A DNA stretch of 64,000 nt from Neocallimastix lanati (nom. inval.) (taxonomy: Eukaryota > Neocallimastigomycota > Neocallimastigomycetes > Neocallimastigales > Neocallimastigaceae), in NCBI GenBank assembly GCA_016946835.1, contig JACVTC010000011.1, positions 469,001 through 533,000 on the forward strand, written 5' to 3'. Numbering within the stretch: the first letter of the stretch is position 1; every line of letters starts with the position of its first letter. Shown here one piece after another: positions 1-64,000 of the stretch. The position numbers were made by a program, and so were the translations under genes. The notes under the pieces were generated by a model. The model was not told the origin of the DNA. It worked only from the letters and a program-made list of their open reading frames with translations, and made no database searches.

Positions 1-1559
1 CAATATTATAATAATTCTCTTAGTTTACATTAGTTTTTTATTATTTTTTTAATCTTTTATTCATATAATTTTTTTTTTTTTGAAACTTCTATTCGTATTA
101 TGTAATAAAGTAATATAAAAGAAATTTTTAATAAATTAAAGCAAAAATTAAAGTATTTCAAATTTGTATATAACATATATATATATATATAATAAATATT
201 TAAAGTAGAAAACTTCATGAATATTTTTCATTGTTAACAACATATTACTAATTATTATGATTAAGTCAATTTATATTGAATATATATTATTTTTAAAATT
301 CAAATATTAATAATATAAATTTATTTAATAGTCATCCAATTAACTATAAAAAAAATATTTATAAAAATGATAATTTTTATCCGCATAGAGTTATCATTGA
401 ATAAATGGGAAGAGTCAGAGGCCATTTTATCCTCGAAACTCATAAAATAGTTTTCAATATCGTAAAAAATTTCATGTATTTTATTTTCATATATTCTTTT
501 AATAAATATTATTAAATAAAGTTATTTCTAATCTAAAAATAACTTAATAAAATAAAATAAAATAAAAATATTTATATTATAATAATTAATAATTATTTAG
601 TTGTTAGTTGTTATTGCAATTTTTTTTTTCTGGATTTTGGTTTTGGTGAGTGTGGGGAGCGTATAGTTACTATGGCAAGACTGATGACTATTAAAAATAC
701 TTTAGCAAAGCTGTAATAAATAGCAAAATTATTTCAAAAATATTTATTGTTCTAAATCTTGGGTATTTAGTATTCATCAATAATGAATGGTAAAAGTTTA
801 TAACTCATTAATTGAATATATAAATATTTATCTATATATAACTATGTATATATAATTATGTATATATTTTTATTTATATATATTTATGTATAACATTTAT
901 GTATATATTTAGTTATAAATCTATGTTTATATTTATGTATTGTTTATTACTTATATATTCTAAATATATAGTATTTTCTTTTAAATTATAAACACCTTAT
1001 ATTATGTAATATAAATCTATTATTATTATAATGTAATTAAAATGGGGTTTTATAATATTAATATATAATATAATGACATGTAATACAATATGAATATAGC
1101 ATGAAATAATAAAATATTATTTACATTTTATACTTTTTTATAGCTATTAAATTTATTTTAATTGATTCATTTATTTGAAGTATAGTTTATAAAATCATAA
1201 TTTTTCATTTATATTTTATTTATTTTGAATAAAATTTTGAATTATTATTTTTTAATAAAATTTATTTTTCTAAATTTATTTTTTTTTTACCTTATTTTCT
1301 TACATACTTATATTTATTAGAATTTTATAAAAAATATTCTTTAAAAGTTATTCGTTTTAGTTTATTAAATATACTTTAGTATCCATTTTACATAAATAAA
1401 TGAATATAATTCTAAGGCCGTCCATAATAAAATTGTGTTTTCTTTTCAAAATTTTTTATTTTTAAAATATTATTTTATGAATTTTTATAAAATTTATTTA
1501 GTTAAAGTAGAGCTTTATTAAATTAAAAATATAATCATTCTACATTATAATTGTTTTTC
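1..1559. other. AT-rich intergenic DNA
   Basis: No gene is supported here. It contains a decayed LINE 3' end (378-545, listed separately) and a short, more GC-rich patch near 625-720 that reads as a 28-codon open stretch but matches nothing I recognise. The rest is A/T homopolymer and TATA-like sequence. Confidence 0.7.
378..545 (+). mobile_element. Decayed 3' end of a LINE retrotransposon
   Basis: This stretch matches the last codons and 3' UTR of the better preserved LINE copy ending near 52860. Both share GTTATC, then AATGGGAAGAGT, then GAGGCCATTT, then CCTCGAA, CTCATAA, TTTCATGTATTTT, and finally an AATAAAGTT tail followed by CTAATCTAAAA. The copy here has a one-base insertion that shifts the frame next to the conserved Asp-Glu-Trp-Glu-Glu codons, so it is a dead, 5'-truncated copy. 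It shows that the family has been active more than once in this neighbourhood. Confidence 0.75.
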
Positions 1560-2771
<1,212 letters not shown>

Positions 2772-2939
2772 TCATTCTTTGAAGTTTCATGGTCGTTTAA
2801 CCTCCATAGTTTTAACCAATTTCAAAGTTATCTCATAGTTAATATTGATTGCATCATTTCCACAACTGATATGGTATATATATAAATATCTATAATAATA
2901 AATTTATAAAAAGTCAAAAATTCAAAATGGCATAGTCTT

Positions 2940-4310
2940 CTTGATAAGATCGATTCTAATATAGTCATATAGAATAGTCTCTGAGCATTAATTAATTTTT
3001 TAGAATTATCATTAAACATACATTGTTTCTTCATGCCTTCTTGAAATGTAAATCAAGGACCAAGATTATTATCTGATAATGGTAATAACGCATTGAATAA
3101 CCAAAAAATAAAATTTAGGTCGAGTTCTTCATATTCAAAAGAGCTATTATATTTATACTCAGAATTATTAATAAATCTAATACCAAGGACGATATTACCT
3201 TTTTGGACTCTAAGAGGTCCTACAATTCTTCCTTCAACTGTGAAAAGGTAATAAGCCACTTCATCAAATACTAAGCTAGTAAAGGAATATCCTAATTTTA
3301 GTTTACTGTAGATAAATTCAACCAAGTTGTAAGTAGTAAAACCAATGAATCTAGAATTTAATAAAACTGGATATTCTCTCTTATCATTTTTTTTTTTACC
3401 TTCTTTAACGTCATTATATTGAGGAGAACCCTAAAGTATCGAAGATATACAGGATAAATCTATGATAAAATTAGGAACAATCAATGCCGATAGTCCTAAA
3501 GACTTCACTATATCTATATCCTTAGATTCTGGTGTTTCAAAGGAACAAAAATAGCCGTATTCGCAGGACAAAAGTAACCCCATATTTTTTGCTTTCATTA
3601 TTAGTTGGTATCTGAACTCATCAAATATGCGATAACTTATCATAATAAGAACGTTTGCCTAGCATTTGATTAGCTATGGAAGAATATTCACAAAAATAGA
3701 ATCTAATCGTACAGGACTTTATTTTACTATATATGCTAAAATTTAATATGGACCCAAAATTATTTGTTGCTAATTTTTTATTTTTATTTTCCAATTCAAA
3801 ATATTTTACCGTTGGGTATAAGAAACATGGGAAACAATCAATTCTATTACTAAAGTAGGGCATAATACTATTAAAATCTAAAAACACCTTCGTCATGCAT
3901 AAATAGGTGTAAAATTTAGTGTCTAAAAACACTTTTGTCATACATAAATAGGTGTAAAATTTAGTGTTTCTATCTTCATATGAAGAACCATCACAGTGCA
4001 AAAAATCTAATGTGAGATAATTGTCGATCATGTCATTAATAATGCTAATGATTTCTTTTTTGGATTCCTTTCGATGAAATTATAAGATAGATTCAAGAGT
4101 AGTTTCCGGAGAAGAATCAGGAATAACTATTTTATTTCATCGGGAATGTTTTTCCCAATGACATTTTCTATAATAATCCGTTTAATTTCATCCAATGAAA
4201 ATTCTAGCCTTAAATAATGGAGAACATACACTAAAGAGATACTTCATTTGTCATGCGATTTAATTCCTTTAACAGGTAAATATTGGAAAATAAGGTGATA
4301 TGTTGTCATA
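2940..4310 (-). pseudogene. Degenerate RNA polymerase second-largest subunit (Rpb2/RpoB-like), probably virus- or plasmid-derived
   Basis: Read on the minus strand, successive fragments follow the order of the central part of an Rpb2-type beta subunit. They are a FQYLPVKGIKSHDK segment (4.3 kb), a LDFLHCDGS...TKFYTYLCMTK segment (about 4.0 kb), SYYDKLSHI (about 3.64 kb, counterpart of the SHLRR region), GYFCSFETPESKDIDIVKSL (about 3.5 kb, counterpart of the ETPEG motif), VLLNSRFIGF then YLFTVEGRIVGPL (about 3.25 kb, counterpart of DAGRVYRPL), LLPLSDNNLGP (about 3.06 kb, counterpart of IPF.DHNQSPR) and TFQEGMKKQ (about 3.03 kb, counterpart of TYQSAMGKQ). The frame is broken by in-frame stops (for example TGA at 3053-3055, exactly where the conserved Arg of SPR would be), by a frameshift near 3630 and by a 45-bp in-frame tandem duplication. 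No introns are apparent and the catalytic C-terminal third is missing. The sequence is far too divergent to be the host Pol I, II or III subunit. A giant-virus-like or linear-plasmid-like source is my inference; I cannot tell which. Confidence 0.75.
3877..3966 (-). repeat. 45-bp in-frame tandem duplication inside the RNA polymerase fossil
   Basis: Two adjacent 45-bp copies (3877-3921 and 3922-3966) differ at only a few bases. Each encodes the same 15 residues, TKFYTYLCMTKVFLD, on the minus strand. Confidence 0.95.
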
Positions 4311-5868
4311 GATTTTATGTGAGATCTAAATAAGATCTTTGAAACAAATTTATAGAACCTAAAAATAATTAATGAGTCTTCCATCCACAAACTATATCAT
4401 ATTAAGAGTATTATATGACTAAAACATTGATATACGGGACTTTTATGTGCAATAATTTATAAGCAGTGGGTTTTAAATAATGGTAGTTTAATAAATTTTA
4501 TTAATAAAATTATAATATTCGTACAATTAAAATAATAATTCTAATTCCTAAAATTTTACAAGAGTTCTCTATTTCTAATATAAATAATTTAATTTATAAG
4601 AAATAGGTAATATATTAATTATATATTCTAATATATAGAACTATATAAATTTTATATGAATTAAAGTATTATAATTATTATAATACATATTGAAATAAAA
4701 TAAAATAAAATAATTATTATCAAAAAGATATAAATTTAATATTTAATAATTAATATTAAATATACAAATATGTTACTACACATATTTGTTTTATATCAAC
4801 ACTTAATAAGTAAAAGAATCCAAATATACAAAACTAAGTTACAATAATATCCGAGAAATGATAATAAGAAATTAGCCGACCTAAAAAAGGAAAGAAAAAT
4901 AATTACTTATATTCTTTTTTATAAGTAAAATACTATAAATAAGAAAAAATATAAATATAAAAAAAAACTGTGAAACAGGAACTAACTTCATATTTTATTA
5001 ATTTAAATAAAATGATTTAAACAAGAAATATATGAAACAAAAAATAATAAATAAAATAAATATTGAATGTAATAATATAATATAAAAGTACAAGTATATA
5101 AAATAAAATAAAATAAATATTGAATGTAATAATATAAAAGTACAAGTATATAAAATAAAATAAAATAAATATTAAATGTAATAATCTAAAAGTACAAGTA
5201 TATAAAATAAAATAAATATTAAATGTAATAATATAAAAGTACAAGTATAGAGAATAAAATAAAATAAAATAAAATAAAATAAAATAAACAAAAACAAGAA
5301 GTAATAAAATGAAATCCTTATTGAAAAATAATAAGAAGAATGTGAAGGTAAAGTACATATAAATAAAAGAATAAAAATAAAGATAAAATATTTATTATAA
5401 AATAATAATAAGAAGAATGTAATGTAAAACATATTTAAATAAACAATAAACAAAATAAGTATTTCTATTAGAAATAATGTGAATTAAAATATTTTATATT
5501 GATATATTAAAATGTATGAATTATTTTTTAAAATTTTTTTATATTGATATATTAAAATGTATAAATTATTAACTAAAAAAATAATGAAGTATCATTCTCT
5601 ATTTTAAAAATAACTTAATGACAATACCATAAACAGTAATGACTATTTCTAAATTAATAATATTAAAAAAATTATTAATTATATTAATATAAAATCCTAC
5701 TATTTCTATTATTTTTAAAATAATTAAATTAATAAAGCCGAAAATTAATTCATTAATTATTAGTTTCCTACGAATTTTTTTTATTCAATAATCTAAAAAA
5801 ATAAAATAAAATAAAGAATAAATGCATATACTAATGAATTTTTTTTTTTTTTTTTTGCTGAATTACCA

Positions 5869-5905
<37 letters not shown>

Positions 5906-7597
5906 GAGCTCAAATATCTACAATATAAATTATAAATGGTAATAATTATGATAAGATTTATTAAGGTTCATTTGATTATTTATATTTATTTAAATCAAAT
6001 ATTTATTATAAAAATTCAAACAATTATTTTCATCATTAATTAATTAACCTAATCTTCATAAAAATTAATGGCGTTTTTCAAAATTGATTATTCTCCCTAC
6101 TTAGAATTTAATAAAATAAGAAAATATTTTCCATGTGGTTTAGTGGAATTTATAAAGATTTATCTTGTCTTAATTCATATATATATGATATGTATTATAC
6201 ATTGATATGATCATATTTTAATATTTTACTAACACTTTCTTAAATACTAACATTATGTTCCTCTCATAATTATTAATATTAATTTTCATATTGTATATAT
6301 TCAAAATTACCATAATACTTTTAATTAAAAAGTATAATATGATAAAAGTAATATTAACTACATACATTATATTTTTATGAGATATATAATTATATAAAAT
6401 ATATCAAATTTAAATTATATAAATAGAATTTAAAATTATCCTATTTCATATTAATATAGATATTAAGATAAAATTGATAATATATAATGATAAAACATTA
6501 CCAAAGTATTACCTCTATTATTGTTTTTTATACATCTATATATTTATTTATTTTTATATTATATCTATATTTAATATATAGATTTTTTATAATAATATTT
6601 ATTATTTTTATTTTATTTTATTTTATTTTACTTTGATAATCTATAAAAAAATTTTTTTTTTTTTGATGATCTATATTCTTTCATTAAAATCTCTTAAATT
6701 TTATTGGTAAAATCATTTTCTTTTTCTTCTTTACCGAACCATATTAATATAATATTATTAAATTAATTAATATATAGTAATATATATTAATAATTTTTCC
6801 TATTAATATTACTGAAAATGAGTAATAGATATAATAAACATGATTATTTTAAAAAATGGAAAATTAAATAAGAAATAATAAAGAATAAAATATGATATTA
6901 TATAAATATAGAAATAATAAAAAATGTAAATAATATAAAAGTTCTATTTTAAATAAAAATTTAAAATTTTTTTATTCTGTCTTAACCACTTTTACATAAA
7001 TAGATAAAAATATTAATATTTAATAGCATTTAAAAAAATTGAAATTCTTATTTTAAGTATTTTAATTATTTATAAAAAGAAGAAAAATAAAGATATAATA
7101 AAAATAAAATATAGATTTTAATTCTGATATAAAGATATAATAAAAATAAAATAAAATAAAATAAAATAAAAAACGGATGAAGGTGGTTACATAATATTAT
7201 TTGTGCAACTCTATCAAACAATAATATGATAATTTAAAATATATAAAATATTCTTAATTAAAAATAAAGTTTAACTTCCATTAAAATCAAAATTTTTTAG
7301 AAAAAGAAATTTAATTTAATTTAATTTTTAAAAAGTTTATTTTATAATAAAATTAAATTATTGCTTTTTAAGTTATTAAATTTATTTTTACAATATTTAA
7401 AATAAAAATTAAAAAATTAAAATATATATATAATCATGTTAGTATTATAATAGAGGGTTGTAATTATTTAATAATTATAATTACAATTCTAATTTTAAAT
7501 AATAATATTATTAATTATTTTTTTTTTATTTTTTTTTTAAATACACAATTATCAACTTTATATAATTGTTTTAATTTCTATATCTATTTCTATTTCT

Positions 7598-7629
<32 letters not shown>

Positions 7630-8073
7630 TTCGTTTACGAATACAAAAAAAATATTTTTATATATTTATTATGATTATTCAAATTATTTTATAATTAAAA
7701 TAATATTAATTATTAATATTAAAGCTTTATTTTTATTTTTTTTATATTTTCTTTTTTCTTGAAATACATGAAGTTTGTTTTAGAAAAAAGAAATTGTGAA
7801 AAGGAAAACAAGAAATAATTAATATAACCATAATTTAATAATAAAAAAAAATAAAAATAAAAATAATATTATTAATATTATTATTATTATTATTTTCATT
7901 ATATTTTACTTTGATAACTAATTTCAAATTAATTACTAAATTGATCTTAATATAATTACTAACTAAATTGTTTCCAAAGTAAAACAAAATATAATATAGG
8001 TATAAAAAATAAATATCAATAAAAAATAAAAAATAAAATAAAGAATATTAAAATAGAAAATAAGAAATAAATA

Positions 8074-8112
<39 letters not shown>

Positions 8113-8254
8113 AAATAACAATAATACTAATAATAAAAAAATAGGAATAAATTAAAAAAAAAAAAAAAATTGTAAATATTTAAAGTAAAAAAAAATTATA
8201 TTTATTTAAAAGCTAGAACTATGAAATAATTACAATACTTTAATAAATATAACA
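4311..8254. other. AT-rich intergenic DNA with microsatellites
   Basis: No coding signal on either strand. It holds a minisatellite (5051-5260), several TAAAA tracts, long A or T runs (5870-5905, 7600-7630, 8080-8110) and TATA-like stretches. The low-complexity Phe/Leu/Tyr frames around 5017-5453 on the minus strand are by-products of the TAAAA repeats. Confidence 0.75.
5051..5260. repeat. Four-copy minisatellite, unit about 50 bp
   Basis: Four consecutive units share the core AAATAAATATTRAATGTAAT followed by AATATAAAAGTACAAGTATA. They differ mainly in the number of AAAATA steps between cores and in a few substitutions. Confidence 0.85.
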
Positions 8255-8610
8255 ATGTCAGTATTTATCAATCATTTAAAAGCCATTATCTATCGAAATA
8301 TGATAGTTAAAAAAAATAAAAAAAAGAAATTACTTCTTGAAATTTTATTTCCGATAGTGGTGACTATTTTATTATGTAAGAATTTAAAATTTAAATAATT
8401 ATTATTATTATCTTATTCATATATAAAAGTTTCATTTATTTATAAAATTATAGAAGAAAGAGAAGGAGAATGGTTATTTCTTTTTATTTTTATTTTTCAT
8501 AATTATAAAATATATTTTAAAATTTATTTATAATTATTATTAGTTATTCCTAATGTAGAATTAAAATTATTATTATAGAACTAGTAAAATTATTTATTAT
8601 TATTATTATA

Positions 8611-8645
<35 letters not shown>

Positions 8646-10661
8646 CTTTTCTAGTAATATTAATAGATAAACACAAATGTACCCATATTTATCTATTTGT
8701 AGGTATTTTAAAAATATTAGGAAAACCTATCCTTTATAATGCCGAAGATTCAATTAATATAGGAAATTTGGAAACTACATTTAATATTAATGATAAAAAT
8801 GCAAATACTATTAGTTTTGTTTTTAATCATATAAATAATGAAGAACAAAATTTTTTAATTTCAAGAATAATGAATGGAAAAATTTTAAAGAAAAGAAATT
8901 TAAAATACATTATAAAGAATGATGAATATAACATAAATAATGATCCTAGATTTAATTACACAATTTTTGATAATTTATTAGCATTAATTAATATCAGTAA
9001 TAAAGATAATGGTTATTATACTACAATTGAAATGCTGGATAGCAATTATTTAAATTATAATTTAGACCCATTAAATAGTTATGGTCATTCAAGAGCACAT
9101 CCATCAAAAATAATATCAAATAAATATTTAAATGGTATATCATATCTTCAATCTCTTGTTGAATCAGCTTTAGTTAGTCTAAAAACCAATAGCACTGTAA
9201 ATTATGATATCAATATTGGTTTTTTAAGTAAACCTCCAATTAAATACAATGCTTCGGAAAATGTGAAAACAAAAATATATTCTTTATTAAGTAGTTTCAT
9301 ATTTATAATATTTATACCTTTTATAGTTAAGTTATTACAAAGAGAAAATGAAAAGAAAATTAATGAAACTGCATTAGTAATTGGTGTTAATCCAGCAACA
9401 TTTATTTTATCATGGGAAATTATCTATTCTATCCTAATGATCATCTTATCCCTTATAATTACAGCTATTTTAATATTTACTAAAACCTATCAATATGTTA
9501 GTTCGATTATTTTATATATTACTATATTATTCTATGGATTATCTAATTGTGGAATTGGTATGATTTTTTCCACTATTTTCCAAAAATCAAAAAGAGCTGG
9601 CTCTATTTGTATCACTGTTTTAATGTGTATATCCTATCTATGCTTTTTCTATGTGGGTAAATATTCAAAAATAATTTTTGGTTTACTTCTATCACCAATA
9701 ACTTTTAGCTCAATTATGGAAGAAATTAATATAAATGAAATGAGAGGAGAAAAAATAATTGCTTTTGGAAATTTAAATGGTAATATTAGCACTTTGCAAT
9801 TAATAAAATACTTATTTAAAGGTGAAATTGATATATATATATTTTTAGAAAATTGGTATCAAAGTAGCATCGGAATTTATATGCTAATATTATTAGTAAA
9901 TGCTCTATTTTATTATTACTTGGCTATTATTTTTAATATAATTCTTAAAAAAGGGTTTAAGTCTTTAAAAAATGGTAAATCTTATGTTGAAATTCCTGAA
10001 AGTCAAAATCATTATTATACAAGTGATGTAGAAGATGATCCTAAAGATAATGAAAATTGTTTAGTAGAAGTTTCAGATGTTTCAAAAGCCTATGAAATAG
10101 AATCACCATATCAAAAAGAGTACTTTATTATAAAATTGGTTAAAAAGGAAACTTTGATAGTACTTAGACATATTAATTTTAAAGTTTATAAAGATGAAAT
10201 ATTTGGAATTTTAGGTAAAAATGGTGTAGGTAAATCAGTATTATTAAATATCATGACAGGTTTAGAAAGCCAATCAAGTGGTAATATTTACTTCAATGGT
10301 GTTAACATTAATACTGATATTTCAAAAATTCATAAAGATTTTGGTAAGATTATATTAATGTATAAATAAATAAAATAAGAAATAAATAATTAATTAATTG
10401 ATAATAAATGATTATAATAGTGAGAATAGTAATAAAAAATAAATTAAATGTATATATACATTTTAGAAATTATATTTTTATTATATATTATATATATTAT
10501 ATAATGTATGAATTTACATACATATAACTTTTAATATTTTTATTAATTAATTATTAATTAAAATTTTTAATTAAAAAATATATAAAATATATATATATTA
10601 ATATATGATATTAAATATTATTTTTTTTTGTTGTTGTTTATAATTTATATTAATATCTAAA

Positions 10662-10698
<37 letters not shown>

Positions 10699-12068
10699 TT
10701 AAAAATTTAAAAAAAATATCCAAAATAATATTAGGTATTTGTCCACAAGTAAATAATCTATATAATGAATTAACAGTTACAAATTATATTAAAACATATG
10801 CTAAAATTAAAAATGTAAAAGTTGATATAAATCAAATTTTGAAAGAGATAAACTTAGAAAATAATAAAAATAGTAAAATAATAAATCTTTCTAAAAGTCA
10901 AAAAAGAAAATTATGTATTGGCATTGCATTTATTGGTGATCCAAAATATGTATTCTTAGATGAACCAACAGTAGGTCTCGATTATTCCTCAAAAAAACAA
11001 ATATGGAGTCTGTTATTAAATAAAAAGAAGGATAGAGTTATATTTTTAGTAACTACTGATATGGAAGAAGCAGATATTATAGCAAACCGTAAATTAATAT
11101 TAAGTCATAATAAAATTCGTTGTTTAGGTTCGAGTCTTTATTTGAAAGAACATTTTAATATGAAGTATACAGTTGATATTGAAAGTAAGGAATTTGATAA
11201 ATTAAATGAAATTATTAATCGACATATTCCAGAAAGCTATTATTATGTTCAAAATGAAGATGATCAATTAGTTAATATAAATACTAATATTAAATCATGG
11301 AAATTACCAATTTCATCCACATCCAAATTTCCAGAATTATTTCAAGAATTGGATTCTCTTATGACAAGAGAAGAAAATAGTATCATTAAAAATTATAGTT
11401 TATCTATTCCAACTTTAGAAGAACTATTTGTTCGTTTGGTTGATGAATATTCAGATGACAATATTAATCCATTTTTAAGTAGAAATTCTGGTGAATCAAG
11501 AGCATATTCAGATGATAATACGATCTTCATTGATGCGTATGAAGAAACTTTAGATAATCATCAAAGTTCATATGAAACAGGTGATATTACTTCAATTTCC
11601 GAAAATAACAATCATGATAATGATGATAATACAATCATAGTTAATATGAATGATGGAGCTTCAAATAAAGAAAAACCAATTTCAAATTTCAAAAAAATAT
11701 TATCTCTACTATCATTACGTATCAATATACATATTAATAATATTGATTTTTCAAACTACGTTATCATTTTTCCAATTATTATTTCTGGAATAGTATACAG
11801 AATAATAGATTACTCTTATGAAAACGTTATATTTAATGGATATGATAATTCTTTACTTAATATAACTAATGAATATAATAAAAATATATTTAATATTAAC
11901 TCGAATAATGTAAATATACCAAATTTTACAACAGATCTTTATAGGGATACTATTTATAACTATTCTCTATTTAATGTTACCGAATATGATGATAAAACAT
12001 TAAATGAAATTGGTAAATCATTTAATAAAGAGGAATACTACGTTTCTTCGATTTCTGGATTATTAGAA

Positions 12069-12101
<33 letters not shown>

Positions 12102-12589
12102 TATAAATTTAATATTAATTATAATGCATCATTAGAAAATGCATTACCTGTTACCCTCAATGCTATAACAAATACAATTCTAACATCTAAAAATATTACT
12201 GATAAAGTCACAACTTATTCTTCCTTAACAAAAATATATACCGATCATAATCATTATCAATTTATTATAACAGGAGTTTTTTTAGGACTTCTAACATTTT
12301 CATATATGTTTTGTACAACATTTTTTGGACCGTTAATCGTTAACGAAAGAAATAATAAAATCGATCAACAACTTTATTTAAGAGGTGTCTCAAGAAAAAT
12401 TTATTGGATTTCTTCAATTATCGCAGAAGCTATTATCTTATATTTTACATCCATCTTTGCAATAAATTCAATGCTTTGGAGGTATTCAGAAGCATTTTTA
12501 TCCTTTAAAAATTTTATTATTATATTTTTTTCCTCATTATTATGGTAAGATTTACTTTAAAAAAAAAAAAATAAAAAAAAAAAAAAAAA

Positions 12590-12625
<36 letters not shown>

Positions 12626-14410
12626 TAAAATTATAAATACCGATATAGGAAAAAAATAATTTTCTAAATATAAAAATTATAATAATTAATTAATTTTTTT
12701 TATTTTCTTTTTTTTTTTTATTTTGTTTTGTTTTTGTTTTTATTTTTGTTTTTATCTTTACCTTTATAATATATATTTATTATATTATATTTTATTACTA
12801 TTATATTATATTGTATTAGGTCAATTGCTTCAATAACATATCAATTTATTATTAGTCTTTTTATTAAAAAGGAAAAATCAGCAAAAATACTTGTACCATT
12901 AGTAAATACAATTTCTGTATTTATTGAAATTTTTATTTTTTCCATTGTAAATGATTTAACTACAACAAATAATCCAAATAAAATTTTTTCAACTTCTGTT
13001 ATTATCATTGAAATCATATTTACTCTAATTAATCCATCTTTTGGTATCTTATCTATTCTTAATGCATATTTTATTGTAGAATATTATGAAATAAGTACTA
13101 AAATTAAATTTAGTACCACTTCCCTTCTTAAATTTAATACTGGAATAATCCCAATAATGATCACTTTATTAGTAGCTATTATTCTTTACTTTATATTATT
13201 AATAGCATTAGATAAACTAAAAAGTAATAAATTTTCAAAGTCAATTATTTATTCTCTTAATAAGGAAACAGCAGAAAATAATGTAAAAATTATGAAAGAA
13301 ACAGATGAAGATGTATACAATGAATATATAAATATTCAAGAAAATACCATGGATTATTCGATGAGTGTGTTACAGCTAAGTAAGGAATACAAAGTTAATC
13401 ATCCTCCTCATAACAAAAAGAGAAACAATAATGTTAAAAATTATCAATATGGAGATATTCATCAATCAAAATATAATAAAAAAGACTATGTGAAAACAGC
13501 GGTTGAAGATATATCATTTGGAGTTAAGAATAAAGAATGTTTTGGTATATTAGGTTTTAATAAATCCGGAAAATCAACTATTCTAGAGATGATAATTTCT
13601 GAACAATTTCCAACCACTGGAAATATTTATTATGACGGTATAGATTCTCATCAGATAGATATGACTAAATTATCTTTTGGATACTTACCACAGAAAGATA
13701 TATTTTGGAAAGATTTAACTGTTAAAAAGAACATCAATTATTTCTTAAAAATTCGTGGTTATTCAAAGGAAAAAATAAAAGAATTAACGAAAAAATTTAT
13801 TAGTGACTATCATTTAGAATTTGATAAGGATTTAAATATAACCCAATTAAGTTATGGTATAAAACGTAAACTTTGTCTCCTACTAGCCCTATGTGATAAT
13901 CCTAAAAGAATTATATTAGATGAACCAACTCTTGGAATGGATCCTATAATGAAGAGGCACATTTGGAAAATACTTAAAGATACTATAAAAAATACCAATC
14001 ACACAAGTATCATTATAACAACAACTTCGGTAGAAGAAGCTCAAATATTATGTGATCGTATTGGTGTTTTAATTGATGGAAGATTTATATCCATTGGATC
14101 TCCTGAGCATATTAAAATGAAATATTGTCATCATAAATATATTTTGGAAGTTCAATCCAGTGAAATAGAGAAATTCCATCAAAGGGTTATTGAAGAAGAT
14201 CAACTTTTGGGAAGTAATAATAATTATAAAATTATAGATAAATTTAATGATCTCATTAAATATGAAGTTTCTATTTCAAATGGAATTGGAAGAATCTTTG
14301 AAGTCATGGAAGGTTGTAAATCATCGGGTCTTGTTTTAAATTATAGTTTTGGTCAAATTTCTCTCGATCAAGTTATTTTAAATTTTTATAAATATTCAAA
14401 ACAAAAATAA
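8255..14410 (+). CDS. ABCA-type full ABC transporter
   Basis: Membrane lipid-transporter-like ABC protein of subfamily A. My model has exons 8255-8375, 8655-10343, 10735-12544 and 12820-14410, giving 1736 aa with matching phases at every junction. An alternative acceptor at 8703 also keeps frame. Order: N-terminal membrane segment (LLLEILFPIVVTILL), large luminal loop, a membrane bundle from about residue 248, then NBD1 with Walker A GKNGVGKS (about 560), Q-loop GICPQ, signature LSKSQKRK and Walker B VFLDEPTVGLD (about 676). A second transmembrane half (about 940-1250) has a loop containing a poly-Asn run. NBD2 follows with Walker A GFNKSGKST (about 1450), Q-loop GYLPQ, signature LSYGIKRK and Walker B ILDEPTLGMD (about 1572). 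The length suits ABCA full transporters. Unusually, the H-loop His is replaced by Thr in both NBDs (VTTDMEEAD and TTTSVEEAQ, against STHHMDEAD) and the first signature lacks its glycines. The substrate cannot be inferred. Confidence 0.92.
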
Positions 14411-15628
14411 TAAAAATAATAAAATAAAAATAATAAAAAATAAAAAAATAAAAATAAAATAAAAATAAAAATAAAATAAAAGAGAAATAATTAATTAAAT
14501 AAAATAAAATAAAAAATAAAAAAAAAAAATAAAAAAATATTAAAAAAAAAAAAAAAAAAAAAAAATAATTATTTAATTAAAGTAAAAATAAAAATAAATA
14601 ATAATAAAAATTAAATAGTAACAGTATTATTTATTAGCATTAATCTAATAATAAATATTAATTCTAATACTAAAATGAAATAATTAATTAATAAATATAA
14701 TAAATATAATAAATATATATTATAATATATGAAATAATAATATTTATAAAACAATAAAAAAAATAGTATATATATATAATTTAAAGGGAAATATATAATT
14801 AAAAAAAAATTTTTTTTTTTTTTCATTTTGTAATAATTATTATTTTTGAATTTAGTGCTATTTCATTAAATTTTTAAATAATAAATTATAATGATCTATT
14901 ATATCTAATAAAGCAAAATAAATGTAAAAAAAAATAATAATATAATAATAATAATAATAATGTAATAATAAAAATAATAAAAAATAAAATAAAAAATAAA
15001 AATAAAAAAAAAAACATTAATAAAAAGTATTTATTATAGTGTTAAAAACTAGTATTCTTTATAAAAACATAGGAATAAATAATAATGCTAAAAAAATAAA
15101 TAACATTAAATAAAATTATAATATAATTCTCGAATAAATAAATAAGAAGTTAAGAAATTAAAATTATTATTTTAAAAATACCAAAAAAGATATAAAAAAA
15201 TATTAATATTCATTTTATACTAAAAATAAGATAAATTAGAATAAAATAAAAATAATAATAACAATAATAATAATAAAGTAATATCATAATAAAAATAAAA
15301 AAAAAAAAAAAAATTAGTAAATAATATTAAAAAATAAAACAAAAATAAAATAGTAGAAATATAAAATAAATAATAAAAATATAAATATGAGATATAAGTT
15401 GAAAAATAAAATAAAATAAAATAAAATAAAATAAAAAAAAAAAAAATTCAATTATAATAATTAATATAATGTTAATAAGGAATTTTATATATCGTCAGAG
15501 AAATAAAAAGAAAATCTAGAAAGATGTGAATATGAAAATTATATAAAAATAAAGAAGAAATAAGAGAAAAAAAAAAAAAAAAAAAAAAAATTAAATAAAA
15601 ATAATAAATGAAATTTTACTCTAAAAAG

Positions 15629-15659
<31 letters not shown>

Positions 15660-15802
15660 TTTAATCTAATCTTTCCATATAATCTAACCCATTTAACTTT
15701 TAAACCATTAATACATAAAGTTTTACATTATAAATAACTAAAATAATATATCCATATTTTATATGTTTTTTTTTTTTTTTTTTTTTTTTTTTTGTTTTAT
15801 TT

Positions 15803-15835
<33 letters not shown>

Positions 15836-16099
15836 AATTATCATTATCATTATCATTAATTTAATATATTACAATATAAGGAAGTATTCATTTTCTTTAT
15901 TGCTAATAATTTTTAATTATTACTATTATTATTAATTTTTTTATTTTTTTATTTTATTTTATTTTATTTTATTTTATTTTTTTGAAAAAACTATTAAAAT
16001 GATAATAACAATTAAAAAGAAGATTAAAAAAAAAAAAAAATAAAAAAATAAAAAAAAAAAAATACAATAATTTATAGATATTTTAATTTAGATTAAAAA

Positions 16100-16179
<80 letters not shown>

Positions 16180-16271
16180 ATTATAATGGTAAAGTATAAA
16201 AAAATTAATATGGCTTCATTGGTTGGAAAAGAAAAAAGATAAAAGAAAAGGTTAATAATAATATTATATAT
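14411..16271. other. Convergent intergenic region, homopolymer-rich
   Basis: Lies between the 3' ends of the ABC transporter (plus) and the permease (minus). It consists of A-rich runs, then T-rich runs from about 15625, with several poly(T) tracts (about 15770-15830) and a T run of about 50 at 16129-16178. The switch from A-rich to T-rich on the plus strand fits 3' untranslated and polyadenylation regions of two converging genes. No coding sequence seen. Confidence 0.65.
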
Positions 16272-17051
16272 TTATCCAGTCAATTCTGTCATTGGCATAA
16301 ATTCACTAGATTGTGCATGATAATTTCTTTTATTCCATTTATACTTAAGATAATCAAGACCTTTTTATAAAGATAATAATATGAAAAAAAAAAAAATATC
16401 AAATATAATTGTTACTATTATTATTACAATTTTTTTTTTTTTCTTTTTTCTTTTTTTTTTTATACATATATTTTAATATATATGTTATGATAAATTACCT
16501 TTTCTAAACATTTTCTTTTCCATCATTATATATACAGGTATACCTGTGATTACAAATAAAACACCTAAAATTGATTCTACAGTAGCATCCATAAAACTAA
16601 AGAAAACTAAGAAAATTACAACACTAACAAAAATTAATGGAGTTGTAAACCATACACGATACGGTCTTTCCATATGTGGTTGGGTAAATCTTAAAATAAT
16701 TAAACCTAAGACACAAAGACCATAGAAAATCCATGTTGATGTTGAATATAAATTAACTAATGTATTGTAGGATCCAGTTATAACATAAAAAATAGAAAAG
16801 ATAGTTTGTAGTATGGTGGCATTAACTGGTGTATCAAAATGAGAAGAAATTTTTGCAAATGTTTTTGGTAATTGTCCTTGAGAAGCAGTAACTTGAATTA
16901 ATCTTGAACCAGTGTACATTGATGCATTAGCAGCACCAAATGTACTTAAAATTACTGTTAAAATAAGAAGATGACCAATAAATGGACCAAAAAGAGCTCG
17001 ACCGAAATCCTAAAAATTTATTTATTCCCCATAAAAATTTATATATACAAA

Positions 17052-17130
<79 letters not shown>

Positions 17131-17157
17131 ATTTATCAATTAATTAATAAAAAGATA

Positions 17158-17208
<51 letters not shown>

Positions 17209-17384
17209 ACTTACTGATACTATAGTTTTTGATGTTTTTGCTACTTCAGCAGTAAGAACTGCGTAATAAGCAACATTAGCAACTATATATGAAGCAATGA
17301 CTGAAAAACAACCAATTTTTAATGCTCTTGGTAAATTCTTTTTCGGATTTTTAAGTTCACCAGTAACTAAATTTAAGTTATTCC

Positions 17385-17415
<31 letters not shown>

Positions 17416-18860
17416 GAAAAATTTATTTATATAAAATAAATATTTATTAATTTGAAAAAATAAAATAAAATAAAATAAATAGTGAAGTAATATAATAAAG
17501 TATTAATAAAAATAAAATAAAATAAAATAAAATAAATAGTGAAGTAATGTAAAAGAGTAAAGTATTAATAAAAATAAAATAAAATAAAATAAATATTGAA
17601 GTAATATAAAAGAGTAAAGTATTAATAAAAATAAAATAAAATAAAATAAATAGTGAAGTAATATAAAAGAGTAAAGTATTAATAAAAATATAATATATTA
17701 TAATATTATAAAATAAAATAAAATAAAATAAAATAAAATAAAATAAAATAAAATAAAATAAAATAAAATAAAATAAAATAAAATAAAATAAAATAAAATA
17801 AAATAAAATAAAATAAAATAAAATAAAATAAAATGAAATAAAATAAAATAAAATGAATAGTATAAACATAAATATAAGTACAGATTGAATAAAATAAAAT
17901 AAAATAAAATAAAATAAAATAAAACAAATAGTAGAAATAAAAATATATGTAAAGATTGAACAAAAAAAAATAAAGAATAAAAATAAAATAAAAATCTAGT
18001 AAATATATCATTTTTAATAAAATAATAAAAATCATTTACCATCCATCATATGCCCAGAGAGCTGAATATAATGCTAAAGCATAGGTACCGGGATTTTTTG
18101 ATGATCCTTTAAAAATATCATTAAAATTATCAGTCATTGGACCTGTAATCAATACTATAAAACCTATAATACCAATGACCGATAAAGCAACTAATTTTAA
18201 CATAGTAAAAATATTTTGAATCCATCGACTTAATTTTGAACTTAAACAATTAATAATAGTAAGTATCACTAAACAAAGAACAGCCATTAATTTTGACATG
18301 AAATTGCTAATTTGATCATCATTAAAAAGAATCTTACATAGATAATCTGCAAATACAACACATATAATTGAAAGAGAGCCCGGCTTCTGAACTAAAATTG
18401 CAGTCCAACTAAATAAGAATGAAACCATTTTTCCATAAGCTAATGCTAAATATGGATGTTCACCACCAGAAGCAGGTATCATTGTACCTAATTCCGCATA
18501 ACATAATGCTCCAGTCAATGCTAAAAGACCTGCAATTAACCATATTAATAATGATGCACCAACACTTCCAGAGTATTGTAATACAGGTCCTGGAGAGGCA
18601 AAAATACCACTACCTATCATAAGACCTATTATAAGATTAACACCTTGAAATAATGTTACATGACGTTCTACTTCTTGATTTGTTTGTTTAACTTGAGATA
18701 GTGATAAGGGTATACTATGAATTTCAAAATCAAAACCATTGGAATAACTATCTTCATCAATTTCATCATTCAAAACATTATTTAATAATCCTATTTCATC
18801 ATCCTGATCACCATATAAGTCTTGACTACTATATACATTTGGAGAATTATTATAACTCAT
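16272..18860 (-). CDS. LAT-type amino-acid permease (APC superfamily, SLC7-like)
   Basis: Multi-pass amino-acid transporter of the plasma or an internal membrane. The minus-strand exons are 18040-18860, 17215-17383, 16499-17009 and 16272-16360; phases match throughout and the sum gives 529 aa. After an acidic, Ser/Asn-rich cytoplasmic N-terminus of about 70 residues comes the substrate-binding TM1 signature IGLMIGSGIFASPG (GSGIF at residues 83-87), then the ALCYAELGTMIPASGGE stretch of TM3 and the ALWAYDGWNN motif, typical of LAT and fungal methionine/neutral amino-acid permeases. About 12 membrane helices are expected. The last exon was found by splicing out an intron after MFRK: it adds a hydrophilic tail starting GLDYLKYKWNKRNYHAQ and ending MTELTG. 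Without that exon the frame would end early at 16485. No conserved light-chain-binding cysteine was checked. Substrate specificity is unknown; neutral amino acids are the family norm. Confidence 0.92.
17041..17207. repeat. AAAT and ATT microsatellites in permease intron 2
   Basis: A run of about 90 bp of AAAT repeats (17050-17131) is followed by about 48 bp of ATT repeats (17160-17207). Both lie inside the intron between the exons ending at 17215 and starting at 17009 on the minus strand. Confidence 0.95.
17447..17990. repeat. Minisatellite and TAAAA array filling permease intron 1
   Basis: Four units of about 60 bp with the core AAATARTGAAGTAATRTAA, AGAGTAAAGTATTAATAAAA (17457-17695) abut a near-perfect AAATA array of about 130 bp (17706-17835), then further TAAAA runs to 17990. 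The whole lies within the 656-bp first intron of the permease gene (17384-18039). Confidence 0.93.
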
Positions 18861-20620
18861 TTTTTTTATGTTTATATATGTATTGAATTATTAAATCTAA
18901 TTTTGAAAAAATGTTATTTTAATAATTACAATGTTTGTTCTTTTATATTTATTATTATTTTAATTTTTTCTAGACTATTGGATATATTTAATTTTAAAAT
19001 AATTTCTACTTTATTTTTATTCTTAGTATAATTTTAATTATTACTATTAGTTTTGTTATCTTATAGTTAAATTTTCTCTTTTTTTTTTTTCAATTGCTTG
19101 AAAATATCTATTAATTAAAATTTGCTAGAATATTTGAAACTATTTGATTTTATATTTATTTCTAAATTATTTATTTAATTTAAAATTTAAAGTATAAAAT
19201 AAAATATTACTATTACTTAAAATTGAATTCATATATATTGTATATATAAAATTATAAATAATTAATATATTATTAATTAATATTAATTTAATAATATGTA
19301 ATAATATATATATATTATTACATATTAGAAAAAAGTTTTTTAAATAAATATATTTAATTAAAAAAATTTAATTATAAATTTAGATATTTATTTTCTTACT
19401 TCGTAATATTTTTTTAAATAAGTCTTTTCTTAGTTTACGTATTTATTAATATGTAAATAATTAATATGCTTATTTATTCTCTATTATTAGAATTTTGAAT
19501 ATTTGTTTTATTATTTTATTATTGTGCTTTATTTATTTTAATTTACTTTTTTACTTTTCTCTTCTTTTTTTATTTAATATTGCTTATTATTGTTTTTTAA
19601 TTTATTATTAATAAAATTTATTCGATTTATCGTTTAACTCTTACTCTTATTTCCGTCTATAGTCTTTCAAAAATTTCATATTAACTATTATTTTGTTAAT
19701 GACATTTAACATATATTCTTAAATATGAAATGCTTCAATTGTACAATGAAATTAAAATTGTTTTATATATTATTTATAATTGGATATAATATTGCGATAT
19801 ACTAAATTGCTTAAAATAATCTTCGTATAAAAATATTAAAATAAATATTAAAATTAGTATTATTTATTATATATATATTTATTTACTTTTTTTTTTTTTT
19901 ATTCAATTTTTATTATACCTTATTATTTTTAACTTTTCATTTACTTTAACAAAAAAAAAAAAAAAAAATTTTTTTTTATTTGCTTGCTTATTTTCCTATT
20001 TCCTATTTTCCAATTATTCTATTATTCTTTATCTTTTTATCTTCGTTTTATTTTTATTTCTATTTATTTCTATCTTTTTTTTTTTTTTTTTTTGTAAAAA
20101 ATAAATAATTATATTAAATAAATGTAAATAAATTTATTATTGCCTTTTTTTTTTTCCTAACATTAAATAATATATTATATGTGAATAATATAAATATATA
20201 AAAAGATAGTATTTATTTAATTTAAGAATTTTTTTTTTTAAAAAAAAATATATTTACAATTTATTTTAATATTTTATCATCTAATAATGTAAAAGTAAAA
20301 AAATAAAGAAGAAAAAAAAAAAAAATCGAAAACTTTATTAAATTATTATTTATGAAAATTATATATATAAATATATAAATATTTCCTATTAATAGTAAAA
20401 AAAAAATTTTTGGATATTTCTTAATCCATTATAAATAAAATTGATTAAAATTTATACTTTTTTTTTTATAATATTTATTATTAATATAAATTAATAAATC
20501 AATCGAACTATAATAATAATATTGTATATATTCTAAATAATAATAGTTTATATATTTGAAATAACAATTAATAATATTAAAATTAATATTAAAAAATATA
20601 TTACCTTTATATTAGGCCAA

Positions 20621-20900
20621 ATTATCCATATAGAACGGCTTTATTTTTTTTTTTAAACATGCTCTTCAAAACATATTAATATAAAATTATTATTACTATT
20701 ATTTTTATTATTACTTTTATTATTATTATTGATATATTGGTTATATATCTGGTCATATTATCCAAATAGAACGGCTTACTTTTTTTTTTTTTATTGTATT
20801 AATATTTTTTACATTTTATTTCTTAAATATGTTCTTCAAAACATATTAATATAAATAATATTATTACTATTACTTTAATATTGTTTTTTACTATTATTAT
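20621..20900. repeat. Diverged tandem duplication of about 136 bp
   Basis: ATTATCCATATAGAACGGCT at 20621 recurs as ATTATCCAAATAGAACGGCT at 20757, and GCTCTTCAAAACATATTAAT recurs as GTTCTTCAAAACATATTAAT about 150 bp further on. Both copies are followed by ATT/ACT-rich sequence. Confidence 0.85.
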
Positions 20901-21639
20901 TGATATTACTGCTATTATTAACTATTATTATTACTTTTATTACTTTTTACTATTACTATTACTATTATTAATTCTATTACTATTATTATTTACTAGTGCT
21001 ATTACTTTCATTATTACTTTTTTACTATTACATTTATTACTATTAACTATTTTCTATTTTTATTACTAATATTAATATCGTTTATATTATTAGTATTAAT
21101 TATTATTATTTATATATCCTTATTAAAAAAAAAAAAAATAACAATAATCTTTGAAAAGATTAGTAAAAAATCTTTTAAAAAGTAAAAATATTTAACCTTC
21201 AGTAATTCCTCGTCTGTGTTAATTATTAAATCATTACAACGTATAATATTAATGTACAATGATATTAATATATTTATCATATTAATTAATCTATTTAGTA
21301 TATATAGATTAAATGATCCAATTATAATTTCTATAATTAAATTATTTATAAAAAGTGTTAATATATTCTATGTACTTTATATAATATTTAACATTATTTA
21401 ATAATAATTAATAATTAATATATATTAATATTATATTAATAATTATTATAGAATCAAGTAATAATACTATTGGTTTACTATTCAATTGATTTATTAATTT
21501 AATTAAAATATTTATAATTGTTAAATAGAAAAAAAAAAATTAAAAAATTTTTAATTACTTGTAGTAAGAGTAAAAAGGTTTTTTTTTATTTTTTTTATTT
21601 TTTTATTTCTTTATATAATTAAATACTTTTTTCAGTTTT

Positions 21640-21790
21640 TATTATGGTAATTAGTACTTGGGATAAATGGACATAAGGATTAATGTAGTTATTCCTCCAT
21701 TGATGATGGTTCAAGAGATTACTGAAAAGGAGCCCGTCGTGTAAAGCGGGGTATAGGAAATGCCTTTTATATTAGATAATCTCAGTCTAA
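21640..21790. other. Mixed-composition island of unknown nature
   Basis: About 120 bp of clearly higher GC content stand out from surrounding A/T tracts. They contain CCATTGATGATGG, which can form a 4-bp hairpin around TGATG, and CCCGTCGTGTAAAGCGGG, which can form a CCCG/CGGG hairpin. On the minus strand an open frame of about 50 codons crosses it (KRHFLYPALHDGLLF...), without a start or any family I recognise. It could be a small structured RNA, a retroelement scrap or a lost exon. TGATGA and GTCTAA resemble snoRNA C and D boxes, but the overall layout does not match any RNA I know. Confidence 0.3.
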
Positions 21791-21960
21791 ATATATATAT
21801 ATATATATGTGTAATAAGTATTAGTTCTTTATAAATGATGAAAATAGATTATTTTTAATAAAAAAAAATACAGTTAATTTTTCATGAAATAAATATTATT
21901 TTTATTTAATTATTATTACCTTTGTCATTATTGTTACCATCATTATTTTTTTTTAATTAT

Positions 21961-22560
21961 TTAATTATTAATAGCTATTATGAAACAATGAGCTTTTTTA
22001 TGCTGTTACAGTAAAAATGCTATAATTTATAAAAAATAAATATATTTTTACTTAGTATAATAAAATATATTACTGAAAACATATATAATTGCTTCATTAA
22101 AAATAATATATATATATTTTTTTTATTTCATGAAATAAGTTTTATTAAAAAATTAACAATAATTCTTGTTGCTATCTTTTTTTTTTTTTTTTTATTAATT
22201 AAATATATATATTTTTTAATTATTAAAAATTATTATGAAACATTATGAATTTTTTTATTTTTTTTTTTGAGGTGTCACAGTAAAAAGCAATAAAAATGCT
22301 GTAATTATTTAAACTTTTTAATGTAAATAGAATTAATAATAAATTTAACACATGTATACAAACCTATAAAATGTATTACATTTCACATAAATATTTTATA
22401 ATTTATAAAAAAAAAATGTATTTTTACTTAATATAAGGATTAATAATTGAAAATCAAATATAATTACTATAATTCCTTTATTAATAAAAAAAAAATATAT
22501 ATATATATATATAATTATTTTATTTTATGAAAAGAATTTTATTAATATATTAATAATTTA
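21961..22560. repeat. Diverged direct duplication of a non-coding segment
   Basis: The block ATTATGAAACAATGAG...CTGTTACAGTAAAAATGCT...TATTTTTACTTAGTATAA (21975-22065) recurs in altered form as ATTATGAAACATTATGAA...TGTCACAGTAAAAAGC...TATTTTTACTTAATATAA (22230-22440). Each is followed by TA repeats and an ATTTTATTAA segment. Confidence 0.7.
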
Positions 22561-23199
22561 ACTTCTCAATATTTATAATTGTAAATAAAAACAATTATGT
22601 AAAAAAAAGATAAAAAGGTAATATATATATTTTATTTCTTGGTATTTTAAGCACTCATTCAACAAAATTTTATTTAGTTTTCCTTTTGTATTAATAAATA
22701 AATAATTATTAGTAAATTCCCTTTAATTATATAAATAAAATCTTTTAATAAAATTTTTATTATTATCATTAATTATAATATTCATATTAAAAAATTTCAT
22801 TTATAAATTTTAATTATTAAATAGATGTATTAATAATTTTATAAATTAATGATTTTATTAGTATTAATAAAAGCTTAATTATTATTATTTTTTTTTTCTT
22901 AAAAATTAAAAAAAAAAAAAAAGAATTATAATAATTAATAAAACCAAAAAAAAAAAAAAAAAAAATAATAAAAATAATAATAATAATAAAAAATAAAATA
23001 AAATAAAATAAAATAAAATAGAAAATAGAAAAAAATTTTTTTATTACGAAATTCATTTTAAATTCATTTTTATTAAACAAATTTTACTTTTTTTTTTTTT
23101 TTTTTCTGATGAATTAAAATTATTGGAAAGAATTTCATTTCATTTTTCTTTTCTTTTGCTTCTTTCTCTCTCTTTCATTTTTTCATTTTTTCATTTTCA

Positions 23200-23251
<52 letters not shown>

Positions 23252-23762
23252 ATATCAAAAAACTAATATAACAGTTATAATATATGTATATTTTTTTTTT
23301 ATAATTTTTATAGTATAAAAATTAATTAAAAAAAAAAAAAAAAAAAAAAAAAGCAAAAAGAAAAGAAAAAAAAAAAAAAAAAGACTGAAAAAAGTCACAT
23401 TAAAAATAAATTATTTATTTTATATACCATTAAAAATATTAAAACATCATAATTTAGTTTTTAAATCAATTAAATAATTTCAACTTTTAATTTTTTTTAA
23501 TCGCACTATCAAAAACAATATATATTTAATAAATAAATAATAAATAATAACAGATATATTTAAAATACTATTAAACAAAGATATAAACCCCCTTTTTTTT
23601 TTATTATTATTAAATATTTTGAAAAAAAAAAAGGTTTATAAAAAACACTAATTCAATTCAGTATTTTTTATATCAATTTAATCAAAGTAAATCCAAATTA
23701 ATTTATAATTAAAAGTTTAATAGTATTAAATTGAAGTTTAAATTTTTATATAATATATCAAG

Positions 23763-24195
23763 ATGGGTAATTATTATTAAATAAAATATTAATAAATCTG
23801 AATGCTTAATAAAAATTAAGCTAATTATACATAATTGGATGAAATTTATATATATATATAGATGGAACATCAGATAATAATTTACCAGATAATAGTAATG
23901 AAATTCCTTCACATTGGGGAAGAGGTAATTAATTTTGTTCACGAATATTTGAAATTTCTTTAATTGTTGATTTGTTTAAATTCAATTAAATTCAATTAAA
24001 TTTATATTATATAAAATGTATCTAATTAAATTTATAATATATGAAATGCCACTTTAAGGATAAATTTAACATAATAATAAATTATTATTCATTTAAATTA
24101 AAATAAAAACAATTGAGAAATTATATCATAAAAAAAAACAAACCAAAAAAATAAGAATTTCATAATTTAAAAATATAAAAATAATATATTTTACA

Positions 24196-24262
<67 letters not shown>

Positions 24263-24822
24263 CATAAATGAATAGTAATAAATAATAATAATAATAATAA
24301 TAAATCAAATAATATATATTCATTAATACAAATGAATTATTAATATTGATTTTAAAATAATTTTTTTTTTTTTTGTTAAAAAAAAGTTATAAATATTTAT
24401 ATAAATTTCCCTTTAAAATTTTACTTATTATTATTATTATAATATAAATATATTTTAATTAATATATATTAAATAAAATTTAGGTTTCGTTGTTTTATTA
24501 TTAGCTTTTATTGGTATTTTCGTATTATACATATATTTGAGGAGAAGAAGACAAAATCGTTCAAATCCATATATGGGAGAAGCTACAATACCTTTATATG
24601 ATCCACTACATCCGTTTTCTTCAGATGATGACTTTGAACTAAACGCCTATGACTTTGAAGGAAATATTCCTTCCGGTATTGGCGACTTAAAATTACATAG
24701 TCTTGAAGATAGACAAACAGATGAAGAATTAAATGAAGATAATGCAGAAGATATATTAAAATGGTAATTAACAATTTACTATTAATGATTAATTTATAAT
24801 TAAAATTATATTTATATATATA

Positions 24823-24860
<38 letters not shown>

Positions 24861-24955
24861 TATTAAACTAACATTTTTTTCATTACATAAACATATATTA
24901 ATATTTCTTTAAAAAAAAAAAAAAAAAAAAAATTAGGGCTGAAGAAAATGTTTAA
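23763..24955 (+). CDS. Small single-pass membrane protein, unknown function
   Basis: The model uses exons 23763-23766, 23862-23924, 24484-24763 and 24937-24955: 366 nt, 121 aa, all phases matching. The protein starts MDGTSDNNLPDNSNEIPSHW, has one membrane segment at about residues 23-41 (GFVVLLLAFIGIFVLYIYL), then RRRRQNR and an acidic cytoplasmic tail ending WAEENV. By the positive-inside rule the short N-terminus should face outward or lumenal. The first coding exon contributes only ATG plus one G; exon 2 has no in-frame ATG of its own, so an upstream start is needed, and the ATGG at 23763 followed by GTAATT fits the phase. The final exon adds only six residues. I do not recognise the family. 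The tail has SSDDDFELNAYDFEGNIPSG, with tyrosines in acidic context, which could serve as sorting signals (inference). Confidence 0.7.
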
Positions 24956-25042
24956 AATAAATATTTAAAATTATATAAATAATTCAAGAAACTTAGTAGA
25001 ATAGAATTTATATTTTTAAAAATGATATCCATATATTAATAG

Positions 25043-25079
<37 letters not shown>

Positions 25080-26637
25080 CATAATAATAATTATATATAT
25101 ATATTAAATCAATGTAAATAAAAATATTTTTAAAGAGCAATAAAAAAAAAAAAAAAAAAAAAAAATTATAAAATAAAATTAAATAACATAAATTATATGA
25201 ATTATATATATAAAGTAAAAAAAAAAAAAAAAAAAAAATAATTAATGTTTATAATACAAATAAAAAAAAAAAAATTATAAAAAGATAGTGATATAGATAA
25301 TAATAATAATAATAATAATAATCATTATAAGAAAAATTAGAAAAAATTGGTAATAATAAAATAATAAATAAATAATAATAAAAAAAAAAAAAAAAAAGCT
25401 AATAATGAAATCAATAGAATTTTTATTAACTATATATTAATTGTTTTTCTTTTAATATTTTACGATTAATATAATTTAATCATAAAAAAGTATTTTTTTT
25501 TTATTTTTTTTATTTTTATTTTTTTTTATTTTTTATTTTTATTTTTATTTTTTATTTTTTACATTTTATAATAGTAATAATAATGATTAAAAGTGTATTA
25601 AATAATGTATAAAAGATAACATATTATAACTGAGTGGAGTCATAAATATATATAGTATAGATTGAATAAAATAAAATGATATTTATTATGATTTATTTAA
25701 GAAATATATTTTATATTTTATATAATAGAAAAAAAAAAAAAAAAAATAAATAAAAAAAATCTATATTTAAATATTTAAATATTTTATTTTATTATTATTT
25801 TTTTTTATTGAAAATTAATCATGTAATTTATTAATAGTAGTTATATGATAATATGATAAATATATTTTAATATTTTATTTATTTAAATAATTAATGTATT
25901 AATTTACTTATTTCATCCATCTTTATTTTCACTTTTTTTTTTTTTTTTTTATTTTATTTTAATTTAAATTTATAAATAAATTTTTCCATAAAAAATTTAT
26001 TTCAAGAAAAAGTTTATTTTTAATATAAAATTAGACTATTTTAAATTATAGTATAATCTATAATATAAAAGTTTTTTCTTTGAAAGGTAACTTTTTTTTT
26101 TTTTATTTTTTTTTTTTTATTTTTATCTAAATTATATAATAAAGTTTAATTTTTTAATATATATATAAAATTATAATATATTTTTTTTTTATAATATAAA
26201 GATTTGTCTTCTTTTTTTATATTTTTTGTACTATTTATAAAAAATATATATAAAGAACCAATGGTTTTAATAAGTTTATATTTATATTTAAATATTTATA
26301 AATACAAAATATATATACTGTTTGAATAACTTTAAAATAATATTTAAAATAAAATTATCGATGGTTAATTTAATCGTTTAAAATAATAATGATAAAAAGA
26401 ATAGTAAAAAAATAAAATAGAAATATTATTAAAAAATAACAAATAAAAAAAAAAAAATTGTAAAAATGATAAAAAATTTTGGATTATTAATAATTTGTTA
26501 AGCATTAATTATTAATAAAATAATAGATATTAATATCAAGAAATTTTTTTTTTTTTTTGTTTTTTCAAAGAAGTTGTTAATTATTTGGTTTATGTTGAAT
26601 TACTAAATTCTATTAATAATATCAATAGAAATAGTAA
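24956..26637. other. AT-rich intergenic DNA
   Basis: Long A and T runs (for example about 25048-25079 and 25142-25165) and TTTTTATTTT stretches, with no coding frame. It separates two plus-strand genes and probably holds the 3' UTR of the small membrane protein and the promoter of the coiled-coil gene. No individual element can be named. Confidence 0.7.
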
Positions 26638-27446
26638 ATGGATTCATTGGAATATTTAGATAATAATTATCAAGGTATATGTTAAGACAAACAATAATAA
26701 AATAATGATTATATTTTATTTTTAAAATAAATTATTAATATAATTTATTTAATATACCTGATAAACCATTTTTATTTAATAAAAACAACAACAACAACAA
26801 CAACAACATCAATAATAATAATAATTTTAATAATAATAATAATAAAAATAATAATAATATTTTTAATAATGACGAATAAAATATTAATCAAATTTGACTA
26901 GAACCATGCGATACCTCCACTATTTCTTCTAATTCAATTCCATTACCTTCACCCACATATACACCATCTATAATATCAAAAAATAGTATATCACTTTCAA
27001 AATCAAATACTTCTAGTGATATATCCTATGATAATTTAAATAATTCAATTGTAAAAGATCATGATTTATTCCTTTCTTCGTCACCATCATCTCTAGATGA
27101 TATATCAAATGATGATATAAGTCTAGAAGATTCATTTCAAGAGATAAAGGAGAAAAAGAAGAAAGATGATGTTTTATTAGAGTCTTCATTACCCATTGTT
27201 CAATATCAAGCCAAAACTCCACAACCTATAGAAAAACCTAATGTAATTACTATAAATAGCGTGATAAATAATAATAATAATAATAATGGAAAAAAGGATA
27301 ATGCCAATCATACAGGAAAGGGTATTATTAATAATAAGTTACCATCCACGTCTTCTAATAAAAAGGATAGTGCCTCTGTACGCTTTAATTTTAATAATAA
27401 TTTAGATATAAAAAATTATAGTGAAAGTGATGATGATATAGAAAGT

Positions 27447-27479
<33 letters not shown>

Positions 27480-27721
27480 TTTTTAATAATTTATAATACT
27501 CTTTTTTAAAGTGAATAAAATCTAATATAAATAATCTTTTTTTTTTTCTGCTAATTATTATAATTAATACTACAAATTTCAATTTATATATATATATATA
27601 TATTATTAATAAAATTATTATTAAAAGGAATAGAGAAAAACTCAATAGAATTTTTAACGAATGAACATGGTTTTATAAAAACATTTATTAATGTATTAAA
27701 TCTTAAAGATAATTATTTTTA

Positions 27722-27763
<42 letters not shown>

Positions 27764-27779
27764 AAAATATATTGATTTG

Positions 27780-27818
<39 letters not shown>

Positions 27819-28689
27819 TTATATTTAATAATTTATATCATTATTATTTATTCCATATATTTTATAATTTTATCATTTCAAAAAATGTTTTAACCTCACA
27901 ACATTCGATGGCATTAAAAATTTCAATTTTATTATCAATAATAATATAATATTAAAAAAAAACAAAATTATTAAAAAAACATTAAATTATATAATTCATC
28001 AAATTAGTTGTCTTTAGATGAATGTGATGAGTGTAACCCAGTTGAACGAAAAATAGCTGAAAAATTATTAGATAAACAATTGCCATTATTGAAAAATTAT
28101 GAAAATACAATTTTAAGTATTGAAACTTTTATGGATAAAATTATTGAAGATCTTAAAAAATATAAATCAAGAGAAAATGTAAGTTATTAGTTTTTATTTA
28201 ATTTATTAATAAATAATTATATATTAAGAAGAAAAAAAAGATATTTTAGATATTGAATGTTAATATATAATTATTAAAAATTAATAGTAATTAATTTATA
28301 TACTTAATAATGTTTATACTTTTATTAAAATATAAGGATTTTATATCAAATATTGATTTTCTGAAGGTTAGAATATATATATATATTTATACTCTCTTTT
28401 TATTTATATAAATAATATTTATATATTTATATTTATATATTAATACCTAAAATATTTTGAATTTTTTTTTTTTTTTTTATTTAATTTGTTGTATAAAAAC
28501 ATTAATGCTTTTTGTTAATACCATTTTTTTTTTGAATATATTTTATAAGAATGAACTTCAAAAATCTAATGATATCAATAGTGAATTAGACGTAAAAATT
28601 TTTTTTTTTTTTTTTTTTTTTTTTGTTAATATATATTTAATATAATTTTTCAATACAATGTTTATGTTAATCTATAAAAAATATACTTA

Positions 28690-28727
<38 letters not shown>

Positions 28728-31025
28728 CTATTTTTAAAATAAATGATTTTAACAATATCAAATTAGAGTAAACTTAAAAAATCTAATGATATCAATACTG
28801 AATTAGATGTAAAAAAATTTTTTTTTTTTTGTTAATATATATTTAATATAATTTTTCAATACAATGTTTATGTTAATCTATAAAAAATATACTTATTACT
28901 TTTTTTTTTTTTATAATCTATTTTTAAAATAAATGATTTTAACAATATCAAATTAGAGTAAACTTAAAAAATCTAATGATATTAATACTGAATTAGATGT
29001 AATTAAATAATTATATATTTATAAATATAGTTTTTTTTTTGAAGAATTAATTAACATAATTATCTGAATATATATAATATTAATAATATTAATCTTTTAA
29101 TACCATATACAAAATTTTAATAATATAAATTTATTCTATTATAATTAATTATTTTAATTTTTTTTCCTTTAAACATAATTTAATATTTAATAATCATATT
29201 AAATTAGCAAAATTATCAAAATTTAAAAGAATATTCAAATAGTATTATGAGGGAAAATGCAGATTTACAACAAATAATTGAAAAATGTAGAAATTATATT
29301 GAACAATTAGAGAAAAGTGATAAAGATAATAGTAATAAAGTTAAAAGAGATGAAGAGGATTATGTAAAGGAAATTGAGAGGAGAATGAATGAAGAAAGGG
29401 TAAAAATAATTAAAGAGGAGAGAGAAAGATTAATTAGAGAAGAAAGTAGAAAAATAAATGAAGAGGAAAGAGAAAAAATAAGAAAGGAAGAAAGAAATAA
29501 GTTAAATGATATCTATGAAAAATTGAAAGGAGAAGAAATCGAAAATTTGAAAAGAGAATTAGATGTATTAAGAGAGGAAAAGGAATCCGCAATTAAAAGA
29601 GAAAGAGAAAAATTAAAAATGGTAAGGAATGAAAGAATTATGGCAGAAACTGAAAAAATAAAACAAGAAGAATTAGAATTAATAAATATGGAACGAGATA
29701 AAATGAGAAGAGAAAGTAAGGAAAGATTAAGAGAAGAAATGGAAAAACTGCGAGAAGAAGAAATGAAGATCTTAAATGAAGAAAGAGAAAAATTAAAAGC
29801 AGGAGAAATGCAAATATTAAATGTAGAAAGAGAAAAATTAAAGGAGGAAGAAATGAAGATATTAAATGAAGAGAGAGAAAAACTTAAAAATGATGAAATT
29901 ATCATATTAAATAGAGAAAGAGAAAGAATTAGAAGTGAAGAAAGAGAAAAAATTAGAAAGGAAGAAAAGGAAAGATTTAAGAAAAAAGAAAGATTAAGAA
30001 AGGAAATGGAAAAAGAAAGAAATATAATAACAGGTAAAAATAAAATGAAAGAAGCTGAAAGTGAAGATAATTCCAATGCAAATGACAATTCCAATAATAT
30101 TAAATTAACTTCCACCGATCATCTTCCAGATAAAGAAGAAAACTATTTAACCGATATTGATATTATAGAACAAGATATTAGTAATATATTTAGTTCAACA
30201 TCGAATACTATTCAAAAAGCTATTTTAATGTATGACTATCTATTTAAAGAAAATTTAAAACCATATGATTCTTATTCAAGTAAATATTAAAAAAAAAAAA
30301 ATTAAAAAAAACAAAACGATAATAATTACTTTTTTTTTTTTTTATTATTATTACTATTAAATATTTTCATTATTAAATGCTATTGTTTTTATTTTTATTT
30401 TTATTTTTATATTTAATATATATATATTTTATTATTATTATTATTATTTAATTCTTTTTTTTTCCAATTTTATTTATATTTATAAAAAAAAAAAAAAAAA
30501 AAAAAAATAAATAAAGATAATGAAATGGACGAATTAAAAAAGTTAAAACGCATTTATAAAAATATTACCAAAAAATTCCAAATTTCCATGAAAGAAGAAA
30601 TAAAAATGATAGTGACTCTACGGGAAAGATATTCAGAGAAAATAGAAGAACAAAAGCAAGTCTTAATAAAAATGCAACAACAAGAAAATGAACTTTTAAA
30701 AAATTATAATTCAGAACAAAATATACTATTGAAAAAGCAACAAATTAATCATCAACAACAACTTAAACAAATTATACATCAATTGAAAAAAGAATTTACT
30801 GATCTTCAAAATTCTTCTCCTAAAAAATGGACAGAAGCAGAATTTCTATCAAAATTAGAATCTTTAATTGAAGAATACAATAATATGAGAGATAATCCTA
30901 ATGAAAATTTAATAGCATGTGAATTAAAATTATTACAAAAATCTTATTATATTATAAATAAAGAAATTAAGGATGATTTAGAAAAGTATTAATTTTATAT
31001 ATTAATTTTTTTTTTAATTTCATTA

Positions 31026-31122
<97 letters not shown>

Positions 31123-32225
31123 AAAAATTTCATAATTTTTACATATGTATAATACTTGCTTATTTGTTAAATAATTATTTGTAAATTTATATTATAAACA
31201 CTTAATTTATTTAATTAATATATAATAATTAATAGTTGCATTCACTTCCTTAATTCCATTAATGAAAGTGAAAATGAAACAAATATTCAAAATATAACAG
31301 TTATTTTCCCATCATTAAAGAAATTATATCAAGAAGTAAAAGGTAATTAAAAAAAAAAAACATTATTATTTATATAATTTGATTTCTCTGCATATATTAT
31401 TATTATTATTATTGTTATTATTATTGAAATATAATTATATACTATATTTAGGTTTAAATAGATTAATAAAAATTAATGAAGATCTCTATAATAGTGATAA
31501 AAATGATAGTCAACAAATTATTGATAATAAAATAGAATGTATTAATAAATTACAAGAAGAATTAACAGACACTAAAAATACTTTAATGGAAACAGAAGAA
31601 AAAGTAATTTAATAATGCGAAAAATAAATCTATAATCTATATATATATATCTATAGATTTATTAATATATTTATTTTTGTATTATTTATAATTAAAAAAA
31701 AAAAAAAAAAAAAGTGTAATAAATTAATAAATGAAAAACAAAAAGTTTTAAAGGAATTAGAAAATACTACATCTCAAGTAGAAATATTAGAAGAAAATAT
31801 TAATAAAAAAAAAGAAGATCTTAAAGAATTTTTATCCGAACATAATACATTAGTTAATTTGTATAATACGGTAGTGGAAGAAGAAAAAAAGAAATATAAA
31901 ATGTTAGAACAGGATTATAACTTTTTAAGAAATATCCAAATGGAATATCAGGTTAGAATTTTTAAATAATTAAAATTAAGAAAAAAAAAAAAAATAGTAT
32001 ATAAAATTAAAATAAAATAAAAAAAAAAAAAAAAAATTAGAAATTAGAAATAAAATATTAAAACTTTATATACATATTAGTTATGTATATATATATATAT
32101 TATTTTTTATTTTTTATTTTTTTATTTTTGCTATTTCTATTTTATTAATGTGAATAATATATAATATATAATAAAAATGATTATAGAAAAAAATAAAAAA
32201 CCTAGAGAGTGAAAATTGGTATTAA
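26638..32225 (+). CDS. Large coiled-coil protein with Ser-rich N-terminus
   Basis: Fourteen exons can be joined without a stop: 26638-26674, 26902-27444, 27628-27692, 28008-28178, 28337-28366, 28550-28591, 28767-28808, 28957-28998, 29208-30279, 30517-30985, 31236-31342, 31452-31603, 31715-31951 and 32187-32225. They sum to 3048 nt (1015 aa) with consistent phases. The first 200 residues are Ser/Asn/Asp-rich and probably disordered (DTSTISSNSIPLPSPTYTPS, a poly-Asn run, an SESDDDIE cluster). From exon 4 on, almost everything is predicted coiled coil or charged helix. Exons 6-8 are triplicated two-heptad units. The large ninth exon is extremely rich in Glu, Arg and Lys, with 15-residue repeats of the type EMKILNEEREKLK. 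The end is LESENWY. The architecture suggests a structural or cytoskeletal, kinetochore or spindle-pole scaffold, but no defining domain is visible and I assign no function. Tiny exons make the exact model less certain than its overall extent. Confidence 0.8.
28550..28998 (+). repeat. Tandemly triplicated exon with its intron
   Basis: Three 42-bp exons (28550-28591, 28767-28808, 28957-28998) each encode 14 residues: NELQKSNDINSELD, then SKLKKSNDINTELD twice. The introns before copies 2 and 3 are nearly identical apart from poly(T) length, sharing ATATATTTAATATAATTTTT and AACAATATCAAATTAG. The last two exons differ at one silent base, so that duplication is the younger. Confidence 0.93.
31020..31122. 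repeat. TA repeat followed by long poly(T) in an intron
   Basis: A (TA)n tract (about 31029-31062) runs into about 58 consecutive T residues inside the intron between the exons ending at 30985 and starting at 31236. Confidence 0.95.
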
Positions 32226-32524
32226 ATATATATGAATATAATATTATTATTAATAATATTAAAAAAAACTAATTTCATAATATTAATTTAAATAAAAATT
32301 TTCAAAACACTATTACACCAAAAAATATGTATAAAGCACCCTTAATTACGAATTAGATTCGATTAAAAGAAATACGAAACTAAAAAAACACCATTCAACA
32401 TATAATCCATGAAATCTATAAATCTAATTTTATATATATACACATAATACTAATATGATTATAAAATTCATTTTTAACCAAATTACAATTATAATATGTA
32501 TACGATGCATTATTTAATTTTTTA

Positions 32525-32561
<37 letters not shown>

Positions 32562-33447
32562 TTTTTTTTTTTTTAATTATTAATTACTACAATTTGTATT
32601 ATCTTTAAATTATAGTTTTCTTTCTTCATTTTTTTTTATTAAGTAGTTAATATTATTACAAATTATTAAAATGTATTTATAATATATAATACTTTATATT
32701 AATAATATTTTTTTTATATATAATGATGAAAATATATTTCTGTAATGAAATATCTATTAACATAGAATTCCATTAATTTCATATCATTAGTTCATTGTAA
32801 AATTAATTCAAATTATATTTTTTAAAGCATTTTATTAACTTAAATAAATTTAAATATTCATAAACATTTTTAATATATAATACATATATAATATAGTAAG
32901 TTAAAAAAAATTTTTTTTATTCAAATTTTACATAATGAAAATAAAATGAAATAATAATAATAGAATAGAAAAAAAAATAAAAAAAAAAAGTTTTTTCTCT
33001 CTAAATTTGGGTTTATTATAGAAAGATATTATAAAAACATTTTTTTTTTTATTTTTATTGTTATTTTAAGGTTCATATCATTCATATATAATCTTTTTTT
33101 TCCTTTTCTTTTTTTTTTTTTATTGTATTTTATAAAAGTTTAAAAAAATGAAATGTATACATTAACAAATTCACATGTTATATGTAGACCATAATTAAAA
33201 TAAATTTACCGTTCTTTATGGTAAAGAGTTAAATTAAATTTACAGTTATTAAGTATAAACTATTGCTTTATTAATTTATTTGTTAATATATAACATTTGT
33301 AACAATTAATAAGCTGAAAGATATTTGTTCTTTTAGTATAAAATATAAAAATACTTTATTTTATTCATTATTATTTTAATTGTTGTTTTGATCGTTCTTT
33401 TGTTGAAGCGTTGCTTTTGGAGATCACATATTATAATTAAATTATAT

Positions 33448-33840
33448 AATAATAAATAATAAATAATAAATAATAAATAATAAATAATAAATAATAAATA
33501 ATAAATAATAAATAATAAATAATAAATAATAAATAATAAATAATAAATAATAAATAATAAATAATAAATAATAAATAATAAATAATAAATAATAAATAAT
33601 AAATAATAAATAATAAATAATAAATAATAAATAATAAATAATAAATAATAAATAATAAATAATAAATAATAAATAATAAATAATAAATAATAAATAATAA
33701 ATAATAAATAATAAATAAATAATAAATAAATAATAAAAAATAAATAAAAAATAAATAAAAAATAAATAATAAATAAATAATAAAAAATAAATAAAAAATA
33801 AATAAAAAATAAATAATAAATAAATAATAAAAAATAAATA
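33448..33840. repeat. TAATAAA heptanucleotide array
   Basis: About 270 bp of regular 7-bp TAATAAA units, then about 120 bp of irregular variants (TAAATAA, TAAAAAA). Every unit contains AATAAA, so on the plus strand the array is a string of potential polyadenylation signals. Confidence 0.95.
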
Positions 33841-35204
33841 TTAATTAACTACAAATTATAGATAAAGATATATCAAAATTAAGGTTATCAAAAAAAAAAT
33901 TTTTAAAAAATTATATCAGTATGGAAATATTTAATATAATTTAAAATTTCTTTTATAATTTAAAAAAGAAAAAATTAATTTAAAATAAAAAAATAAAGAA
34001 AATGGAGTATTAAATTGTTATATTTATTTTTAATGTTTATGTATAATATTTATTATATATATTTAGTTGTATATAGTCTTTATTATTATTTTTTTTTTTA
34101 ATTAATTTTTTTTTTTTTTTATAAAACTTTATTATATATATATATAGTAATTGAAATTTTAAGTTAAGATATTATAAAGCTAGTTTAAATAAATTAAAAC
34201 TTCAACATATAATACAAATTTTTATTATAAATAACCTATTTTTTATTTATTTTGGAAATAATAATATATAATATTTAGATAATAAAGGTTAATGTTACAT
34301 TATTTTATTAATATATTGACGGATATTTAAAAAGAACTGTGTAACATTATTAAAAAAAACAAAATCCACATAATATTTTAAAAAGAAAAAAAAATTATAA
34401 AATATTAATTTGTAGATAATTTAATTTTAAAAGAAAAAAAATTTTTTTTAAACATTACAAGGATTAAAAAAAAAAAAGGACTCATTTTTTGAGTCTAGAT
34501 TTCTAAATAAAATGATTGAACCTTAACAGAATAGAAAAAAAAAAAAAACTTTAAAATATGCTTAAAGCTTTTCTAAGATCTAGTATTTAATCTCATAGTT
34601 TAATGGAGATCTTCACTCTTATTAGTTTATGTCATTTTAACAAAATAGAAATTATATCTATGATTAATAAAGGGGTGAAAATATATATAGCTCATAAGGA
34701 AACCACTTAATATAATCTATAATTGATAATTTATTTCTTTATTAATTATAATTAGGAATAGAATGATAACAGTTATAAATAAATAAATAATTAAGGAGAA
34801 TACTTTCATTTATGAATGATAAAGTAATAAATAGAAAAATATATATATAAAAAACAAATTCAATATTTGTTTGCTATGCCAAAGAAATATGTAGAATATT
34901 AAAATTTAAAATTTAAAATCTAAAATAGATATTTATTTTTATTTAACTTATTTTATTTAACTTATTATGGTGTTATTATAAAACATAAAAACAGTAATTA
35001 ATTAATTTATTTTAATATTAATTAACAAATTATAAATTCTTTTAAAGTTTAATCAAAACAATATGAATATTATATTATTTAAACAAAATATTTTTAAAAT
35101 AATAAAGTTTTTTCTTCTTTAATATATTACAATTTATTTCAAATAATAAATATATTCAAAAAAAATTTTTTTCTTTTTGATATATATATATATTGTATAT
35201 ATAT

Positions 35205-35770
35205 TTTACAAGTTTTGTCGAAAAAAAAAGAAATGAACATTTTACTGTCAAAAAAAAAAAAAAAAAAAGTAATTTACAAGTTTTGTCAAAAAAAAAAAAA
35301 AAAAAAAGAACATTTTTTTATTTGGATAAAATGATTAAAAAATAAAGTTCATTCTTCTGAATGTCCATTATTTTATCTAATTTTAGTATAATTATTCTTG
35401 TTTTTAAAACGTATAATCAATAAAGTTTTTATTTATATGACCGTTTCATATTAATATTTTTATTTTTATTATTGATTAAAATTTATTATTATTTTTTTAT
35501 TATAAAAAAAATAAAACAAATTAAGTAAAACTATATTTTTATTTATTTATTTTTTTTTTTTTTTGTATATGATTAATAATATTTATTTTTTTTATATGTA
35601 AAAAAGTTTTGACAAAACAATGGGAACATTTTATTATTTGGAATGAATAAATAATTAAATTCCTTTTTGCTTATTTAAAATAATATAATTAGTATAATTA
35701 TTCTACTTTTGAAACTTATTAATTAAGTTTTAATTTATGATTATTTTTATTTTTATTATTTCTTTTATTA
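35205..35770. repeat. Diverged local duplications
   Basis: The element ACAAGTTTTGTC plus A-run, GAACATTTT, TATTTGGA and, about 80 bp on, TTTTAGTATAATTATTCT is present around 35272-35400. It recurs as GTTTTGAC, GGGAACATTTTATTATTTGG and TTAGTATAATTATTCT around 35607-35705. A partial copy precedes it at 35208-35245. Confidence 0.65.
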
Positions 35771-36980
35771 ATAAATTACTATTTTAATATCTTTCATTAC
35801 TGCTTCAAATTGTTAATTGTTATTATTTTTTATTTATTATTTATTATTATTTTTTTTAATATTATATATTCAATAATTATTAACTTTATAATAAATGCTG
35901 ATTTATTATTTATTATTATTTATTATTTATTATTATTATTTATAATTATTTTTTATTATTTATAATTATTTTTTTTAATATTATATATTCAATAATTAAT
36001 TTATAATAAATGCTGTAGTTTAAAAAGAAAATCAAAAAAACAAAAGTCATATGACAGAGTTTCAAAGTTTTATTAATTTTTTATTTTATTAATTTTTTAA
36101 TTACAATATTATTAATAAATTAATTATTTAATTAATACATAAGTTACAGAAATAAAATATATATATATATAATATAAATATATAATAAAATCATAAAAAA
36201 TTGAAAAGGTATATAATAAAAAAATAAAATAAAAATAAAACATATAAAAATCACTATTTTTAATTAATTGTTGTTCTAAAACTATAAAATTATGAACAAA
36301 TTTATACCATAATTAAATAATATTTAAAAAAAAAATAAAAAATAAAAAATAAAAAATGAAATAATTATACTATTTTCTTAATACTTTTAAACTTTTGAAA
36401 TATTTTAATTTATAATTAATGAATATTATATATGAATATTAAAATAATTATTTATTTATTATTTATTATTTATTACTTATAATATATTATTTATTATTTA
36501 TTATTTATTATTTGTTATTATCTATTATTTTACCTTTACTCGGAATATATATTAATTTTTACTAGTATTAAATTATAGAATTAAAATATTATCATATGAT
36601 TATTAATAATTTATTTAATACCTAATTTCTTTTTGAAAAAAGAGATTTTTACTTTTATAAATTTGTTATCAATATTATATATGAAGTATTTAATTTACTT
36701 ATTAAGATAATAAATATTAAAAATAAAAAAAAAAAAAAATTATGAAAAATAAAAAATGAAATTAGTTACCACATTAATTTTCAATATTTTTTGACAATAA
36801 TAAAATTTAGTATTGTGTTACTGGTTTCTGGGAAATGTGATATATATAATTAATTAATATTATTTATTATTATCCACTTTTATATTATTATTTGTTTTAA
36901 AGAATAATAAATTAATATAATTATTTATCTGTTTTTTATTTTTATTTTTATTATAAATTAAAATTTAATAAAGTGTTTAT

Positions 36981-37016
<36 letters not shown>

Positions 37017-37358
37017 AAACGGAATATTCAAAACAGGTTATTATTTATTTATATTTGTTATTTATTTTCTTTCTTTTAGTAAATATTATTTCTTTTATTC
37101 ATATTAAATCAATTTATTAAAGATATTCATATATATTATATTTTACTATTATGTTTATTATTATAAAATAAAATATTAATATTATTAATATTAATAATAC
37201 TAGATTAGTATTTTATATTAAAATTAATATTAAATATCTCTTGCTTTTTCCTTTCTTCTGTTTTTCTTTTTTTTTACATTTTTATTTATTTATTCATTTT
37301 TTTTTAATAATTAATATAATTTTAATAAATAATATTAATAATATACAAAGTGGTAGTG

Positions 37359-37404
37359 ATCATTTATACCATTATGCATAATATGATATAACGCTATAAA
37401 TGAT
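37359..37404. repeat. Inverted repeat (10-bp arms)
   Basis: ATCATTTATA at 37359-37368 is matched by its reverse complement TATAAATGAT at 37395-37404 across a 26-base spacer. It is short enough, in DNA of this composition, to be chance. Confidence 0.6.
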
Positions 37405-37935
37405 GATCTTTTTTAAATTATTAGTATCATAAGTTTTTAATTTTATTATTTATTTATTTATCTATTTATTTATTTTTATTTTTGTTTTTAAACAAAACTT
37501 CATTTCAAAAGGTAGCTAATATAAAAAAAAATGTTTCAAGTTAATATTAGTATTATAGAGTTTTATAATATTAATATAATAATATTTTTTATTAATAATA
37601 ATATTAAAAATATATATTATTATATTAATTGTATGTACAGCATGCATTGTTGAATATAGTATTTAATTTAAATATTTAAATGATTATAGAAATTCTATTT
37701 TTTTTTAAAAAAAAAATAAATATATATATATCACGTAATAAAAAAAACAAACAAACAAAAAATAATAATTTTAATTTTTAAAATTAGTAATTATAAAAAT
37801 AAAAAAAAAAAAAAATAACCTTTTTAATTCATACAATGGATGATGAAAGAAATATCAAAATAAAAAAAACCTCATTAGTATTTATATATAATTAGAATAT
37901 TTCTTTTAATGGAATTAATATTGAAATAAATAAAA

Positions 37936-37967
<32 letters not shown>

Positions 37968-38192
37968 CAATTAATTCTTAAATTTAGTTTAAAAATATTT
38001 CTTTTATATTCTTAATACTTATATAGTTTAAAATAAGCAAATTAATACATATATTTTTATTTATTTAAAGGATTTTTAAAATCATCAAGAATTCTCTTTA
38101 CTATTTTAATATAATGTTTAGTAAACTAATGAATTTAATATAATTTATCTAAAAAACAAATAAAGCATGCATATATACTTAACATAATTTTC

Positions 38193-38361
38193 ATTATTAT
38201 TGTAATATATTATGAACTATATTAATAATTTCATTATTATTGTAATATATTATGAACTATAGTAATATATTATGAACTATTGTAATATATTATGAACTAT
38301 AGTAATATATTATGAACTATAGTAATATATTATGAACTATTGTAATATATTATGAACTATA
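38193..38361. repeat. 20-bp minisatellite
   Basis: Seven to eight copies of TGTAATATATTATGAACTAT or AGTAATATATTATGAACTAT in direct tandem, with an ATTAATAATTTCATTATTAT spacer after the first copy. Confidence 0.92.
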
Positions 38362-39227
38362 TTAATAATAAACTATGATTATGAATAGTGTAACTATCAA
38401 ATATATAAATATATATATTTTTATTTCAATTAGCAGTTTCATTCATGAAATTTAAATCCACTATAACATCATAACAAATATTATATTAGTTAAGTATACT
38501 ACGAAAACTTTCTATATAAATATGGATAAAAAAAAATGAGAAAAAAAATTATATTTATTATTCATTGCATATTAATTTTTTTTTTTTTTTTTTTAAAAAA
38601 AAATGGTTGCCATTTTTAATAAAAACAATGAAACCTTAAATTATAAATTTAAATTAATTTTTTATATTTTATTTTATTTTATTTTTTTTTGTTTTAAAAT
38701 ATTTATTTTATATTTTTCTCCTATTTTATTAAAAAATTTTTTTTTTTTATTTACTAAATTTAGTATAATAAATTATTTTTTTTGAGTGATTCTCTTTTCA
38801 TACTTTTCATCTATTTTTAGGCACAATGGAAGGTCTAATTAATTAAAAATGTTTACTCTAAAAATTATAAATTGAAATAAAAAAAGAGGAAAATGTGACT
38901 GATGATTATTTATGAATCAGTTATTTTAAGTTATTCTAAAAAAATTAAATAAAATATATATAAATTTAAATATATATCTATTTAAATAAATATATTTATT
39001 TATATAATTTGTATTGAAACTTATTGAAAATTCTATTAATAATTTAATATTATATTTTTATAGCATTTTATATAAATATATATATGTTGATTGTTTAAAT
39101 TTTTTTTACATAAATAATATGTAATAAAAAAAAATATAATATATAATTAAATTTTAGAAAATTTCCATATAATAATAAACAAAAATAATTAAAAAGTTTT
39201 TTTTTTTTTATTTTATTCTAGACATAA

Positions 39228-39271
<44 letters not shown>

Positions 39272-39526
39272 AATTTTATCATTTTTCCAGAATAGGAATT
39301 TATTCAATTTGAATATTTATAATTTTAATATTTATTATATTGTAATTAGCATATATACAATTTGATTTTTATCTTAAAAAGAAATATAAAGGAATGAATA
39401 TACAAATATATCTATTGTAATATAATATAATAAATAAAAAAATAAATTAAAAATAATTTCAAAAGAATATATTAGGATTTTGATATAATTCTTATTAACA
39501 CATAACTCTTAATAAATTTATTTATT

Positions 39527-40170
39527 TATTATTATTATTATCTTATTACTATCGTTATTTTATTATTATTTTATTATTATTACTATCGTTATTTTATTAT
39601 TATTTTATTATTATTATTATTATAATTATTATATTATTATTTTATTATTACTATCATTTTATTGTTATTTTATTTTTACTATTGTTATTTTATTTTTACT
39701 ATTATTATTTTATTTTTACTATTATTATTTTATTTTTACTATTATTATTTTATTACTATTATTATTTTATTACTATTATTATTTTATTATTACTATCATT
39801 TTTTTATTTTTACTATTATTATTTTATTTTTATTATTATTATTTCATTTTTACTATTATTATTTTATTATTACTATCATTATTTTATTATTACTACTATT
39901 ATCATTTTATTATTACTATCATTATTTTATTATTATTACTATTATTATTTTATTATTACTATTATTATTTTATTATTACTATCATTATTATATAATTATT
40001 ACTATTATTATTTATATTATCTATAATTTATATTACTATCATTGTTTATTATTATTATTATTATTATTTTATTATTATTTTATTATTATTTTATTATTAT
40101 TATTTTATTATTTTAATATTATTATTTTAATATTATTATTATATTATTATGTTATCCATAGTATATATTA
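39527..40170. repeat. Compound TTATTATTATTTTATT/ACTATCATT array
   Basis: About 640 bp of interleaved ATT, ATTTT, TTACTA and ATCATT motifs. It creates long Leu/Tyr/Phe/Ile-only frames that are not genes. Confidence 0.93.
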
Positions 40171-41415
40171 TTATTATGTTATATATTTAATATAAATATT
40201 ATTATAAAACGGCCTGAAAATTTTTTATAAAATAAAGTTTAATATACAATAATTTAATTATATTTTTTATATTAAAAATAAAATTTGTATTTAATGAAAG
40301 GGGAAATCCATGATTTCATGATTAATTCAAAAAATTTAATTAATATAATTATTATGTCATGTTAAATTTACACATTAATTCGAAATGATGATCTATGATA
40401 CTTAATATGATAAAAATTATCTGTATATTTTAATAGTATGAATGAAAAAATGTGAAAAATGTATTTTTTTACTAATGATTTTATATATTAGATATAAGGA
40501 TAATTATTTTAATTTCATACAAAAAAAATAGTGCATATCTTTATATATCCTTTCATTATTATTATTATTATTATTTATTATTATTTAATGAATCTTACTT
40601 ATTTTTTCTTATTTTTTATAAATTTAATCAATAAAAAAAAAAAAAAAAAAAAAAAAGGAAATTCATAATAAATATATTAATAATTATAAATTATAGAAAT
40701 ACTGATATGTAGAAAAAAATATTTTTAATATTTCTTGATGTGGTTTACTATTATAACATTATTTAATTTAAATTTATAAAAATTAAGCTTCTTTTTTATT
40801 CATATTAATTTTTATTATTTTAGTTTGACTTTATTGATAAAGAATAAAAATAATAATTGTATTTCCTAATTTTCCCCTTTAATAAATATATATTAATATA
40901 AATGCGATTTAGGAATTACTTCCATGTACTTTAATTATATCAAACTTTTAAATATTATTTTTATTATATTATTACCGTTATAATTATTGTTTTCGAAATT
41001 ATTTCGTTTAATATGTATTTATAATTAAAATATTGTAAACATAATCTACTCATTATTATAAAAGCTCATTTCATAATTTATTCAAATTTTCCAATTTGTA
41101 TGATATTAATTAAAATTTAATATTGTATCTAACCCTTATATATAAATATGATTAAATTTAATTGGTATTATTTCATATAAATTAACGATATAACTCCATT
41201 TAAACTTTTTTTTTTTTTTTTTTTTTAATTTGTAAAATAGATATCCATTTATTAAAATATTAAAATATTCATAATTAAGAATATTATCTTTTTTTTTTAT
41301 TTTTTTATATTATTTTATTTTATTTTATTTTTTTATTTTTATTAATATATTTAATATTATTTTAATTTAAAACTTTTACAAAGGATAAAAAATAAAAATA
41401 TTTAAAAGGAGAATA

Positions 41416-41585
41416 AACCATTCATAAAAATTTGTTTTTTATATAATTTATGCTTTTTAAAATATAAATATTAAATTTTAGTATATATTAAATTTATTGG
41501 AACCATTCATAAAAATTTGTTTTTATATAATATATACTTTTAAAAATTCGAACATTAAATTTCAATATATATTAATTTTATTGGT
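41416..41585. repeat. Diverged tandem duplication of about 85 bp
   Basis: AACCATTCATAAAAATTTGT at about 41417 recurs at about 41501. Each copy is followed by ATATAATTTATGCTTTT or ATATAATATATACTTTT and ends in TATATTAAATTTATTGG or TATATTAATTTTATTGG. Confidence 0.85.
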
Positions 41586-41774
41586 AAAAAGGAAAAATTA
41601 AAATATGAATTATAGATAAATGTAGTTATTTCCTTTGAAAAGTAAAAAAATAAATTTTACTTTAGAAGAAATCATAGAAAATCGTCAATAAATATGTAAT
41701 TTATTCATTGTTAAGATGAATATATGAATATAAATATATAAAGTTTAATAAAAATGGTTTAAGCATTGAATAAT

Positions 41775-41819
<45 letters not shown>

Positions 41820-44502
41820 ATTGTTTGTTTGTTTGTTTGTTTGCATGTTTCCTTACTTATTATAATTAAATGAATTTTTTTTTTATCTAATAATTATTTT
41901 ATTTTATAAATATCTTTAATTAAAAATAATGACATATATCATATGTTATGTTATACATACATTAATGTTTCAGTAAATATTCTTTATAGCATGAAATAAA
42001 ATATATTAAAAGTATTAATATAAAATACTTGGATGATCATAAATAAATGATACTAACTATTCATTAATAATCTATAATAAGAGTTAAAAAAAGATGATTA
42101 GTATTATTTTTATGAATATCTTGGTATTAATATGCATTTAAAATATAAACAATCCATAATAATAGTTAAAAAAAAAATGGGATAGTGTTATTTATTTATG
42201 AATATCTTAGTATTAATATAAATAATAAAATATGTAAAAATATTTTATTATATTTAAATTATATATTATAATATATATTAATAAATATTTTAATTTAATT
42301 AATATATTTTAATATAATTTATATATTAAATACGCCATAAAAATATAATTTAAATTAAAAATATATTAAATATTTTTATATTAAAAATAATTTTTTTTTT
42401 AAAACGTTTTAGAAATATATATGTTAGTAAATATAATATATAAACATATATCATAATTCAATATATTACATAGTCCATTACTAATATGAAACAGCTTTTA
42501 ATTTTATATATTACTAAATATATTATTATATATTATAATATTAATATAAATGAACTTCGTTTTAATTTTTTTAGTTTAAATATTAATCATATATATATAT
42601 TTTTTTCCAATTTCAAATCATAATGAATAATAATGAAATGTAAACTATATTTATTATTATTTAAAAAGCATTTTTTTTTTTTATTTCATATTTTTGTTAA
42701 TATATTTAAATTCGTTTTTTAAATGATAAAAAGGATTTATGATTCATTTTTATATTTTATAAATATTCTATCATGTTATTGATAGACGTTTCATAATTTA
42801 ATAAGTATTTTATCACTTAATTATTTTTTAAAATGTACTAATTTTTTATTATTATTTGTATAATTTTCTTTACATTATTACATATAAATAAATATATATA
42901 TACATATACATTTTATTGATTTGTTTTATTTTTATATTTTAATACATTAAAATTAAATACTAAAATACTTCATGAAAATACAATAATTCTTCAGAAATTA
43001 TTTAATTATTAGAGAAAGTTATATAATTAATTATATCCTGTCATTATAATTAAGAATATCTTACATTTTTGTAATATAAAAGTTCCTTATTTAAATTATT
43101 TTATTTATTGTAAAAATTTCATTAATCTAAAATTTGATATTTAAATAATTTAAATAATAAATCTTGTTATTATAGAAAAATACATGAAAAAAAAATTCCT
43201 ATAAAAAAGATTAAATATTATAGAAACAAAATATTATAGAAACAAAATTGTTATTTGTTAATAAATAAAATTTTTCATCGGTCGAAAATTATATTTATTA
43301 AACTTCAAATTTAAATATGAATAATAATAATGATAAAAATATTAATGTATAATAAACTAATTCCAGTTTACATTTTTTTATACAAATAAATATACAAATG
43401 TTTTTATAATTTATTATAATTAATATTTTTAATTTTATATATATGATGATTTAAACATCATTTTATATCTATTATTATAAATACCTGTTCAAATTTATTT
43501 TGCTTTGATACTACTGTGAAGCTCAATATAAGGGAAATTATTGATAAATAGTAATTATCATCTTCATCATCATCATAATAGATTGTATATTTTATTCAAG
43601 TTTTAAAACTTTCTTATTAAAAAATTTAAATAAAAAATAAAAAATGCTGTATAATCTTAAAATTATTTTTTTAATATATTTCATTTATAATTATTTTTAT
43701 AAATTATTTTTGTATAGGATGTAACCATAAATTTGTGCTCTGAAACAATTTAAAGGCAAACATATATTATTAACAACGTTTTTTTTTTATTTTGTTTATA
43801 AATATATATTATTTTTTTTAAAAATTGAATTTCTTAAAAAAATTTTATATTTATTAAAGTTTTTTATTTTTAATATTTTTAATTTAATTTAAAAAAAAGC
43901 AATATAATTTTAATTTTAAAATTAATTTTTATAAAATGAAAATATTAAATTTTAATTATATATTACATAATAATATTTAATTCTATTAGAAATTAGAAAT
44001 ACAATTTTAATATACTGAATTTAAAATTCATATAATTTTAATTTATTAATAATTTTTCATAAAATTTGTGCTAGTACCAAAAAAACTTTTTTTTCCTTTT
44101 TTTAAATTAATATTTTATTAATTTTCTTTTTATATATTAATAAAGTTTTTATGGTTATTATATCTATTATTAATTATATAGTTCATATACATGATATAAA
44201 TTATATAACTATATGTAATTTCTTTACAAGTTTTATACAAATATGTACAAATAGTATTTATTATTTAATTTTATATTCCTTTTTTTAATTTTTTTTTTTT
44301 TTTTAATTTATCATTTTTTTTATTAAAAAACTTTTTTTTTTTTCAAATACTATTTTTATTTTATATATTAATTATATAATCATTTATTTATCCAAAAATA
44401 TACAAAATTAAAAATTATCTATTAATAGTAAAGATTATATCCATACACTTTTAAATTTGATCATAAACATCTATTTAATAGGAAATAGTTCTATTTAATT
44501 AG

Positions 44503-45068
44503 AAATAAATTATTTATATTATCAAATTGTATATAAATTTTTTTTCATTATTAATAGTATTTATTTTTTTCACTTAAATTTTTATTTTAGTAATAAAATT
44601 ATGATTAAAAAGAACGTAATAAATACTAAAACTACTAAAATTATTACAATACATTATTAATTTTAAAAATATAAAAATTTGTTGTATTTTAAAATTTTTA
44701 AACATACATTATATAATAATAAAAATAAGTATATTAAAAAAAAAAATTATCGAAACATGCATTAATGAACATTAATATATTTCATAAATAAATTATTTAT
44801 ATTATCAAATTGTATATAAATTTTTTTTCATTATTAATAGTATTTATTTTTTTCACTTAAATTTTTATTTTAGTAATAAAATTATGATTAAAAAGAACGT
44901 AATAAATACTAAAACTACTAAAATTATTACAATACATTATTAATTTTAAAAATATAAAAATTTGTTGTATTTTAAAATTTTTAAACATACATTATATAAT
45001 AATAAAAATAAGTATATTAAAAAAAAAAATTATCGAAACATGCATTAATGAACATTAATATATTTCAT
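44503..45068. repeat. Perfect 283-bp tandem duplication
   Basis: Positions 44503-44785 and 44786-45068 read identically, including the 11-base A run before TTATCG. The unit starts AAATAAATTATTTATATTAT and ends AACATTAATATATTTCAT. It has no coding potential. Confidence 0.95.
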
Positions 45069-46989
45069 ATATTATTATTTATTATAAAAAAACAATAGTA
45101 ATTTTTTCATCCTTTTTATTATTGTCATTATTAAGAATAATATTTAATATATAATAAAATTGGTGTAACTTTAATTAGTTATTATGAACTAAAACAAATG
45201 ATAATCTATATAATCTATATTAATACATAGAGAAATATATTAATATTAAATATAAATATATTTTATAATATATTAAAATAAGTGGTACAATTAATATAAA
45301 ATAATATTATTATATATAATATAAATATAAATACTTAAATTAGTTAATTAAATATATTAAATTATTCGCCATAAAAAATTAATATATTTCATGTAACACA
45401 AACAAAATTGAAAAAAAAGTTATATATTTTTAATCTATTATACCTATTTTTATTTTTATTTTAATAAAATTAGGATAATTATTAAATTTAATTAATTTAA
45501 TATATATTATGTAAGATATTTTAATGTAAATAATAATTCTAAAAAAATCGTAATTTATTAAATTTTAAGTAATATAAAATTATATGACTCTATATATTAT
45601 TACTATATTTTAATATATACATAATATATTAATAAATATACCTAATAAAATATATTATTAAATTTTAATATATTGTATTAGTAATATTGCAATTTAATTC
45701 CATCAAAAAAAAAAAACATTATAGTTAATAAGCTGTATTATTAATATATTCATTATATACTATATATGTAATATTTACTACTAATAAATTAATAAATTTT
45801 AATACTTTTCTTTTTTATTATATTTTATTTTTTTTATAATCTTTAATCCTTTTTTTTAATATGAATTTATTTAAATGTTTTAAATATTATTAATTATTAT
45901 ATTCTTTATATAAAATTATCCATTATTTAAGCATATAAATGAAATATTAAAATTTATATTATATTATATTAAAAAAAGTTTATTAGATAATAAATATAAT
46001 TTAATATGCTATGCTATAATAACAAATGTTTTTTAAAAAATATATTAATTTTATTATATAAAAAGAATAAATAAATGAATAAAAAAAAAATACTATAATT
46101 AAAAGGAAATTTAATAAATATAATAAACATTATTTAATATCCATATAAAAAATTAAAAATTTTTTTCATATATAAGATTTTAAATTTCGTTAAAAAATTT
46201 TTTTTTATTCAAATAGAATAATTTATTTTTTTTAGAGGATTTAATTTAGAAAAAAAAAAAAAAAAAAAAAATAAGAAAGAAATATAATAAATTATTTGTA
46301 AATATTGTGAATATTTTCTTTCTATCAAATTAAATATCATAAAAAAAAAAAAAATTAAAAAAGTATTGTAAATAAAAACGAAAATTTTATTTTAAAAATA
46401 AAGTTCGATTTTAAAGCTTTTTGCCGGTTTAAAGAAGTTTTATAAGTAGAACTTTTAAAAATTTAAAAAAAGAAATTTAAAAAATAAAAAACAAAGAAAT
46501 ATTGAATAAAAAACAAAGAAATATTGAACAAATACAATTTAAATATTATTTAAAAACATAAAATTAGAAATAGAAAATAATTTAAAACTTCCTTTTTTTT
46601 TTTTATAAATAAATAAATATATACTATTAAATCGCAGAGTGAAAATTTATTTTTTTATATAAAATTGTAAAATAATATATTTATTTTAAACAATTTCACT
46701 ATTAATAGTATATGTTTTTTTTTCTTTACAAATGTTTAATAATATTATTAATAATTAAAGATAAGCAATAAAAAATATTATTAAGAATAAAAATAACAGT
46801 AATAAAAATATAATAATAAAATTTAGATATATAAAATACAATAAAATAAAGTATAAAAAATAAACTAAAAAAAATAATTAGAATTTTCATAAAGAATAAA
46901 TTAAATAATAAAATTATATATATAAAAGAAAAAAAAAAAAATAAAATAATATAATAAAATATTAATATATATATATATAAAAAAAGAAA

Positions 46990-49324
46990 ATGCAATATCA
47001 AACACAAGATAATATGAACTATATTGTTCAAAATAATTCTAATCAAATGGTTATTGATAGTGGTAATGGTGCGACAATGCAACAAGCTTCTTCTGATTTT
47101 GAATGGTTAAATCTTATGAATCAAGAATCCCAACAACCTCAACAATGGCATCAGCATGTTCAAAGAAGACCAAGGGCTAATACTATTGCTACTGCGCAAG
47201 TTCCTTCTACCCAAGCCCAATATCAAATTATTAACCAACCACAAGTAATAAATCAACAACAACAAATAATGGGTCAACAACAGCAAATTGTTAGTCAACC
47301 TACAACCATAATAATAAATCAAACTCAACCAACTACTCAACAACCAATATTGGTTCAACAAGCTCAACCAGCTCATATTATAGTACAGCAAACAGCTCAA
47401 CCAATATTAGTACAAACATCCCCACAAACTCCAACACAACAAATAGTTGTACAAGATTCTATTCCTGTGACAGCTCAAAATTCTCAATTTACTATTATTG
47501 CTCAACAAGGTCGTCAAAGGGCTAATACTATTCCAGGATCTACTGCTCCACCTTATCCACCACAAAATACAAATAGTTCTTCTCCATATAGTACATCTAC
47601 TACAACTAAACCTACTGTTTCAACTCCCCCAGCTGGTAAAATTGCTATTAGTAGCAATCATACTAAGTCAATTCCAGCTTCTGTTAATCCGGTTCCAATG
47701 ATGAATTTTCCAAATAAGTTAAGTAGAGACTTATTTACTCAAAGTGAGCATCTTAGAAAATTAGATGAAGAATTAGATAAAGTTGATTTCGATGATGTTA
47801 CTGTGTATGAATTGAAAGAACTTTTAAGAAAGAGAGGATTACCATCTTCTGGAAAGAAGGCTATATTGACTGAAAGACTTCTTGATGAAAAAAGAAATGC
47901 TGAAACTAGAAAGAGAAACTATTTAGAAGCAGAAGAATTAAGAAAGAAGGGTAATTTAAATATGAGTGGTATCTGTGGTACAAACCAAATTATGGATCTT
48001 TATGGAGGGATAGCTGCTTTAACTACTCAAGATATTCCAATTCAAAGTTCTGTCATAGCTTCACCAACTAGTCCAGTTCCAATTATGCCAATGAATGTAA
48101 ATCAAGTAAAGACTCGTCATCGTTCTTATTCTGATTCAAGATTAACTCGTCCACATATTATGGAAGGTTCTCCAAGTTCTCAATTAAAGAATCAAATTTC
48201 ATTCCAAGATTATAATGCAATGGATACTGATTCTACAACTGTTGTTACTACTACTCCTGTTCAAACTGTAGCCTTTGCAACTCCAAATAATACAATTCAA
48301 CAAGTTAGTATTCAACCACAGAATGTCGTTTACACACAACAACCTCAACAAAATTATATTCAAATTCAATCAACTAATGATTCATGGAATCAAAATAATA
48401 CTATGAGTAAGTATAGTAGCTCATTAATTATTTAAGGAATAATAATAAAAAAAATTCCTTATTAAGAAAATGTTACCCCTTTTAATAGCCTGTTTATAAT
48501 ATAAATTATTAATTTAAGAAAATTAAAAAAAAAAAAAAAAATGAATAGAAAATTTTTTGAAATCATATATATAAATAATTATTTTAAATTATTATTTTAA
48601 ATTATTATCATAAAAGTTTTTATAAATATTTATTATTTATTATTAAAAAAAAAAAAAAAAAAAACTAAAAGAAAAAATAATTAATAATGTTTAATAATTG
48701 AAAATAAGTTAAAAATTAATTTTATTAAAAAAAAAAATAAAAAAAATATGAAATATTTTAAATATTTGTATATTGTAAAATAGTTTATTAGATAGTTATA
48801 ATGTTTTATAATGTTCGTAAAGAAAATTTTTATTTTTTTTTTTTTTTATATTTTATCCTTTAATATTTTTAATAATGAAATTTATCTTATAGAAGGATAT
48901 ATTTTATTGTTAAAATTATATGTTTTATTAGAATATAGAGATATATATATACATATTCAATGGGAAGTTTTATTATAATTTAATTAATTATATATAGAGT
49001 TTGTTCATATAAAATAACCAAATTTGAATTATTCTTTAAAGAATTTTATAATTTATTATTTAGTTTAGTACAATTATGAATAAAAATTAAATATAGAATA
49101 TGGTTAAAATTATATTTAATATATATAGTATATTAAAATCTATTTTTAATTTGTATTTATAGGCTATTAATGGAGGTTATTTTATATTTTATACCTAATT
49201 AAAATTTAATATTTACATAATAAATTTTTTATACTAATATTTTAATAAATTATATAATTATTTTATAGTAATAGCTCAAAATGAAGTAGCTATCGCATAT
49301 AAACCAGTGGCTAATGCTTACTAA
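46990..49324 (+). CDS. SAP-domain, Gln-rich protein (putative nucleic-acid-binding regulator)
   Basis: Two exons, 46990-48406 and 49269-49324, give 490 aa. Reading straight through would add SKYSSSLII and stop at 48435, but ATG-A|GTAAGTATAG is a strong donor. The acceptor TTTTATAG at 49268 restores frame for 18 more residues (IIAQNEVAIAYKPVANAY, with the junction codon). The N-terminal 230 residues are Gln/Pro/Thr-rich and disordered-looking, like transcriptional regulators. Residues about 268-300 form a SAP motif (DVTVYELKELLRKRGLPSSG, then KKAILTERLLDE), a helix-extension-helix that binds DNA or RNA in chromatin and RNA-processing proteins; a basic helix (KRNAETRKRNY) follows. Three RxRxxS/T sites are regularly placed: RPRANT at 60-65, RQRANT at 175-180 and RHRSYS at 376-381, suggesting control by an AGC kinase (inference). 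No other domain is seen. A nuclear role is likely but unproven. Confidence 0.88.
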
Positions 49325-50656
49325 TATTATAGTAAATAAAAATTTCATCAAAGATTATATAAGCATTAAAAAAAAGTTAAATAATGCTGTATAAATATAT
49401 GAGTTCAAGAAAAAGAAAACAAAACATAATACAGTCATTAATACTCATACATATTCAAAAAAAAAAAAAACTCAAATTCAAATTCAAACTAAAGCTAAAG
49501 CTAAAACAATAACAATAATTAAATAATCAAAAAAAAAAAAAAAAAAAAAAAAAGCGTAAGCAAAAATCAAAACAAGCAAACAAACAAACAAAAAAAACTA
49601 TAACAAAAAAAAAAAAAAAAAACGAAAAATGTTTTAAATTGAAAAAATATATAAAACATTAAACATTAAACAATATACAAAAAAAAAAAAAAAAAAAAAA
49701 AAAATAATTTATATAAATACAAATAAAATTATAAATTAAGTCATTAAAACAGTAATATAATAAAATATTTATTCAGTAAAATCCATAACCATAATTATTT
49801 AATTCCATTATATTCTTTAATTATTTTTCTTTTAAAATTCATATTTATTTTTATTATTGAATAATTTATAGTTATAAACATTTATAGGTAATGCATTCAA
49901 TTAAACATACATTTATATTTAAATAAATTCAGATTATATATCGAGTATTTAAAAAAAAAATTTAAATGTTTTTATTTATATTTTTAATTAAGTAAAATTA
50001 ATAATAATAATAAAAAAAAAAACTAAAAGAAAAATACGGCTAAAGAGGCTCATTAAAATATATTAATGGATAAAAAAAAAAAAAATCAAATTTAAAAAGT
50101 TAAATTAAAACTTTCAGAAAAAAAAAAATAATAAAATTCTAATACCAGACATATGTAATTTAATTACGTATAATAGAATAATATAAAATAAATTGTATTG
50201 AACGCTGGCAGGGAAATACAAATTTTTATATTATTTATTATAATGATTAAATTAAAAGAAAATCCCTATTCATATGGTGTAATTATTAAAAGGAATAATT
50301 AGAATATTGAGAAGACAAAAGATATATATATAATATATATTTGGTTAAAAGTGCGAGAACCTTAAATATTATATGTATAACTCTTTGATAAATTATAATA
50401 AAGTTATTAATATTAAAATAAAAGTGGTACACTTTTATGATGTTATTAAAAAAAAAAAAAAAATTGAATGATCATGAGAAAGTTCCATTATAAAAAATAA
50501 CATCAAAGATCAAAGATAAGGAATATAAAACAAGATTGTATTTTCAAAAAAAAAAAAAAAAATTATAAATTTATAATCAACATTTATTATTAAGAAATTA
50601 TCATATAATATATAAATAAAATTTATTAGTACAATTAGAATTAAAATTAAAATTAG

Positions 50657-50690
<34 letters not shown>

Positions 50691-51043
50691 AATACATGTT
50701 ATAAATTTTAAATTTTTTATTTTATTATAATAATAATAAAATTCAAATTATATTAAATATTATTTTTTAGTTATATATTTATAATTATTAAATAATATTA
50801 TTTTTTTCTTTATTTTAAAAAGATATTTTATTTTATAAGATTTTAGAAATTAAATTTGTATTAACATTATAAACATATGAAAAAATAAATAAATATTTAG
50901 AGAAGTTTATAAAAAAAAAAAAAAAAAAAATACATTAATTACTATATTATTGTTATTATATTTTAATTTGGTGTAAAATGTTTTGGAAAAAATATTTTTA
51001 TTAATTATTATTGTTATTTTTGAATAGTTATCTAATGTTTATA
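49325..51043. other. AT-rich intergenic DNA
   Basis: A-rich tracts with CAAA/ACAAAC repeats (49430-49620), poly(A) runs and a palindromic AAAAGTGGTACACTTTT near 50422. A short less AT-rich patch near 50200 (GAACGCTGGCAGGG) matches nothing I recognise. No coding sequence found. Confidence 0.65.
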
Positions 51044-51328
51044 TAGACCTTAAGATTAAGAGCTGGTTATAAATATAATACCACTATTGCAATTAAAAGT
51101 AGTAGAGTTTCTGAATATTGTCCTAAATACTGCCCTTGTTGTGGAATAGGTGATCAATCTTTTATCCATTGGATATTTGAATGCTCTTTCTTTTCTCTAT
51201 GTCGATGTAAATCATTTCATCGATAACCTTTTCATTTTATTTGTCGATAAAGTAAGGAATCTTTCCTTACTTCCTTCTTATTCTAATATTTTAGAATATG
51301 AAAATTTCATAAACAGGTATATATATAT
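51044..51328 (+). mobile_element. LINE ORF2 C-terminal fragment (copy A)
   Basis: The frame reads LRLRAGYKYNTTIAIKSS, then a Cys-rich knuckle SEYCPKYCPCCGIGDQSFIH and WIFECSFFSLCR. This is the CCHC-like element found after the reverse transcriptase in many LINE ORF2 proteins. A frameshift near 51205 follows; the other frame continues FIDNLFILFVDKVRN to ILEYENFINR. There is no start and no upstream reverse transcriptase, so this is a truncated, inactive copy. Its distal 130 bp (51199-51328) recur exactly at 52864-52993. Confidence 0.8.
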
Positions 51329-52863
51329 ATATATATATTCCCTTCTTGGTGGAGTTAGATGAGCTACAATTCGATACTAGGGAATAGAGACATTTAAGTG
51401 AACAACTCCTAAAAAGTTCACAGGGATCTACTGTTCCGTATATTGTGGGGCTTGCGGAATATCTTGCTAATACAATACCGATCATCAGTAGCTATTATTG
51501 CTAAGATGAATAGTAAAATTAATTATACAGTTAACTCTTTCTTTAGATTTTTAACCAATAAGAATGTTCCTTTCTACTTTAAAACTCGTATACTAGTTTC
51601 TTTTGTCCTTAGGTTCAGTTCTTTATTATGCTCCCTTACTTGGTTCAAATAAAAAGAATACTGAAAAAGCTCAAACTGCTTTTAATCGAGGTTTGTATTG
51701 GAGTTTCGGGTTTAAAAATAAAACCTCCAATACTTCAATTTACAATATGTCTAAGGAACTTTCTATACCTCCTATAGCTAGTTTTTGTGCTAAGGCGATG
51801 ATTCGATGCTTTAAAAAGTAGAAAGACTCTTCTTGTATTATTTCTCATTTAGTCAAAAATATACCTACACTTTCTCACTATTCATGGACAAAAAAAGCAC
51901 GGAGTTTAGCAGTACACAAGCACAATAATAAACTTCCTGGAGAAATAAGGAAGTTTTACTGGGAAAATATTCATTATTCAAGCACTCCTGCGATCAGATC
52001 TACAAAATACAAGAAATTTAAATTTGGTTTTAAAAAATTTATTCAACGTTTATCACTTAAATATTCACAATTTTCTCTTGGATTTTTTTGGATTGGACGA
52101 ATTAAATGTGGATTCAAATTTGATGTAAAAACGTATGTTAAAAGTAATCTAGTATCAGAAAATTGCCCAACATACTGCCCTTGTTGTGGTGAGAGTAACA
52201 GCATACCTAGTTTTACTCACTGGATACTTTTATGTCCTAAATTTGAAGAATTTAGGCAACATTTCATTCCCTTTGTTGATGAAATTTTTATTAATTTTTC
52301 TCTAATTGTTCATGAGAAATCATTGAACATTCCTGATGATAAAGAGGAAGATTTTGATGATAATATCAATTTTTATGTGCTGTGTCTCCTTCTTGGCGGA
52401 AATGCAGTGTTTGAAATCTTAAAGATCGGCTCGGGGGAAAGAAGGCGATTTATTAATAATATTTTTCAATCACCTTCGAACGAGTCTTCTTTCCCGATTT
52501 CATATTTTGTGGGGCTTGCGGAATTCCTTACTAACGTTATGCCTATTGTGATTGGTGATTTTTACACCATGATCGATTTGTATAGTGTTAGACCTACCGT
52601 TGTCAAGAGCGTCGACGTCGTAACGATAAGGCAAAGAAGAAATTCTGATACAGATTCGAATGATAATTTTCATCCACATGGAGTTATCTTCGATGAATGG
52701 GAAGAGTTAGAGGCCATTTCGTCCTCGAATCTCATAACGTAGTTTTTTAATATTAATATAAAAAAAAAATTTCATGTATTTAAACTTCATGTATTTTTTT
52801 AAAAAAAAATATTATTAAATAAAGTTTATTCCTAGTCTAAAAAAAAAAAAAAAAAAAAAAAAA
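51329..52863 (+). mobile_element. 5'-truncated LINE, end of ORF2 plus 3' UTR and poly(A) (copy B)
   Basis: After about 160 bp of scrambled end-of-ORF sequence (LLGGVR, VGLAEYLANTIPI), the reading runs KMNSKINYTVNSFFRFL, SSVLYYAPLLGSNKKNTEKA, the Cys-rich knuckle NCPTYCPCCGESNSIPS with FTHWILLCPKFEEFR, LLLGGNAVFEILKIGSGE, VGLAEFLTNVMPIV and an end EEWEEL...SSNLIT at 52740-52742. These are the post-reverse-transcriptase parts of a LINE ORF2. A frameshift near 51610 and an in-frame TAG at 51819-51821, probably once Trp, disable it; from 51822 to 52742 the frame is open. A 3' UTR with AATAAA and a poly(A) run of about 25 close the element at 52863. The catalytic reverse transcriptase motifs and endonuclease are absent. 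It is the best-preserved copy of the family in the window. Confidence 0.88.
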
Positions 52864-52993
52864 ATGTCGATGTAAATCATTTCATCGATAACCTTTTCAT
52901 TTTATTTGTCGATAAAGTAAGGAATCTTTCCTTACTTCCTTCTTATTCTAATATTTTAGAATATGAAAATTTCATAAACAGGTATATATATAT
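52864..52993. repeat. 130-bp exact copy of 51199-51328
   Basis: Every base from ATGTCGATGTAAATC to CAGGTATATATATAT is identical to 51199-51328. It starts immediately after the LINE poly(A) tail, so it can be read as an unusually long target-site duplication flanking copy B. Confidence 0.93.
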
Positions 52994-53035
52994 GAGAAGT
53001 ACTTTACTTTATCACGTGATCTCAAAATTTTCCTA

Positions 53036-53305
53036 TTGCTGGATTTTGTGCTACACTTTAAATCAAATGATTTACTAAATGGAGAACAAAGATGTCACAT
53101 TTCTCTTGGACAAAAAATTACGTTCTCTCCATTTAGAAGAATTACAGATGAAAATATTAAGAAATATAAATATGTAATTGAATTCTATTGGTCAAATAAT
53201 GGCCAACGTCATGGAATTAAAGGTAGAAATTATGATAAATACAAAAATATATTGAAACAAGAAAATTATTTAAGCTCAGCCCTTGAATATCCCCAATTAA
53301 TTTAG
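53036..53305 (+). other. Unrecognised 90-residue open frame in the LINE cluster
   Basis: The frame is open from about 53033 to a TAG at 53303. It reads DFVLHFKSNDLLNGEQRCHI, continues FSPFRRITDENIKKYKYVIE and ends SSALEYPQLI. Composition and codon use look like real, formerly coding sequence, not translated A/T repeats. It has no good start, lies directly after the 130-bp duplication and before LINE copy C, and matches no family I can name. It is most likely a fragment of a LINE or of a gene into which the LINEs inserted. Confidence 0.4.
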
Positions 53306-53960
53306 GTTTGAACTGGTTTTTAATATTAAGATCTGGTTTCAAATACAACACAACTATTTGATATTTGATATCAGAAGTGGTAGAGTTATGATAATTTTCT
53401 GAAAGTCTGCCTATGTTGTGGATGGAGAAGGTGAACCCTTGAACAATCGTTCATCCATTGGATATTTCGAATGTTCTTCCTTTTCATTATACAGATGCGA
53501 ATCTTTAGATTTCGTCAGTGAATTTTTCATAATATTTAGTGGTGAAATAAGGACTCTTTTTCTTATTACTTACAAAATTCTAATATTTTAGAATACGAAA
53601 ATTTTATCAATAAATAAATATACATATTCCTTCTTGGTGGAATTTTAGCTTTAGATGAGCTAAAATTTGATACTGGCGGCTGGGCTAAGGTCAGAGTATG
53701 TCCTTGGAGTTTTCTATGGATTTCCCTTAATTATGAAATTAGTATTAACAAAGAAGAGGCAGTTATACAAGTTAAATTCAGTTAACAATTTGATTCTTTG
53801 TTGATCTTAGAGGGATTGTATCGTTGCCTTATCCTTCAGACGGTTCAAGGAGATCATTGACTGGATGCCATATCTTAATTGTGTTGGGATGGTAACAAAA
53901 ATTCATGCCAAATTAGCTTTGCTTAAGGATAGAATGTATATCGATGGTGAAACGGTTAAG
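53306..53960 (+). mobile_element. Heavily decayed LINE fragment (copy C)
   Basis: The stretch follows copy A in order: AAGATCTGGTTTCAAATACA (RLRAGYKYN region), a broken Cys knuckle with ATCCATTGGATATTTCGAAT, TCTAATATTTTAGAATACGA (ILEYEN region) and CCTTCTTGGTGGAATTTTAG (LLGG region). Many indels and stops break it. Beyond that it continues into a segment reading DWMPYLNCVGMVTKIHAK and ending at a stop near 53970, presumably the extreme C-terminus of this subfamily. Confidence 0.75.
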
Positions 53961-54061
53961 GAAAATTAAAGTACGTAATAAAGTACTATCAAACATACAT
54001 AGAAAGAATTTAGAGATTCTATTACCTTAATAAGAAGATCAGTTTGAGAGACATAATATAA

Positions 54062-54097
<36 letters not shown>

Positions 54098-54528
54098 ATG
54101 TTCTTGGTTTTTTTCATTAAATTTATTTATTTATTATTTTTTTTTTTTTTTGTAAAAAAAAATGTTTACAAAGGACATCATTAAAACCATAGTTATTTTA
54201 AAATTTTTATTTATATTTTCATTATATTGAATTTAGTATATTCTAAAAAAAAAAAAAAAAAAAAAAAAAGGATAGATAGTTAAGTTAATTAAAAGAATCA
54301 CTATGAAGTTGTAGCAGCAAATTAAAAAATATAATATACATATTCCATCTTTGTGGAATTTTAGTTATTAAAAAAAAATTTTCTTATTATGTCAAGAGTT
54401 TGATGCTCTCTCTACAGTTTTGAATATTCCTTAGAAAACATGTTAGTTATAAGTAGTTCAATTGAATTGTTATTTTATTATCAAAAAAAAAAAAAAAAAT
54501 TTTTTTTTTTTTGATTAAAGAAGACAGT

Positions 54529-54581
54529 GATTCATTGATATGAGAAGTAATTCAAATTCTTACTTGTCATATCAATGAATC
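54529..54581. repeat. Perfect-armed hairpin
   Basis: GATTCATTGATATGA (54529-54543) pairs perfectly with TCATATCAATGAATC (54567-54581). After one G-G mismatch the stem continues with AAGTAA/TTACTT around a 9-base loop. Total stem is 21 bp in 53 bases. Confidence 0.93.
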
Positions 54582-55226
54582 AATGACTTATTCAACATAT
54601 ACAAATATTATAATTTTATATAATGAATCGATAGATAATTAAATCTAAACTATAACAATTTTCCAGATTGAGTTTGATGGACTACTAAACTTTAAGAGTA
54701 TAATTGTTAAAGTATGGTCCAATATAATTAACTTTTGAATATTTAAATTGAATTATTAATAGGAATTAAAACTAAATCATTTAAAAAACTAAAATAGGAC
54801 AATAAATAAATATATATATATATATATATTTATTTGTTTATAGAATTATATTATAAATAATTAATTTTTATTCATTTATTTATTTGAATATTGTCAAATA
54901 TATTTTTTAGAAGACAAAGCTCAAATCTTATTAAAAATGCTAATTAATTTAATTAAGATATTACTATAGATATTAAATATATATAAAACATTTTCATAAA
55001 CTTTATTTTTAAAGGATTGTATTTTTTTTTTTTAGAAAATTTAATTTCGTTTAAAATTATTAGTTATTATAAATTTATAATGAATTCAATATATATATTA
55101 TATAAGCAATCTATAGATGTATATATTTTTATTTTACAATAAAAATTTATACAAAAAGGATAATATTATTTCTATTGCTTAATTAGTATAAACTAAGCTT
55201 TTAATTTAATTTATTCGTATTCTTTT

Positions 55227-55632
55227 ATTTTATTATTTTTTTATTTTATTTTATTTTATTTTATTTTATTTTATTTTATTATATTTTATTTTTTTTATTT
55301 TATTTTATTTTTTTTTATTTTATTTTATTTTATTATATTTTATTTTTTTTATTTTATTTTATTTTTATTTTATTTTATTTTTTTTTATTTTATTTTATTT
55401 TTTTTTATTTTTTTTTATTTTATTTTATTTTATTTTATTTTATTTTATTATATTATATTATATTTTATTTTATTTTATTTTATTTTTTTTATTATATTTT
55501 TATTTTATTTTATTTTATTTTATTTTATTTTATTATATTATATTATATTTTATTTTATTTTATTTTATTTTTTTTATTATATTTTTATTTTATTTTATTT
55601 TATTTTATTTTATTTTATTTTATTTTTTTTTT
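55227..55632. repeat. TTTTA array with higher-order structure
   Basis: About 400 bp of TTTTA units interspersed with TTATA and longer T runs. A block starting TTATATTATATTATATTTTA and ending in a TTTTTTTATTATATTTTTA step occurs twice in a row (about 55445-55530 and 55531-55615). Confidence 0.9.
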
Positions 55633-56171
55633 GTAATAAAGATATTTAAGGTTATTAAATAGCTACAAAATGAAAAATGAAAAATATAATTTAATATATA
55701 TATATGCTATTTTAAATTATGCTGCACTAAGTTTAATATCATGATATTAAAATTAGTAATAATTAGAAATATTAAATTTTTATATTTTTTAAAAAAATAT
55801 TAGAACTTGGCAATATTTATAGCAATAAATATTATAAAAAATAATATAAGTCTTGAAAATATCTATGAGCAACAAACAATTAAAAAATAGTATTAGTATT
55901 GGCAATATTTATGGTAACAAGCATTTTAAATAATAACATTAGTATTTGCAATAGTTTATGGTAACAAATATCTAAAAATTATTTTAATTGTAGGAATTGT
56001 TTATAATAATAAAAATATAGTTTGAATCTTTTTTTGATTGGCTTAAAAAGTTGAAAATAACTAAATTTCAATTGGTTATAAAAATATAAAAAATTTAATT
56101 TTACATTTTATATTTTATAATCAATAATAAAAATATATTAATCACAATATATTATTTAATTATTAATATTA

Positions 56172-56248
<77 letters not shown>

Positions 56249-56421
56249 TAAACATATTTGATTTTTTTTTTATTCATTTTGTATTTTTTAATATCTTCAT
56301 TTTGTATTTTTTAATATCTTTTATATATAATTTTATTTAAATTATTGAGTAGTAAAAATTTTCTATTTTCTATTTAAATTTATTTATATTTATTTTAATT
56401 TATTAAATATATTTAATAAAA

Positions 56422-57911
56422 ATGGCCAAGAGAAAGTCACAGGTTAATATTTTTAAGAAATATAAATTAATAATAAATTTGGAATTGAAAAATTTCATAT
56501 AATTATAATTAATTAAAACTTTTATTCCTTTGAATTTATAAATGTATATATTTTAATTAAATTGAAAAATATATAGAATATAAGTAAAAATGTTGCAAAA
56601 AAAGTAAAGTTTGAAGACGAAAATGTTGAAAATGAGGAAGTAGAAAAATCTTATGAAGGTATATTTAAGAATTGATATATATATTAAAAAAAGAAAAAGA
56701 AAAATTAATTAAAGAAATTTCGAATTTTATGAAGTAATTTAGAATTAAAAGAAATTTCATTAGATAAAAAATAAAGATATAAATATTTGATATAGAATTT
56801 TTATGTATTAACTTGAAAATGAAAATAAATTTAATTGAATTAATTATAAATAATAAAATTTTCAATTTAAATAACATATAAAAAGATTTTGAAGATATTG
56901 AAGAAGAAGATAAACTTTCAGAAGATGATGTTGAAGAAGAAGAAGAAGAAGATGATGATGACGACGAAGAAGATGATATGGATGATGAAGAAGATGAAGA
57001 TGAAGATGAAGAAGACGAGGATGAAGATGAAGAGAATGAAGAAAAGGGAGATGATAGATTTACTGAAAGAAAAAAAGCAAAACCATTATCAGATAATTCT
57101 AAATATTATAAAGCACCAACTAATGAAGAAATACAACAACTTCGTGAAACAACAGAATTATTTAATACAAATATATTTAGACTTCAAGTAATTACATCAA
57201 ATTTTTTTCTATAATATTCGAAACAATATTAGTAAAGCATTATATATATTAATACAATTATAAATTTAAACGTTATTAATTTTAATATTTTATTTTCAAT
57301 TAAAATTATTTTTTATTACATAAGATTGAAGAATTATTATCAGAAATTAAAATTAGTACAAAGAAAACAATTGTTTTAGAAAAAGCTTTACATAAATTAA
57401 AGAGTATATTAGATAATATGAAATCTATTCCAGAAAAGAGTGTAAGGAATTATTGAGCAATTTTTTTATTAATTATTCTATTTTATTTGAATAAATTTCT
57501 AAGTTATTTTATTATATTGTTATATAAATTAATATTTAAAATAATTTAATATTCAAAGTTATCAGAAATAACGAAGTTAATGAAGAAGAAAAATATAAAA
57601 ATTCCATTCCCAAATAATCCACCAAAAGATATTCAGTATAAATTTGCATTTAAAGCACCAACATCAGTCAATTTAGTTGGTTCATATTTACTTCAAACTT
57701 ATTGTAAAACTCCAACTATTAATAATATTGATTTAGCTGTAGAAATGCCAAAAGTAATTTTTTTTTATATTAATTATACTTTTTACAATTGTTATAGTTA
57801 TAATTTATAATTGTTATTAAATATATAGTTATAATGTATATTATTATTATATATATATCCGTATATTTATTATTTATTCTAATATTGATATTCTTTATCC
57901 TCTTCATTTTA

Positions 57912-57942
<31 letters not shown>

Positions 57943-59701
57943 TTTATTTTTATTTTTATTTTCATTTTATTTTTCTTTATTTAAATATCATACTAATTTT
58001 AATAGGAAATATTCCAAGAAAAGGATCATATGAATTATCGTTATTTCTATAAGCGTGCTTATTATTTAGCTAATATTGCAGCTAATATTCAGGATCATAA
58101 AAAAGATTTCAAGGTTAAAATGGAATTTGATTTATTCCAAGATGATCAAAGACAACCAATTCTCGTATTATATGGATCTGGTGGTAAGGAATAATAATAT
58201 TTAATATAAATTAATATAATATTTATTTTTAAGTAAATATATATATATATATATAAATGAAATTTTATATAAATATATTTAAATATATTTTTATTTTTTA
58301 TTTTTTATTTTTTATTTTTTTTTTATTATGTAAATATTTATTTATATATTATTATTTTATTTTATTTTATTTTTTTCTTTTATTGTTATATAAATTTATA
58401 TATATAGATAATTCAGAATTTGATTTTTCAAAATCTTCATTCTGTATCCGTATTTTACCATCTATTTCACCATCTGTTTTCCCAGTTCAGAGATTAGCAC
58501 CAACTAGAAATAATGTTAGACCAACTGTTGAAATGACAACATTACCACCGACTCCATTATATAATAATATTATTTTAACAGAAACGGCCTATGTTTCTCA
58601 TTTAAATACTTTGCATAGGTATGTAAAATCTTGTGCTGCCTTTAAAGATGCATGTAAATTAGCTAAAGTTTGGTTAAATCAAAGAGATTTTAATGGTAGA
58701 AATGGTAGATTAAGTGGCTTTATTTTTTCTATGATTATGGCTTGGTTAATAAAATGTGGTGGTCCAGATGGTTCTAAAAAGCTAGGTTTAAATTACAGTT
58801 CTTTCCAACTCTTTAAAATCACAATGGAATTTATTGCAACTCATGATTTTATTAATAAACCAATTATTATGACAGATGGACAAGAACCAATTTCTTCAGA
58901 ATTTTCTGTTAATGCTTATTCTAGTACTAATGAAGTTGTTATGATTGATATGACTGGAAGAGTTAATCTTGCTGCTAATATAACTAAATATGGTATGCTT
59001 GAAATTCAAAATGAAGCTAAATTGGCTATTAGAAATTTAACTGGTGAAGATTCAGCTGATAAATTTGATACCCTTTTCTTACAAAAAATTAATCCATGTT
59101 TAAAATTTGATAATATTTTACGTATACCACCATTATCAGTTCCAGCTCCATTATATACTGTTTCTGCTGCTTTAGATAATCCATTAGCATGCTTGCATTT
59201 AAAACGTAAACTTCCAAACTTATTAGCTAAGGCGTTAACTGATCGTATTACACACATATGTTCTTTCAATCCTGTTTTACCAAAAGGTGAAATTTCCACT
59301 TATAATTGGAAGGTTAATGAAAAAATGCCAGAAAATAATCAAGTTATTATGATTGGTATAAATCTTGAAGGAAATCAATGTACTAGACTTGTAGATTATG
59401 GACCAAGTGCTGAAGATGAAGTTGCTTCTAAGGCTTTTAGAGAACTTTGGGGTGAAAAGTCAGAACTTCGTAGATTTAAGGACGGTAGTATTTTAGAAAG
59501 TGTTGTTTGGGAACTTAATCCAAATAATAATTCCAATGTAGAACGATCATTAATTGTTTCAAAGATGATTTCCTTTATTCTTGAAAGACATATTGGTATT
59601 AAAACTATTTCAAGTATACGTGATGATGAAGAAATTGATCAATCAGAAGGTAAAGATATATATTTAAAATTAATATATATATATATATATCTCTCTCTCT
59701 C

Positions 59702-59733
<32 letters not shown>

Positions 59734-59954
59734 TTATTTTATTTTATTTTATTTTAATTTTAATTTTAATTTTTTTTTAATTTATTTCTTATAAAAAGCT
59801 TTTTAAGTTATTTAAAAAATATTTTTATATTATATTAATTAAAATTTTACATTATTTATTCTTTTATTCAATTTAATAATATTTTATGATTGTTAATTAA
59901 TGATTATTCATGTTTATTAATATAATGAAAAATTATTAATATATATATATGTAT

Positions 59955-59989
<35 letters not shown>

Positions 59990-61872
59990 CTATATAGAAT
60001 CTTATGCACATTTCTTCTCTACTCAATTAAATTCATTCTTAATTCCATTTAATTCTGATTCTAGTTCAACTTTCAAAGATGCTATGAATGCATTCCATGA
60101 CTTTTCAAGAACATTACAAAATTTAGATTCATTACCATTAGATATTGTTTCCGTAAAACCATGTTCACCAGGATTACGTTATACTTCTGTTTTTGAACCA
60201 CAACCAATTAAAAATTCACCTGCTTTAGATATTGTTATTTCATTTGAACAAACTACTCGTTGGCCAGATGATTTAAAGGCTATTCAAATTATGAAATCAG
60301 CACTTCTTCTTGAACTTTCAAAAGTTCTTTTGAAAAAGGAAATTATTAAAGATGCAATTATTAATGTTGGTAATAGTCAACATAAGATTGAAGCTATCGG
60401 CTATGTTGATTTAGTTTTAGAAAGTGGTTATACCTTCCGTTGTAGAATTCAACAAGAACGAGAAGAAGTTCTTTTAAGACGTATAACAGATTCTAAGGCT
60501 CCACAAGCTATTGCAAAGTCCAATGAATATAAAGAATGCGTTCGTGCTCTTACTATCATTAATCATCATTTTAATTATGGTCCAATTCTTTCTGTTAAAA
60601 TTCAAAATCTTTGTTTAAAGTTCCCATCACTTTCCTACACAATTAGATTAGTTAAGCGTTGGTTAGGTGCTCACTTATTCAGTAAATATCATATTTCAGA
60701 TTCTATCATTGAATTAATTTGTGCAAAGGTTTATACAAATCCAAGTCCATGGGACACCCCAAGTAGTGGTTGGGCAGGTTTTATTCATGTACTTTATCTT
60801 TTTGCTAATTGGAATTGGTCTGAAGAACCATTGATTGTACCTATTGAATTAGAATCTTTAGAACCCGGAGCTGAGGCTAAGCAAACTCAAAATGAATTAC
60901 TATATGGTGAAAAGAAATGTTACAATAGAGCTGAACTCTATCAACGTTCTAGACAAGCTTTACTCGAAATGAGAGAAGCTAAGCCAACTATTGAAGTAAA
61001 ACATTTAAGTAAAAAGGATAAAAAAGCAGTTAATACTACATCACCAAATATTGCAATGGTTATTGCTACAGAATTAGATCCAGAAGGTAATTATTGGACT
61101 GGTAAAATTCAAGATAGACCAACAAAGATGATAATGAAACGTCTTAAGTATCTTAGTCAAGCTGCTTTAACGGAGATTGAAAGTATTATCCTAAGGGGTC
61201 ATGATACTGAATTAAAGAAATTATTTGTAACTCCAAAGCATGACTTTGATGTTATCATAAAACTAGATCATTCTAAAATTATTAATTATAAAGAAAATCT
61301 TTATTATGATGTTGAACAAGCCAATAAAGAATCAAAGAAGGTCAAGTATAAGAATTTAGAAATTGATCAAGAAGAAAATTATGAATTTGATCAATTTAAT
61401 CCAATGAATTACTATTTATATAATTTAAAGGTATTTTTTTCATTATTTATTTATTTGATATAAAAATATATAAAATATAGTATTAATATATATAAATAAA
61501 ATAAATAAATAGAATAAATAAAAAGAATTGTTATACTAAAATATATTTGACTTTGTATTAAAATGTATATTTATATATTATAAAATAATAGAAATCATTT
61601 GGAAATATTGCTTACTTCTTCTATGATCAATACGGTGGTGATTGTATTTATGTTTTATGGAATAAGAAAGCATTTGGTGAAATTCCTCAACCTTGGAAGA
61701 TTAATACTAAATATTCTACTATGCCGGTGGACAAAGTAAATAATTAATTCGTTAATTATTATTATTATATTATTATAAATATTACAATAAATATTATTAT
61801 AAATATTTTTATTATAATTATCCTTAGTATTAAATAAATAAATAAATAATTAATTAATTAATTTTATAATTA

Positions 61873-61907
<35 letters not shown>

Positions 61908-62026
61908 AAAATAAATTTTTAAAGGATTCTGAAAATGTCAAACCAAATGTTACTGCAATCATGGGTGAAATGCAAAGATTAGGTCAAGGATTCGTTAAAG
62001 GATTTGTTATTAACAAGACTATTTGA
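56422..62026 (+). CDS. UTP22: U3 snoRNP-associated protein Utp22/Nrap
   Basis: Nucleolar protein of the small-subunit processome; in yeast it joins Rrp7 and casein kinase 2 in the UtpC module for early 18S pre-rRNA processing. Ten exons: 56422-56442, 56577-56658, 56886-57187, 57325-57441, 57559-57753, 58006-58183, 58408-59649, 59998-61430, 61592-61735 and 61925-62026; 3816 nt, 1271 aa, phases consistent, a length normal for the family. The N-terminus is basic (MAKRKSQ), followed by a long Asp/Glu tract encoded by exon 3, as in other family members. The Nrap core is recognised by APTSVNLVGSYLLQTYCKTP, SPSVFPVQRLAPTRNNVRP, the LAKVWLNQR and ELWGEKSELRRFKDGSILES segments of nucleotidyltransferase-like Nrap domains, VRLVKRWLGAHLFS-like text (read as LVKRWLGAHLFSKYHI), WDTPSSGWAGFIHVL, and QYGGDCIYVLWN near the end. 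The C-terminus is GEMQRLGQGFVKGFVINKTI. The A/T tracts within it are all intronic. Confidence 0.95.
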
Positions 62027-62997
62027 ATGAAATTTTTAATAGATAATTCAAAACAATAATTTATATTTATTATAGAAAACAAATTAATTTTTAATTTTTA
62101 ATTTTATTTTTAATGATTTATTTTTTATTTATTGAATACATTTTTATTATAATTTTAAAATAACGTTTAAAGTAAATAATTTTTCTTTTCATATTATATT
62201 AAGATATAATAATCTTTTCATTTTTAAAAATTTTAAAGCATATTAAATACAAAAAAAAAATAAAAAAAAAAAAAATAAAATAAAATAAAATAAAAAAAAA
62301 TAAATTAATGATAAAATTTATAATATAAATTAATATTTGATTTAATATCTTTTTTTCATTTTTTCTGTTAAAATAATTAAAATATGATTTATTATAATGT
62401 AATATTCATTATAATCGTATCTTCAAATATATTATTTAAATATTTGTATAATCATTTGTATTGATACATATATTATAAAAACTTTATTTAATATTAATTT
62501 ATTATATGTTGATATATTAATTAAATTAACTTGTTAGTTCAATTATACATTTATTATACATTTATTAAACTATATATTTCATATATGAATTAATTAAAAA
62601 TTTTTTTTCTTTTTTTGTAGAATTAAAGTAGTATAATTAATTTTTTTTCTCTTTTTTTTTTATTTTTTTATAATATTTTATTAATTGTTCATTAATAAAA
62701 TTATTAAAGAGAAGTAAACATATTTATTAATATATAATTACTAAATTATATATTAATATAAAATAATAATAAAAAAAAAAAATTAGAAAGAATAAAATAA
62801 AATAATAATTTAAAAGAAAAAAAAAAAAAAAGATAATTATTTATTTTATTTTAATCAATATAATAGTGTAGGAATAAATAAATAAATAAATAACAACAAC
62901 GAAAAAAAAAAAAAAAAAAAAAAAAGGATAGTTATTATATTATTAATGATTTAATAAAATTAAAAATAAAAAAAAAAATAAATAAATAAAACAAAAA
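62027..62997. other. AT-rich intergenic DNA
   Basis: About 970 bp between the UTP22 stop and the next plus-strand start. It holds A-rich runs (62250-62300, 62770-62830, 62900-62925) and TATA-like sequence. No gene seen. It must contain the UTP22 3' end and the downstream promoter. Confidence 0.7.
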
Positions 62998-64000
62998 ATG
63001 GAAAATTATCCTTTAGAATATATTTATCAACAAGTTCCAGTAATAGCCGTTGTTGGCTTAACGAATACATTATTGAATGAAAATTCGACAGAACCTCGAC
63101 TTCAAAGTCAAATTTTAGAAGCAAATCTTGATTCACCTTTAACTTCAATTAAAGGACAAATTATTCAATATTTCACAGAACAAAATAATTTTAATGCATG
63201 GGATGTTTATAAAAAAAATATTGGATTTTTCCATACAATATTCTTCGAAAGAGTAAAAATTTTATTTTATTTTTTTATTTTTTTTTTTGAATACTTTATA
63301 TATTATATATAAATAATAACATTATTGTGTTATTCTTTATTAATTTTGAATATATAATAATAAATCATTTTTGAAATTAATTTTATAAATCTTTTTATTT
63401 ATTTATATATTTATTTATTTATCTATTTATTATTTTAATTTATTATAAATGAACTTTTATAATTTGAAATTTTACTTTATAATCAATGGAATTAAATAAT
63501 ATATATAAAATAAAACACTATTTATTGTATATTTATATTTATATGGTTCGATTAAAATTTCATTTTAAAATAACTTTTGTACATTTATATTTTTTTTTTT
63601 TTTTTTATATTATATAATATATAAATTTCAATTTATAAAATTAACAATGACGATAATGAATTCCAATATCTTAAAAACATATAGGATAGATTAATTAGAC
63701 CTCATAAAAATACAACAGACCCAAATGTTCATTCAGAAATTTCTCCATTAAATCCAAATTCACCATTATATCCAAAAGGAATAATGAGTTCTCTTTGGAT
63801 TCAAAAATATACTTCACAAATCCCATGTACAATGATATTATTTACTGATATGTTTGAATATAATGTAAACGATCAATCAGGAATGCAAGAAAAAGACTAT
63901 GATAAAATAATTACAAATGAAATTATAGAAAGAAAGTAATTTTTATAATTTAAAAAAAAAAGATTAAAGTCAATTATATGATTAATTCATTAGAAAAAAT
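62998..64000 (+). CDS. TRAPPC11-like TRAPP-complex subunit, N-terminal part
   Basis: Two exons lie in the window, 62998-63252 and 63685-63935. The second ends at AGAAA|GTAATTTT in phase 2, so the gene continues past the window edge. The start ATG follows an A-rich leader. MENYPLEYIYQQVPVIAVVG gives a hydrophobic strand like the AFVTLTGLD strand at the start of TRAPPC11. The second exon has NPNSPLYPKGIMSSLWIQKY then TSQIPCTMILFTDMFEY, which parallels human [20 protein letters not shown] followed by ALVVVFYEL. TRAPPC11 belongs to TRAPP III, a Rab1/Ypt1 exchange factor acting in ER-Golgi traffic and autophagy. The diagnostic foie-gras domain would lie downstream and cannot be seen, so the call rests on about 170 N-terminal residues. 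Confidence 0.65.

What the first reader, a model, noticed from the sequence alone, without database searches (positions are those of the whole stretch)
2940..4310. Fossil RNA polymerase beta-type subunit of non-host origin
Six to seven Rpb2 landmarks occur in the correct order on the minus strand (TK..M, SHI, ETPES, EGRIVGPL, LSDNN.GP, TFQEGM.KQ), broken by stops, a frameshift and a 45-bp duplication. The divergence (ETPES for ETPEG, EGRIVGPL for DAGRVYRPL) is far beyond a host polymerase, and no introns interrupt it although every intact gene in the window has them. This suggests endogenised DNA-virus or cytoplasmic linear-plasmid sequence, a class rarely described in this kind of host.
Basis: partly seen in the sequence, partly recalled or inferred. 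Interest (0 to 1): 0.78.

Follow-up and report, generated by a model that had tools for sequence, protein, structure and literature searches.

The report
Viral polymerase fossil in gut fungus
This stretch is the decayed remnant of a giant-virus-type DNA element in an anaerobic gut fungus, and copies with intact genes, carrying their own transcription machinery but no recognised capsid gene, lie elsewhere in the same genome.

Summary
Window 643-4300, longer than reported, is one colinear insertion between host ABC-transporter genes: a D5 primase-helicase fragment plus much of an Rpb2-like gene, broken by stops, a frameshift, two deletions, a 45-bp duplication and a 0.9-kb (ATT)n expansion. The genome matches Neocallimastix lanati. 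It holds two better-preserved copies of the fossil's lineage (72-74% aa) and 32 places with long open frames of a sister lineage (51-53%). One contig carries a 58.6-kb unit with Rpb2, split Rpb1, TFIIS ribbon, NPH-I-like helicase, capping enzyme, delta-like PolB, D5 helicase, UDG and a protein folding like the early-transcription-factor large subunit: a Nucleocytoviricota toolkit, not a pGKL-type plasmid. Young copies mostly show purifying selection; two contigs have near-identical ends, as from circles or tandem arrays. PolB relatives occur in Piromyces and Anaeromyces; no close relative was found in IMG/VR. No capsid or packaging ATPase was found, but the capsid search had no working control. 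The most novel reading left open is a capsid-less, plasmid-like derivative of a giant-virus lineage.

The parts
643..4300 (.). whole fossil insertion, colinear with element copies on contigs C55 and C758
643..799 (+). fragment of D5-type primase-helicase gene (coding match 695-799, 35 aa, 91%)
1059..1552 (.). colinear region beyond the 3' end of the Rpb2 gene (67-70% DNA identity)
1566..1829 (-). Rpb2 piece matching the second open frame of the C55 gene (88 aa, 62.5%); a deletion at about 1551 removes roughly 1.1 kb next to it
1830..2747 (.). (ATT)n array, 304 copies, lying inside the fossil where relatives have a short Asn-rich tract
2831..3052 (-). Rpb2 piece with TFQEGMKKQ
3056..3430 (-). 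Rpb2 piece with EGRIVGPL and LSDNNLGP
3434..3658 (-). Rpb2 domain 3 piece with FETPES
3624..4079 (-). Rpb2 piece ending KLSHI, in another frame
3877..3967 (.). 45-bp tandem duplication
4130..4300 (-). Rpb2 pieces upstream of 4079; the fossil ends here, inside the gene

Best explanation
The stretch is a pseudogenised fragment of a Nucleocytoviricota-type element (part of a D5 helicase gene plus much of Rpb2) that was inserted into a host chromosome between two ABC-transporter genes and decayed there. Relatives with intact genes form larger units (58.6 kb on C193, a shortened 26 kb on C322) with replication genes (PolB, D5 primase-helicase, UDG) and transcription genes (split Rpb1, Rpb2, TFIIS ribbon, NPH-I-like helicase, a protein folding like the early-transcription-factor large subunit, capping enzyme with methyltransferase), plus a diverged cassette of lectin, chitin-binding and very large proteins whose N-termini look like signal peptides. 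Shown: identity and extent of the fossil, gene content, multiplicity, catalytic motifs, purifying selection among most compared young copies, edges inside genes. Inferred: that the element transcribes its own genes, probably in the cytoplasm; that it exists as circular or concatemeric DNA; that fragments enter chromosomes by breakage rather than by a dedicated integrase.
For: Own-genome search with the 125-aa piece: 45 matches, among them two at 72-74% and 32 with long open frames (542-1226 aa) at 51-53%. The C758 Rpb2 frame matches the window at E 7.8e-141. Gene content by Pfam. Poxvirus NPH-I (2.5e-14) and VETFS (4e-7) are the two PDB matches of the helicase at E <= 1e-3. Fold of the 736-aa protein: 40 viral matches at E <= 1e-3, best 2.6e-16, 7 of the first 12 named early transcription factor large subunit. 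Motifs QADFDGDEMN, NNQEDS, GDKFASR, YGDTD. Rpb2 dN/dS 0.18-0.54 in 6 young pairs. End redundancy of C193 and C322. Element edges inside genes on C126, C55 and C100. PolB clade 100/100; one clade with cellular Pol delta rejected, p-AU 0.005. Flanks are ABC transporters on both sides.
Against: By sequence the intact Rpb2 scores higher with Pol II and archaeal chains (211 bits) than with ASFV (87) or vaccinia (83) in PDB, and its branch is very long (3.35), so its place among viruses is open. No named giant-virus sequence was in the trees. The 736-aa model is middling (pLDDT 68, pTM 0.48), has no PDB match at E <= 1e-3, and its viral TM-scores are low (0.13-0.48). A32 was not found; capsid and VLTF3 models found nothing with silent controls. 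C291 showed no end redundancy. No promoter-like motif stood out upstream of 22 frames.
Confidence: 0.88

Rival explanations
1. The parent element is an ordinary virion-forming virus of the fungus; its capsid genes are too diverged to see, lie in copies not fetched, or were lost from these copies.
For: The capsid model's control rang nowhere. Several proteins of the unit have no assignment, and the largest could not be folded (over the size limit). Much of the genome's element DNA was not fetched. PMC10640383 reports the same lack of MCP in a fungal endogenous virus and discusses loss after integration (passages).
Against: No A32 packaging ATPase in the whole genome, with a control that rang. 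In the 58.6-kb unit the frames of 300 aa or more are assigned except the 1894- and 2101-aa ones and the ankyrin frame.
Confidence: 0.5
2. The fossil comes from a pGKL-type cytoplasmic linear plasmid.
For: Shared themes: own RNAP, NPH-I-like helicase and capping enzyme.
Against: Rpb1 and Rpb2 are separate genes; PolB is delta-like; D5 helicase, UDG and a VETF-L-like fold are present.
Confidence: 0.04
3. The fossil is a pseudogene of the host's own Pol I, II or III second subunit.
For: Weak general Rpb2 similarity; the intact relative's best PDB matches are archaeal and Pol II chains.
Against: Colinear with a D5 gene fragment; 64-74% aa to multi-copy element genes; the family is far from the rest (2646 against 217 bits).
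Confidence: 0.01
4. The near-identical contig ends of C193 and C322 reflect recent tandem arrays in chromosomes, not circular molecules.
For: Other copies are chromosomal fragments; C291 has no redundant ends.
Against: End identity is 99.7-100% within C193 and within C322, while Rpb2 differs by 0.7-2.1% between the four contigs compared. This fits circles but does not exclude arrays.
Confidence: 0.45

Closest known systems
Endogenous Nucleocytoviricota region of Rhizophagus irregularis (PMC10640383; passages and first part of Results read)
   Same: Viral-type PolB, RNAP subunits and capping enzyme in a fungal genome; no MCP and no A32 found
   Different: That region is a single 1.5-Mb insertion, Asfarviridae-related, in one of five strains, without D5 or SFII helicase; here units are 58.6 kb or less, multi-copy, with D5 and an NPH-I-like helicase
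Yeast cytoplasmic virus-like elements, pGKL2 type (PMC6211774; abstract and passages read)
   Same: Own RNAP, NPH-I-like helicase, capping enzyme
   Different: Rpb1 and Rpb2 not fused; delta-like PolB; D5 helicase, UDG and VETF-L-like fold; contig ends redundant in 2 of 3 checked
Early transcription factor large subunits of marseille-, pitho-, orpheo- and mimivirus-type viruses, with iridovirus and ASFV relatives
   Same: Foldseek matches, best E 2.6e-16
   Different: 736 aa against mostly 1000-1400 aa; no Pfam match; low TM-scores

Membership tests
Nucleocytoviricota | Viral-type family B DNA polymerase | tested here: met
   PF00136 3.4e-71; apart from cellular delta, p-AU 0.005; no named viral PolB in the tree
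Nucleocytoviricota | D5 primase-helicase | tested here: met
   PF08706 5e-7 over cut-off; Walker-type motif
Nucleocytoviricota | RNA polymerase two largest subunits | tested here: met
   Rpb1 split in two genes
Nucleocytoviricota | mRNA capping enzyme | tested here: met
   960 aa: methyltransferase over cut-off, ligase-type domain slightly under; KTDG; only weak PDB hits, best 0.041
Nucleocytoviricota | SFII transcription helicase | tested here: met
Nucleocytoviricota | Early transcription factor large subunit (recalled as widespread) | tested here: met
   by predicted fold only
Nucleocytoviricota | Major capsid protein | tested here: inconclusive
   PF16903: 0 matches, control silent
Nucleocytoviricota | A32 packaging ATPase | tested here: not met
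   PF04665: 0 matches, control rang in 2 of 14 genomes
Nucleocytoviricota | VLTF3 | tested here: inconclusive
   PF04947: 0 matches, control silent
Nucleocytoviricota | Placement inside the phylum by phylogeny | not testable with these tools
   no named reference sequences could be obtained
pGKL-type linear plasmid | RNAP beta/beta' fusion protein | tested here: not met
   separate genes
pGKL-type linear plasmid | Protein-primed PolB (recalled) | tested here: not met
   PF00136/PF03104; best PDB match Pol delta, 176.7 bits
pGKL-type linear plasmid | Linear molecule with inverted terminal repeats (recalled) | tested here: inconclusive
   2 of 3 both-end-checked contigs have direct end redundancy
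Host Pol I/II/III second subunit | Groups with the host's own gene | tested here: inconclusive
   best matches are the element family; host genes not fetched

The most novel reading that the evidence does not exclude
The parent is a capsid-less, plasmid-like replicator derived from Nucleocytoviricota and living in anaerobic gut fungi as circular or concatemeric DNA. It keeps a nearly complete viral replication and transcription kit, has no virion genes, carries a fast-diverging cassette of secreted lectin, chitin-binding and giant proteins, and seeds chromosomes with fragments such as the one in the window.
Probability: 0.37. Interest if true: 0.92.

Novelty: new variant of a known kind. Interest (0 to 1): 0.76.

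Why it matters
PMC10640383 states that no dsDNA virus infecting fungi is known (abstract seen). Here a cultivable fungus genome holds many copies with intact replication and transcription genes and no recognised capsid, so the question can be asked directly: is there a live element, does it make particles, and is it transcribed by its own polymerase? If it is capsid-free, it would link giant viruses to plasmid-like cytoplasmic elements, a link that PMC6211774 proposed for yeast elements from polymerase phylogeny. It also warns that genes labelled RNA polymerase in anaerobic-fungus annotations are element genes.

Tried and rejected
Linear-plasmid and host-polymerase origins: rejected on gene content and similarity (see rivals). 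IMG/VR: five scans. Searches gave no relative; (PolB profile) kept 80 loci at 23-35% identity, which fall apart from the element clade in the tree and look phage-like, so they were dropped. PHROGs and NCBIfam scans of the pieces added little (NCBIfam RpoB-type hits at 0.004 and weaker; unrelated weak PHROG hits). Fold of intact Rpb2: pLDDT 30, useless, not searched. Promoter motif: nothing stood out among 22 upstream stretches. dN/dS between old and young Rpb2: dS saturated. Papers: ten searches; 0 papers held both Neocallimasti- and NCLDV; one held Neocallimasti- and 'giant virus' (listing only, not read). Gong et al. 2020 on fungal dsDNA virus fossils is not held; I know it only from citations and recall, so earlier notice of this family there is not excluded.

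Full report
What is there. The window lies on G000:C13, a 2.1-Mb contig of a 199-Mb genome in 762 contigs. Minus-strand pieces between about 4300 and 2831, with a further piece at 1829-1566, are a broken Rpb2-type gene. Profiles and shuffles put this far beyond chance.

Extent. Against the copies on C55 and C758 the window is colinear from 643 to 4295: D5 helicase fragment 643-799, a region beyond the Rpb2 3' end at 1059-1552, then Rpb2 in pieces. Relative to those copies there are deletions at about 799-1059 and at 1551. A (ATT)n array of 304 copies at 1830-2747 lies inside the fossil, where the C55 frame has a short Asn-rich tract. Among all window and left-flank (L029) DNA, ORFs from the fetched C193, C55 and C758 pieces matched only this stretch at E <= 1e-6. 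ABC-transporter genes flank it on both sides. DNA identity to the C55 and C758 copies is about 77% over the main block. dN/dS of three pieces against them is 0.35-0.94, between constraint and neutrality, as expected for a gene that was once functional and then decayed.

Relatives in the same genome. The 125-aa piece 3056-3430 gave 45 matches: the window; C55 and C758 at 72-74%; 32 places on 30 contigs at 51-53% with open frames of 542-1226 aa; and ten more rows, fragmentary or broken, on C721, C481, C710, C522, C312, C35 and C749. The tool warns that such counts are lower bounds; if C193 and C322 are circles, each is counted twice. I fetched stretches around seven of the 45 rows besides the window (C55, C758, C100, C126, C193 x2, C322), and short loci for C291 and C165.

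The element. C193 (70,640 bases) repeats itself after 58.6 kb, the overlapping ends being 99.7-100% identical. On it I found: Rpb2 (PF00562 3e-55), D5-type helicase (PF08706 5e-7), PolB (PF00136 3.4e-71), Rpb1 in two genes with QADFDGDEMN in the first, a 1169-aa SFII helicase whose two PDB matches at E <= 1e-3 are poxvirus NPH-I and VETFS, a 960-aa capping-type protein with methyltransferase, UDG (3.4e-8), a TFIIS zinc ribbon (1.8e-6), an ankyrin protein, and secreted-looking proteins with ricin-type lectin or chitin-binding domains, two of them of 1894 and 2101 aa. In the 1894-aa protein the lectin match is slightly under cut-off; signal peptides were judged by eye. A 736-aa protein without Pfam match folds like the early transcription factor large subunit of Nucleocytoviricota: 40 BFVD matches at E <= 1e-3, best 2.6e-16. 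The model is only middling (pLDDT 68.4) and TM-scores are low. About 70% of the unit is coding by the frames I listed.

Variation. C322 is a shortened form: its two Rpb2 matches lie 26 kb apart, its ends match each other over 7.2 kb with gaps but no mismatch, and it shows neither the Rpb1 N-part nor the helicase frame. C100 carries the core at mostly 90-98% but a strongly diverged cassette (C100 12.7-32.5 kb) with other very large proteins. C291's ends do not match each other. Edges of young copies fall inside the D5 gene on C126 and C55 and inside the 283-aa gene on C100. The C126 flank holds Copia-type retroelements. The window's left edge also falls in the D5 gene, so four scattered edges include three in D5; this is unexplained.

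Selection. Six young Rpb2 pairs: dN/dS 0.54, 0.18, 0.28, 0.21, 0.29, 0.22. D5: 0.24, 0.18, 0.60. UDG: 0.15, 0.15 and one pair with dS 0. The 196-aa gene: no nonsynonymous change in three pairs. Single pairs with few changes: 736-aa gene 0.54, 151-aa gene 0.50, 283-aa gene 0.35. This is mostly purifying, with small counts.

Relatives elsewhere. Intact Rpb2: 152 proteins, 120 listed; the first 24 are the family (17 named Neocallimastix, 7 unnamed from ena, jgi or lgn), then a fall from 1092 to 217 bits. PolB: 75 proteins, the first 26 being the family, including Anaeromyces robustus, Piromyces finnis and Piromyces sp. E2. The 736-aa protein: 19 proteins, all of them family, in Neocallimastix, Piromyces and unnamed sources. 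The unnamed sources are probably metagenomes; their habitat is not shown. Five IMG/VR scans found no close relative.

Trees. Rpb2 (65 rows, quick): element clade 100, branch 3.35, apart from archaeal and bacterial rows. PolB (72 rows, quick; then 27 of those rows, careful, the 36 IMG/VR rows and 9 others dropped): element clade 100/100. Holding it together with cellular Pol delta is rejected (p-AU 0.005; groups named after the first tree had been seen). The young N. lanati lineage groups with Anaeromyces (97/94), and the older Neocallimastix lineage falls outside Piromyces, Anaeromyces and young together (94/94). So at least two lineages do not follow host genera, by old coexistence or by transfer. 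No named giant virus was in either tree.

How it works (inferred). An element that brings polymerase, capping enzyme, termination-type helicase and early transcription factor can in principle run its own transcription without the nucleus, as poxviruses and pGKL elements do (recalled; PMC6211774 for pGKL, abstract and passages). The secreted cassette suggests interaction with the fungal wall or with competitors; this was not tested. The window copy is a dead by-product.

Capsid question. PF16903 and PF04947 found nothing, but their controls were silent. PF04665 found nothing and its control rang. This makes absence of a packaging ATPase credible and leaves the capsid open.

Noticed in passing
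window 1830-2747: (ATT)n array of 304 copies inside the fossil, probably grown from an Asn-rich stretch of the dead gene
   Followed up: partly
G000:C721:15225 and 117528-118991: One contig carries both a young-lineage Rpb2 frame and broken pieces matching the fossil's lineage
   Followed up: no
L012, L013, L028, L112: Very large secreted-looking proteins (1482 aa or more, 1704, 1894, 2101 aa) that diverge strongly between element copies; two share a 26% identical stretch
   Followed up: partly
C126:172266, C55:381518, window 643: Three element edges fall inside the D5 helicase gene; chance or a preferred opening point is unknown
   Followed up: no
window 51822-52742: Open frame of 306 aa with C/H-rich motif that looks like the end of a retroelement polymerase by eye; no Pfam match
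   Followed up: partly
P0145 (Piromyces sp. E2): Database protein annotated with both an Rpb2 domain and a PolB domain; probably a gene-model fusion of neighbouring element genes
   Followed up: no
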